Assembly: GCF_018873765.1 (NCBI RefSeq) | Contig: NC_057923.1 | Coordinates: 6,460,413 to 6,524,412 of the forward strand | Source: Telopea speciosissima | Taxonomy: Eukaryota; Streptophyta; Magnoliopsida; Proteales; Proteaceae | Reading direction: 5' to 3' | DNA length: 64,000 nt | Shown here: positions 1-64,000 of the stretch, in pieces | Layout: every line of letters begins with the position of its first letter | Position numbering within the stretch: position 1 is the stretch's first letter | Notes under the pieces: model-generated | Told to the model about the DNA's origin: nothing | What the model saw: the letters and a program-made list of their open reading frames with translations, nothing else | Database searches by the model: none | Position numbers and translations under genes: made by a program

Positions 1-1402
1 AGTGTACTATCACTCTTTCAAATGGTTTTTTTTTTTTTTTTTTCTCCTTTTCATAACCTCATGTATAGATCTTATGTACATTATATCACTCATAGCACCA
101 CCATTGGTGTGACATGAAAGATTATTCTGATACTAGCGTCACGATGAACCCTTTTCCCAAAATACAAATCGTCCACTTTGACAAGATAGTATTTTTTTGG
201 TAACTGGTGTTGGATGATTGGATCTCAAAACTTTGTAGGCATTTTTTTCATTTTACATAATAGTACTGATGAAACTTTGACATTGATTAATCTATAAGAA
301 AGATGTTGCATACATCAAATGTTGAAAATGACCAAATCATTCCTCAAGATAGCCATATAATTGCCCATGAAGGAAAAAATTAAGTGATGGAAGAAACCTT
401 CTCCCATTTTAATTAAGTAGCTTAGAATGTAATATGGTACCTAATATTCTTTCAAATGCTTATTTCCAATGCTCTGATGTGACATGGATGGAATTCTCAT
501 TCTTTTTTTTGGGTAGAATGATATTCTCATTCCAAAAAATGAAAAGAGCACAGATATGAAGGAAAAAAGAAAAAGATAGAGCATCTAATTATATGACAGA
601 TCTAAATCTGCAAAAGTCGAATCAACATAATGGTGGTATTAGATAAGGTCTCCTAATCTTACTTTCTTATATAAAATATTCATTTTTTTTTAAAATTCAA
701 ATCATGAGTAAATTATATTTTAATTTTCCTTAGTTTCTTGTGCATTTATGGGTTTAATGTTAATGATACTAAGAAAGTGAGGCTGAGGTGACACATGGAC
801 AGAGAGGAAGGAAGAGTTGTTTATACTTCAAACCAACCTTATAGCATGATTACTGTAGTTAATTAATGTGTGTGAGAGAGAGAGAGAAGATGGGTACTTT
901 CTTAACCAATTGGTTGAGCTGTGTCGCACGCATCTTGGTGCATGCTTAGGGATGTGTGCAGTACAGTCCAACGGCTGGCAAAACCCTGGGTGTGTGAGCT
1001 CCCTGGAGACGAGCTAAATTCTAGAAAAAATTGATATCCAATAGTGGAGTTCCTATTAATTCCTTGTTTTACTTTGACCAAACCAACTGTTTAATCTGAG
1101 GGTGCTAGGTTTAGCAACATGAAGCATTAACTCTCTTTGAACCTTAGATGGTTGAAACTAATATCTATCACACGGCAAATCTGAATTAGACTACAAATAA
1201 TACAAAGCTTTGAAGGTTCATCCTATACAAGGGAGAAATGCCAATACCATAGAATATAAATTGGATAAAGGGCAAGGGTTTCTTTCAACGCTCATGTACT
1301 AATTTGAGCGAAGGAGGAAGCCTGAAGTCGAATCTTCAAATAGGGGGTTTGGGAGAGAGAATAAGTAGGGGAGAATAGGGGGGCGGGGGCAGTGAAGAGT
1401 TT
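1..1402. other. Gene-free AT-rich stretch
   Basis: I see no coding region, RNA gene or clear transposon here. There is a poly-T run near 27-43 and a short GA-type repeat near 872-888. The open frames are short and show no family resemblance. Confidence 0.5.
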
Positions 1403-1403
1403 G

Positions 1404-1540
1404 GCTCAGGTTCACTTACAAGAATCATCTCCTACGCCCATGAGGCGACGAGATGGAATCCACAAAGTAGGGACTACAAAGTGGATTCTATCTCGCCAAT
1501 GCAGGAGCGTACAAGATGATTCTCGTACGTGAACCTGAGC
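1404..1540. mobile_element. Foldback MITE-like element
   Basis: The two ends are near-perfect inverse copies: GCTCAGGTTCAC on the left and its complement on the right, and the pairing continues inward for about 55 bases per arm (through AAGAATCATCT and GGAATCCAC) around a short centre. At about 137 bp with no coding capacity it looks like a non-autonomous foldback DNA transposon. I could not define a target duplication with confidence, so the superfamily is unknown. Confidence 0.65.
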
Positions 1541-2084
1541 TGCACTCGGCAGTGAAATGGGTGTAGGCGTGCAAAAGTGGTTTTCAATTACGTGACTGGC
1601 CTACCTCGCACATTTTCCTTTGTATCTTTAATGGTCCAAAATTGTTTAAAGATGTGTTGTATCACCTTTTGAATTGTATGGATCATCTTGTAATCCACCT
1701 TTTCCATTGTGTTTTAACGCTTCATAATTGGTGAAAGTAGTTGTATGACCAATACAGTCCAATTCAATAGTTAGGGTCTACCAGTCACTTTTGCTAGTGT
1801 ATGAGCTGTGTTTACAACTTAAATAATTTGGTGGCAAGGAAAAAGACATGTTTTATAATAGAATATTAAACAAGGGAGAGGGTTTCCAACACTGATAATA
1901 TGGGGGTAATCTCCCACCCTATACCAATCACATCACGAGAAACGGTTTTGTTCAGTAAAAGGAACCCACAAGGTCAGAGAAGAGAGGAAGTCTCAATGTG
2001 GAACTCACATGGTCAAGATGTGAGGCATGAGTGAACATCTCAATACTATCGGTGTGAGGATCTTTTTCCCACAAAATAAACGAA

Positions 2085-2224
2085 GGGAGAATGTTCTCTG
2101 TGCCGCAGTGCAGGCTGCGCCCAGGCACATGGGCAGCCTGTGCAAGGGGGCAGGGTGGTCATTGCGCCCACCCCCATGTGCCTGGGCACTGCCTGCGCTG
2201 CGGCATAGAGAACAGCGCCCCATA
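2085..2224. mobile_element. Foldback element, GTTCTCTGTGCCGCAG family, copy 1
   Basis: The left arm (about 2093-2133) begins GTTCTCTGTGCCGCAG and continues into a GC-rich segment ending CACATGGG. The right arm (about 2173-2213) is its inverse complement. The loop carries GGTGGTCATTGCGCCCACC. The element is much more GC-rich than its surroundings, and the overlapping short open frames are by-products of this composition. Further copies lie near 13302, 29713 and 54042. Confidence 0.75.
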
Positions 2225-4492
2225 AATGAAAGAGGGTTCTTTCAGCAAGCGTCATAGGGAGCAAATCAATGAAGAGGCACAAATCAGTTTCGTACATAGG
2301 GGCAGAGACATAATTTTAGAGAGAGAGAAGGTTAGCACAAAGCTTTTTCCATTTTAGGCTGCTTGAGAAATGATGGATGCACCGGATATTAGAGGAATCA
2401 AAGATTAAAGAGTTGATGGTGTGTGTGTGTGTGTTTTGCTGCTACTCTGATGGGTTTCTAAATGTGTAAGAGATTAAGTTCAGAAACTTGGTTGAAAAAC
2501 CAGAATCAAATATCAGATATGTATTTGCAGTGCATCTACAGAAGTTTTCCATATTTTTCAAAAAAAATTTTCCTGGAGTCAGATGTAGTGCCTTGTAATT
2601 CATGAAGAAATTTTGGATCAGTTACTGCTCAGACTTGTCTCCAACCAATGCAATGACATGCTACATGGTTCAGACTTCAGATACATTCTATCCACTACTG
2701 ATTGAATATGGATACTACATCACTGCTACTAGCACTATACTTTCCCTTCATAATATAAACACAGCTATGAATCTGAGTTCCCCATTCAAATTGAATTTCA
2801 AAGCAGGTTCAATAAAATAAACTACTAGACTATCAAATATCAGATATGAACAAACTACTAGACTATCAAATATCAGATATGAACAACTCCATTTCATGCT
2901 CTATCCATATCATCTGTACAAACCAAGATAATTACCTGGGCACTACTAAATTATTAAATTTAAGGAGTTAAAATATCTAACTAGAACTTCACATAAATTC
3001 AGGAATTTCTTTTTGGAACCTATTAACAGAAACCTAGGAAAATAGATTGATCAACTGCCAGAGCAAGTCAGAGAAAAAGGGTTAAAAGATGGCTAGACAG
3101 AACCATTGCAGAAGCAGTTAAGAGGCTGGGTACTGAGAGCACACAACAAGAGCTTGGGAGTTTGAAAGTTGAAACTGAAATATGAATAAGATTTTGGATC
3201 AATCCATTGGGTTGATTGCCAGGAGTCCGAGTAACAGAAAGCTTTAGGCTCTGTTTGGTTTCTTTGAAAATGACAGCTAGAATTATGGAATTAGTTGAAT
3301 TATACAATTTTACTTTTCCAGCAAATGGTATATCTAGTAATAAATCCTCTCTCATATTCCATCAAATTAATGGAACTAAAATTTTTTGGCTTCTGAATTG
3401 TATCTTATCTACAACAGTATAGGTTTTCTACTAAATCAATTCACTACATTAAATGGGTTCAGACAGTAATATATAAAACTGAATACTTATTCTAATCAGA
3501 GACTTTGATCACACATGAACCACAGTCCATCATCCTTAAAAAAATTACACTGTTTTTATCAAGACCCAAACCTCATATTTTGAAGTGAAACAAAAATCAG
3601 ATGATCACACTAGGAAGATTCCCAAAGTGAGGTTAAAAAAGGCTAAAAGAAATCGAAGTTCAGAGTAATAGCTTACCTGCAAGGACAAAAAAGGACTAGC
3701 AAAGTCTTAATGCACAATGGGAGAAAACTGGAAGGTTATAGACCCAACAACTGAAAGAAAATGGTTAAAGCTCAAAGCATGTAAAAGTCAAAATTCAACA
3801 ATTAGGAGAATGGATATGCAATGTGGAAAGCCTAAACACCCAAACGCCAGTTGCTGTAGTTAGACACTTGTGCCAACTCTCAAAGATTAAATGGTTTTCT
3901 ACTTGTGCACCAGTCAGTCCTCTGATTAATTACAATACTCCAATGGCAAGATAAAGTCAAATAGTCAATTATGCAAAGCTTTGAGCTCAAAAGGCACTTC
4001 AAAGGTCACAGTAGAGCAGCCAACTCAAACAAAATCAGAGCAACTCAAGCTACTAAAAACTAAATAATAAAACCCTACTGTAACATATTAAATTGAAAAC
4101 ACAAAATTTGGTTTGTCTTAGTCATATGAAGCTTGAATCGAATATCAATTCAACTGATATGTTGCGTGATAGTTCAATGTACCATCACAGCAATGTCTGA
4201 CTTCGTTTATAAATACAGGGCCTCATCATCTGAGGACTATGATTCTGTTGAGATTTATCTGTATTTTCCTGGAAGTAAACTTGCAGAAGAATGTTACAAG
4301 TCTATAGAGAAACAAATTACTTGAATTAGGGGCCAACTTACAACGTAATGCGATCTCAGAGGCCCCTACTTTACCGAAATGTAGTCCTTGTAGATTACAC
4401 AATAGCACATTATTTATCGGCTTCCTTGTGTTTGTTGAGCATGAAGTTCCTCTTTACAAAATGGTTTACCTCTATTAGGGATATCTGCCAAG
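2225..4492. other. Intergenic region downstream of the PPR gene
   Basis: No gene is visible. The stretch holds a (GT)n run near 2420-2434 and an exact 33-bp tandem duplication at 2819-2884. The part next to 4492 should contain the 3' untranslated region of the minus-strand PPR gene. Open frames here are short, AT-rich and unlike known families. Confidence 0.45.
2819..2884. repeat. Exact 33-bp tandem duplication
   Basis: The unit starting AAACTACTAGAC and ending CAGATATGAAC occurs twice back to back (2819-2851 and 2852-2884) with no differences. A related fragment with ATCAGATATG lies near 2510. This looks like a recent local slippage or repair duplication. Confidence 0.9.
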
Positions 4493-6664
4493 TTACAAAA
4501 TTCGGCTAACTTCTGCTGAATTTTTTTTCTTCTCCACGGGACGGGGTCCTAGGATGCTTTCATCTATAGTCGCACCGTGATCTCGTGAGGATTGTATGAC
4601 AGCATCATAAGTTTTTGAAGATAGCTGTAAGCCCTCCATGTAAGCCCTCAAATACAGCTCATATGCAAGTCTTGGCTTAGCATCATTTGCAAGAGCCTCG
4701 ATCAGCATTTCATATGTTATCTCATTTGGTGAGACATTATGAACTTTCATCCTGTGGAACCATTCAAATGCAGTACTTCCCATGCTGTTCCTTGCACACC
4801 CAGTGATAATCGCATTAAAAGTAACAACTGTCGGTTCAATACCAGATGAAACCATATCTCGGATGATGGAATCTACCATCTCAGACCTTCCTTGACCAGC
4901 ATAAACTGATGCCATAATTGTGTACGCATACAAATTCGGCTCAATACCCACTTTAATCATATGTTTCCATACCCGAAGAGCGTCATCATAGAGTTTCCCT
5001 TTCTCAAGGGCACTAAGCAATGCCCCATATGAAACAATTGTAGGCTTTTCACCTTGCTCCACCATCCTTCTAAATATTTGCACAGCAGCTGAAGTTTCTG
5101 ATGCTTTGGAACATGCTACAAGAACAGAATTCCATTCCCGACTTCCTGGTTTTAGGCCTTTATCTTCCATCTTGTTAAGCAACTGAATGCCCCATCTCCA
5201 AATACCTTTTCTCCTAGCTGCAGTGAGCAGAAAGTTGAAGTGTGAAACAATTAATTCTTGTGATAAGTTATTTGGATTTGGTCCCTTATCTAACAAATCT
5301 TCATAAATCTCCAAAGCAGCCCACCATTTCTTAGCCTTGCCCATCAACCATATTATATGGTTGCAAACAGATAAACTAATATCAGACTCCCTCTCTCTTA
5401 TCCTATTATACAATTCCTTTGCCACAGTATAATGACCTTCACGCGTACATGCCCAAGCAAGGCGCTCATATTCACCCTGTCCAGATCTCAGACCAGCCTT
5501 ATCCATTTCAGTAAGAAGCTTCAATACATTGCTGCTGCTCAAGTCATCTCCCTTCACAAGCCACCGCCGCATCACTTGGTAGCAAATACGGATGGTAAAG
5601 TTCTCAAGCTTAATGAACTCAGTTTCCCAGTCTTCATCCCCATCTTTTCCTATCTCCCCCTTTTGGTATTTTTTTGTTAATTCAACAAAAAACTTAAGGG
5701 CTCCACTCCCATCTTCCATTCTTCTATAAACCAGCAAAGCTGTTGAACAGGACACTGGAGATGGAGAAAAACCCTTCTCTTCAATCTCTTTGAGAACATT
5801 AAGGGCCTCAAGACACCGTCCTTGCTCTAAATAAATGGCCATTAAAGTGTTGTAAGTAACAACATTAGGAAAGACACCTTCCTCTGCCATATCTTCCATG
5901 ACTTTCTCCACTTCTCCAAACTGTTCAGATTGTTTCACTGCACCCAATAAACTATTATATATGAAAAGGTTTGGGCCAGTGAAACCATTGGTCTCCTTCT
6001 TCTTTCTCTTAAGCCATTCGACAAGAGCCATAGCAGGCTCTAATCTCTTTTCTTTGCCAAAACTTTTGATCATTGACGAATAGACAGGAGGGGGCAGTTC
6101 AGAGAAGTCCTTAAGAACATCTTCTATATCTTCCGGGGTTTTAGCAACTTGTAAGCTCCACGCCAATGCACGAACATCAATTCGTGCGTCCTTCCTTTCA
6201 ACTGCTTCTCTCTCACTTTCATAACTTCCTCTGCCTCCTCCTTCTCCTTCTTCAGTAGGAAGTTCGCCACCATCTTTTCCCTCAACAATATCACTAGTGT
6301 TTGGAGACTCTTCACTGATATCCTCCCCAATTGCTCGTTGGTCAAATGCCCAAGCCACGGGAAAAGACGAACCAGACGAGCTTCTCGTTGGTTCACAAAC
6401 GAGAACAAAATTCAGTTTGGAGTGATTGGAGAAAATCCCGTATGAAGCATCAAATTTTGAATGCCAACGACTTTGAGATCGGGACCAAAAATCCCCTAAA
6501 GTGCTTGAAACTAATAGCTGATGGCAACTTCTTCTATGATGTACAGCATGACTAACAACCCATTTTCTCTTTGTTCTTGAAATACAGGAATAACCCACAT
6601 CAAATTCCAAAAGAGGGGATACCCACAAGTCCCCTTTTAAGGACCAAACGCTCAAAGCTTCCAT
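4493..6664 (-). CDS. LPE1: Chloroplast P-class pentatricopeptide repeat protein, LPE1-like
   Basis: This is an intronless 723-residue protein. The N-terminal ~100 residues are rich in Ser, Arg and aromatic residues, as in a plastid transit peptide, and are followed by an acidic Glu/Gly-rich linker at about 112-160. PPR units read clearly at about 225-330 (FIYNSLLGAVKQ, VVTYNTLMAIYLEQG) and 500-700 (EWNSVLVACSKA, IVSYGALLSALEKGK, LYAYTIMASVYAGQG, VVTFNAIITGCARN, EITYEMLIEALAND). There is no E or DYW tail, so it is a P-class RNA binder. The C-terminal part agrees with my memory of Arabidopsis At3g46610 (LOW PHOTOSYNTHETIC EFFICIENCY 1), which binds psbA mRNA and promotes D1 synthesis; the assignment to that orthologue is inference, the PPR family is not. 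ATG 6664 is the first Met of the long frame. The length is in line with a long plastid PPR protein. Confidence 0.9.
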   Translation of the reverse strand: MEALSVWSLKGDLWVSPLLEFDVGYSCISRTKRKWVVSHAVHHRRSCHQLLVSSTLGDFWSRSQSRWHSKFDASYGIFSNHSKLNFVLVCEPTRSSSGSSFPVAWAFDQRAIGEDISEESPNTSDIVEGKDGGELPTEEGEGGGRGSYESEREAVERKDARIDVRALAWSLQVAKTPEDIEDVLKDFSELPPPVYSSMIKSFGKEKRLEPAMALVEWLKRKKKETNGFTGPNLFIYNSLLGAVKQSEQFGEVEKVMEDMAEEGVFPNVVTYNTLMAIYLEQGRCLEALNVLKEIEEKGFSPSPVSCSTALLVYRRMEDGSGALKFFVELTKKYQKGEIGKDGDEDWETEFIKLENFTIRICYQVMRRWLVKGDDLSSSNVLKLLTEMDKAGLRSGQGEYERLAWACTREGHYTVAKELYNRIRERESDISLSVCNHIIWLMGKAKKWWAALEIYEDLLDKGPNPNNLSQELIVSHFNFLLTAARRKGIWRWGIQLLNKMEDKGLKPGSREWNSVLVACSKASETSAAVQIFRRMVEQGEKPTIVSYGALLSALEKGKLYDDALRVWKHMIKVGIEPNLYAYTIMASVYAGQGRSEMVDSIIRDMVSSGIEPTVVTFNAIITGCARNSMGSTAFEWFHRMKVHNVSPNEITYEMLIEALANDAKPRLAYELYLRAYMEGLQLSSKTYDAVIQSSRDHGATIDESILGPRPVEKKKNSAEVSRIL

Positions 6665-7931
6665 TTTTGAGGAGAAAAAAATTTAGATGTAAAGACAGAA
6701 AGCCACAGCCAAAATATCCATTCAAGAAAATGGAGAAAAGAGAGGGGTTTTTCAATCTCCAATGTGACTTCTCACGAAAACTGCAACTAGATAATCGAAA
6801 CAGAATTCTAAAGAATTTAAAGAGACACAGAGAGAGATGTAGAAAGTCCTGAATTTCGTATTTCACGACTGTGAATTGAGTCCACCTGTGGAGTATGTCC
6901 TGAAGGCAGGAGGAGCTTCACAGCTTTGTTTACTAAATTCTATGAACTGAACGTCCCACAACCATTAACACCTTCCTTCTTGGGGATAAGCGAGACAGTA
7001 ATTAAAGGAAAATGAAAACGCTACTGACAAGCGTCGCAGAATTAGTGAACCGCCATCGTTATCACCAGAGCCACATACAATATTTTGGTATGGTATATTG
7101 TATTCGGTATTCGGTATGGTACACTGCACATATACCCCATACGACCATACCGATATCATACTGAATACCGATTTGGTACATCTATCTCCTATCAATACCA
7201 TATCAAATCAATTCAGCATTATTTGATAGTACACCGTACATGCCATTTTTATCCTCTCAAGTCTAGTGCACCACACCACTTGAGAGTGGATTTTTATCCT
7301 CTCAACTGTGGTGTACCGTCCGATGCAAAGTCAAGTGCACTGTGCAGGTGCACCGGAATTGAGAAGATGAAGATTCATCGTACGTGTATCTCATATCGAT
7401 ACCATATTGAATTTATTAGGTACAGTTCGGGATAGATAATTTGGTATGGAAATAATATTGATATACAATACATGGTACACATTGACACCCTTACATAGAG
7501 TACCACAAGTGGATAATGTCTCTAAACTTAAAAAATTAACAATAAAAAAAGATAGACTCATAGACTGATACGTATAAAAAAAAACAAAGGGAAGTAGTTT
7601 TTTGGGAGAGTGGCCTGCGCCAACACCCCCATAAAAGTGTCTTTTCATATGAGATGGAGAGAGATACACTCATGGGAGACTGAATGATAATTCTTTCTCC
7701 TCCCCCCCCCCCCCTTCTCAAAACAAAAAAAAAAGGGCAAGAAGTAGCTGTTTCGCATGCATCAACACGGACTAATGAGATCCATATGAATGAAATTTTT
7801 TATTTCATTGAGGGTTGAACGGTAAATTCACGCAGTCTTATGTCTACGCGACCAATTAACATTCTTCCCCAACCCCCACCTACAAAAAAAAAAAAAAACC
7901 TTACATCTATCTGTTCATCAAATTTCAATCC
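6665..7931. other. Upstream flank of the PPR gene and degenerate repeats
   Basis: The segment next to 6665 must hold the promoter and leader of the minus-strand PPR gene; I could not place a convincing TATA box. From about 7085 to 7460 there is a degenerate repeat built on GGTATNG and CCATACC motifs, a type seen again near 18070-18150 and 19930-20220. Homopolymer runs (C)n and (A)n lie near 7704-7713 and 7887-7900. No gene is seen. Confidence 0.4.
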
Positions 7932-10842
7932 AAAATGAGTGATAGTCGTGAACAGCTGTCACGTCTATTTCCCATTGTGTTTTCTCCGGGTGAGCTTGAT
8001 TCTCTATGTCTCTGCCCCACCTTGGACGAGGTAAGGAGGGTTGTTTTCTCGTTTGGACCCTTGAAGGCTCCAGATATTGATGGCTTTAATGCTAGTTTTT
8101 ATCAAAATTTCTAGGACTTGGTTCACTTTGGATATCTTTCGCTTTGTTTCGGATTTCTTTTCCTCTGGTTATTTACCCTCTGGCATTAACCATACCCTGA
8201 TTGCTCTCATTTCCAAAATTGATAATGCTTCACAGGTTGGGGATTTCAGACATATAAGTTTGTGCAATGTTACTTACAAAATTCTGGCCAAACTTGTTGC
8301 TTCTCGCTTTAAAACTACTCTTCACTCTTTCATTTCTCCATACCAAGCGGCTTTCATCCCGGGTAGACAGATCCAAGACAATATTATCGTGGCCCAGGAA
8401 ATTTTTCATTTTTTGAACCACACTCGTGGCAGGGATGGGTTTGTGGCTATCAAAATCGATATGTCTAAGGCTTATGATAGGATTGAGTAGAACCTTCTTC
8501 TCTCTGTTTTCGGATTCCTGGGGTTTGGAGAGAAATGGCAATATCTTATTCGTAATCTGATCTCTTCTACTTCTTTCTCCATCAAGTTGGATGGCAGTCC
8601 TTTTGAATTTTTTCATGCTTCTAGGGGGTTGCATCAGGGTTGCCCTCTTAGTCCTTATCTTTTTTTAATCGTCATGGAGGTTCTGTCTCGTCTTTTCACT
8701 GCTTACCATGAATTGGATATGTTTCATGGAGTTAAAATTTGTCGCCATGCTCCTGAAGTAACTCATCTCTTTTTTGCAGATGACATTTTTATTTTTTGTC
8801 GGGAGGCTTCTGACAACTTATTAACTATTAAGGCAATCTTGGACCTTTTCTCTGACCTGTCGAGACAAGAGATTAATTACTCCAAAAGTAGTATCCATTT
8901 CAGTCGAAATGTCCCTTTTGGTCTTCGACTTTCTCTTACTTCTCTTTTGGGAATCAAGGAAATGATAACTGACGCCGTGTACCTGGGAACTAACTTATTT
9001 CATGGCAGGTCCAAAAGGAGGGAGCTAGAGGGGGTCCTGGCTAGAATGCATATGAAGTTTGCTTCTTGGAAATCTAATCTTTTATCTTATGCTAGACGTA
9101 GTGTCCTTATTAATTCAATGCTTGCATCCACTCTAGCTTTCTTAATGCACTGTTTTCGTTTCCCTCTTCATACGTGTCGCGAGATGGATTCCTTGTGTCT
9201 CAGGTTTTGGCAGAGGGGTGCTAACAGTTCACAAAAGAAGACTTCACTTATCTCTTGGACCAAAATGTGCACTCCTAAGAGCCACGGGGGGCTTGGGTTC
9301 TATAAGGCTGAACATCATAACGAGGCCCTCTTAACTAAGTTGAGTTGGAGACAGCTTACTGAGCCTCAATCGTTGTGGGCCCATTTGCTTAGAGCAAAGT
9401 ATTTCCATAACCGTTCTTTGTTCAACCCCTCAGTCAGAGCTCGGAGAGGATCTTGGGTGTGGAATAGCATATCCCACGTTATTCCTGTTCTTGAAAAACT
9501 GGTTTTCAAAAAACTGAGTAATGGCTCATCTACTTATTTCTTGTATGATAAATGGATTCCCGACCTCACAGGTAATCTGTCTGATTTATCATCTCACAAA
9601 TTATCTTCTTCTGACAAATCTAAGCTGTTATGTCATTTTTACATGGTAATCTTTGGAACACTAGCCTTCTGATTGATTGTATTCCCCAATCTATATCTCA
9701 TCGCATACAATCTATTACTATTTCTGATTCTGATGACAAGTGGTGGTGCATTAAATCTAAAAATGGAATATTAACCACCAAGTTAGTTGCCTGCCAACTT
9801 CAATCTCATTATTCTAATGCTTCAGCTATTGATGTTGTTTGGTGGATTTTCTTTTGGAAATTACAGATTCACCCAAAATTTAAGTTCTTTATGTGGTGTG
9901 TGTTAAATGCAGGAATACCTACTAGAGCTATTCTCTCCAATTGGATCCAGATGGACTCCACATGTGCTCTTTGTGGAACTGGTGTTGAATCCTCATGGCA
10001 ACTGTTCTTTTCTTGTGATTGGGTCAAGCACATTTGGGTGGCAGGGCCTCTTGGGTTGAGAACCGATTTCATAGCTTTAAAGGATATGAAATCAGCTTGC
10101 CTTTTCTTTTTCCTACAATTCCAGTCAGATAAACATCTTCTCATCTGGTTTTTTAGTGTTTTTTCTATTACCTGTTACTTTATTTGGGCTGCTAGAAACA
10201 GGGTTGTAGTATGTTTGGAAAAGGCTGATCCATCATGGGTCTTGAAACATATTAATCAATGGATTGCGGATTTCAATTTATTCCCCCCCGCCCACCCTTT
10301 CATCCTCCCCTGTAATGGCTATTGTGGATACAATTTCGATTGCCTATTCTTCTCTTACTATACCTGTACTTAATTTTCCTGTTTTAATCTGTGTAGGATA
10401 CTCTAGGCCTGGACTAACTACAGCTGGATGGTCCTATTTCTTTTTGATTGATGGCAGACTAAAGTTTTTTGATACAGGGACTTTACCTTACATACCACAT
10501 TTACTGGTTCTTCTTTTTGTACTCCAGAAAAGGTGTGACCATGATGTCAACATTGGGTTGAAGATAAAAGAAATATGGATTGATCACAAGTTGATTACGG
10601 ATACTCTTCCATCTCCATCCAAATGTTTATGGCCATGGTTTCTGTTTAAAGACTTCTTGTATATTTCTGACTTAACCCAAGGTGTACAGTTTTCACGGAC
10701 AGGTGATAGGTTGTGTTTACCAATAGCCAGGAACTTAGCTAGGAATGTGTGCTGGCAAGATGTATTAAACAATGTAGACTGCTCCTCTGTTTAACTACTC
10801 TTTGTTTATTTTCATCCAAAAAAAAAAAAAAAAAATGAGTGA
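7932..10842 (+). mobile_element. 5'-truncated L1-type LINE (RT, zinc finger, RNase H)
   Basis: The body runs from about 7943 to a 3' poly-A tract at 10818-10834. It is flanked by the direct repeat AAAATGAGTGA (7932-7942 and 10832-10842; the A part is ambiguous at the tail). Translation starts just before the reverse transcriptase domain (APDIDGFNASFYQ), then gives the RT blocks ISLCNVTYKILAKLVASR, AAFIPGRQIQDN, RGLHQGCPLSPYLF and the catalytic FADD in HLFFADDIFIF. A zf-RVT segment follows (FWKLQIHPKFKFFMW, CALCGTGVESSWQLFFSC), then a diverged RNase H-like tail at about 10390-10794. The endonuclease part is missing. The frame is broken: Trp to TAG after AYDRIE at 8488, another stop near 8113, and frame changes near 9630 and 10264-10373. 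It is a dead insertion of moderate age. Confidence 0.92.
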
Positions 10843-13301
10843 GAGAGTAAACATATGTTATTGGTATCTTGGGGGCCAGGTTTGGCCCAATAAGTTCGAG
10901 CCCGGTAGGTCTGAGCTGGGCTTTTCAGTCCATGGGCCGGATCAAGGTTGGGATTCTTGCCAAAACCCAAGGCATCTTTTCTTAGGTCATCTGTTTCATG
11001 GAAAAAGTGGATAAGAGATTTTTTTTTTTCCTTTTGTAAAAAGATTTTTGTTGTTTAAGTCAATGCAAAATACAAAAAATAAAAATAAAAAATCAAAATG
11101 GAATAAAAATTTAAGTTTATATTAAAATATTATTTTATAGGATAAAATTTTCAATAAAATAGAAAGTTGTAATTTTAAGCATGGGGAAATCTTGTTCTAA
11201 ACAAGGGTGGTGAAAAAAAGTAGTGATTTTTTTTCTTTGCCCTTTTATTATAGTACATTTCTTCTTTCAACGAGTATAAAATCCTATTATTTTACATGTG
11301 TACTTAAAAATCGTGAAAGACAATGATAACATAATAATAGCGTTACTTTTCAAATTATCTGGAAAAGTTTTTATGATTAATTCGTGACTTAAATAGCAAA
11401 GAGTAATCAAAAGAAGATGACTGATGTGTTTGATATCCTTTCTAGGTTGATTTCGCATTCTCAGGCGATAAAAATAACTATTTTTATCATCTGAAAATAT
11501 AAAATCGACTTAGAATGTATTCCAAGGATGCATATCAAACACTGCCGTGTACATCTTCTCAATTCACCATAATGGTTACAACAAGATGCACCTTTTTACT
11601 TTTTAATTAGGAAAAATGAAGTTTTTGGTTGCACCTAAACAAGAAGCATTTTTCAATACTTACAACCAATAACATTTGCAATGAATATCACTTTAGTTGT
11701 TAGAGATGGGGTATCCCTTGAATTAGCTACTTGGTGAAGGGGATTTCTCCCAATGTTTTTTAAATTCTTCAAACAATGGTAAAAAATTAAATTTCAAAAT
11801 AATTTAAAAGAATACTTACCTTTAGTAAATTCTTCAAACAATGGTAAAAAAACAGAAATGTATTTTATTATGAAGAAGACTAAAAAGAATTCCAAATTAT
11901 TTGACACCCTTATGAGATATCATACGAAAATCCCTTTAGTTAAATGAGTGGAGTTTTGCCATGTTACTTCCAAAAAAGCAAAAAAATGTTAAAAAAGAAA
12001 AAAAAAGAAAAAGAAAAAGAAGAAATTAAATGCTAGGGGAAGTGGGTTGGTTCAAGAAATTAGAGATCGAAGTTAGAGTGATTGTTTTTCCTAATTTATA
12101 CAAGCTTAAGGTGGTCCATCGTGAAAAGCCAAGCGCATGTTCTATCCCAATTAGTTGTTAGAAAGAATCTAAAGTCATAACATGATTAGTTCCCCTGCAT
12201 GAAAGAGGCTTTTACAAGAGAAATAAACGTGTGAGAGAGAGAGAATCTTTTTTTTTTTTCTACTCAGCCCACATGGGATGATTCCTAGCTATAAGGACTC
12301 CAAACAACCAAGGTAGAAGGGAAAAGGAAATTCTTACCCAAAAAAGAAAAGGAAAAAGAAAATAGACTTAACATGTCCATCTTAGCTTCTCTCTCCCCCA
12401 TGATGGCTGCCACAACTCCTTCATAAAAAATAAAAAAAAAAGGAAAAAGATCTCTATTTGGTGATATTTTCTATGTCCTTTTACATGGCATTGTGAGATG
12501 ATGTTTCTGCCTCGGGTAGGTACTCAGGCATGTTCACCCATTGGCCCAGACACTTGTGTAGAGACTATAAGACCAAGTAGAGTTCTTTTGCCCAAAAAAT
12601 TAATAACGCTTCCAGACTCATTTGTGATTGGACTGAGTTTTCCTTCACCTGTGGAGCAGAGAAATCTCTTCCCCAGTAATGCATTTCCCATGTTAATCCG
12701 AAAGGTTAGATCTCTAAGATGTGGAGATTCCTTCTTCACCATGGGTGTAGAGAAAACTCAGTCTTTTTTTTTATTTTTTATTTTATAATTTAGGGAAGGG
12801 TTTTCTTTCTATCACTATGCCTAGTGAAATATAACACTTTACTATTTGCCACATGACAGTACATGGGTTAGTCCATGTGAGAGAGGATCGATCAAACTCA
12901 TCAAACATCTCATTGTACTATTGCAACCAAGCAATATTCCCTTTACTATCACACATAGGAAAAAAAAAAAAAGGGTGGGCACCTCGGCATGTCTATCTCT
13001 CTCTCTCACCCCCATGAAAAGGACCACCCTGCCCCTCTCAATCCACCCCACCCATTGGTGTAGGCCACCCACTTATTTGAATGCCAGACTCCTCTCCAAT
13101 AAAGAATCGGCTCAATGAGTGCCCAATGAGACATCCGACCGTTGGACTGGCTGGCACACATCCCCGTGTAGCAGCCCAACCATCGAATGCCTCATTGGGC
13201 ACTCCCTTTGCGGCGGGCTCATTGGAGAGGAGCTAGATCCCTTGTTGGAAGGGGGATGGCGTACTCAACCTCTACCCTACACATATATCAAATTTAAGAT
13301 A
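10843..13301. other. Intergenic AT-rich stretch
   Basis: No gene is seen. Contents: a degenerate GC-richer repeat (GGCCAGGTTTGGCCC and similar) at about 10870-10960, related to copies near 20345-20470 and 21590-21660; a hAT-like foldback at about 11427-11541; A-rich runs near 11990-12030; and a purine-rich segment before 12480. Short open frames at 12498-13331 show no family resemblance. Confidence 0.4.
11427..11541. mobile_element. Imperfect foldback MITE, possibly hAT-like
   Basis: The left end reads GTGTTTGATATCC and the right end carries its inverse (GCATATCAAACAC), with further pairing through CTAGGTTGATTT and AAATCGACTTAG around an AT-rich centre. The GTTTGATA-type ends resemble hAT-derived MITEs seen across plants. 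The arms are interrupted, so it is an old copy. Confidence 0.45.
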
Positions 13302-13438
13302 TGGGGTGTTGTTCTCTGTGCCGCAGCGTAAGCTACGCCCAAGTAAAAGAGGGTGGGTGCAATGATCACCCAGCTTCCTGAATAGCAGATCCATGTGCCT
13401 AGACACAGCCTACGTTGCGGCATAGAAAACATTCTCCA
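13302..13438. mobile_element. Foldback element, GTTCTCTGTGCCGCAG family, copy 2
   Basis: The left arm starts GGGGTGTTGTTCTCTGTG at 13302; the right arm ends GCGGCATAGAAAACATTCTCC. The loop is more diverged than in the other copies, with a small internal change after the first arm, but TGCAATGATCACCC still matches the GGTCATTGCGCCC loop. Confidence 0.7.
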
Positions 13439-13852
13439 TTAGGATATGTATGGAATGGGATGGCCCAAGTGCCCAACCGACTCGATAAAACCTTGAGTCA
13501 CAAATTAAGAAAAAGACCAATTGGATATGATTATTTTTTTTTGGGCCCCGGAAATCAAGCAAAGCGTGTTCACAGTCCCATGTGCAGCAGTTCATTAACC
13601 GCCCAATAAAATCGGCACCAGAACCTCTAATCCTTTGTTCAGTTCTACGTGGCACTTCTCCATACGTTGTTTACTATGGATTACTAGCTTAATTAATAAC
13701 AATAAAAAACACTTAACAAGGGCGGCTTTTGTTTTTCTTCTCTTTATAGCTTATTCTAACAAGTCCACACCATGAACTCCTATCTAACCAAACCTCCTCT
13801 TAACACTCTCCCTCCCCTCACCCACTTTGATTGTGAAAGAGAGAGAGAGAGA

Positions 13853-14405
13853 ATGATAAAGTTGAAGAGGTTTTGCAGGAGCAACTCCAAGCTCAATAGT
13901 AATGGAGGTGGTGGCAGAGGCTGTGGAGGAGGTGATGGTGGTGGTGATGGTGGTGGGGAGATCAAGTGGGAGGTCAGACCAGGAGGGCTTCTTGTCCAAA
14001 AGAGAGACAATGGAAAAAATTTAGGGGAAGAGATGATCACAATCAAAGTCTCTACAGTAACAAAGTTTCATGATATCTCCATTGAACCCACTTCTACTTT
14101 TGGTAATTCTTTCTTTCTTTCTTTCTCTTTAATGAAGGTTTTTAATTTCCATGATCAGTTTTTATCAGAAAATAAATGTATTTTTATTATGTATTTCAGG
14201 AGAATTAAAGATGATATTGAAGGTGGTGACTGGTTTAGAGGCAAGAGAACAGAGGGTTTTATACAGAGGAAAGGAAAGAGAAGATGAGGAATTCTTACAT
14301 ATGGTTGGGGTGAGAGATATGGACAAGGTCTTGTTGTTAGAGGACCCAGCCATCAAGGAGAGGAAACTACCCTTGCCTTACCATCATCAGCAATATAGAG
14401 TATAG
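13853..14405 (+). CDS. Small ubiquitin-like domain protein related to BAG co-chaperones
   Basis: Two exons, 13853-14102 and 14200-14405, join in phase (TTTG|gtaatt ... tttcag|GAGAA) to give 151 residues. A Gly-rich run lies at about 18-35. Then comes WEVRPGGLLVQKR, the lead-in typical of plant BAG1-4 proteins, and a ubiquitin-like fold at about 61-132 (ITIKVSTVTKFHDISIEPTSTFGELK in parts, then LYRGKEREDEEFLHMVGVRD, KVLLLEDP). The protein stops soon after the UBL (HHQQYRV), so the Hsp70-binding BAG helix bundle is absent. Short UBL-only relatives exist in Arabidopsis (from memory, At5g14360 and At5g40630). ATG 13853 was chosen because MIKLKRF opens the conserved part; an upstream in-frame ATG at 13772 would add a low-complexity stretch. 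It may bind proteasome or ubiquitin receptors, but that is inference. Confidence 0.85.
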
Positions 14406-14707
14406 AGTCTATTTATACTCTAATTAACACTCTTTGTTTAATTAATTATGTCATATTATTTTTAACTAATCATTTAACTCAATCCATAAATTAATTAAAT
14501 TATGTTTATGGATTAAGCCCACTTTGTAGCCTTGATGTATCTTTTCCCTTATGTTCCTTTTGTATTAGGTTAATTGAAAACTGAAAGCTAATGATATATC
14601 ACACCATTGAGAGGATTTTTTGTGTCCATACTTATATTTTATGGGGAAGGGTTCCCCATGATGCTAGTGTAGGGGGAATCTCTCACACCATGTCAATGGC
14701 AACACAA

Positions 14708-14940
14708 GGATGTTAGGTATATTTCTTACTCTATATATGTTCTAATATAAGTCTATTTGAATAAGAAATCAGGCTGTGGTGGGGGCCCACTGGTAGAGCC
14801 CATCTAACCTAAAACCCTAGTTTTTCCTATAAATACTGGTTAGAGGCAGCAATCTAATTATTCCAAACTTAATATGCAAAGTGTATTGCTTTAAACAATC
14901 TTGTGCTTAAACCTAAAACCCTAACAAAGGAATGATATAA
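14708..14940 (+). mobile_element. LTR-like fossil fragment, family C, copy 1
   Basis: A segment with CCTATAAATACTGG (a TATA-like core), GAGGCAGCAA and CCCTAACA is clearly related to 25950-26160. The TATA-like box followed by a short transcribed tail suggests a long terminal repeat of a retrotransposon. No internal region is recognisable. The boundaries are approximate, and it is an old, incomplete copy. Confidence 0.5.
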
Positions 14941-15102
14941 TCTACATGAACCCACAATGCGAGGGTACTATTTCCATTTCACATGAGAATTTTTTTATTT
15001 ATTAATTTCTCTATCTTCTTCTTACCATGTGAGCCCTTTGAATGATACCATTCTCCACACCGCCATGTGGTGTACAAATTCCTCACCACACTTGGCAAAA
15101 CA

Positions 15103-15258
15103 GATCTTTATCCCCTCAATTTACCTGCCCCTCAATTTTCTCAATTCCATCTAATAGGGGGCAGAAATGACCATCCTACCCCCTGCCCGGGTGGGGTCCA
15201 CTTCCCTCTATTAGAGGGAATTGAAGAAATTGACGAGCAAGCAAATTGAGGTGATAAT
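15103..15258. mobile_element. Foldback MITE-like element
   Basis: The left arm begins TTTATCCCCTCAATTTACC and the right arm ends with its complement (CAAATTGAGGTGATAA). The pairing runs about 55 bases inward through CAATTCCATCTAATAG and CTATTAGAGGGAATTG. The loop is GC-rich and again contains GACCATCCTACCCC. It has no coding capacity. Confidence 0.7.
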
Positions 15259-16690
15259 TTTCCTGGCGAAACCCTCTCCCATATTTCAATCCAAAGTTTC
15301 ATTGTGTAAGAACCTTTTTAGCTCAAAATTTTACCTGAAGCTGGATTTCATCACTTAATCCAAAATTTAGCCCAAGATCGCAACTAAGTGATGAAATCCC
15401 ATAAGAGTTGCCATTAAACAATTTGAATATGCAAGTTTAATAGATTGAATTGGGGTTAAGTAAATATGACCTTGTTTGGATTAATTTGGATGAGGATTGG
15501 GTTGTCTATGTATCTTTCATAGAAAAAGAAAAAACTATAATTAAGTTTTTTTTTTTTTTTGGGTAGAAAAACTATAATTAAGTTTAGATGTTCGATGTTC
15601 AGATCTGATGCATATTAGCTCTGTAAGTAGATGGATTAGCATCGATTTTGGATTGGATATGCACTGATCAGAGTTGGATATATGGGTTACAATTAAGCCC
15701 ATTATAGTATAAAATGGGTTACATGGGCTTCATATTTAATGGGCCAAAAACAGTTGAACGGCATTTCCTAATGCTTAATGATGAAGTCGCAGAAGGATAA
15801 GGCTGTGTTTGGTATGCATTCTCAGAATAGATTCTTTCTTCATCATGGGTGAAGTAAAATTCGGTCCATGAAATTATAATAATGCTTCGGCAAATTCTTC
15901 CAAATCAAAATTATATAATATCCTTTTTATATCTTTTTTGTCTAACATTTTATTACATGTTGAATTGTTTACAATGGTCCAAGTTCAAAACTCAGAATCA
16001 AGTATAAAATCAGTCTCCATCAATTGGAATCATTTAGGAACCGATTGAACTCAGTAATCAAAGAATCGGGATTAATGAAAATCTAATCAAATCCGATTTG
16101 ATTTTTAAAACCCTGATGATGTAGGGTCTTTTTTATTCAGTGGTGAGGTGGGCCACAATCAATTGCTGTTCTCCAATGGGAATGATTATGGTCATTTTTG
16201 ACCCAGTGAATGAACTCCGTCAAAACTGGCCCGCGTGATTATCGGAAAGTAGTTTTTTCTTGATATATCGATATCACTATTGATAGTGAGATATGGTCCC
16301 CAATAGTAATTGTGTAAAAAATTGGCTCGCACTAGTAGGTTCGACTTCGACTTGAATCGATCGATTGAAGCTAGAGACTGATTCCATCGATTACTAAACA
16401 TGTCAGGCTCAAGCACCGACTAATTAATAATGAGACAGAGACTGATAACTGACTGCTTATGACCTGTTTAAGATCCATATCAACCGGTCAGACTCAACCA
16501 GTTTTGATCAGGCCTAATCCATACCCTACTATTTTAAACCCCACACCGTTGTCACCATTTAGGTAATCGGGCCTCGTATACCAGATAAGAAGTGTACCAA
16601 TGAAGAGCAACAATTTTGTACATATGGGGGTAAAGAAGTCATTTTGTGTGAGGAGGAGAGGAGAGCTCCGCAACTCAAAGGATTATGGTT
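15259..16690. other. Intergenic stretch without a gene
   Basis: The sequence is AT-rich with a T run near 15547-15560. I recognise no coding frame or complete mobile element. From 16690 on, sequence related to 20840-21440 begins and is described separately. Confidence 0.4.
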
Positions 16691-17030
16691 AAGGTTCCTA
16701 CTTCAATTAAGAGCAAGAACAGTACTGGACAGATTGATCGTTGTGCTCATATTCTCTTCAAGCTCCATTGCATGAACAATGATATATGTAAGATCAACTC
16801 TCCAATAGTCAAATGACACGCGTTGGGAGTCCAAGCTTGAAACCTCGTGAGCAACTCCACTTGTGATCGATTCAAGAGCATGAGGAAGCCGTTAAGGCCA
16901 AGATTCCTTAGGCCAAACTTGTAACCAGGACATCCCACATGATCGCTCAACTTGAAATTCCCCATGATACTAGTTGCAAATCAGTTAAATGTTTCCCGCT
17001 CAAGAAGGACGCGTCTTGCTTGAGCCCAGA
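16690..17030 (-). other. Unidentified sequence with a second copy at 20.8-21.4 kb
   Basis: Read on the minus strand this contains CTTGAGCGGGAAACATTTAA, GATTTGCAACTAG and AATTTCAAGTTGAGCG in that order. The same blocks recur on the plus strand at 20850-20922 and 21393-21410, about 80 % alike over the first 70 bases. Minus-strand frames (for example MGNFKLSDHVGCPGYKFG at about 16912-16965) look gene-like but match nothing I know. It lies directly downstream of the methyltransferase pseudogene and may be a broken gene of its own. Confidence 0.45.
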
Positions 17031-17137
17031 ACCACTTGGACTTGAGGGTTACGTGGACTTAGACCAGAGGCTGGCTTAGGCTTGGAACCATTCTCGTACA
17101 AGCTTGAGCCACCAGACCCACCTATCTTGGATTCGAC

Positions 17138-17941
17138 TCAGACTGTACAATAATGGTTCTTGTTTGAGAATCCGAGCCAATTTGAATCCTCTACTGCCAA
17201 GCTACCCAACAAGATTGTGCTGTGCCCAGACACAGTGCGGACATGAACGACCTCAGATTCCTTAAACAGTTCCACCAAAGGTGTTAGGCTGTACAGATCG
17301 TTGGCCGAATACTAATCGGACTTCCTCGACAATGCAACATGTAAGACACAGATCCCTCCGGGCTTCAACGTCCGTTCGATCTCTCCAACGAACCTGGACG
17401 GGTAGAGCGCATGGTCGAACACATTTGAGAATTCGAAATCGAAAGTGTGGTTGGGGAAGCGCTGGTTGTGGAAATCTCCCATCAACACTAGCGGAGGGTA
17501 AGGCACGAGATCGATACCAATCGAGTTTTAAACGCCGATCCGTTGCAGCGCGACCACCTCTTGGCCCACTCGAGCACCGATACAGAGCGCCTTGGAATGG
17601 TTGGAGAGAAGGTTTTTGTGTTTCAAATCGGTGAAGAAATTGGAGAACACTTGGATCTTGCGTTCCCAGTCCCTTGTGGTCCACACTTTCCTTAGCATTG
17701 GATTAAGGGTTTTGTTGAGCTGGTGTTGTATGTACTTATCGTAGGAGTTGAAGCCAGGCCTGATTCGGAGCCCACCGGCAGAACGTGATGATGATGGTTG
17801 TTTAAGCAGAGATTCGAAGGTGGTGGTATCGTGGAAGCGGGATTGGAGAGAGACGACAAGCAAGAAGATGAAGGAGATGATCAGGGAAAGGAAGATTAAG
17901 AAGGGCTTCAGGATGACTGGTTTTCTTTGGTTTTCCTTCAT
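17138..17941 (-). pseudogene. Membrane-anchored SAM-methyltransferase-like gene with two in-frame stops
   Basis: One reading frame runs from ATG 17941 to TGA 17138-17140 (268 codons) with no frame change, but it carries TAA at 17528-17530 (codon 138) and TAG at 17312-17314 (codon 210). Both stand where relatives, as I recall them, have Lys (GVKNSIG, SRKSDKYSAND). The N-terminus is a signal anchor (residues about 9-33, PVILKPFLIFLSLIISFIF). Then come the SAM-binding block KALCIGARVGQEVVALQ, DLVPYPPLVLMGDFHNQ, FDFEFSNVFDHALYP and RTLKPGGICVLHVALS. This is the plant family that includes At4g24805 (from memory; a Golgi/endomembrane methyltransferase-like protein of unknown substrate). The intronless, otherwise clean frame suggests recent loss of function, or two base errors in the assembly. 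Confidence 0.8.
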
Positions 17942-17979
17942 GGGCTTGGCTTCCTTGCATACCACGCCTCTCTCTTACT

Positions 17980-17998
17980 CACACACACACACACACAC
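17980..17998. repeat. (AC)n microsatellite
   Basis: About nine to ten AC units lie just upstream of the methyltransferase-like frame. Confidence 0.9.
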
Positions 17999-18325
17999 AT
18001 TTGGTTTCAGGAAGTTTTTATCGAGGGTGACCGGTGACCTTTTCTCTCTCGATCCTTCTATATTTGTATGGGCAACGTACACGGTATCGGGGGTAACCGG
18101 CAATAGCATCTATACTGATACCAATACGGTAATACCGATACTTATCTGTTACAAATGCGAATTGGCCAATTCAAATCATCCAATACCAATACCTAAAACC
18201 GTGATCTTATCCAACATTTTAAACTCGGAGTCTGGATTGGTCCAACCGTCCAACCGATTGAAATCGGTCAAGAATTGACCAAAATCTGCTTGAATCTTAA
18301 AAACACGGTGGAAATCGGCTAATAT

Positions 18326-18496
18326 GAAATGCTCTTAGCTCAGTTGGTGAGCCGTTGTGCGCTTCATGCCCATGCTCACCAAGAGGTCTCGAGTTCGAGT
18401 CTCTTGGCTGGTATCTTATCCCCTCCCCGGTTCAATCCCCCACCTTCTATCAACTATATATGTAAAGCTCCCAATTACCCAAAAAAAAGAAATGCT
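18326..18496 (+). mobile_element. tRNA-derived SINE with target duplication
   Basis: The body (18334-18488) begins with a tRNA-like head: TTAGCTCAGTTGG matches the pol III A box and GAGTTCGAGTCTC the B box, spaced as in a tRNA gene. A short unrelated body follows, ending AATTACCC plus an A run at 18481-18488. The direct repeat GAAATGCT flanks it (18326-18333 and 18489-18496). The tail ends in A, unlike Au SINEs, which end in T. The last bases before the A run match the tail of the LINE at 27200-27742. Confidence 0.85.
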
Positions 18497-18499
18497 AGA

Positions 18500-20480
18500 G
18501 AATTGGGATAGGCCTCGGCCCGAATTCGTGCTTCTAGTTGTTTTCCAAATTTCTCATGAACTATTGTAAGACTTGATCGCATTCTCTTTACTTTTGACAC
18601 AGGGATTTCTACCTTTTCATGGGACATGACGGTCATTTATGCAGGTCTGTGTCTGAGGTGCATGGATTGCGCACCGCACACGATCAGATAATGTTGTTTC
18701 TCCCATAAATTAAAGAATTAAAAAATTGCCACTTGTTGGGCCCTGATCATGTGATTGGAGACTTTTGGGAATTATAAAGTGCCCTCTTCGCAAAGACTTT
18801 GAAGTTTGAAGGGCTGAATGATGTATAAGACACGCAAAGGGTACATCATCAGTACAAAGACATCCTAATTAATCATTAGTGATGATTAGTTATTAGTCAT
18901 TCTCATAGATATAGAACTTTAATTTTTTACTTAAATACATTAGATTGCCCTCTAAATACGTTCCTCTTATTGTAATGTTTGGGTGATGGGATTCCCTCGT
19001 TTTCACACTGAAAGAGAAACAAGAGGGATCCTCCCCTTGAATGATTATAAAACAAATTGCTAGTATTCAGTGTATATGGAATCCAAATCACCTACCCGTA
19101 TGTGTATGCTTTATCCACAATTTTGTGATGATATATTTTAGGGAGAAAGTTCTCTGTTCGGGTATGAGTCTATCTCTCTCCCCCATATGAAAAGATACCT
19201 TTGTCCCCCTTGTTTTGAGGAGGAGAGAAATAGACACATGGGAATGTTCGTGCAGACCACACTCCCAAACAAAAAACTACTTATAGGCCAAATGTGTCTC
19301 GTCCAATTTGTGCTACGGTACAAAGAACATCAATATGTATATCCTTCTGCTTCTATTAATGCTTCAAAAGTACTCTTAATGGCCATATGAAGAGATATTT
19401 ACGAAAGCAAAAGAATATTTGTCATCACGAAACTGTACATGAAACACTCATGCTTCAGACAAGTTTCCTTCTCATTTTTGCATTTCAGCATTACCCCTTT
19501 GTTTTTTCGACCGTTGGAGCCTTGCAGGTCGTGATGATACTCTCTCTCTCTCTCTCTCTCTCGTCCATGGAGTTATGGAAGCAAAGAAATGCAGTCATCT
19601 TTACCAAACTATTATGGCTTATAATTGTTAAATGTTAGTAAGTGGATCCAAACAAAACATTATGGCATTAAGTGGAGATAGCTCTAAAAATATATAAAGA
19701 CATTAAGAATTAAGGACCTGAACAAACCAATAAACATCTTGACAACCAAGGACAGAAACAAAAAGGAAGGGGTAGCTACAAAAGACTTTGATAGAGACTA
19801 GTCGTGATCAATAGGGTTTAATTTCTTCCCCAACTTATCGAGCTATGGGGTCTAGGTGCTAAATCATGCTTCATTTTATCATCGCAATGGGTGTTAGTAG
19901 GAGGATACTCATTAATTTAAATTACGTTGTTGGTATTGTATCGATATTGATACCTGGTCAATATTATATCAATGAAACGGCATAGACAAGGGGTAACATA
20001 GTCAAGAAAACCCATTTATAAGAAAACCCAAAGGTAAACTTATCCCATATGACAAATCTATACCGATACCCGATCCGACACCATGCACTAAATCCATGAT
20101 ACAAATCACACGGTCAATTTTTTGTTCAAATTTATTTTTTGATTGCACTGATTAATCCGTATTAGCTCAATATTGATATCGAATACAGCTGATACTGATA
20201 CGTATAACTGTTTATGGATAGGGATTTTAAAGACCCTACAAGTCTGTGTGGCAAAAAGCATTGGATTGGAATAATTTTAGTTCAAAAGCATATATTCTGT
20301 GACGGTAGGAGTGTAGGGTATCGAGCTATACTATATGACCTAGGGTGCAAGTTTGGCCCGGTGGGCCCTCCTTGAGCTATGCTGGATCTGCGCCAGGCGT
20401 TTTAACTTGCAGGACGGGCTATGGTTGAGATTTCTAGACCTGAGCTAGGGTTGAGCCAGGCTTGGGCTGAGTCCTTGCGT
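18500..20480. other. Intergenic stretch with weak foldback remnants
   Basis: No gene is seen. The segments at about 18600-18712 and 19140-19270 contain GGTCATTTATGC and TTCTCTGTTCGGGTATGAG and may be strongly diverged relatives of the foldback family, but pairing is poor. A (TC)n microsatellite lies at about 19540-19562. Degenerate ATTGATACC-type repeats occupy about 19930-20220, and a GGGCC-rich repeat about 20340-20470. Confidence 0.4.
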
Positions 20481-20839
20481 TGATCAAAACGAAAAATGCA
20501 TAAGTGGGTTGCAATGTGTAGCTTTATTCATAAGCATCTTATTCTGTATTCCTGCTCTTAAGTTTTCATCGTGGGACACAGAATAAACAACAGTTTCCTC
20601 CAAGGAAGGAAAAAAGACTAAGAGAATTAATGCACTCATTTTTAGTCTCACAATGTGTTGCAGATGAGATCCGCGAGGTAAACTTGCACACCGGAAAGTC
20701 AAGAGGCACGATGAAAGAGCTAACCAGAGTGAGCTCTGGGGGACTCTCCGATGCCTAAGTCAGATCTCAAAGAAATAATAGTAATGGGGTCAATGATAGA
20801 AAGAGCAGTAGGCTTAGGAACAAATGATTTCACTTGTGT

Positions 20840-21440
20840 CCTTTGATCACTGTACAAGTGGTCCTGAGCTCACGCAAGACACGCCACTCTTGAGCGGGAA
20901 CCGTTAAACCGATTTGCAACTGGCTGTTATTGATGAAGCCTGATCTTAATTCAAAAAGTGTTGTGGTGATTCTTCGGTAGGTCATTTCGCCTTCGAAACG
21001 CACCAAAATGGCCAAAAAGTGCATACCTCAGTGCCATAGGCACTGCCTCTGTAGAGCTCGTCGAGAGCTTCAATTTGATATGTATTTCGAACTATTTCGG
21101 CTCAGGTCCAAACCGAGTGGATTAAAGGGGGCAGTTTTGTACTTTCTAGGGGTTAGGGTTTTCTTATATAATGTTGTTATCTCTTTGACAGATGTGTACG
21201 TGATAGGGTTTTGTATTTTTTGCTTCACAGATTACTGGATTCATACTATCGCTTGGTCGTGGACATAGCCTTCCTTCTTGGGGATGAACCACGTAAATCT
21301 TGTCTTGTGCGTGTGTTTTTTTCTCTTTCACTTGGCATTTTCTTCTACAAAATCGTCATTCTGGGCGCTATTTTTCAACACTGTCGTTGTGGAGAATTTC
21401 AAGTTGAGTGGCCATGTGAGAAATTCTGATTACGAGTCTT
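20840..21440 (+). other. Second copy of the 16.7-17.0 kb sequence, split by an LTR fossil
   Basis: Blocks matching the minus strand of 16690-17030 are found at 20850-20922 and again from about 21390. Between them sits a segment of about 460 bp that belongs to LTR-like family B. The interruption is simple: the matching sequence resumes within a few bases on the far side. Related GGAAGGAAAAAA...TGCACTCATT blocks at about 20605-20660 and 21445-21500 form a direct repeat around the unit. Confidence 0.5.
20925..21385 (+). mobile_element. Solo LTR-like fossil, family B, copy 1
   Basis: It starts TGTTATTGATGAAGCC and ends near TTCAACA. It carries CGTGGACATAGCC followed by GAACCACGTAAATC, a motif common in LTRs of plant Copia-type retrotransposons. 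It is about 460 bp with no internal region beside it, so it is best read as a solo LTR. Family placement as Copia is inference from the motif. Confidence 0.6.
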
Positions 21441-21718
21441 TTCCTCAACGGAAGGAAAAAAAACATAATTAAGAGAATGCACTCATTATTAATCTCACAT
21501 TGAAAATTTAAGAAGAGAAGAAGAGGTGATGGAAATTTCAAAGTTGATAATTATTGGGCTCACCAATTGAAACAAAGCCAAAGCCCAGCTTGCCCTGAGC
21601 CCAATAAGGCCAGGCCTAGGGTTAGGCTGAGCCCTGGGCCTTATGCTGGGCTTGGGTTTTAAAAACCCAATTCAACCCTCCTTGTTGCAACCCGTAATTC
21701 AATTCAGATCCTCTAGGC

Positions 21719-21820
21719 CATAGCGGTTAGACATATCATCGCACGCAATGTCCATCTTACTCCTGTTCGGGTAAGGATAAGGTGGACATTATGCGAGACG
21801 ATGTGCCTGAACCACTATAG
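21719..21820. mobile_element. Short foldback MITE-like element
   Basis: The left arm (ATAGCGGTTAGACATATCAT...) and the right arm (...GATGTGCCTGAACCACTAT) pair over about 40 bases with a few mismatches, through GCACGCAATGTCCATCTTA and its complement. The loop is about 20 bases. No coding capacity. Confidence 0.65.
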
Positions 21821-22192
21821 ACACCACGGGCAGTACACCGTAGACGATCACGATCCCCCCCCCCACTCCTAATTATAATCTGACCCGTATCCAATGTCTT
21901 TGATTTTCACTAAACTAGGATAACCATTGGTGTCGTTAGGAGGATCCATCAGATATTAATTCTAACCCCCAACGGTGGATGGATTACCTAACACGTACAG
22001 AAAAAGATATATATATACATAAAGTTGATGAAGATGGTGGATGAGGTAGTAGAGGAAGAAGAAAGCAACCCAAGTCTATAAATATCTTTTTAATTCACAA
22101 GAACATATTCTAAGAAAGAAGAGAAAATTATTAAGGAAGAAACGAATGCAATAACGACAGCAAATGCTAAGTCATGTATGATATGATAAGAA

Positions 22193-22197
<5 letters not shown>

Positions 22198-22226
<29 letters not shown>
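22198..22226. repeat. (GA)n microsatellite
   Basis: About 14 GA units lie roughly 500 bases upstream of the miR157 stem. Confidence 0.9.
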
Positions 22227-22229
<3 letters not shown>

Positions 22230-22711
22230 GAGGTGGTTTTATCTTTTATCATAAAAAGGTTTCTTAAGAGTAACAAGTCTTGCTTCCTCTTATACGGATT
22301 GATTAAGACTAATCATGATCTATTGTCTCTACCATTCATTCACAAATCATCACAACTCCGAAATCTAAAGCTTATCTTGTTTTGAGTTCTTCCACTAGGA
22401 TGGTCATTTCCGTCCCCCCATGAGATGTACTGGCGTAAATGAAAAGACAGATAAATGGAGATGATAAAGATCCCCACTTTACTACCAGAAGACAAAAGTT
22501 TCATCAAGGAGATGATTGTGGGGGAAGGGATTGCATGGTTCCTGTCTCCCGATTCCCGAGAGGTTAGTTCATTTATTCTTCCCCTTACCTTCCTCCATTT
22601 TTTCATTTTTTTTTTCCTTGCTTGTTCTTACTGTAATTTTAGTGTTTGTTTGATATCTATCTTGGCTAGATTTTGTTGAAGAAAGGTTGAAGAAAAAAGG
22701 TTGAGTAAGAT

Positions 22712-22812
22712 GGTGTAAGTTGACAGAAGATAGAGAGCACAACTGAACACACACATGAAGAGTTGTGTTTGGGCAGTTTTGTGCTCTCTCTTCTTCTGTC
22801 AACAAATATTCA
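22712..22812 (+). ncRNA. MIR157: miR156/157 precursor stem-loop
   Basis: The 21 bases at 22720-22740 start TTGACAGAAGA and end GAGAGCAC; as I remember it this equals the miR157 mature sequence. The 3' arm (about 22781-22804, GTGCTCTCTC then TTCTTCTGTCAAC) is its inverse complement except for one mismatch and one extra base, and the pairing continues past both ends (AACTG with CAGTT). The loop is about 35 bases. This is the normal layout of plant MIR156/157 genes: mature strand in the 5' arm, star strand near 22783-22804. miR156/157 targets SPL transcription factor mRNAs and controls the juvenile-to-adult phase change. It is likely transcribed by Pol II from the plus strand; I did not find a certain TATA box. 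The mature region shows no decay, although LTR and SINE debris lie on both sides. Confidence 0.88.
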
Positions 22813-22956
22813 CCTGCTTTGGATTTGCATGATTTTTCCTTCAACTACCCATCTTTCTTCTCTGTCTGGATATCAATTTCAGGTCAGTTAACTCTCTCTC
22901 TCTCTCTCAAAGAAAAGGGAAAAAAATAGTAGGATGAAACAAACAGAACCAGAAGA

Positions 22957-23076
22957 GGGTGCGATCATACCAGCACTAATGCACCGGATCCCATCAGAAC
23001 TCCGCAGTTAAGCGTGCTTGGACAAGAATAGTACTAGAATGGATGACCTATTGGGAAGTCCTCGTGTTGCACCCCC
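22957..23076 (+). rRNA. Lone 5S rRNA copy, probably a decayed dispersed copy
   Basis: Full-length 5S sequence of about 120 bases: it opens GGGTGCGATCATACCAGCAC, keeps GGATCCCATCAGAACTCCGC and AGTTAAGCGTGCTTGG, and closes TCCTCGTGTTGCACCCCC. It is followed by TTTT, as a Pol III stop. Against the usual plant 5S, the stretch covering the internal control region C differs at several sites (GACAAGAATAG, ACTAGAATGGATGACC, CTATTGGG), nearly all G-to-A or C-to-T, the pattern left by methylated-cytosine deamination. There is a single copy and no tandem array, so it is probably a transposed, silent gene. Confidence 0.85.
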
Positions 23077-23138
23077 TTTTCAAATCTATCAAAAATAAAA
23101 AAGGGGGGGGGGAGACTAGAAGGTGAATAGAGAAAGGG

Positions 23139-23268
23139 ATTGCAACCATCAGGTTGTGGGTTCGAAACATGGAGATAGGCTTTCTGCAAAGGGGGGATAA
23201 GGTTGCATACATTTGCCCCTCGTAGATCCTATAGTAATAGAATCCTTGTGCACAGGAACACTTTTTTT
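23139..23268 (+). mobile_element. Au SINE, 5'-incomplete copy
   Basis: The B box region GTGGGTTCGAAAC, then GGCTTTCTGCAAAGG, GGTTGCATACATTTGCCCC, TAGATCC and TTGTGCACAGG before a T run match the plant Au SINE. The A-box head is lost or blurred. It sits about 60 bp downstream of the 5S copy. Confidence 0.75.
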
Positions 23269-24277
23269 ATTTTATTTTATATAATAGTAAAGCTCATATA
23301 AAATTGAATTCCCTTTGACACAAACCGGATAAAATGGAAGAAACACATATAAAAAACCATTGGAATCACTGAGGAACTCAAAAAATTAATGAAGGATTAA
23401 TGGAGTTGAACCACTCCTCTGGGATTTGGATAAAGGTCAATAATTGATGAGGTCAGGGCTTGGATAAAAGAGTATAGTATTGCTTTCTTAGGTGGTGACT
23501 GCCTAGGTGATACGTTCCTCAATTAGGGCCATGAAGTGGGGGAATTGCCTTTTTTTTTGTTTTCCCTTCCTTCTTAATTCCTCTTGGCGATGCTTGCCAA
23601 AGTAGTTGAATAGTCTATCTTTGTTAGGGCTTATGCGTATGAGGGCATGAATTTATTTGACTAAAGGCTTAGTGATCCAATTGCGACTTAACTTGCTCTT
23701 TCCCTATATCAAGGGTGGTGTAGTCAGCTTTGCCAGGGGGCTTGAGTTGTATGCCTGGCCATGCAGTGCTTGAGTCTCCAAAGTAGTGGTCCTTGCTAGT
23801 CTTGGTTCTCCTGGTCTATGGCACAAGGTTAAGACACGAAAGTCAAATCTGTGACTTCCTAGAAGCTTGCACTTTATGCACTCTACAGGGCATCAACCAA
23901 CTGAGCAAGCAATTGTCTTTACGAGGACCATATGTTGGCACGGTTTTTGAATTGGTATGTCACGTGGACTAGAGGTTCCATGTCATCAAAAGCCCTAGAT
24001 CAAACTCCTATTATGAAAATTCTATTTCATGAATAGTAAAATCCTCCCATCACCATATATGAATCTAAGTACTTATAAATCATCTCCTACCCCAATGTTA
24101 CTCTTCATTTGGATCCATTCTTCTTCTAAGCGCTCAATTCACTGTAACCTCAGCTTGAGATTTAGTCCATTCCAAGGGTAGTCCAGTCTCGTGGGTAACT
24201 GGACAATGTGAGGCATTCTAGCTAATCTATGAGGTGGATTTTCTATATATTGCATATTTATGTTTTTTTTTTCAGAA
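23269..24277. other. Gene-free stretch between Au SINE copies
   Basis: No gene is seen. On the minus strand, about 23820-23925 reads TTGCTCAGTTGGTTGATGCC and, further on, GTCACAGATTTGACTTTC, which resembles tRNA A and B boxes in the right order and may be another old SINE head. The evidence is weak. Confidence 0.35.
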
Positions 24278-24439
24278 GGCGGACCTTGGCATAACAATAA
24301 GGTTGTTCCATTGTGACCAAGTGGCCATGGGTTCGAGTCAAAAAAAGCCTCTCTGTGAAGCAGGAATAAGGTTGCGTACATTACAACCCTCTCCAGACAT
24401 TGTAGTGGTGAGAACTACTAGGTATGTCCTTTTTTTTTT
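24278..24439 (+). mobile_element. Au SINE, full-length copy
   Basis: It starts GGCGGACCTTGGCATAACA, has the B box at GGGTTCGAGTC, then AGCCTCTCTGTGAAGCAGG, GGTTGCGTACATTACAACCC, CTCCAGAC and GTAGTGGTGAG, and ends in a T run at 24430-24439. Order and length (about 160 bp) fit the Au family, a tRNA-derived SINE ending in T found in many angiosperms. Confidence 0.85.
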
Positions 24440-24576
24440 CTATTCGTATTTTTAAATAGTGTGTATTCATTTATTAAAACTAACACTTTGAATATTCAAG
24501 TCATTATTGTAAATCTCAAGAATTTATATATTTGATTACAAAAAGAAAAAGATGAAAGGTTTCCTAGTCTATATAG

Positions 24577-25033
24577 TGTTGGGGGTGTTACGAAAACAAC
24601 GCCCAGAATGGCGATTTGCCGAAGAAAAATGAAATAGAAAAGAACATACAACGCACAACACAGAGATTTTACGTGGTTCACCTCCAATCTGGAAGCTACA
24701 TCCACGGCTGAGCAGTAGACAAATTTCACTATGTCTCTGAAGTATTACAAAATCCTCATCTTACTCTCTCAAAGAGATAAGAACAATAAATAAGAAAGCC
24801 CTAACCCAAAAAGTACACAAATGCCCCTAGCCCAAAAATGCCCAAAAAACTTGGGTCGGACCAAAACATAACACATGGCTCAAAAGGTACTCGTTTCGAA
24901 GATCTCAACTAGCCTAACACTTTGGCATGGAACCCCGCCAGTTTTTGGCATTTCGAGATCGTTTCGAGGTCGAAATGGCCAATTGAAGGTCTCAATCGCA
25001 CTTTCTGGACCAAATCAGGCTTCACCAACAACA
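24577..25033 (-). mobile_element. Solo LTR-like fossil, family B, copy 2
   Basis: Bounded by TGTTG on the left and CAACA on the right in this orientation. On the minus strand it reads GGTGAAGCCTGATTTGGTCC, later GCCGTGGATGTAGCTTCC and GAACCACGTAAAATCTC, and ends with AATCGCCATTCTGGGCGTTG. Matching blocks are in the copies at 20925 and 26345. No internal region was recognised on either side. Confidence 0.65.
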
Positions 25034-25039
25034 GGGGGT

Positions 25040-25900
25040 ACGATGTCTTGTGTTCCATCGCTTGGTTTGTGGGTTGATTCCGAAGGGCCGTTAAGAAGCC
25101 AAAGGCTTCGAGGGTACTTTCTCTGCAACGAAATCTAAGAGAGGTGTGAGGACGAGCGGCTGTAACCTTATGTTAGGGTTAGGGTTTAAGCATTGGTTGC
25201 ATAAAGCATTATATCCTGTGTAGCAACTTTCTCATGTGAAGTTTTCTTACTTCGTTATTCCACAAAGGAATATGAAAAATGTCTGATATGTTTCAATGAT
25301 ATTGTGCTAGTCTTTATGTCATTCCAAATTTGATGACATATTTTTAATAGTATGGTGTACCATTTCAAATTTGATGATACAACATAAATTTATGATTGAT
25401 ATGACGAACACAGTATTCCAAATGGAAACATGGTATGGTCCTTGTGATAGAGACTATATAGGATTGAGTTCTTGTAAAAAAACTTGATGATGATGCTTAT
25501 TGTTTTTTGATTTACCTTCAGCCATATATGGAATGTACTAAGTTCTTATTGTTGAACTAAATACTATTGTACAAATGATTGAATTCATGTTATCTTATGA
25601 AATTCATATTTGACAAATTACAGAGAATGGCGAAGATGGAGGAAAACGGTTGAATCTGGATCTCGATGAGGATGACTTACTTAATGAATAAAGTCACATG
25701 GACTGCAAGGACTTTTCCTTTTGTCTATTTCTTTTGGTTTAGCCACTTGCATGTGAAACTTCGGATTTATTGTTGGGTTTAGTTTTGACCTAAAACCCTA
25801 GTTTATTTCTTGAAGTTTACTTACTTGATTCATTGGATTATTGATTTTCAACTTATTCAATTTATATTGATTCAATTACTGATTGAACAATGGTTTCTAT
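25040..25900. other. Unassigned stretch with a possible terminal exon
   Basis: At 25624-25691 an acceptor-like ACAG is followed by an open frame with RLNLDLDEDDLLNE and then TAA, the look of a C-terminal exon. No upstream exon that I can recognise precedes it within the window. It could be a captured gene piece or the end of a DNA transposon gene. The rest is AT-rich and featureless to me. Confidence 0.3.
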
Positions 25901-25904
25901 ACAT

Positions 25905-26310
25905 GTGTAGCGGATATATGTAGAACATAAGAGGAGATTGTAAGAGTATTAAGGTAATATCCCTTCATATGTTCTAATATAATCCTACTTGTATTATGGC
26001 TCAGGCTGTGAGGGACAATCTAGTAATTAGCCCCATCTGACCTAAACCCTAGTTTCCTTATAAATACTAGCTAGAGGCAGCAACTTGGGTATTCCAAACT
26101 TGATACACAAGGTGTAATGCTTTAAGCAACCAGTGCTTAAACCCTAAACCCTAACACCTTATTCTTCATTGATAGTTAAATAGATCTTATCTCACTGTGG
26201 ATGTAGGCAATCTTGTCGAATCACGTAAATCCTTATGTTCATTGTGTGATTGTTGTTTGCAATTTCCATTCTTTTCTGCGTCATAAATGTTAGGTTTCAT
26301 TTTCAACATA
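25905..26310 (+). mobile_element. LTR-like fossil, family C, copy 2
   Basis: It shares CTTATAAATACT, GAGGCAGCAACTTG, ATTCCAAACTTGATA and CCCTAACACC with 14708-14940. Further on it has GTGGATGTAGGCAATCTTG and GAATCACGTAAATCC, the Copia-type LTR motif. It lies directly before a family B copy. The boundaries are approximate. Confidence 0.55.
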
Positions 26311-26344
26311 TAGATTATGGTCTTTGCACCTAGTTTTGCCATAT

Positions 26345-26744
26345 TGAATTGTTATTGGTGAAGCCTAATTTCGGTCCAGAAAGTGGTTCAAAGGATCTTC
26401 GGAGGCCTATTTCAGCCTCAAAACAAGCTTAGATGGCTACATCAATGCCAAAAGTGTTGAGTTGTGTAGATCTCGTTGAGACCTTCGAAACGATATGTAT
26501 TTCGACATATGTTTAGTTTTGGTCCGACCCTGGTTAGTTGGTCATTTTTGGGCTCTAGGGGTATTTCTGTACTTTCTGGGTTTGGGCTTCTCTAGATATT
26601 GTTCTTTTCTCTGGGAGGGCTGACATAGAGGGTTTATAACAATTTCAGAGATAGTGAAAACATGTTCTGTTGCTCGACCGTGGATGTAGCTTCCCATCTT
26701 GGGGGTGAACCACGTAAATCCTTTGTATTGTGCGTTGTGTGTGT
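26345..26744 (+). mobile_element. LTR-like fossil, family B, copy 3
   Basis: It starts TGTTATTGGTGAAGCC and contains GTTTTGGTCCGACCC, CTAGGGGTATTTCTGTAC, CGTGGATGTAGCTTCCC and GAACCACGTAAATCC in family order. Its right end runs into one arm of the inverted repeat at 26745-27076, and a short piece of it (GGGGTGAACCACGTAAATCC) is repeated in that repeat's loop. Confidence 0.6.
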
Positions 26745-27076
26745 TTAAATCAGAATCCTCATTTTAATTTTCTTTTCTTGAAGAGGAAACATATTAATAA
26801 GGGGTTGAAATCGAAAGAAGAGATCTGGGACATGAGCTCACAATTGATACCAACCGATACAATTTGGTTGATATGGCCGAATCAGTTGTGACGGCATTTG
26901 CACAACCCAATGTTTGGGGTGAACCACGTAAATCCTTTGTATTGCCATATCAGCCAAATTGCATCGGTTGGTATCAATTGTGAGCTCATGTCCCAAATCT
27001 CTTCTTTCGATTTCGACCCCTTAATAATATGTTTCCTCTTCAAGAAAAGAAAATTAAAATGAGGATTCTGATTTAA
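26745..27076. repeat. Large inverted repeat, two arms of about 133 bp
   Basis: Arm 1 (26745-26877) starts TTAAATCAGAATCCTC and ends GGTTGATATGGC. Arm 2 (26944-27076) is its inverse complement with roughly five differences, about 96 % identical. The 66-base loop contains a second copy of TTGGGGTGAACCACGTAAAT, which also stands at the end of the LTR fossil just before arm 1. If transcribed it would fold into a long double-stranded RNA. Confidence 0.9.
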
Positions 27077-27184
27077 TATATGTAATTACTGTTAAGCAAT
27101 CCACAGGCACCAAGGAGATATATACTAATTTTTATTTTATTTTTTTGGTAAATATATACTAATTAATACTACTACTAGTAGTAA

Positions 27185-27757
27185 TGATCTCATCATCAAC
27201 CCTCTCATGTTGCTGACTGGTTCCCACCTCCAACTGGTTTTGTAAAGGTAAATTGTGATGCGGCATTGAAGCAGAGTAGCTTGGAGGGAGGCATTGGCTT
27301 GGTGTTTCGGTCAGATGTGGGAAGGCCCTTACATGTGTTATCTACTCCCCTTCATTTCACTTCTGCAATTCAAGGTGAAGCTCTTTCCATCAAAATGGCC
27401 ATTACTAAAGCGGCCACTCTGAGGATATCGCATTTTGTCGTGGAATCTGACTGCAAAGAAGCTATTCTTTACCTTCACAATAATCTTACGCACCCTTCCC
27501 TTGAAGCAGTTGTAATTTTGGATTATGTTAAGCACCTATGTAATACCTTTACTGCTGTTTCGTTTTTTTTTTATTCCACGGGATCTGAATACTGTTGCAG
27601 ATATTCTGGCCAAGAGGGCCCTGTCTAGTGTGTGTATGACAGATTGGCCCATTTCCACTCCTTGGCTCCAAAACATGCTTAGAGTTTGAGGCCCCTCACA
27701 TGATTATCAATAAAGCTTCTTGTTACCCAAAAAAAAAAAATTTGATCTCATCATCAA
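27185..27757 (+). mobile_element. Severely 5'-truncated LINE carrying only the RNase H end
   Basis: A perfect 15-bp direct repeat (TGATCTCATCATCAA, 27185-27199 and 27743-27757) flanks a body of about 540 bp. The body encodes an RNase H domain of the kind at the C-terminus of plant L1 elements: VNCDAALKQSSLEGGIGLVF, later AIQGEALSIKMAI with the acidic residue, FVVESDCKEAI, and, after a frame change in a T run near 27560, NTVADILAKRALSS. It ends with AATAAAG, TTGTTACCC and a poly-A tract at 27729-27740. The perfect repeat implies a young insertion. Confidence 0.9.
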
Positions 27758-27959
27758 GCAATTAGCAAGAAATAGCTTATTTGACACGTGGTGGAATGGT
27801 ATTGAAGAGATCATGGATGAAGTTGTTAACTAGATTTCTTTCGTCTGTGCAATGTCCTGACTCGATTGAGATTGATTAAACAAATAGTTGAAAAATCAGG
27901 TTTTCTGACTCGATTTGTCCTTCAAAAAACCTATTTTAGGATGACTCATTTTTATGAGA

Positions 27960-28110
27960 GAAAGAATGCCACCCGGTCGTGTGTTGTGGTGTGTACCTGT
28001 GCCTAGACACAACCGGGTGCAAAATGACTAGCACACCCCTGCCTTTCCATGGGGGTGGGGCCGTGGGGCGGTCATTTTGCGCCCGACTGTGCCTGGACTC
28101 ACTGGCTCAG
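27960..28110. mobile_element. Diverged foldback element related to the GTTCTCTG family
   Basis: The loop CGGTCATTTTGCGCCCG and the arm pieces CCTGTGCCTAGACACAACCG and GACTGTGCCTGGACTCAC match the design of copies at 2085 and 54042 (cap-like CCTGGGCAC in the right arm, GGTCATTKCGC in the loop), but the outermost GTTCTCTG part has diverged. Confidence 0.45.
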
Positions 28111-28265
28111 TTACACGCCATAACATAAGACTAGGTAGATAACATCTACAAATGATTGTTGAAATGGATAACTAGGTTGTATTTGCTAAAGAAAAAAATG
28201 TATTACTCAATTGCAGAAGAGGTATATATGGTGAAGATGTTGAGACCTTTGTGATGGATGAAGTG

Positions 28266-28600
28266 TTAGGAATTGACAACGCAATAGAACAATGTTTTAC
28301 GAAAGATAAACGAAAAAGGAGATCATACACACACAGAACATAGATTTACGTGTTCATCCAAGGTGGTTGGGCTATGTCCACGGCCAAGCGATAAGTAGGC
28401 TTCCACTATTCCAATGATAAAATTACAAACCTTCACCCCTTATATATAGCGTCTTGTGCAGTACAATATAAAAAAACCCTAATCCTCAAACGTACAAAAT
28501 TACCCCAGTATAAACTAACACCCAAACACATAAAGTTGAACTACCACTCAAATAGCAGATTATAAAACTTGTTCTGTAGATAGCGAGAAGCACATGAGAT
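28266..28600 (-). mobile_element. LTR-like fossil related to family B
   Basis: On the minus strand it shows TATATATAAGGGGTG (TATA-like), GGCCGTGGACATAGCCC and GAACACGTAAATCTATG, then ends near TCCTAACA. The order equals family B, but overall similarity is lower, so it may be a sister family. Right boundary uncertain. Confidence 0.5.
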
Positions 28601-29712
28601 ACACAAACACGAGTATAGCTAAGCAAGTGATTGTGATTCCACTTCATAGTTGCTAAAACTGGCTGGCATTGGAGATGGGAGACTGGAGAGGATCATAATT
28701 AAAGAAGTAGCATTTGGGAGAGACTCAAATGCAACCACTTTATTATGAAAGCTAGAGGAACTTAAGGTATTGAAAAAGAGAGGGGACTCAAGGGCTAGGG
28801 GTGCCAATTTTAAGCCCGCATTGATAGGAATGATCTGTCTAGATCGGTGAAAGTCCGAAATTGGCCCAACATGTTAGCTAAACATGTCAATCACGGTGCA
28901 AGGGGATGGACCGATGGGTGTCCGATCGAGTTCGACACGTTTAAGCCCGATTATGGACTGTTGTTTTACTCCAACTACCTCATAAATTCCCTATTTTATC
29001 CCAAATATACCCTTTCTTAATCTCTTTGATTAATTTATTATCTTGCATTACATAAGCTATAAATAAAGGACTATGGGTAGAGTAAAAACATAGAATTGAT
29101 AATAATACATTGTTGCACTTTGAAGTTATGGGCAAAAAATAAACGTAGTATGTAATCAAAGCCATTTATATTGTTCGAAATGTCATCATACTATTGAGAT
29201 TGAAGACCATAGAGCTCCAAATAAATTTGAGATTTATTTAGGATGTCCATTAGCCCAGTAAGAAGCACCCTCTCGAGTAAATTCTCGTTTCATCACAAAG
29301 AATTGAATCTCATTAGGAGCTATATTGATCAAACTTACATAATAGCATTATAGCCCATTTAGTATGATCCCGTTTATAGGCATGTTTAGCCCATTAATAG
29401 CCCATTTAGTACAAGTAAAAAATATAATTCAAAGATACAGGCATTAGCTTATCTTGAGAGCCAAACCAAGCCAAAACTAGAAACACACCAAAAACAAGGA
29501 ACCAATGAAGAAAGTCATAAACACCCGGTTTCAGACACAACGAAGAAAACTAATCAAGATAAAAGGGAAAAAAATATTTTACATTTTTACTGGAGTGGTT
29601 TGGTTTAATGGGGTTTTGTTTTTATGAGATTCACGAGTTTGTTGTGACTAAAGTCAGAAAAATGGAGTCTATTTTGATAGGAACGGTTTTTTATTTGATT
29701 ATTTTTTAATTT
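28601..29712. other. Intergenic AT-rich stretch
   Basis: I see no gene. A GGCCC/GGGC-type degenerate repeat lies at about 28800-28960. The remainder is AT-rich with short frames only. Confidence 0.4.
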
Positions 29713-29850
29713 GGAAGAATGTTCTCTGTGCCGTAGCGCAGGCTGCGCTCAAGCACATGGGCCTGCCATTGGGGGGGGTAGGGTGGTCATTGCGCCCACC
29801 CCCATGTGCTTGGGCGCAGCCAGTGCTGTGGCACAGAGAACAGCGCCCTT
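29713..29850. mobile_element. Foldback element, GTTCTCTGTGCCGCAG family, copy 3
   Basis: Left arm GTTCTCTGTGCCGTAGCGCA..., right arm ...GTGCTGTGGCACAGAGAAC, loop TAGGGTGGTCATTGCGCCCA. It resembles copy 1 closely, including the right-hand edge CAGCGCCC. Confidence 0.75.
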
Positions 29851-30124
29851 TTAATTTTTATCCTAGCCGAGTCTACATGACTCTAGCCCATGCTAGCTTG
29901 ATGTACAGAGTAGAGATCAACTGGAAAGATCCTCCACCAATTCAAATACAAAAGATCCATCTTATAATCATCATCTTAAAACTGAAGCAAACATGAAAGA
30001 GTTCATAGCAAATACAAGAATTTTATATATAGTTACTTTGTGCTATAATACACATAAATCCTATTTATAGCTAGAAAGGTAAACAAACAAATAGGGAAGG
30101 AAAACAAAAGAAGAAGATGCTTAA

Positions 30125-30730
30125 TTACTGAGACCTCATCCTGTTGATCTGGTTCAAAGCCGGTTGAAGAATGTTGTAAAGCACCCAAAGGATAGCCGGT
30201 CCAACCACAAACAAAAGAAGTGATCCTCTGTTATCATTTGAGGCATCAGATATCATAGCTACCTCACTTGCAGATGCACTGGGAGTAGAAAGGAAGCTTG
30301 ATAGACCCAATAATCCACCACCAAGCCCAAGTCCTATAATAATTCCTTTGGAGCTTCTCATCTTATTAATTTGATTCAGAGCTGGTTGTAAGATGTTGAA
30401 GAGAACCCAAGCAATTGCAGGAATTATGGGTAGTAACAGAGCAAGACCACGATTGTCACCTTCTGCAATCTCTGCAATTTGTTGAGCTGCTAAAGCTGGA
30501 TTACAAGAACTCAAAGTGGAAAAGATTGCACCAGCAATTGCAGTTCCAGCTAGTGATGGTGATGAGAGATTATTAGAATTGTTAGTGGTAGCTTTGGAGG
30601 TAGTGAATCCTTTAGGGAGGTTTTGGAGTGAAAGGAGGGAAATGGGTTTAAAGGATGATGGTTTGGAAGGGTTGAAGATCAAGCATTTGGCATTGAGCAT
30701 GGCCATTGAAGCTGTTGTTGTTGCTGCCAT
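30125..30730 (-). CDS. PSBY: Photosystem II protein PsbY precursor, two-unit polyprotein
   Basis: A single-exon 201-residue precursor. Residues 1 to about 60 are Ser/Thr/Lys-rich, as in a stroma-targeting peptide; 61-82 (LAGTAIAGAIFSTLSSC... PALAA) is a thylakoid-type signal ending AxA. Two copies of the PsbY unit follow, each with a short acidic head, one membrane span and the same tail: 83-126 (EGDNRGLALLL, AIAWVLFNILQPALNQINK) and 154-201 (NDNRGSLLLF, AILWVLYNILQPALNQINR). A hydrophobic spacer at 129-148 separates them and acts as a second signal in the known family. The mature products are small PSII core subunits near cytochrome b559. The length agrees with known plant PsbY precursors. 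ATG 30730 is the first Met of the frame. The gene looks intact. Confidence 0.96.
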   Translation of the reverse strand: MAATTTASMAMLNAKCLIFNPSKPSSFKPISLLSLQNLPKGFTTSKATTNNSNNLSSPSLAGTAIAGAIFSTLSSCNPALAAQQIAEIAEGDNRGLALLLPIIPAIAWVLFNILQPALNQINKMRSSKGIIIGLGLGGGLLGLSSFLSTPSASASEVAMISDASNDNRGSLLLFVVGPAILWVLYNILQPALNQINRMRSQ

Positions 30731-30849
30731 TGATGCTTGTTAAGGATCTGCTTAGAGGAACAACTAGAGATGGAAGAAACTAGGTTAGAAGAAGGATTGA
30801 TTTTAGGGGTTATTTGGGAGTATAGATCTCTGTGAAAGGAAGGGTGGAG

Positions 30850-30900
30850 ATATCCAATGGGATTATGTCTTTTAGATTCTTCTCTTATCCAGAGATTGTG
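30850..30900 (-). promoter_or_regulatory. psbY upstream I-box and CCAAT box
   Basis: On the minus strand GATAAG (complement of 30894-30899) is an I-box core, typical of light-regulated photosynthesis genes. The inverse of 30854-30858 gives ATTGG, a CCAAT box. Both lie 120-170 bases upstream of the psbY ATG. These are short motifs, so the assignment leans on position and gene type. Confidence 0.45.
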
Positions 30901-30999
30901 AATAGAGTAATATGGGCCTCATATTCCTCACCCAACACTACCTTTTCTTATCACTTCCCCTCCATAGAAAACCATTTGAGCGATTTAACCCTTAATTAA

Positions 31000-33900
31000 C
31001 CTTATTTCATGGTTATTTTTCATTTTTGATGAATAGATTTTAATTAAAGCTCTGTTTGTTTGGGCATAAAATTTTAATTACTCAAAAATATTCACTTCAA
31101 AAAATTTGACTTATAAAATTTTACATGTATAAAAGTTTTCCAATACTTGTTTTTTTATACAAAACAAACATTGAAAAACTTTTCACCATGTAAAATTTAA
31201 CATTTACGAAGTAAAATTTATTGCAAAAAAAACGATATATTATCCACCACATCGGTAGTTAGTCAGTATTGGCACAAACCTTTGATACACCAAAGCGCAC
31301 ATCACCCACCTACAACAGTGATAACCTCTCAAGTCTAGAGACCATAGCACCAATGATGCGAATCTTGTGTACATATAACAGATAATCCTAATCCATCATG
31401 GAAGATTCTCATGATCCAATTCGACACACACAACATATGATATATTCTTTATTTTATTTTATTTTCATTTATTTTCCCTTTATATACCTTACAAACGGAT
31501 GAAGTCTAAATGGAATATTTTTTCACAACGAGGATTATACACCAATTTTCAAAGACTAAAATTTAGAATTATGATCTTATCCTTCTCCCTCTTATAGGTT
31601 TTCCTTTGTAAAAAATCAAACTCATGATCTTTAATTCCATATTATAATGTATTTGTATAATATAAATTTCGCTCTATTTCTTTATTTTTTTCAATGAAAC
31701 CTAAAATACATTAAATTTTAGTCAAAACATGTATTCATGTTGGAGAGAAGCCCAAATAAATAGATTTTTTTTTTTTGTTTGAAAAATCTTATTGTAACTA
31801 AGGTTGGTTAAAAAAATCGTAATCTTAGGCACCGTTTGACAACGTTACTAGTGTTTCTGTGCCGTTTCTGATAAAAAACGTATTTTGGTATTACTGTTAC
31901 CAGAATAATGTTACTGGCTTCCTGAAAGGTGTTTGATAAACTTGTTCCAGAAACGTAACCAAAACACTATTAATACTGAAAGGTGTTTGATAAAACCTGT
32001 TTCTATAATAGTTTTGTATTGATTAATCTAACGCATTTTTTTGCTTTTATAAATCACTTTCAAATTAGTTTGAAAATATTTTTATCCATTTTTTAAATAA
32101 TTTTTAGAAATAAGATACAGGGCAATCAAAAAAAGGTTACAACTCTCCACTTCACAATTCTAATGACAACAAGATAATTTTTTTTTTCTAGAACAAAGTT
32201 GGAAAATTTCAAGTTGAAAGAAGATGAGGAAGAATCCTCAGCTCCACTGATGATGGGATATGACCATACGATGAGACTCTTGTTTCATCAACAAACTCCC
32301 ATCTTTGACGAATTCAAAAAATATTCTTCCCCTTTGGTACATGATGGCCATTTGCAAGAGAATCTTTTTTTTTTTTTAAGAGAGTGATAAAAATATTTAA
32401 GAGAATCTGCCTTCATGGTCCTTGAAATAATAAATTATATTATATTACAAGCTAAGGACTATACAATCACGATTCATCTTTCACAAAAATTTAGTATAAT
32501 TTTGTCCTTTGTTAAAAGGGTTTTAAAAAAATGCCTTAGGTTCTATTTTGGCACAAGGTCCATGTATGAACCCTATTTGGCTATTTCTATGTCAATAATA
32601 ATGAGTCATTAGTAATAATTAATGAGGAAAATGAACAACAATTTGATCCAAGTTGCCTTCATGAGATTCGACCACGTAATATATTATTGGTTGGATTCAA
32701 ATTCCACTGAGAGGTAGTACCCACTTCTCCTTCTCGTTTGTCAATTTAAATTATGCCTTCAAAAAAACCATTACCACATGTTAAAATAAAAAATCAATCG
32801 TGGTTGAATTTTTATTTTTATTTTTATTTTTTTGTGTTTTTGGGTGGGAAGAAGGTAACCAAGAAGAAATGGATGACTATGAACCGTTGAAAAAATAATA
32901 AAAAATTTTCCATAATAAAAAACATTGGTGATCATGCAATACCTTGTAGAGTTGTAGGCCATCTAATTGAGCTAGAGGCTAGGTCATTAATTGAGCTAGA
33001 GGCTACTAAAATAGTAAAATTTAACAATTGTTTTGGCGGCAAGTTACCGACCAATTGAGCAAGCAATTATTCTCACTTAAATCTTATATTTTTTTAGTAG
33101 ATATCATAAATTTATTTGGACAAAGTTTTCCTCCACTCACAAAGGATGGTTCACCAACCATCTTAGGGTTTCATAAAAAAAAAAAATCCATCCTATGTTT
33201 CAGAAATCCCTCCTGGGGTTTTGATATGTTCCAAAATGCCTTCCCGATATCCATTCTTGCCCCTCTCCCCCCCCCCCCATTGAATGGGATCCCATTCACC
33301 GTGGGTGGAGGGAAATTCGGTCCAATTTATTATATTTTTATTTGTTGTTAGATTGTTGAACCAAATGATCTGATCGTCTAACCATCGATTGAGAGGACAA
33401 AGGAATTTGGCGTCTGATAAGTTTCTAAAAACATGTCGAAATTTATATCACTCCCTTATAGTTGGTCTATAATTTACTTAGGGTGGAGGTTTGTTGTTAG
33501 GTCGAATGGCCCCTGCTATGCCAATGCCTGGGCCAATGCAAGCATACATGGGCATCTACATAAGGGCAAAATGGTCTTTTCACATGGCCATTTGTGTGGG
33601 TGTAGGGATAAATGATCGGACAGCGATCTTTTCCCCCATTTACTTCAACTCCCTTATCTTAAACTAATTGCCTTAGAAAAATTAAGTTTTCAATTTTGTT
33701 TCTCCTTTGGTAATTCGAAATATCTAAATTCCCCTCCTATAGCATTGCAGCCCTCTTATTTCTCATTTCTCACAAATGGTTGTTATATTAGTATCTTGAT
33801 TTGTATCAGTATTGAACATAATTAGTAAATCCACATATTATATGCGTATAATATGCGGATTCGAATATATAATTCAAATTTTTTTTTCTATATAAATGCT

Positions 33901-36050
33901 TAGATACGGATTTTAGCGCTCGACGTATTATACAAGTATACAAATCATATTATATGCATATAATATGTTTAAAAAAAATCAAACTCTAAATCTCTAACCA
34001 AGGAACTCGAACAGATGAATGACCAAAGTTATGGACCCTGAAAAAAAACCCCCAAACCCCTCGTCCTTCTCTTGCGGATACCATACCCTAACCCCCTTCT
34101 TTTACGTCTCCGCTCGCGAGTGATTTTAGGCCTACAATTGCAGTGGCAGATTCACCATTTCCGTCGAGGACTAAGGTTCAAGCCAATTTAACTAAATGAA
34201 ACTTGGTTGTCTTTAGGCTGGATGAAAGCAACGAGAACTGATAAATCAGTCTGTTCTGTCCCGTAAGCATTTGGATGGTCCACGATCAGTGCTATTCGTA
34301 TACCATATGCCTGATTTCGCAACTTCAACCCATTCATCTTAACTTCATTGTGATGATTGTTCGGTTTGGCCTAGCTCATGGTTTTATCTGCTGAGTTGGC
34401 TAGCCTATTTCTTATAACTGGAAAAAAAAATAAAAATTCTTTGCTACATTACATTAATGCGCATTATAATGCAGATTTTCCTCTTTTCCATTCTTTTTCC
34501 ATCGATTGCAGCGGCAGATTCACATCAATTTCTCTTTTCCATTCTTTTCCCATCGATTGCAGAAACTCCATGACGATTACAGCGGTAGATTCCATTTTGA
34601 AAATACAATTCAACAGTTTTACATTCATGGATTATTGTCGGATAATGGAAGCTACTTTCCTCTTTCTCTAATATCAAACTAAAGGGTATTGGTGTCCCAT
34701 TTGATAATAAATAGTAAGAAAAGGTCCCATAATAAGATAATGTAATTTACAAAAATTTCTTTTTGGGGACTTGACTTAATGGGTTTCCACTTTCCACTCA
34801 CTCATTTGTGAGTTCTTTTAGCATTTCTAAAATGCTATTGAAATTTTGAAATTGGAGTAGTTTCTGTATTGATATAGCCTTTATCCAATTATAAACAACT
34901 TGGCTCCTGGTTTATTCTCTTAAACACAATATAACAGAGCTGTAAAGTTACACTTAGCCTAATCCTGGCCACCAAGAATGTAGTGTGGGTTTAAGGTAAC
35001 CAGTAGCTTCAATTTTTTCTCCTTCCTTCAATTCTTGAACCCTAATTGAGGAATATATTATCACAGCAAAAGAGACTTTTGTATCTTAGTTGGTTATACT
35101 CTTTCATTTCAGTTATTATTTGTAGACTTCAACATGGATATGAGTAATATTCATTAAGATTGTAAAGTGACAGTTTATTTAATTCCTTTCAATCGTCTCA
35201 TCCTAAGTTTTACAATGAAGAATAAATCCAATTTAGGCTTAGTAACCAATTGAACTATATATTTAGGCACATACCCAGTGCACAAAGCTCTCATCATTGC
35301 GAGATCTTAGGGAGGATCATATTATACATAGTCTTACCCCTGCTTTCGCAAAGAGGTTGTTTCTAGACTTGAACCTGTGATCCGTGACCACTTGGTCATA
35401 ATGGAATAGCCTTTAACGTAGCAACAATAGAGCAAGCGACACCCTTTCAGCATGATTCAAAATCCTTAAATTCCATCATAACTAGTCTAATAGCATCCAA
35501 AACCGCCTTAGAGCTTCTCAAGATCGCAACCGATCAACACCAAATGAAGCTGCGGCTTGCAAGCTGGCCAACTTGATGGTCAATCCCCTTCTAATGCCAT
35601 TGGTGGTGGCGGTGGTGGGTCTTCCTTGTTGAGTTCAGATCTACTACCCACACGGAGACGGGTGGGGATGGATCCCTCACCTCGAGGAGGGTTCAGACCT
35701 GTCCCCACCCGTTCCCATGTGGGCAGATGATCCGCATTCCTTGTTTGGATCCTTTGTACGGATCTCTTTGAAATAGATATAAACCCATGTGACGGAAGCC
35801 AAAGTGGAATTGATCACCACAACCCAAAAGGCGTGGAACTATATGAGCTGCTTACACAGGACACCATGACGGTTTACACCATTAGTTGCTTATAATATGC
35901 CACGTAGTACAAATATCAAAGACAGTTCGAAGAAGGGTTTTTCTTCCTCTCTGTCCTACTCGATTTTATTAAAAGGGAAGCAAAAGTGGAAAGATCGTTC
36001 CCCACCCCATAGGCCATAATCCAGGCCCATTCCCCACCCACACTCCAAAT
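31000..36050. other. Five-kilobase intergenic region between psbY and ALB
   Basis: Strongly AT-rich, with no gene seen. It contains a possible hAT-like remnant at about 31827-32000 (CACCGTTTGACAAC, and CTGAAAGGTGTTTGATAAA twice at about 31922 and 31977), a poly-C run near 33269-33279, a direct repeat of CTTTTCCATTC...CATCGATTGCAG at about 34480-34510 and 34530-34561, and a minus-strand Au SINE at 35266-35442. The last 150 bases before 36193 are pyrimidine-rich and should be the ALB promoter and leader. Confidence 0.4.
35266..35442 (-). mobile_element. Au SINE, minus-strand copy
   Basis: On the minus strand it reads GGCTATTCCATTATGACCAA, GTGGTCACGGATCACAGG, GTCTAGAAACAACCTCTTTG, CGAAAGCAGGGGTAAGAC and finally GTGCACTGGGTATGTGCC, matching the Au consensus in order. 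A T-rich end is not obvious at 35266, so the tail has decayed. Confidence 0.75.
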
Positions 36051-36192
36051 CAATGAAGAAACGCTCGCTTCTCTCCCTCTCGCTCTCTTTTTCTCTCTGC
36101 CTTCTTGAAGGAAGTTCTTAAAACTCTAAATAGGTTAGAAACTGAAACTAGGGCATTGAAATTTGATCCAAGTTTTTTGGGTCTAAACAATA

Positions 36193-39100
36193 ATGGCGAC
36201 TTTCTTCTGCTTACGACCTCACTCGCTCGTCCTCTCTCCTACCGTAGACAAAACCAGGCATGTCAACCGTCTTCTCCACCGAACCTCCCATGGTTTCTCC
36301 AATAAAAAATCTCTCCTTCCTTGTAAGGTTGGTGTTGTCAGGTCCTCTTTAAGTCCTGATTCGTTTCCCGATCCGGAGAGTGCAGAAACTCTCGTTCGAC
36401 AACTGTTCGGAAGAGCTGAAGGCTTTATCTATACGATTGCCGATGCTGCGGTGTCTTCTTCGGATTCTGTGACTGCCACTAAACCGAACGGTGACTGGTT
36501 TTCTGGAATTACCGGTTATTTGGAGAGTGTTCTCAAGGTACTTGCCTCCCCTATTTGATTGTTGTTGTTTATTTATTATCAGCATCAGCTGGAAATTAGC
36601 TTATAGAATCTTTTTGTAAGTTCAATCTTTCTTCATTTCATCTGTGTATGTGTTTCTTTTTGAACGTTTTAGATTGAGATGATCGTCAATGACAGTAATT
36701 AGCTTACGAATGATCGATTTCTCTTTCCTATTCTTTTTAGTTTAATTTCGAGCTGAGCATTAACTAGTATTTCTTGATTTCAGGTTTTGAAGGACGGATT
36801 TTCGTCTTTACATGTCCCCTACTCTTATGGATTTGCGATTATTCTTCTCACTGTTATTGTTAAAGCTGCCACATTTCCTCTGACGAAGAAGCAGGTTTGT
36901 TGGTAGCAATTCTAAAAAACTTGATTGGTGTATGCGTATGCAGCATTCTTTCTGTTTTGCTGCTTTGTATTACAACCTTCTAATCTTCTGTCTAAGAAAC
37001 TTTTGATTATCATTTCTTCCTACAAATTTATTGGCCTTTTGTTTATCTGGTTGTGTATCAGGAGCTTTAATGCGCATGTATGTTGGAAATCACAGTTTTA
37101 AAACAGTATACTTGTATTTTGATCATTCCGAGATGCGATTTTATGTTACCATAATACCATGGTTGAAGCCATCGTTAGCTTTGAAAAATGTTTCACAACT
37201 TATCAAAGATATTTCTCAAATTATTGTGCGCAGGTTGAATCTGCAATGGCAATGCGTTCTTTGCAACCTCAAGTAAAGGCTATTCAGCAACGTTACGCAG
37301 GAGATCAGGTAGCTTAGTGTCCCGAATTATCTGAAAATTTATATGATGGTGCCAAAAAGTACTATGTTATTTATTTATTAATAAGGAAGAAAATGACTAG
37401 ACGAGAGGTCTTACAGAATCATGTATTCATGGTGATCAGTGGGAGTGCAAAGTACTCTTGATCACCCTTCATTACAAGACAGGTTTTATCCTACACCTTA
37501 ATGGTACATTTGAGGAACGTTTGAACAGTTAAATCTTTCTGCTTTTTGCTTGTTTTTCCTGCAATACTGTTATCCTACAAGAAGTTTTGAATGCCCAAAT
37601 ATTCCTTTCTGACTTAGTCATAACCCAACTATTTGTGAGTACTTAATTCGATTTCCATATTTCAAATGGAATGAATATCATTCTTTCAGTTCATTTCATA
37701 AACAGTCAAGAGTCACGATCATCTTAGCCTGGATTCTACCCAGATGAATGACTAATCATGTGTTTTTTATCTGTTGCAGGAGAAAATACAACTTGAAACT
37801 GCTCGCTTGTATAAATTAGCAAGTGTAAACCCATTGGCAGGTGGCCATTCTCTGACCTAGGCAATCCATGAAGCTGAAAAATGTTTTAAATTGTTTGTTT
37901 ATGAAGAGTTCAAGCATATTTCTTGTAACTTTTTGCCAATTCTTTGTAATTTTGCTTAATTTGATGTTTTTGTCAGGATGCCTTCCCACTCTGGCTACAA
38001 TACCTGTTTGGATCGGACTATATAGAGCTCTTTCTAATGTGGCAGATGAGGTAGCATTCTATTTATTTTCACCTTTTGTTCGTGAGTTTGTCATGCATGT
38101 GCTGTTCTTTTTCTTTTTTACCTTAAAAAATTGTCTATTTAGTGGTTCTAATTGTTTTTGTGTAACCTTTAGGGGCTCCTTACAGAAGGTTTTTTCTGGA
38201 TTCCCTCCCTCGCTGGTCCAACTACAATTGCTGCTCGACAAAGTGGCAGTGGGATCTCTTGGCTTTTCCCATTTGTAGTAAGTGCACTGAGTGATCTTAA
38301 TATCTCTGTCCTCGAGCAACTTTTTCTTTACAAATCTAAGACATCTTCTCGTATTCAGGCTTTCAAGTCTTCAATCTTATTCTTCACTAAAAGTAACATG
38401 AACCATAAATAGTATGGTACTATGTTCCAAATTCTAGACCTGAATTTATAAATAGCGGGTCAAATTTGCAAGTACCAGAGTAGAAGATTAGGGATTAGTT
38501 ATAATTCTGATTAAGGAATATGTAAAGAATATGATATAAAAGACACCTGTCCATGGTGTATTTGGTTGCTAAAGGCGAGAAACATCTTTTAAGATTTCAA
38601 TTTGAAGCCAAGAAGCTGTGCTAAACTTTTTCATTTCCTTGCAGTGCATGATTGTGAAATATGCTCATGAACCGACGTAGAAGTTAATGCATTTGGTGTA
38701 ATTTAGAATATCTGAATATGGAATAACATCATGTGACGGGTCAAGTACTTGTATAAACAGTTACTGGGGAAAAGACCACCTAAATGATTACCAGATGACT
38801 AAAATGCCCTTATTACATTGTCATGAATTACCCTATCTGATGAATTCTGCAATCAACACGAGAATGAGAGTTTTAATAGATAACGGCTAATTTTTAACAT
38901 ATAATGATAGTTTTCCCATCATCTGGTAATGTAGTTCTAGGTTGAATGTAATCCAACTAGAAGCCCAAAACCAGAATCTGTTCTTCAAAGGGAGATTCGG
39001 CCAGGGTTAAACTAATGGAAAAGGTCAAATTTAGGGTTTCGTTTAGTGGGGTTTAGGCTTTGTAGGTAGGGTTAGGGTTAGATGATGTCTGGAAGTCTTC

Positions 39101-42100
39101 CAGTGAAGGTTATGTTAACAAATAAAAAGCCTAAGACTACTGAACAGAATCGACAGCTAGTTATGGAGTCTAGGGTTGGGTTTAGTGGGGTTTAGGGTTT
39201 GTAGGTAGGGTTAGGGTTAGATGATGTCTGGAAGTCTTCCAGTGAAGGTTATGTTAACAAATAAAAAGCCTAAGACTACTGAACAGAATCGACAGCTAGT
39301 TATGGAGTCTAGGGTTAGGATTTTGAAAGAGGAAAGAGTGGAGTAATTAGGGTTTGGCTGGGCAGAATGTAACCAGCCTTGGATCAAGTTCTCCAAGTGG
39401 GCAGAAGAGCACTCGGTCAAGGTTTGGTAGTGTTCTATTGGTTCGGTTATGCTTTGCAGGTTATGGGTGGTCTAGAGGAGAAGAGGAAGGTTAGGGTTTT
39501 GATTCAGGTTCATACTTACTTGTATATTGAAGAACAACTTGAACAGAAATTTTGTTGATGTTGAACAGTCCTTGCAACAATGCTTGAACCAGAACTTGAA
39601 TGTAGACCAGTGAATGAAAAGATAATAGTAACCACAAACCACCCGGGCTTCCCACCGCAAGGTGTCAATCGGATCGCAAACACCGATTCCGTCAGCCTTG
39701 ATCAAACACAAGACAATTCTCCTTGGAGAAGACAAGTTAAAGCAGCAGCTTTGAAGAGAAATTTTTCAAATTGTAAGGTAAAGAAGAGCCCCACGAATTT
39801 ATTTATTTAGAAGGGCCAAAAGGGCTAAATCCTATTCAGCCTTGGAGTAGAAAAACCCCTAGCTGATTCTAATTACAATTCACATCCTCCCTATGAACAG
39901 TTGGGAGGAGTGGATGACGTAAAAAATCTTGTGACTTACTTAGTCACATGACCATTTAAAACAAATTAAAAAGAAATCTAATAATTTCACTTTAATTGAA
40001 CCACTGGTTCAAACCAGTTTTGGATCGGTTCAATTTAAAACACCAAAACATGAAAATAAAACTAAATAAGGAACTGAAACAGCTAATCTCGTATGCAACC
40101 CTATTACCCATACTTTAGGTACATAAAAGTGACGACCTATTACATTGAAAACCCATGAGATCAAAGGCCCTACATGTATATAACCCAACCCTAGACTTAT
40201 TCCTAATAAAACAAGCTTATTTCGGTGATGAATCTGCATCATCTGGTTTGTGCAATGTTAATAGCTGACTTGGAATGTAATTTGGTCCTTTTTACCCACG
40301 TATAGTTTTATCATATTGATTCTGCTCAGTTGAATCAAGCTTCTTTGTGGGCGATTTGGTTGATTTTATTTTATTTTTTTTAAATCATTTGAGGTTAATT
40401 CTCATCCCTATGTGATTGATTTTGTCACAGGATGGTCATCCACCCCTTGGTTGGTCAGACACCTTGGCATATCTTGTTCTACCTACATTGCTTGTCATCT
40501 CACAATATATCTCCGTTCAAATTATGCAGTCATCACAGGTTGGTCCAGGTGCAGATTCTGCTGTTATATTTATTATTTACCTTTAATTATTAACTCTCTC
40601 TGAAGACGCCAGCTTGCTAAGCTGGTATAGTCTGTAGGCTTGTTCCCTGGGTTCTGAAATCTTCTTCATCTACTAACCAATGACACACTACTACCCTTAA
40701 AAAAATTGAAAAGGAGACTGTTCACTCTTTCATACATCTGCCAAAACTTTATTTCTTTTCTTACATCACACATGGACGTAGTATTGTCAGTATTCTTATA
40801 CTGTGAATTGCATTTTACAAACGGCAGGTGATCTTTCCATTTTTCTTTCATTTCCATGACGTTGGTCATTCTCGTGTTTATTTTATTATGTCTGTCTATC
40901 TTTCAGGCTAATGATCCAAACTTGAAGAGTTCCCAAGCTATAACTAAGTTCCTGCCGTTGATGATCGGTTATTTTGCGCTTTCTGTTCCCTCTGGCCTGA
41001 GTCTTTATTGGTGAGCATATTTTTAATCCTCTTTTTAGATGTAACTGTAAAAATTTTAATTCAATGAAATAATCATGTCAGGAATGCCCTTTTGTTGGAA
41101 GAACTGTCTTCATGTTCTTTTTCTGTTGAGAATTGATAATAATTAATAAATGAATCCATGCTTTAAAATTTAAAGATATGTTTTTCTAATATTGTGCAGG
41201 TTGACAAATAACATTCTGAGTACAGCACAACAGATATGGCTCCAAAAGCTGGGTGGGGCCAAAAATCCAGTGGGGCAGCTTAGTGTTGATACCACTGTGG
41301 AAGAGCAACCCAAGATTCATAAGTCTAACCTAGAAGTTGACTCAACCAAAGCAGAGCAGAAACCTGTGGGAAAATTGACTCAGGAAGGGCCAAGTCCTGG
41401 TGAAAGGTGAACAGTCATTGATTTTTGGTAATGCAAACTTTGTATTTACTTGGCAATAACTGTATTAGTTTTGTACTTAATATGTCGTCTTTTTCAGATT
41501 TAAACAGTTAAAGGAGCTAGAGGCTCGGAGGAGACAACAAAGGGAAGAACAAAAGACAAAAGCAGCAGCTGAAGGAACTGAAACATTGAAGGCAGCCGAA
41601 GAGAAAGAAGCAAATGAGGCCAATTTTGTCAAGGCAGAAGTCAAAAGATCTGAAGCAGATTCATATTCTAATGGGAATGAAAAAGTTCAATTAGTGCATG
41701 AAATCCATGATTCTTCTAGTGCTGGAGTTACCCTTGTGAATGGTGATCACTCCATTCTGGGATCAAAGGAAGAACATAAGAAGATGACTGTATCTAGGAT
41801 GGAAAATGGTGGGCTTTCTGTCGACTATGAGGTTGATGGAAAGGATGAACAACACTTTGACAAAAACATGGATAAGGTACACCATTTATTGTGGATGCAT
41901 GCCTTGGAAATTTTAGTTTTGATCATGCTTACATTTTGATGAAACTTTGTGCAACTATGAATATTTGAGCCTATACTGTTTGTGAGTGGATTCTAGCAAT
42001 ATGCTTGTTTGTTATCTTTGCTTACGCATGCCAGTTTTTCAGTATTTCCGTAAAATGGTAGTTCTGTACTTCTGTCAACAAGAATTGTAGACCAATGGAT

Positions 42101-42620
42101 ATATCCTTTCATTTTTCCTCAAGTCTTATACCTTTATTGACTAAGTATAGATTTGTCATTGTGTGACTAAAAAGAATCATTAATACAATGAAACATAACT
42201 AAAAGGTGGTACAATCCCGGGTTCAAATCTCTGCTTTGGGATAAGCTTATGGACCCACCCAAGTATTAAACAACTCAAATATGAAAAGTAATGGCCATTC
42301 TGTAAATATACTGAAGCTTACAAAAGGGGGTGGTAATTTGGTAATTAAACAGAATCTTAAAGGGCTATTGATATATAAGAATAGGAAGGGACAAAATAGA
42401 GATCAAGAAATATTGATGGAGGGAAAACTGAGCATTATGTTAAGGAGGAACAGCACTAGGAAATTTTAGAGGGGAGGAGTGTTCTAGGGAATAATGAAAT
42501 AAGAGTTAAAAATAAAATAATGATATGAGATTGTCTTCAACCTCTTGACAGCAACAAGGCGGAAAACCTACAGCCACTTTGAAGGAGAGAACTCTGCCAT
42601 ACGATTTCGGTTCATGCTGA
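36193..42620 (+). CDS. ALB4: Thylakoid membrane insertase of the ALB3/ALB4 (YidC/Oxa1) family
   Basis: Exons with clean GT/AG borders and matching phases: 36193-36537, 36784-36894, 37234-37308, 37780-37840, 37977-38050, 38173-38277, 40431-40538, 40907-41010, 41200-41406, 41498-41876 and probably 42552-42620. The first ~75 residues are a plastid transit peptide. The YidC/Oxa1 core follows: VPYSYGFAIILLTVIVKAAT, FPLTKKQ, SLQPQVKAIQQRYAGD, TLATIPVWIGLYRALSNVAD, GLLTEGFFWIPSLAGPT, LAYLVLPTLLVISQYIS, FLPLMIGYFALSVPSGLSLY. The tail is charged (QIWLQKLGGAKNP, ERFKQLKELEARRRQQREEQ) and over 150 residues long. Such proteins insert light-harvesting and photosystem proteins into thylakoids. The tail recalls ALB4 (ALBINO3-like 1) more than ALB3, but that choice is inference. 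The 3' end is uncertain: open pieces at about 43990-44146 and 46563 could be further exons. The intron at 38278-40430 holds a solo LTR. Confidence 0.88.
38927..40241 (-). mobile_element. Solo LTR fossil, family A, inside an ALB intron
   Basis: About 1.3 kb, flanked by the 5-bp direct repeat TCTGG (38922-38926 and 40242-40246). On the minus strand it starts TGATGCAGATTCATC and ends CTAGAACTACATTA; the same start and end bound the copy at 60176-61352, to which it is similar throughout. The two ends are short imperfect inverse repeats, as expected of an LTR. No internal region is present. It includes a 139-bp tandem duplication. It lies antisense to the host gene and well away from its splice sites. 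Confidence 0.8.
39041..39318. repeat. 139-bp tandem duplication within the solo LTR
   Basis: The segment containing GATGATGTCTGGAAGTCTTC begins at 39081 and again at 39220, and the two units match nearly base for base across GGGTTTAG...GGAGTCTAGGGTT. The duplication is absent from the related copy at 60176-61352, so it arose after this copy diverged. Confidence 0.85.
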
Positions 42621-42639
42621 AATTTTGGATTATGGTTGT

Positions 42640-43320
42640 GTTGGTTCTTTGATCTAAATGTGTTTTCATTGTAATGGGCCACTTTAATGGGGGCCTATAA
42701 TATGGGTAGAAGCTCGGCCTATGAAATTAATTAAGTAAAGTGTTTTTATTTCTTTATTTTAAATGTTATTAAGTGTTTCAGTTATAGGTTGGATTAGGAT
42801 TCTATCAGTCCAGTCCTGTTTTGAGTCAATTCCTTCATTATTTTATTTTCCTAGTCAGTTTATATTGACTTGTTTATAGTTAAGGATTGGTTAGGCCTTT
42901 CCTTTTTGGACTGAGTTTCCCTTTACCTACGACGAAGGAATCCCTTTTCTAATGGGTCTGGGTGTCTTGGGATGAGCATCAGGAACAGTGGAGAGGGCAT
43001 TATCGAGTTGGTACAGTACGGTGGCAGGGTAATTATGACCCTAGGATGGTGGGTGAACCCTACTCTACTGGTGGTGGAAAACTTTCGCCGTCCATTTTAG
43101 TGTTTGAGTCTTCTATATAAGTTTGTTAGGGGCTACAGTTTATACATAGATTTGATTAATGAGATTTTGTCTTGAGCCTTTTTTTTAATTCTGTGAGATA
43201 CGATTTGATTAATGAGATTTTGGCTTGAGCCTTTACTTTATTCTGTGAGATACATATTTGCTGTGGGATGCAGTATTATGTTTGTGGGAAGCCAATAATG
43301 GCTGGTGGGATTCCAGTTGA
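42640..43320 (+). mobile_element. LTR-like fossil fragment related to family A
   Basis: Shared blocks with the 60.2-61.3 kb LTR include TGTTTTGAGTCAATTCCTTC, TTTCCTAGTCAGTTTA, GGTTAGGCCTTTCCTTTTT and TTTTGATTAATGA-like pieces in the same order. It lacks clear ends. It lies beyond the last secure ALB exon and may sit in another ALB intron. Confidence 0.5.
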
Positions 43321-43989
43321 GGCTAGGTGGGATGCTTAGTCATATCTTCTTCTTTTTATTCATTCATCCTTTTCCATCTATATTCGAGTAAAGTACTCCA
43401 TTGTTTTCTGCAACTCCATATCCTGTCCAATGATTTCAATTTTTTGAGAGTGATTTTTGAGTTAATTCGATTCTGCTGCAATCTGATCCTTGTTGCTAAT
43501 ATCTGACTACCATTCATATACACATTCATGACTCTATTAAAATCCTGCAAACTAGGGATTGAAACTTGCTATTTTCAAGTCTGATTTGAGGAGTTTTAAT
43601 TGAACACGGAATCTATCCAATCTTAGCATCAAACAATGGATTAATCTGAGATAGATTATGTTATTCTCCTTTATTGGATATGCCTATGACCTGGATTTCA
43701 TCTAGATCAGAAACACTGATCTACTGGAATCGGACATTTCAGATTCTGTTAAGACTTGAAGTATTTCAATCTGATGGGAACTCTTCTAGAACTATCAAGT
43801 ATCAAAACACCATTCTGATTCTGTCCCAAATTTGCAGAACTGTTACTCATTAACAAAAACCCTGGACCTTATTATTACTCGCATCTGAGTTACTGATTTA
43901 TTGATACTTAATTTTTTTTTAAATCTGCTACAATCTTGTGTCAACGATCCTGGCTTGTGGTTGGTTTGCTGAAACCTACTGTTAGGTGG

Positions 43990-44146
43990 ATTCGGACCTC
44001 GTCAGTTTGCTAACCCAAACCCTTCTTTAAATCCACTAACTAGTCACCTCGAGAAGGAAGATCTTAAAGCTGCAACAGAACCTGGCAGTGAACTAAAGAC
44101 CAAGTCTGAAATTCCAGTTGTTTCTCACAGCCCACGCAAGGTTTAG
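43990..44146 (+). other. Possible further ALB exon
   Basis: After an acceptor-like CTGTTAG at 43985 there is an open frame of about 52 codons (GFGPRQFANPNPSLNPL, LEKEDLKAATEPGS, ELKTKSEIPVVSHSPRK) ending TAG. Its hydrophilic make-up suits the ALB4 tail. The required donor in exon 11 (TTCG|GTTCAT) is weak, so I do not join it with confidence. Confidence 0.35.
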
Positions 44147-44149
44147 GAC

Positions 44150-47100
44150 TGGGGTTCTGCAGCTAGGGTCGCCCAACGGCGAGGGTGATTCTCCCTAAGT
44201 CGTAGAGAGAGAAGTGGAAAAGGGAGTTCGATGGCTGGTTATGGTTGGTTGTGGGTGTCATTAGGGTTGGGCACGGAAGAGAAACAAAAGACCAACAAGG
44301 AAAACAGTAACGAAAAGTAGAGAGAAGATAGAAACTATTTACCTGATATAGGGAAAGGAATAGGTCAATGGGGAAAAAGGAAAACAGCACACTGTTAGCT
44401 CTTGACTACAAGAAGTCGCGCTACTGCAACTCAACTCTGTAAGTTTCATTCCATCTCTCTGTAGTATTGTGTTTACAAGCACATATAACTAAAGGGAAAG
44501 AGAACGCTACCCGTGCCCAGACACACTGGAGCGTGAAGTGACCGCCGTGCCCCCGAGATTTTCCTCCTTTCCATGGGGCTGCAGAGGTCATTTCATGTGT
44601 CCCTGTGTCTGGGTGCAGGGGCAGGGCACCGCACGCTCCCAGGTATCGTTCTTTCTCCCATAAATAATAAAGACTCCTATAAAATAAAACCAACTCTATC
44701 AAGGAAACTAGAGCAACTAGAACACTAAAATAAACTCAAACATGTGAAGTAGCAACTCCTATGTAGCTAACTCTTACCAAAATAAAACCAAATAAAATAA
44801 AAGAGAAGATTATATGTTTTTTTTTTATGGAAAGAGAAAATATATATTCCTTAGAAAGTAGTATTTTTATCGCGAGGTTATGAACATGAAGATTAGATGT
44901 TATCATTCCAACATGGTAATAAATCCTGCCAACCCTTCTTGGACCAAAACCCGGATTGGGACGGTTCCATCTAGGCGTAAGCTTTCATAGCAGTTGTGCT
45001 GGTCTAACCACGTCAACGCCACTGCATCAAAAGGACTCAAATAATTGTAGGCATAAAACACTAGCTGCATTTCGTGATTGTCACTTAAAAAAGAAAGCTC
45101 TCATAATGTTGCCTCCTGCATTAGGTTCTAGCGCATCGATTTTTCACTTCAAATATGCTGATGCTCGGATCCAAAGAAATTCCAAATCAAATAAATTAAT
45201 GAAGTCTGAAGAAACAATTCCACCTGGTTTGAAACTCCACTGATACCCATACAACTCAACTCAACTGTGTGCAAATCTTATCGATAGTTTAAAAAAGTGG
45301 ACCGAACTGGTTGAACCAGATATAGAACCTCCCTGTTTTCTTTAAGAACCACCCGGTTTTTAGGGGAGAGGTGATTACTAAAAACCAGAACTGGGGGCTT
45401 TGTCAGTTCAACCTCCAGTCTAGTTCTCAAAACTATCGTCCCATCCCAACTAAATGGCGTTGGCCACAAGTCTATTCTATTTCAAGGTGAAATCTCATGT
45501 TACTTGTGAGTTTACTGGTACTCGTGAGTTTACTTATTATATGCCTTTACCCCAAATGCAACCACACTAGGGGCATTATATGAGTTAGCTATCACTAGGT
45601 ATCCTCACAATTCAGAAAGCAAATGTTGAAGACCAAACTACTCAAATTAAGGCAAAACAATGTGATCAGATGTTATGTGACACCAAATCAACCTGGTTTG
45701 AACTTTGAACTGCTATTCCATTAACTTTTATTTATTACATAATTAACCCTGAAAACCATAAAATAAAATATTATAAGAACCATCATAACTTGTCAAGTGT
45801 CAACAATTCAAAAAATAAGCACATTGAATAAATTAAGAAAAATATAGAAATACGATGTCAATACGTGAAACAGGCGTGTCAGGGTTAATTAAGCAAAAAT
45901 ATAGCAATACTATGTCAATAGGAATGCAGTTGAAGCAATCATAAAAATCCTAGAAGACCTGAATGATTCTGTAAGTTCTTCTAAACCCCCCCCCAGTGAG
46001 TTATGGCCATGTCAGTTACCTCGTTTATGGGAGTGTAAGTTCAAAAATTAAAACAAGAGCTCAACTGTTCCACACTTTCTCAACTTGAATAGGATTATGT
46101 GTGTTATGACTCACAATCTCCGCTCATACCATGTGGGTCCTGTATCAGTGTGTCCTAATTTTATTGATGATCCATCACTTGGGAGAATGATGGGAACTGG
46201 AGGCTATTCTTTACAAGCTCTTCAAAGATGATTGGCAAGACATAGAGGTTATCTTGAGATGTTCACGTTGTAATTTAATGTTCTCCTGTTCCTTCAAACC
46301 TGCATCTATGTTTGCTTTGCTGCTGCACATATGATTTCTTTTAATTGGGAACAGTTAACTTGCCCACTCTTTGAAGCTTCATATGATTTTTTTGTGTGAA
46401 AAGATTCATTAATTGATGTTAAAGAAGAAAGGATATGCACTTTTTTTTTTTGTCACCATAAGAATTGTAGTATCTTGGTTTTAATGTTTGATCACTTATT
46501 GTAAAATTTTCTTGTATCCCAGGAAGTAGCAGTGGAACCATACAGTACTTCAAATATTTCAGGTGGTAAATGTTCCAGTGAAGTTTTTGATGATCGAGGG
46601 GATAAACAAAGTGAAAGAGATGAAGCTTAGACACTCAACTCAAACTTGGATAATTTTTTCAAGTGAGAACAAAATTGCGTTGGTTTCAGCTTCAGTTGTA
46701 CAAAAGAGGTACAGAAAGGACAGACCCCTCCGAACGCACATAGGTAGTTCCCTGTTTTGGCTAAAAGCATGATTTGTAAGGCCTTGGGATCCATGAGGTG
46801 TAAATTGTTGTACTCATAGATGAATATCGGACTAATAAGATTTTGAGTCTCGAAGTATTTACTGTTGTAGAATGCCTTATTATGTAACAATTGTCTGCCA
46901 AATCCAATTTTCCACAAAAGGTAATTGTCTTCCCCCCCCTTCCCCCCTTTCTTGATTCCCCAGATTCAACAACATTAGTTATGAACATGGATGGAAGTTG
47001 TAATCAAATTAACACAAAAGCCCAGGATGCCGGATTAGTGCTGTAGGAAATCTTCCATCACAAATGGTCTCTATGTTGTTTAGAGACAGCCCAGTGGGAT

Positions 47101-47564
47101 TCCAGGCCATTTGATGAGTTGATTCGCCTATTCGGCTCCGACAATGATGTTTCCTTCTTAAAATGTGGTTTAAGGAAAATTTGGCCCTTCTAATAACTGG
47201 CATATGTAAACTTGGCAATCACCCTTTATTAAGTGGATATGTTTGCCATAAAACCCACATTGTTTTGTTTGTTGAATTTCAAGCCAATTTGGGGGAATAA
47301 TTTGCGATAAGCAGAGGGTAACATAACTAGCAGGGATTGTAATACGTTACAATCCTTTACCTCTACCAAGACAAATGCTTTTCTAAGCAAATCGAAACTT
47401 GCATAGATGGAATCCAAAGATGAACCTCTCTGTACATGAGTTGGAAAGTAAAAACAAAATAAGCGATCTGCAGAAAACCCATTATCCAATCCCAATCCAA
47501 CTCTGAAACAAAAAATTACAGTGCAAAGGGGGCAAAGACAAGACGAAGGGGCACCAATTGTTAA
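44150..47564. other. Convergent intergenic region between ALB and the MA3 gene
   Basis: The two flanking genes point at each other, so both 3' untranslated regions lie here. Apart from a diverged foldback element at 44502-44655 and a C run near 46930-46950, I recognise nothing. An open piece after TATTTCAG at 46562 is 69 codons long but matches no family that I know. Confidence 0.4.
44502..44655. mobile_element. Diverged foldback element related to the GTTCTCTG family
   Basis: GCCCAGACACACTGGAGCG, GAAGTGACCGCCGTGCCCCC, a GGTCATTTCATG loop and GTGTCTGGGTGCAGGGGC give the same architecture as the main family. Pairing of CCGTGCCCAGACAC with GTGTCTGGGTGCAGG supports a foldback. Outer ends read AACGCTACC and GGTATCGTTC. 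Confidence 0.5.
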
Positions 47565-50500
47565 TCAAGCAAAAACGGTCAGGAATCCAAAATATGGAAG
47601 AAGCCACCCATTCCTCTTAGCATGCTCCACATAGAACTTGAACTTCTCCTCTGCATTAGGGATGTCGAGAGCAAGATCTTCGAGTCCATCCCTTATCCTG
47701 GTGAAGCCTTTGGTCATCTGGTTGATGGTGATCAGTCCTTCTGCGAAGCACTCCTGCAGCAAATCCAGCATCCTATCATTCTTCTTTTCCATAGCCATAA
47801 CCAGTGCCTTCTTCACCACTTCATGGTTAAAGAATGGCATCCCAAGGTCCCTGATGCACTGGCAAGCTTCAGCCACTACACCCCCACTTTCATACTCCTC
47901 CAGGAGCTTTGTTATCTTGTCCTTGGCATCCTCCACGGCCCAACCAGTGCCACCACCCCAGCACCTCAAAATCCTCTCACCTGCATGGCGAGCTCCAAGG
48001 AGCGAGCGGGCCATGTGGACAGTCTCACTCCCACTGCAATTCAGTGGTAGCTTACTGCTTATCTCATCCAAGTTCAAAGGAGCCAGTACATCATCAACTA
48101 CTGCCCTAGCCAGAAAGTATGCAAGCTCATTTGAGGCATCCAATATGTCCAGTGCAGTATCTTCTGCAGACTCCAGAAGCATAACAAACCCATTAACTAT
48201 GTCTACAGTAGAGAAGATCTCAGAATGAAGTGCTGATAGCAGAACAGATGACATCTCCTTCTCTCTGTTCTTCCTGTCCATGGCAAGGGTGATCAGCTTC
48301 TTGAGGAAAACTGGATTGAACTCAGCAACTGCAAGATCTTCAAGGCTTCTAATGAGTTCTGGTATATCATCTGAAAGAAAATATTCGTGGATGATAGTCA
48401 CAGCCTCTTCCTTGAATCGTTTCACTTTTTCTTCATCATTTCCTACCAACTCCCCATCATCAGCTGATGTTTTGAGAAATGAAGCATCCAGCCACCCCTC
48501 AGAGATGGCTTTTGGGACTAGTGACTGGAACAATGTTTTTGCTGACGGAATGTCAAGAGAGAGGTCATCCAAGCTCTCAGCAAGCCGGCCGAATCCCTTT
48601 GTCATCTGACTAGAACTTATGAGGCCTTCTTCTGCCGCTTCTTTCAACACCTTAAATATAAGTGGTTCTGCTGTTCGAATTTCCATGGCAAGGATTAAAG
48701 CCCTCTTTACTACTTCATGATGGAAAAATGTGACGCCTAATTCCCTTATACATCTGCATGCCTCCACAGTATCTCCACTCTCAACGTATTCCCTCAACAA
48801 GTCTGAAATCTTTTTCTTCACTTCTTCAACAGTTATATGTGTGCTACCACCCCATCGCCGCTCCACAAGTTCAGCATGGTGGGGAGCAGACAAATAGCTC
48901 TTCTCTGCAGTTTGTAAAACCTGATGTCCTTTTAAAGAATCCGGGAGTGTTTTCTTTGCCCTGGTAATGAAAGCCGGAGGAAGAATGTCATCAACCACAG
49001 CACGTGCAATGAACAGTGCCAGAATATCAACAGCATCAAGTATGTCAAGTGCCAAATCATCAGCAGACTCCAGAAGCAAGAGAAATCCTTGGCTGATTTC
49101 GGCTGAGCTGATTACATCAGCATAGAGAGCTGATAGTAAAACTGAAGCCATCTCCTTCTCCTTATCATGCCTGTCCATGGCCATCGAAATGAGTCTCTTA
49201 ACAAAATAGGGATGATACTCACTTGAGCCAAGTTCTCTGAGGTCAGAAGCTGCCAATTCCACATCTCCTGTGCTAAAATATTCCTCTATGATAGCAACCA
49301 CTGCTTTCTTGTATTCATCAAGGGGATCAGAAATGGTAGAACCTACAAGCTGATATGGTTCCTGGTGGAGATCAGGCAAAAGAGATTAATTAGAAATGAT
49401 TTCTTGGAATTAATACAAGTTGATCCATTTCTTGGAATTAATACGTGTTATCCATGTTCATAAACAATCCAACTACAGTAGAAAGCTGCAACAAGTGCAA
49501 GTGCTAGTTGACGCCTCTAAGAACAAGAACAGATAGTAGACTAAGAACATATGCAAAGCAAGGTGGAAAAGCAAATCAAAGAGGGGAGAGAGAAAGTGGG
49601 AGGAAAAGCAGCAAAACAGAGAACAGACCAACCTCGCCACTGTCATAATTAGGATCGTTCCGATCTACACAGAAACCACCATCAGTATCGAGTAGTTTAC
49701 CCCATGTTCCTTTCCCACCAGCACCATCTATCATCATTGTCAATGAAAGCAACAGCTTATCAGTAAGAATATAGACTAATCAGGAATTGCTTATACAGTG
49801 CAAGTAATATACCACCAAAAGTAGAAGAAAAGCAAGTGTGCATCCTTTAAGTAACACTGAACAAGAAATATGAGTAGTCAATGACACTGAGGATTAGCTA
49901 CTACTCATACACTCAAAGCATGGAAGCTTTAAATATTAGCTTATAGTACAGGATAACTTCTTTAAGGCTCCTTTAGAATCCACCAAGAGGTTACACCTCG
50001 GGCTTATATTGGGTAAATTTTCAAAAACATGAAATAATAACATCCAAGAGGATTGTCAGGTTAAGGTTTTCCACTTGCCCAGAGATTAAGCATAAATCTC
50101 TTCAGAAGCCTCATAATTATGCAATGATTGCAAGGGAGGAAGTGCATGTTTCTTTTTTCAGACAAGGATACATTTTCCCTCATTATTATAATGTTGCATT
50201 TATAGAGTCCAGGTATAGAGAGGCTCCTCTCCCTGGGACCCCCTAATTCTGCAACATGTCAAGATGATGTGGCAATCCTGACCGTTGGATAGACAAGGGA
50301 TGGTCTGGATAAGCCACATGTCAAATCATAGAAACAATGCTCTTATACACGAAACCAGAGACTCGCGAGATGAAATTCACTGTAACACCATTATTGACAT
50401 CTCTAGACCATTGAATGTAGACTATCAAAGGATTTTCCAATGTAACCAAATTTAAGTGCTAAGCTATGACAATGACTCTTATTAGGGGTCCTAATAGCTA

Positions 50501-51969
50501 TCCTCATCACCAGTTTAGAAGTCTCCCTAGCAGAAAAAGACTTGTAACCTCTTTACATGGTGAAACTTTTTCCCTTTATCCTCCTGGCCTTAAATTTTAG
50601 TGTTTAAAACTCTTCAATCTGTTTTTGTTGATGTCACCACTGAAATTCTTAAGGTATCTAGCTGAGCAATGAAAACATTTCTCATCCTTGTTCCCGGTCT
50701 GTTAGTTGGACAGGGACCAGCCAATATCCTCTTTATGGTAAAGCATCTGTGATGATGTTAAGATGGATGTGCGGAAAAAAGAAGAAGGATAAAGTATGGA
50801 ATGAACGTATTAGAGCGGACGTGGGAGTTGCCCCGATCAGTGACAAGCTTCGAGACAGTTGTTTAAGGTTGTTTGGTCATATTCATCGGAGGCCTAGGGA
50901 TGCCCTAATAAGGAGGAGTGATATGATTCCAATTGAAGGAGCTAAAAAAGCTAGGGGCAGGCCTAAAATGACCATAGGAGAAGTGGTGAGGAAGAACATG
51001 CAAACTCTAGGTCTTGTACCAAGTATGACTTTGGATAGGGCCTATTGGAGGGCAAGGATCTATGTAGCAAACCCCATTTAGCTGAGTTTCTCCTGCCATG
51101 TTGGGTTGGGCTTCTTTCCACTTACTATCTTTCATCTTTCATTTGTCATTTGCCATTTTCCATTTTCCATTTTCCATTTCTCTTCTCTTTCCGCATTCTT
51201 TTTTGCTAAAACTCAGTTTTCCTTTATTCTGAAAATCTAAAGTTTTTTTTTTGGGTTGTGAGTGCTTTTGTGGTACCAATACTCAGATCCCTGGTTCCCT
51301 AAGTACAAAATCTTAAGATTTTGACCTTTGAGGAAACCAAAGGTATTGATTGAAAATCTAAAGTTTAATAGGCTTACTTAACAAGCTAATAAACCCTAAA
51401 ATATCAGATACGAAATATACCCTTCATAAACCATAATAATACCTATAACCAAACTAGATCCTTGCCCAAAACCATATTACCTATGACCAAACTAGATCCT
51501 TGCCCAAAAAGGCCTCTTTCATTTTCCAAGCATATTAGTTCCAGTCAAATCCCTTTAAACAGTTGTAACTGACAGGTTTCAATCAGAAAGAATACAACCA
51601 AAAAAATACATACGAATGGATATTAAAAGAGGCTAAATGAGAGAAAACAAAAAAAACAAAACGATTGCATTGCATTTTTTTTCCCCTGTAAGTATCTGAG
51701 GCAAGCCATACAATTTCAACCAACCAGCAGGGCGAAAAATGTTTAAATGCACAGTACTCACCCTTCTTCACGCGAAAGACTTTCCCAGAGTGTGACCGAC
51801 GGATATGCCTCACCCCAAACCCAAAAGTCGGGGCCTTCCCACCAGTAGAAACTTTAATATGGTGCTCAGGAAGTAGGGAAGTAGGGGATTTGGGCGAAGA
51901 AGACAAAACCTCTGCATTCTTCAAGATTTCCCTCTGCTCATCGGTCAGAAACCCCTCATTTGAAGCCAT
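47565..51969 (-). CDS. MRF: MA3-domain translation regulatory factor (MRF/ECIP1 family)
   Basis: Three coding exons: 51762-51969, 49633-49727 and 47565-49361, all with GT/AG borders and agreeing phases, give 699 residues. The N-terminal part has the conserved LTDEQREILKNAE, HHIKVSTGGKAP and, across the first junction, DGAGGKGTWGKLLDTD. Four MA3 repeats follow at roughly 115-235, 280-400, 415-535 and 575-695, each with the DLREL/IRELG...HEVVKRAL...AM and DDLALDILDA pattern. In Arabidopsis these proteins bind eIF4A and ribosomes and adjust translation under TOR control and energy shortage; one member binds EIN2. The paralogue most like this copy cannot be fixed by eye. The 2-kb first coding intron holds an antisense RTE fragment. 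A further intron (51973-52196) lies in the leader, ending 3 bases before the ATG. Confidence 0.95.
50698..51180 (+). mobile_element. RTE-type LINE fragment, 3' end
   Basis: It encodes the C-terminal part of an RTE-clade reverse transcriptase: MLRWMCGKKKKDKVWNERIR, GVAPISDKLRDSCLRLFGHI, RRPRDALIRRSD, KKARGRPKMTIGEVVRKNMQ. It then shows the 3' tail GTTGGGTTGGGCTTC and a degenerate TTTCCAT repeat at about 51140-51180. The 110-codon frame is still open. It lies antisense in the MRF intron and is 5'-truncated. Confidence 0.85.
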
Positions 51970-51972
51970 TTA

Positions 51973-52196
51973 CTGCGTCAGGAAATCAGCATAATACGAA
52001 TAAATCATTAGACTCACAAAAGCGGGCCAGTTTTGCACCCCACAGAAGGTTTTCGATCGCTAAACAAAAGAATACAAAAAAAAAAAAAAAAACACTAATG
52101 AACTACAAATACAGTCAAACGATACATTGACGGCGTTTACAACAACTTAGTTATAGTTTGAACACTGAACAATTAGTAGGGCCAAACGAAATTTAC
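51973..52196 (-). other. Leader intron of the MRF gene
   Basis: On the minus strand the donor TTCGAG|GTAAATTT and acceptor CTGACGCAG|TAAATGG bound a 224-bp AT-rich intron with a poly-T tract before the acceptor. It ends 3 bases upstream of the start codon. Leader introns are common in this family and often raise expression. Confidence 0.75.
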
Positions 52197-52639
52197 CTCG
52201 AAAGGGTGAATCAGCATAAAAAAGAACAAACACGTAACAGAACCTCTGCACTTTGGAATGTCGAAAATCGGCAATTCTGAACCCTAATCTATCATTGAAG
52301 TTGCAGAGATTTTCCTCCAACAAGTGCTTCTGTACTTGGCCCGGATCTCGAGCCAAGACAGTAACAGGAACCGGATCTTGGTATCAATAGCCAATAACAG
52401 TGGAGTAATAAGGCAATAAATCTGCAAAAAAATAAACCCTAGAAATATAACCTTACGAGTTGCGAGGGAGAGATCCAGAACCGTTATCTCGTCCCTCTCT
52501 CTTACACTTCTTACTACTAAAAGGAAAGAAAGGAATGAGAGACGAGAGAGATGGAGACAAAGTGAGAGAAATGAGGAATGATGGGGAGAAGAAAAATGAA
52601 GAGGGGCGGCTTGGGCGGTTAGGCTTGTCCTTTGGGGAT

Positions 52640-52724
52640 GCCTTTTATATAAAGGCTTCAGATTCGTGTTACACGTCACCAACCGTACTAGCTTTTATAA
52701 ATCTCTGAGAGTTTCCACGTGGTG
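52640..52724 (-). promoter_or_regulatory. MRF promoter: TATA box, ACGT element and G-box
   Basis: On the minus strand TTTATATAAAAG (52643-52654) is a strong TATA box. It lies about 35 bases before the pyrimidine-rich leader that starts near 52610. Upstream are GTGACGTGT (ACGT core, about 52671-52679) and the perfect palindrome CCACGTGG (52715-52722), a G-box bound by bZIP and bHLH factors. ACGT elements fit the starvation and darkness response reported for this family, which is inference. Confidence 0.7.
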
Positions 52725-53042
52725 GTTGTCTTTAAGCCAATACGTGATTATTCCCCGTTTCTTATGCTGCCACTTGGCTGTGGTTGATTGCTGCCACCAT
52801 AGAGGAGTGGTCGCATAGAATAATCTATTCGGTTTTGGCTTTGAATGTAAATATTGTAGGGGAAAGGGTTTCTTACAAAGGTAGTGTAAAAAGGAATCTG
52901 CATGTTACACCAATGAGAGGTTGGAAAATGGTATCATTCATATGGATCTATATAGGGTTGATATAATCAAAATAAGAAAGAGAATGTCAGTGTAAGTCTC
53001 ACTATTTATTATGTAAGAAGGGTATAAGGGAATCTGTACAAG

Positions 53043-53229
53043 ATTATTATCCTTTCCAACTCCTAAAGTGTGGTGGCAGTGCTAGGTGGAGATGTTGACA
53101 CCTGACACTAGTCACATCTAACAGTCTGATCTCATTGATATGGATGGTTGGATGCGGCAACTGCTAGGTGTCAACATCTCTACCTAGCACTGCTGCATTG
53201 CCACACTTTAAGGAATTGGAGATGATAAT
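53043..53229. mobile_element. Foldback MITE with arms of about 65 bp
   Basis: The left arm (TATCCTTTCCAACTCC, AAAGTGTGGTGGCAGTGC, TAGGTGGAGATGTTGACACC) pairs with the right arm (GGTGTCAACATCTCTACC, GCACTGCTGCATTGCCACAC, AAGGAATTGGAGATGATA). The 55-base loop carries no gene. The superfamily is undetermined. Confidence 0.8.
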
Positions 53230-54041
53230 TTTTCACATTTACAAATGCAATGCAAGCAATTTTTTTCTCATATTGTTGAAGATTCATTTACCCATAGCCA
53301 AGGAAATCAACAGTCATTATATCGGCCCTTTGTATATATATATTTTTTTTACAAAAGATTGTATCTGTTTAACAAAACTAGAGGTTATATATTTTTGTAC
53401 ATATAGGTGGGGGTACACCACTTAACTGTTATATTAGTGAAGTTCCCAGATATTTCAGCAAACTTAAAAAAACTAGTTATAATGTTCCATGGGACTGGGG
53501 TTCGAAGACTATGGTGTTGAATATGTTAATTGTAGTTTTAGACTTCACTTCATCCCAATGATTTTGTAATTTTCATCATCCACAATGTTGTTACAAAATT
53601 TATAGAACTATATTAAACTGAAACCGAAATCAAACTGGCTAACTGAGACCAAATAGAAAGCAGTTTTAGTCTGAAAATTTGTAAGTTAATGGAATTCGGT
53701 TTGGTTTTGATTTATACCTATTACAGCATGACCCAAATCAAAACCGAACAGTTTAACTGAAAATGTTAAACTAACACCCTTATGTATAATATTTCTTTCC
53801 TCACAAGAAACTGGAGAAAATTAGCAATACGTGTGCACTTCTACTATGGAACTTTGAGAAGAGAAGGTTGTGTTAGTTGTGAATTAAAAATAATAGGCTC
53901 CGTTTGATAATGCTTTTGTTGTTTTTTACTCTTTTTGTTTTAAGAAATTGCCATTAGAAAACAAAAATGTTTGATAACTACTTTGTTCTTTTTAATCTGT
54001 AGTTTCCTACAATAAGAATTATAAAATTGTATTTAAGTATA

Positions 54042-54178
54042 GGGGTTGATGTTCTCTGTGCCGCCGCAGTCTGCACCCAGACACATGGGCTGAATATTCA
54101 GGGGGGCAAGGTGGTCATTTCGCTCACCCCAATGTGTCTGGACGCAGCCTACACCCCCAGCACAGAGAACATTTGGCC
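54042..54178. mobile_element. Foldback element, GTTCTCTGTGCCGCAG family, copy 4
   Basis: Left arm GATGTTCTCTGTGCCGCCGC, right arm ...CCAGCACAGAGAACATTTGG, loop AAGGTGGTCATTTCGCTCACC. Some arm positions have changed, with GTGTCTGGACGC in place of GTGCTTGGGCGC. Confidence 0.75.
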
Positions 54179-54916
54179 ATAAGTATATTTGTATTTGTAA
54201 CAAGGGTAAATTTTTTTCACATGGCAAATGAGATGGCGCAAAATTTGTTGAACAAGTGGACTCTGGAGTCCCCTGCTCACATGTCCAATTTCAACCTAAT
54301 CAACAAAAAAGCCCTAAGATTCCTAATTTTAGAGGTTGGACAGGGATATTTTAGGATGAGTTTAACTTGTGCTAGCTCTATACATAGCCAAGCAGTCTCA
54401 AAAAACCGAAACTTAAAGGGCAGAAGGGGTGAGGGAAGGAGGGGGGTTGGTTGGGGAGAGAGAGACAAGAGTTTCAGCTTTCCTGTTTTTCAATATGGAT
54501 TAGCTCAAGCAGGCTGTGGTCGATTCCATGAATCACAAGTCTCAGCTTGCTTAGGTTTATAGGGCTCATAGTCTTATACTAGTATAAACAAGCATAGTTT
54601 TGCCAACAATGGTTAAAAGGGGAAAAAAGTTATTTTAGTAACTAGATGCAGTAAAGCCAGAAGCCAGAAGCCAGAAGCCTCTTACCCATCATCTACTTAA
54701 GAATGTATCCAGGACATGATTTAACCCATTACTTGACGCGTTAGAGTATACATTAAAAAAAAAAAAAAAACAAAAACATAAAAACCCTCTAAGAAGTGGC
54801 ATAAGCAAAATTTACAACATAATATTCACCAGTAGCATGTAGAAGATCCAGCTGACCTAGAGCTGACAATTATCGCTTTCCCTACATATTCTGTCACAAG
54901 CTCATCCTACATTGAT

Positions 54917-57428
54917 TCATACCATGTTGGGCCTTTGAGGAAGCAAAAGATTATAGAACTTGTCATGCAAGAAGAAATTCTTACCCTTGCTATCAACAGC
55001 CTTTTTCCACCCACACCACCCACCATTCACAATCTTTTTTAGCTCATCATTACCCGTGTAGTGAGGATCCAGTATAAGGAATGCACAATCACCACTTGTC
55101 TCATTGTAGTCAACTCCCAGTAGGGTGTATGCAAGAACACCGCCACCTGCAGCAAATTATAAAGGCTCAGATGGAAGAAACACCCGTGTTTGTGTGTGTG
55201 AAAACTACCACTGCACCAAATCTAAGTAACTTGTTCATTGCTAGTCTGCTTCACATTTCATGCATTAATATTGTCTAGGTCTGTTTGTCTCATGGCAGTG
55301 ACAGTCCAGAAGGGCACCAATTTTTCTATCTAACCTCATTGATTAAACAAGAAATCATAGGTATGTTCTCATCGAGACTATTTACTGGGCTCATCACCAT
55401 CTCAACGATTTCTGGATCTCTTCTCATAAAAAGACTCGACGAAAAGGTGCATTGCTGTACTGACCAATCATGACTGGGGTTCCTTGGTTCTCAAAATGCA
55501 TGGCCAGTTCACGACATTTCTCCGGAAGCTCTGATCCTGATCTCACATTCATAATTTTGCAGCTGACCTGTTCAAATAGCAAATCATTTCTATTAAAAAA
55601 ATTCATTCATTGAAAAAGTAACAGTAGTGTAATGAAGCATACAGAACAATCAGATGTTGACAGCCAATGTAATTTAAACAATCTATGTCATACTCACACC
55701 AAGAAGTTTGTCCAAAACAAAGCTTAATTCAATGGCTCCAATCCATTCACGCGATCCAACAAAGGAAGCCTCTTTGTCACCTATCTCTACAAGTGCCTGT
55801 TGTATTTCTCTAAGAACAGAAATAGTTTTTCAGTTGACCATAATAGTAGGTGTTTAACCCTACCAGACTAGGGTAATCTTTTATATAATAACACTCGTTT
55901 ATGCATCCCTTGTACTGGTTAGTGGTTATAGTCAAAAAAATTGGGGAAAAAGAGGAAGAATCAGTGGAACAAGAATTTACACAGGTAATTAAAACAAATA
56001 TTCAACTTCATTTCTAACTATCTAAAGCAAAAAAAACAATAAGCTGGACGGGTAGCTACTGAGGACAGAAGAGACGAAATATATCACATTAGTTCTGATG
56101 TGTAATATCTTTCACACCTGTGTGAAGGAACTTCAATGGATGTATAGTGCTGGAGTTTAAACCATGAAATTATAGTCTGTAGAGAGCGGTAAGCACATCC
56201 CCATCCCTGGAGAGCAAATAAACATGATAGGTTAGGTCACTGAACTTAAATGCTGTGAGCTCATTCAACTTCTGACAGTATCTATATTAGTTTTTTTTTT
56301 TTTCCACGTTGCATGCGAAGCAAATTAACCACGTTGCATGCGAAGCAAATTAACTGTTGAAAATTAAAAGCAAAACTAAACCAACTTGATCAGCAACATA
56401 GAAAGTCTTCTGGCATTCTAATAAAACAACAGCAACTTTAACATGCATACAAGCATTGTTTTTAAAACTTCTGGGTTTTGCCGGTTTTGACAGGTCAAAC
56501 AGTGGTGCAATGGTAAAAAATTTTAAAAATTGAAATGTGAAGGATGAAGTTTTTCTAGTTCAGCATGTCTAGAGAATTTCTCTAAACGCACAAATATCTG
56601 TCACATGGCAGATTTGATAGAGCTGATTGTGGTGAATCTAGACCATTTTCTAGATATCCATTCGGTCGAGGTTGCCATACCACCCTCCTTCCTCATGGCA
56701 AAACATGGTGTCGATCTATAGATACAAGTTTTACCAGACCAGAAAAACATTTTGCTAAATACGAAATAAAATCGGAAAGGGGGGGCTACAAGGTAGCCCT
56801 TAAATAAGGAACCATCAAATTCAGGAACCATCTGTTTCATTTTTAAATAAGGAAACAAGCGAACTGAACCAGGCAAATTCAGGAACCATCTGTTTTACAA
56901 AAACCCACTGATTTGATTCAGGTTTTCAGTCAAGGCAGTTCCATATCTGGACCGACCAAAAAAATTGGTGGTTCTGTTCTGTCCGGTTCAATGGTTAGTT
57001 CAGTCAGGTTTTAAAGGCTGCACAAAGATAGGACATAAGACAGGACAAAATAATTCAAAAAACTACAACCTCGCTTCCAAGTAGAACATAGTTCATACTG
57101 TCTATAAGTAATTCCCCTCCCCCTAGTAAATTGTTCTATTGTGGTATTACATAAAACCTATAGACCAAAGGAGGTATTTACTGTAACAAACTACTTATTG
57201 ACCAAAGGAGGAATTTACTGCAAAGAACAACTAAAAAACAGATATAGGATTTGAAATTGTGCCTCCCATTCTGTATGGGAATAACTCCCAGGAAAGTGTA
57301 GTCACCAATTCTGGAATTCCAGTACTACTTTTTTTTTGGGGGGTGGGACTAAAGGTCAGCATTTCTAGAAATTAGTGTAGAATTGATGGAACTCCAGCAC
57401 TACAAACTTGATTATCTCCATGTGTGTA

Positions 57429-57460
<32 letters not shown>

Positions 57461-60400
57461 GGGATGAAATTTTGTGCACGGCCATGCATGGTGCACAATC
57501 GTGCACACAACTGTTGGATGGGATGAGGGGCCATGTACCATACACTGTCTTACCTATCCAACGGTTGTGCGCATGACCGTGCACAAAACCTTTTGCTATA
57601 TATATATATAAATAAAACTTATTTACATTGCAATCAGTTAAATTTTTGTTGATCGAAGAAGTTAAAAATAAAAGCACCACTTCTCTAAAACTGGACCACA
57701 TCATGCCTACGAAAAACACAAACTACAACGCAAAAACTGGCTGAGACCCTGTGAAAGACATCTGACATTCAAATTTATAATACAATAGATACAAAAAAAG
57801 GACTGAGGCTCTCTTTTACTTTTTTGGGGGGGAAGGTGTGGAGAGGAAGGTACACCTAGAATGGTGAAATTTACTTACAGAGTCATCGAACCCATCTTGA
57901 AGGTAGTGATAGTATTCATAAGAACCCTGAACCAGAGAGACAATGCCTCCAGAAACTGCATAAGGTAGCCCATAATAAATACTTGGTAAAACCACGGGTA
58001 ATGTCAAATACAGATACTTGAGAAGTCGAGGCTTCTGAATTTTCATACAGTTTTAAATAAATGTCATAACCAAATATGAGCAGAAATATATTTGCAGTAA
58101 ACTCGTAAGCAGACTAACCCCCGCTGCTAGGAATTTCAGTATGTACATCCTTAAGCAGAGCAGAACCTGAAATTATAATTAAGACAACTCCTCTAGATTA
58201 ATACATATAAAAATGGAATACATACAGAATCAATTGCATATATGGAAGCTGGATATTACCCTTTCTTGTTGGGTTGCTGCCTGCATGATCTTTAGTAATG
58301 GAAAATTTGATGGCATTAGCAATTAGAAGAAGAGGACGATCCAAGGGTAAACCCAGCCTTAAATGTAGGGACCTTCTAATATCAACTGTAGAAACAAGAA
58401 CTACTAAATTGTGAGAAGATTCAGATATTATAATTGACGATAAGAGAACAAATGACTTTCACAAAACCAAACAACAAAACATGGTTTGGAGTATGATTCT
58501 CTCCAACCATGCACTCTACGATAAATTTTTTACCAAGAGGACATAATGTGGGAGGTCAGTGGAATATTGATATTTTTATAACTGTCGTCATGTACTCATG
58601 TATGGTAAGACAAATAACCTTGGAGGTGCCATTCAGCATCTTGGTACCTTCTACCTAATTAGCCTTCCAATAACAATTACAGAAAATGCATTGAATATAC
58701 TTTCCAGTTCTACAAATTGCCAGATACAGAACATGGCATGCCAGTGGAATCCCAACATAGCTCCAGGCATTTGCCCTTCGTATATAAGCACTTAGGTAAC
58801 TAAATGCATTTATACTTGCAATCAACTCCCCCACATACAGTTTAAAGGCATATCCAAAGCCAAGAAGATGGAATGGGCCTAGCAAACCACAATTACATCC
58901 TCATGATTCAGTGTTTCCGGTGCATGGCTTTAGTGTAGTTCCTCACTTTATCCCAGTCAAAGCTTTTAAATGCAAAGGCATGATGCAAGTTATTCTACTC
59001 GCCTCGAAGGCAAAAATCTTGAAGCTATGAACATAAACCTCATGACATGATCTTTCAATAATTAAATAGATACATAAAATGCTTATGCTATTCACATAAA
59101 CTACAAAAATAAAATAAAAAATCAAACATGTAAGTTGAATATATGACAACATGCAGAACAGATATTTTAAAGGAGACGCATTACAATTGAAGCATAAGAC
59201 CCCCAACATTCATGGTGGCATAAAAATGCAAAAATCTTATATCTTACACTATGAACCTTAAGACTCAATACAGCTCAAGGTTGTGAGCCTAAAGCACATT
59301 CAAAACAATGGTTCCAACATTTCTTCACTCTCCATACTGTATTGGACTTCCAGTTGTACCTACCTTGTTCCATCTCAGTCTCCCCATAACTGAGTTCATA
59401 GATAACTGTCAGCGGATGCACAAACCCAGGAGGACAGAAGTGATACGGTTGTAGCTGCAAGCACAATCAATTGATTATTAAAACAGAAAAACACTAAAAT
59501 GCCCTTATCTTTTCCCCTAAGGTAGGATGAATATGATATATTGATAGGGGAAAAGGCAGGAACGACAGCCATGGGTCATAAATACAATGTAGCTTACTAG
59601 GATATGAACATTTTTCCACCCTTTGATAGGGGCATGAGCAAACAAAAAATTATGAAACTTCTCAAAAATTCATCAGTATCAATTCAAGAGTAAGGATTTT
59701 ATTGGAGAACCAGATATCAGCTAATGCATGTAGATGTCATTATGTCAATAACAAAGGACATCTTGTGTTTCGAATGTTAATTTGCAGAATTTATTGGCAT
59801 TTAAAAAGCAAGCAGTTACAAAGATAGGGATGTTAAATGAATCATACAATCCTCGTTAAGGAGTTCAAATCAATTGAAGTAGGAGTGCCAAATGAATCAG
59901 CAAATTCCTAGTATCAAAACTAAAATTATAAAATTGGAAGTTCAATTCAAATTTTACTTACCATCTCCCAAAAAACAAGAAAGAGAGAGTTTAAGTAGCT
60001 TCATTTTAGGGGGGGGGAGGGGGAGGGGGAGTATTAAGCTGTGAATAATTCTTGCACTTTTAGTGCCAACATATCCTACAAAAGGTCGATTTTCTCAGGA
60101 TGATATAGCCTCTAACAATCCTCTTTGTAAGTCAGTCGATAGACTGCCCACAGCACATGATTATAGGAGATTATCTGATGCAGATTTATCACCAAACTAG
60201 GCTTCTTTGTTTAGGAATAAGTCTGGGTTAGGTTCTATACATGTTGGGCCTTTGATCCCATGGGTTTCCAATGTAATAGGTCACTCTTATGGACCTAAAG
60301 TATGAGTAATAGGGTTTCATACGGGATTAGCTCTTTTAATTCCTTAGTTTTATTTTTATGTAATTAGTGGTCATGTGACTATTTAATTGTTTTGTAAGTT

Positions 60401-63368
60401 GGGCAGGATTAAGACTCTATAATTCCAGCCATGTTTTGAGTCTATTTCCTTCAGTATTTCAGTTTCCTAGTCAGTTTAGGTTACCTAATAGGTCAAGGAT
60501 TGGGTTAGGCCTTTCCTTTTTAGTGTGGAAGTCTATTTTTGAGTTTTTCATATAACGTTGTAAGGCAAGTAGTGAACATGAATTTTGATTAATGAAAAGC
60601 TAATGAAAAGTTTTTTGCTGCTCTTCTTCTCCATTGAAGATTTTTGTCTTATGTGTGATCAAGGCTGAGTTTGTTGTTGTTGTTGTTATTGTGTGATCAA
60701 GGCTGGTGGGATTGGTGTTTGATCCAATTGACACCTTGGGGTGTGAAACCCGGGTGGTTCTTTTGAAGCTCTACTTTCAAGTTCAAGTCAAGTTCTGGTT
60801 TTTTTATTCAAGATCTACAATCAAACAAGTTGCTGCCAAGGAAATTCTGCAACTATAGTAAGTTTGAATCATCCCCAACCCCTACCATTCTTCTTTTAAC
60901 CTTCCATACACCCAAACCCTAGAATTCCCCCATTGTTTCTTGTTTTTCCCGACACCCTAAAATCACCACAGACCATTCTAGCCGTCAAAACACCCCCAAA
61001 TTTGGATCGAATATTCCCCTCCTTCAATAGAAAACTTGATCCAAGCTGCTCCCTCATCTGACCATCCTAAACCCTAGAAATCCCTCTTCTCCTCTTTCCA
61101 AAAAACCCTAACCCTAACCTTGCTGCCAATTCATTCCAACCTACTTCCATCCATCAAAACTTAACGTAACCTTCACCGGAAGACTCCCTAACATCAACTT
61201 GACCAAACCCTACCATCAAACCCTAGACCCCATTAAACCTTAACCCTAATTTAACCAAAACTCCTATTTTGGCCTAGCTGAACTACCCTGTTTTTAGCAG
61301 ATCCTAGTTATTTGGCTTCTAATTGGATTACATCCAATCTAGAACTACATTAAGTGGTATCAAAGCCATGGATGAACATGGTAGACCAGTGCTGCCAGCA
61401 ACACCCGATCCTATGGCTACAGTGATTGAGTCGTTTCAAAAGTTCTCTGCTGAATAGAGGACTATATCTGCAGCAAAGTGAGCAATGTCAAGTTACTCCG
61501 GTAAGGGATAAATATCAAGTACATTCTCCAGTTCATCGACCTAATCGAAGGCACAGGGAAGACAGGGAAAAGAACAGAGAAGCTAGAGAACATAGGGAGC
61601 GTCAGAGGATTCTAGAGGCTCGACTTAGCTTTGAAGACCATGTGAAATCTTATTTTAATGCTGATAATGATACTCCTCATCAACGCTATGCTGATAAATC
61701 TGCATCATTATCCCTACCTTTTGCCATACTGGTTATTCATCAATCCATATAAATCCAAATAAGCCTTGTGTAGATGCCAAAGTACCACAAACATTTCCCT
61801 TATCTATAAGGGATTTAGCATGAGGCATCTTGCCATTTCCTGGGTCAATTCCTGCAAACACCGGTTCAGCTTCACAAGGACAGAACAGGTAGCTCTGCAA
61901 CAAGGATATATGTATGACAAGCTTTCTTAACCCTTAAAAACAGGATTTGGCTACAAGGTAGCCCTTAAAAATAAGATTTGGCTATAGGGGATATAGAACT
62001 TTTCTTTTTTGGATTTTAGCTGTTCTAAAATTAAGTAAACCAAATGAGATAGAATGATGAGGTGGATATGGCAGTACCAAGTAGGATAGAGTAGAAAAAC
62101 AAACACATTTGAGGGAACCTACACATCACACCAAGGTGAGAGGATGAAGGGAATTCAATTGAGATGGTTCAGCAAGATGCAAGGAAGAACAATGGATATA
62201 CCAGTAAGAAGAAACAGTACTGTGAACAATGGAGTTCAGGAGAAGGTTGAAACATTGTGGGAACAAATAAGGATAATGAGTAAAAAGCAGAACTGGCCTC
62301 AAATTAGAGTGTTCTGGACTTTTGTTCATTTAGCCAGACCCAAGTAGCTGAGTCAGTTCATTTGAGGTGTCATTTTATTTTCTTTCTATTTTTTGTAAAT
62401 AGTTGAATTGAGCTGGCTTTTCTTATGTCTCACCATGAAAGTTGGTTGACCTCATTCACTCATTCAAATGGAATCACATGCCTTTAGACCTCATGGGCAT
62501 ATGATTGGAGTATGCTTTCAGCCAGAATATGCTGGAAATTGTGCAGGAGGGAGAGATAAGGACATAGGATGCTTGTCTATTGAAGGAAATGGTTATTCCC
62601 AAAGTTTTCCATCCTTCTGCTTATGCCCTTCTTTACTGATTTTCATTAATAAGGCGTTTAAAGTGATTTTAGATGCACTCGGGTTCAGACAGTGTTGGGG
62701 AAGTACCTTTATTCTGCAACTGCAATCTTGTTCCTGCCAGTGGTGTTCGATGTTTCATTGTGGTCTAAGCATAACTTCAATCTTTCTTGTTTTGTTCCTC
62801 TCTGTTTTCCTTTTCTCATTTTCAAGAAATTTCAGTTAAAGAATGATTTTCCTAATGATTAGAAAGAAAAATGTCTCCAACCATTATTCAGTATTCTCAT
62901 GAAGATAATAAGCTAATATAAGAACCTAAAACAACATGTTAAAAGCATTCAATGTTAAGTTTACCTGAGGATGTTGTGTAAAGAGATTAGAATAAAGAGT
63001 CTTCTCCATCGTAGTTAACTGGTCAACTAATCCTGGCACAATCAACTTCGATACAGCATGTACAGCAGGAAGATCCTTAGCAGCATAGCAAAGGATGTCT
63101 AGCTTAAAGCTGACAACCAAAAGCCTTGCAGGTTCTGAAGCTGAAAACACAAAATGTTCATCCCTAGTAAGAATGAATTGTAATATCAACATATGGTTGA
63201 AAGCATTATGAATTGAAAATGGGGATAAATTCACCCAGCATCATCCAATATACAAGATACCAGTTTGATTCACCATAAAATCAATACCAGGAAAATATTC
63301 GGCAAGAGGTGCCACAGCTTTTGGAGAACTCCCTGACTTATTCCACAGGATACTCACTTGGATTGTAT
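54917..63368 (-). CDS. UFSP2: UFM1-specific protease, C-terminal ten exons
   Basis: Exons in transcript order: 63288-63368, 62965-63140, 59364-59454, 58260-58385, 58119-58166, 57879-57955, 56118-56206, 55698-55809, 55465-55567, 54917-55146. All have GT/AG borders and phases that agree, giving about 377 residues. The 5' exons (perhaps 250 residues) lie beyond the window. The peptidase C78 fold is clear: [18 protein letters not shown] carries the catalytic Cys, and [12 protein letters not shown] the Asp-His pair. Other family blocks are [109 protein letters not shown] and the end [11 protein letters not shown]. The enzyme removes UFM1 from targets and processes the UFM1 precursor, at the ER and in the cytosol. 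The 3.5-kb intron after exon 2 of this list holds an LTR fossil and RTE debris, but the exons are intact. Confidence 0.95.
57424..57460. repeat. (TG)n(TA)n microsatellite
   Basis: A TG run followed by a TA run directly abuts the left end of the foldback element; a second TA run lies on its right side. Confidence 0.9.
57463..57602. mobile_element. Foldback MITE in a UFM1 protease intron
   Basis: The left arm (AAATTTTGTGCACGGCCATG..., GTGCACACAACTGTTGGATG) pairs with the right arm (ATCCAACGGTTGTGCGC, ATGACCGTGCACAAAACCTT). It is embedded in TATATA tracts on both sides, which may be the duplicated target. About 140 bp with no coding capacity. Confidence 0.75.
60176..61352 (+). mobile_element. 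LTR retrotransposon fossil, family A: 5' LTR
   Basis: About 1.18 kb, starting TGATGCAGATTTATC and ending CTAGAACTACATTA. It is directly followed by TGGTATCAAAGCCA (61355-61368), a primer-binding site complementary to initiator methionine tRNA, as in many plant LTR retrotransposons. The same LTR sits alone in the ALB intron. It lies in a UFM1 protease intron, antisense to the gene. An incomplete, old copy. Confidence 0.8.
61353..61755 (+). mobile_element. Start of the internal region of the family A fossil
   Basis: After the primer-binding site a short gag-like region follows, rich in Arg and Glu ([20 protein letters not shown]), as in the leading part of plant gag proteins. The element is broken and ends after some 400 bases; no pol region or second LTR is recognised. 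Whether it is Gypsy or Copia cannot be told from this piece. Confidence 0.6.
61756..62964. other. Rest of the large protease intron, with an RTE remnant
   Basis: About 62140-62400 (+) gives [20 protein letters not shown], a worn match to the RTE C-terminal block RLRWFGHVQRRP. The segment 61758-61900 has a gene-like minus-strand frame ([20 protein letters not shown]) that I cannot assign; it is not part of the protease because the exons on both sides join in phase without it. Confidence 0.4.
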
Positions 63369-63754
63369 CTGCACTCTAACCGAAAAAACTTTTACAACAA
63401 ATGAACCACATTGGTGCTAGTTAACAAAAGTTTAAAAAAAAAATTATTACAAGACTCTATTGCTTGCATAAATTAGAACTTAGAAGGGCCAACTTGAAGA
63501 GGATATTGCGCATAAAATCAGTGAGGCTTGGAATATTGTCATGGACGTATACCAGTAAAATTTCACAAAATTATAGGAATGGAATTGTTGTATAGAACTC
63601 AATGCGGGGCAATAAAAGTAAACAACATAGACATTATGACTTATGAGGGTAGCTGAAATGAGTTTGTTGATACAGATGAATAGCAATACTAGGAGAGGAT
63701 AGAATCAACAATTCACATGTTCAATGAAAATTAATAGTAGTGCCAGTAGGTGCC

Positions 63755-64000
63755 AATATGAGAGAAAGTTGCTTGAGATGGTTCAGAAATGTGCAACAGA
63801 GGCCCTTGAATGCACCAGCGAGAAGTGGGTGCAATCAAGAGTGGTAAAACCGTAAAAGGAGGTGGAAACCAAAGATGAGCTGGGTTGAAGTGACAAAAAA
63901 TGACTGAAAATATTTAAGAGATAATAGCAGATGAGTATTTAAGAGAGAACATAACACATAGCCTTTAATAGACAGGAACAGAAAGCCAAACCCATGTAGT
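63755..64000 (+). mobile_element. RTE-type LINE fragment, worn 3' part
   Basis: The plus frame gives LRWFRNVQQRPLNAPARSG and, after breaks, KRRWKPKMSWVEVTKND, both recognisable parts of the RTE reverse transcriptase end. Several stops interrupt it. It continues to the window edge. Confidence 0.65.

What the first reader, a model, noticed from the sequence alone, without database searches (positions are those of the whole stretch)
22712..22812. Apparently intact miR156/157 gene hidden among transposon debris
The 21 bases at 22720-22740 equal the miR157 mature strand as I remember it, and the facing arm pairs almost perfectly around a short loop. No protein gene overlaps it, so a protein-only annotation would miss it. 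LTR fossils, a 5S copy and Au SINEs lie within about 2 kb, yet the stem has not decayed, which argues for selection.
Basis: partly seen in the sequence, partly recalled or inferred. Interest (0 to 1): 0.8.

Follow-up and report, generated by a model that had tools for sequence, protein, structure and literature searches.

The report
A conserved miR157-type microRNA gene
This is an apparently intact extra copy of one of the best-known plant microRNA genes (the miR156/157 family, which delays the change from juvenile to adult growth), carrying the standard miR157 sequence on a slightly unusual hairpin; it is a good gene candidate, but of an ordinary, well-studied kind.

Summary
Confirmed. Window 22720-22740 is exactly the 21-nt miR157 sequence, and 22781-22802 pairs with it (20 of 21 bases). 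The fold beats all 200 shuffles (z -6.3). The host is an 823 Mb plant genome, probably Telopea speciosissima (inferred). It holds nine exact copies of the 21-mer: eight in MIR157-type hairpin clusters on C2 and C11, plus this lone one on C8. Rfam's MIR156 score (41.5 bits) is below the cut-off of 62, but so are all 8 MIR157-type hairpins tested here (36-43). Nine SPL-like target sites lie downstream of sense SBP-domain exons. The hairpin resembles its paralogues; the flanks do not. One oddity: the star arm is not MIR157-type but identical to two MIR156-like loci on C9 and C10 and to an ice-plant star. Whether this is a divergent MIR157 or a MIR156H-like gene with a miR157 mature strand is unresolved. 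The duplicated block on C3 lacks the hairpin. Expression is untested. New member of a known kind; interest low.

The parts
22720..22740 (+). mature miR157 (21 nt, 5' arm)
   Evidence: exact sequence; 9 exact copies in genome, 0 control
22741..22780 (+). stretch between the arms (partly paired upper stem and terminal loop)
   Evidence: fold; 40 nt
22781..22802 (+). 3' arm facing the mature strand; 22781-22801 is exact at only three loci in the genome (C8, C9, C10)
22783..22804 (+). predicted miR157* by the 2-nt 3' overhang rule; its first 21 nt equal the ice-plant miR156e* of PMC4977306
22076..22084 (+). candidate TATA box (CTATAAATA), about 640 bp before the mature strand
   Evidence: consensus match only; 3 such 9-mers on the + strand of the window, 0.03 expected per 650 bp

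Best explanation
A MIR156/157-family microRNA gene on the + strand. Most likely mechanism (known for the family, inferred here): Pol II transcribes a primary RNA, possibly from a TATA box near 22076; DCL1 cuts the hairpin to the 22720-22740 / 22783-22804 duplex; the 5' strand enters AGO1 and represses SPL (SBP-box) mRNAs through one conserved site that pairs except at miRNA position 12, adding to the pool of miR157 that holds back the juvenile-to-adult change. Shown here: sequence, fold, duplex geometry, paralogues, SPL-like sites. Inferred: transcription, processing, loading, repression, biological role.
For: Exact miR157 21-mer, 9 copies in genome, 0 reversed control. Fold z -6.29, 0 of 200. 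20 of 21 bases paired, one-base asymmetry, 22-nt star with 2-nt overhang. Rfam best match MIR156 (41.5 bits, E 1.7e-7 for 301 bases), the same range as 8 of 8 MIR157-type hairpins of this genome that were scanned (36.2-43.2). Hairpin aligns over 81-82 of 83 nt at 73-77% with MIR157-type loci in all five C2/C11 regions, and its 3' arm is identical to those on C9 and C10, while dust-filtered BLAST finds only one 25-nt match in 820 bp upstream and 898 bp downstream. Star sequence known from sequencing in ice plant (PMC4977306 Table 1, passage). Nine of nine SPL-like sites have an SBP exon upstream in the same sense, 3.7-37 kb away (30 of 54 SBP matches were used, those that begin the domain). In Macadamia, also Proteaceae, miR156 was measured by qRT-PCR over the life cycle (PMC6558100, passages).
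Against: Below Rfam's gathering score (41.5 against 62), and MIR535 scores nearly as well (39.8). The antisense strand also folds well and scores 38.4 (MIR535) and 33.2 (MIR156), so the strand rests on the exact mature sequence and the candidate TATA box. The star arm carries an uncompensated mismatch at mature position 12 that the two other miR157 hairpins so compared lack. The hairpin is missing from the duplicated block on C3, so it may be dispensable or a later arrival. No gene models were built for the SPL loci; for one of nine sites an opposite-strand SBP exon is nearer. No small-RNA or transcript data.
Confidence: 0.88

Rival explanations
1. A dead or silent MIR156/157 copy: correct by descent but no longer transcribed, too recent in its death to have decayed.
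For: Lone copy, dispersed repeats and a 5S copy within 160 bp to 1.6 kb; position-12 mismatch not compensated; ohnologous block lacks it.
Against: Exact 21-mer and star arm with no base lost to any paralogue set, while the flanks have lost all but simple-repeat similarity. If the split from C10 or C9 were as old as the C8/C3 duplication (22.2% difference at 580 fourfold sites), 1 or 2 differences in 42 arm bases would have P 3e-4 or 2e-3; that age is an assumption.
Confidence: 0.08
2. Not a microRNA gene but a chance or repeat-derived inverted repeat.
For: Eight other gapless 21-bp inverted repeats with at most 2 mismatches exist in the window, so hairpins alone are common here.
Against: None of those carries a conserved microRNA; the 21-mer is expected 4e-4 times in the genome by chance. 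The hairpin is not a dispersed repeat: the genome search with 136 bases found only itself and C11 MIR157-type hairpins (the sensitive first look took 3 candidates).
Confidence: 0.02
3. A hairpin carried inside a larger DNA transposon bounded by the 43-nt inverted repeats at 21150-21192 and 24765-24807.
For: 88% complementary arms that flank the hairpin.
Against: Both arms are opposite-facing copies of one dispersed repeat of about 200 bp, with further copies at 26558-26746 and 28327-28506 in the window and 40 further matches listed genome-wide (40 of 690 candidates scored).
Confidence: 0.01

Closest known systems
MIR157 (Arabidopsis MIR157A-C; here the C2 and C11 clusters)
   Same: identical 21-nt mature strand; 5'-arm position; 38-40 nt between the arms (40 here); hairpin alignable over its length at 73-77%
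   Different: star arm CTCTCTCTTCTTC in place of CTCTCTATGCTTC; position 12 unpaired; different sequence between the arms; lone rather than clustered
MIR156H-like loci on C10 and C9 (C10 mature TTGACAGAAGAAAGAGAGCAC, read as the MIR156H sequence of PMC5929574 Table 1, whose columns are printed out of order in the held text)
   Same: 21 of 21 bases of the 3' arm; mature strand followed by AAC; C10 mature differs at one base, C9 at two
   Different: 43 and 52 nt between the arms; BLAST aligns only the 22-nt 3' arm
ice plant mcr-miR156e (PMC4977306 Table 1, passage)
   Same: its miRNA* GCTCTCTCTTCTTCTGTCAAC equals window 22783-22803
   Different: its mature strand is TGACAGAAGAGAGAGAGCAC; precursor not seen
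MIR535 (Rfam RF00714)
   Same: scores 39.8 bits, near MIR156's 41.5
   Different: below its cut-off of 64; mature strand is exactly miR157, not miR535

Membership tests
MIR156/157 | mature 20-21 nt sequence of the family at the 5' arm | tested here: met
   exact miR157 21-mer
MIR156/157 | stem with few mismatches in the miRNA/miRNA* duplex and a 2-nt 3' overhang possible (criteria recalled from the plant miRNA annotation literature) | tested here: met
   1 unpaired mature base, 2 opposite, 22-nt star
MIR156/157 | Rfam RF00073 gathering score (62 bits) | tested here: not met
   41.5 bits; but 8 of 8 MIR157-type hairpins scanned (36.2-43.2) and 2 of 6 MIR156 loci (59.1, 41.3) are below it too, so the cut-off does not cover this branch of the family
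MIR156/157 | SPL mRNAs with a complementary site in the same genome | tested here: met
   9 of 9 sites with a same-sense SBP exon upstream; gene models not built
MIR156/157 | precisely processed small RNAs from both arms | not testable with these tools
   no small-RNA reads
MIR157 clade (by descent) | groups with the C2/C11 MIR157-type hairpins | tested here: inconclusive
   in the best tree with support 43/26 only; clade with C9 and C10 is 0.08 log units worse, p-AU 0.496
MIR535 | Rfam RF00714 gathering score (64 bits) | tested here: not met
   39.8 bits

The most novel reading that the evidence does not exclude
Convergence: this is a MIR156H-like gene in which one base change at position 12 turned the mature strand into exact miR157, so a plant can make the miR157 isoform from a backbone that is not MIR157 by descent, with an uncompensated mismatch left in the duplex as its trace.
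Probability: 0.4. Interest if true: 0.35.

Novelty: new member of a known kind. Interest (0 to 1): 0.17.

Why it matters
If expressed, it is one more source of miR157 in a woody Proteaceae, outside the two clusters, which a protein-only annotation, or Rfam at its standard cut-off, would miss (one search lists only the 5S copy). The star-arm mismatch offers a small test of whether identical mature microRNAs can arise from different precursor branches.

Tried and rejected
Transposon with 43-nt terminal repeats around the gene: the arms are opposite copies of one dispersed repeat. Cassandra-type LTR for the 5S copy (name recalled): its genome matches are mostly limited to the 5S gene itself, 22957-23083, and about half or more of the 53 listed sit in one tandem array at C10:41.24 Mb, so it reads as a dispersed 5S gene copy. 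Decayed hairpin on C3: 5 places in 60 kb within 6 of 21 mismatches on the + strand, none on the -; the one inside the matching interval, C3:4940427 (6 mismatches), does not fold as a family hairpin. Gene-order link of the window with C9 or C10: in the 10 kb held around each, the shared stretches were repeats; the MA3-domain gene has no copy near them, nor has PsbY; wider blocks were not compared. Percent identity of flanks was unstable (global alignment with free ends; some values well above and some below the shuffle mean, e.g. 0.55-0.59 upstream for C9/C10 against 0.25-0.40) and was replaced. Tree: no placement of the window copy is supported or rejected, including a clade with the C2b/C3/C7 MIR156 (p 0.269). 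The locus C2:52241238 (2 mismatches) was left out of the tree. Paper searches on Telopea with microRNA gave 1 paper and on miR156 with Proteaceae 11 papers, none on this gene by title; nothing wider was searched.

Full report
What is there. Window 22720-22740 reads TTGACAGAAGATAGAGAGCAC, and 22781-22802 faces it across 40 nt. The 221-nt region folds at -78.2 kcal/mol, 6.3 sd below its shuffles. Twenty of 21 mature bases pair; two bases are unpaired on the other side, so there is one mismatch and a one-base bulge. No long ORF overlaps.

Which genome. The window is C8:6460413-6524412 of an assembly of 822,943,500 bases in 1287 contigs; C1-C11, where seen, are 57-88 Mb long (C5 was not listed there). 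A Proteaceae paper tabulates Telopea speciosissima as 823 Mb in 11 scaffolds (PMC13080361, passages). The name is therefore an inference from size and number, not from a record.

The family in this genome. The exact 21-mer occurs 9 times, the reversed control never. Within two mismatches there are 23 places (control 1), which include SPL-like sites. Eight exact copies lie in two clusters on C2 and C11, all with the same kind of loop and star. Two further members of the clusters differ only at the first base. With six MIR156 loci, a C10 locus and the window copy, 18 hairpins were compared.

Rfam. At the gathering score only the 5S copy is reported in the whole window. At relaxed settings the hairpin's best match is MIR156, 41.5 bits (cut-off 62), then MIR535, 39.8 (cut-off 64). 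As a control, the eight MIR157-type hairpins in L001, L003, L005 and L007 score 36.2-43.2; of six MIR156 loci four pass (65.4-85.1) and two do not (59.1 and 41.3). Failing the cut-off therefore says nothing against this locus.

The odd star. The 21-mer GTGCTCTCTCTTCTTCTGTCA occurs three times in the genome, with no further place at one mismatch and none for the control: the window, C9:1897525 and C10:48851089, each the 3' arm of a family hairpin. The MIR157-type loci have GTGCTCTCTATGCTTCTGTCA or close variants. The C10 mature strand differs from the window's at position 12 only (A for T). In C10 that A pairs; in the MIR157-type hairpins compared the T pairs with an A in the star; in the window the T faces a T and is unpaired. 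This suggests a T that arose on a C10-like backbone. Against it, the sequence between the arms is 40 nt as in MIR157 (38-40) and not 43-52, and BLAST aligns the whole hairpin with the MIR157-type loci (73-77%) but only the 3' arm with C9 and C10. The tree does not decide: window with MIR157 43/26 support, window with C9 and C10 p-AU 0.496. Outside this genome, ice plant has a miR156e* identical to 22783-22803 beside a miR156d/miR156d* pair of the ordinary MIR157 kind (PMC4977306 Table 1, passage), and Eucommia lists a small RNA GCUCUCUCUUCUUCUGUCACCA (PMC5099690, passage). Both arm types are thus older than this species.

Age and selection. The genes of the window lie in the same order on C3:4.922-4.969 Mb (PPR gene, the gene at 17237-17932, PsbY, MA3-domain gene and others). 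PPR, MA3 and PsbY differ at 22.2% of 580 fourfold-degenerate sites between the blocks. C3 has no recognisable hairpin in the matching interval: lost there, or gained on C8. Arms or hairpin are alignable to the paralogues; the 820 bp before and 898 bp after give one 25-nt match with the low-complexity filter on, and mainly GA/CT runs with it off. That pattern fits selection on the hairpin, but the date of the duplication that made the locus is unknown, and no other species could be compared.

Targets and mode of action. Nine genomic sites read, on the strand opposite to the gene, TGACAGAAGAGAGAGAGCAC. All nine lie 3.7-37 kb downstream of an SBP-domain exon in the same sense (for C6:57781523 an opposite-strand SBP exon is nearer). 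miR157 pairs with these sites except at position 12, the mismatch near the cleavage site that PMC5929574 discusses for Arabidopsis (passages). In that paper miR157 is abundant but less active than miR156 and less efficiently loaded on AGO1; in PMC12404414 MIR157C and MIR157D matter for flowering and inflorescence (passages). By this analogy the window locus adds to the miR157 pool. Transcription, processing and effect are inferred.

Surroundings. A candidate TATA box CTATAAATA lies at 22076. Between it and the hairpin lies a dispersed repeat (22396-22475; 53 matches listed including itself, 40 of 167 candidates scored). After the hairpin come the 5S copy and a SINE-like repeat (23139-23274; 32 of the 40 listed matches, by my count). 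The gene is thus in a repeat-rich gap between two genes 4.8 kb and 7.3 kb away.

Verdict. An ordinary, apparently intact extra member of the MIR156/157 family (0.88). The only point beyond routine annotation is the mixed anatomy: miR157 mature, MIR156H-like star.

Noticed in passing
L035-L039 (C2:52.24-52.26 Mb, C11:55.777-55.800 Mb): Two clusters of MIR157-type hairpins (10 compared), some only 179-424 bp apart, plus a reverse-strand variant at C2:52241238 with two mismatches; an unusually large MIR157 set.
   Followed up: partly
22957-23075: Dispersed 5S rRNA gene copy 155 bp after the hairpin, 94% identical to a copy on C10:22.62 Mb; the tandem 5S array of this genome lies at C10:41.24 Mb.
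   Followed up: partly
22396-22475: Short dispersed repeat, in other places often followed by an inverted second half, so perhaps one half of a fold-back element.
   Followed up: no
21128-21330, 24630-24827, 26558-26746, 28327-28506: Four copies of one dispersed repeat of about 200 bp; two facing copies mimic terminal inverted repeats around the hairpin.
   Followed up: yes
8065-10373: Fragments of a non-LTR-type reverse transcriptase reading frame (Pfam RVT_1 in two neighbouring pieces), and an RNase H-like piece (RVT_3) at 27188-27628.
   Followed up: no
3068-52739: Window block is colinear with C3:4.922-4.969 Mb, as from a whole-genome duplication.
   Followed up: partly
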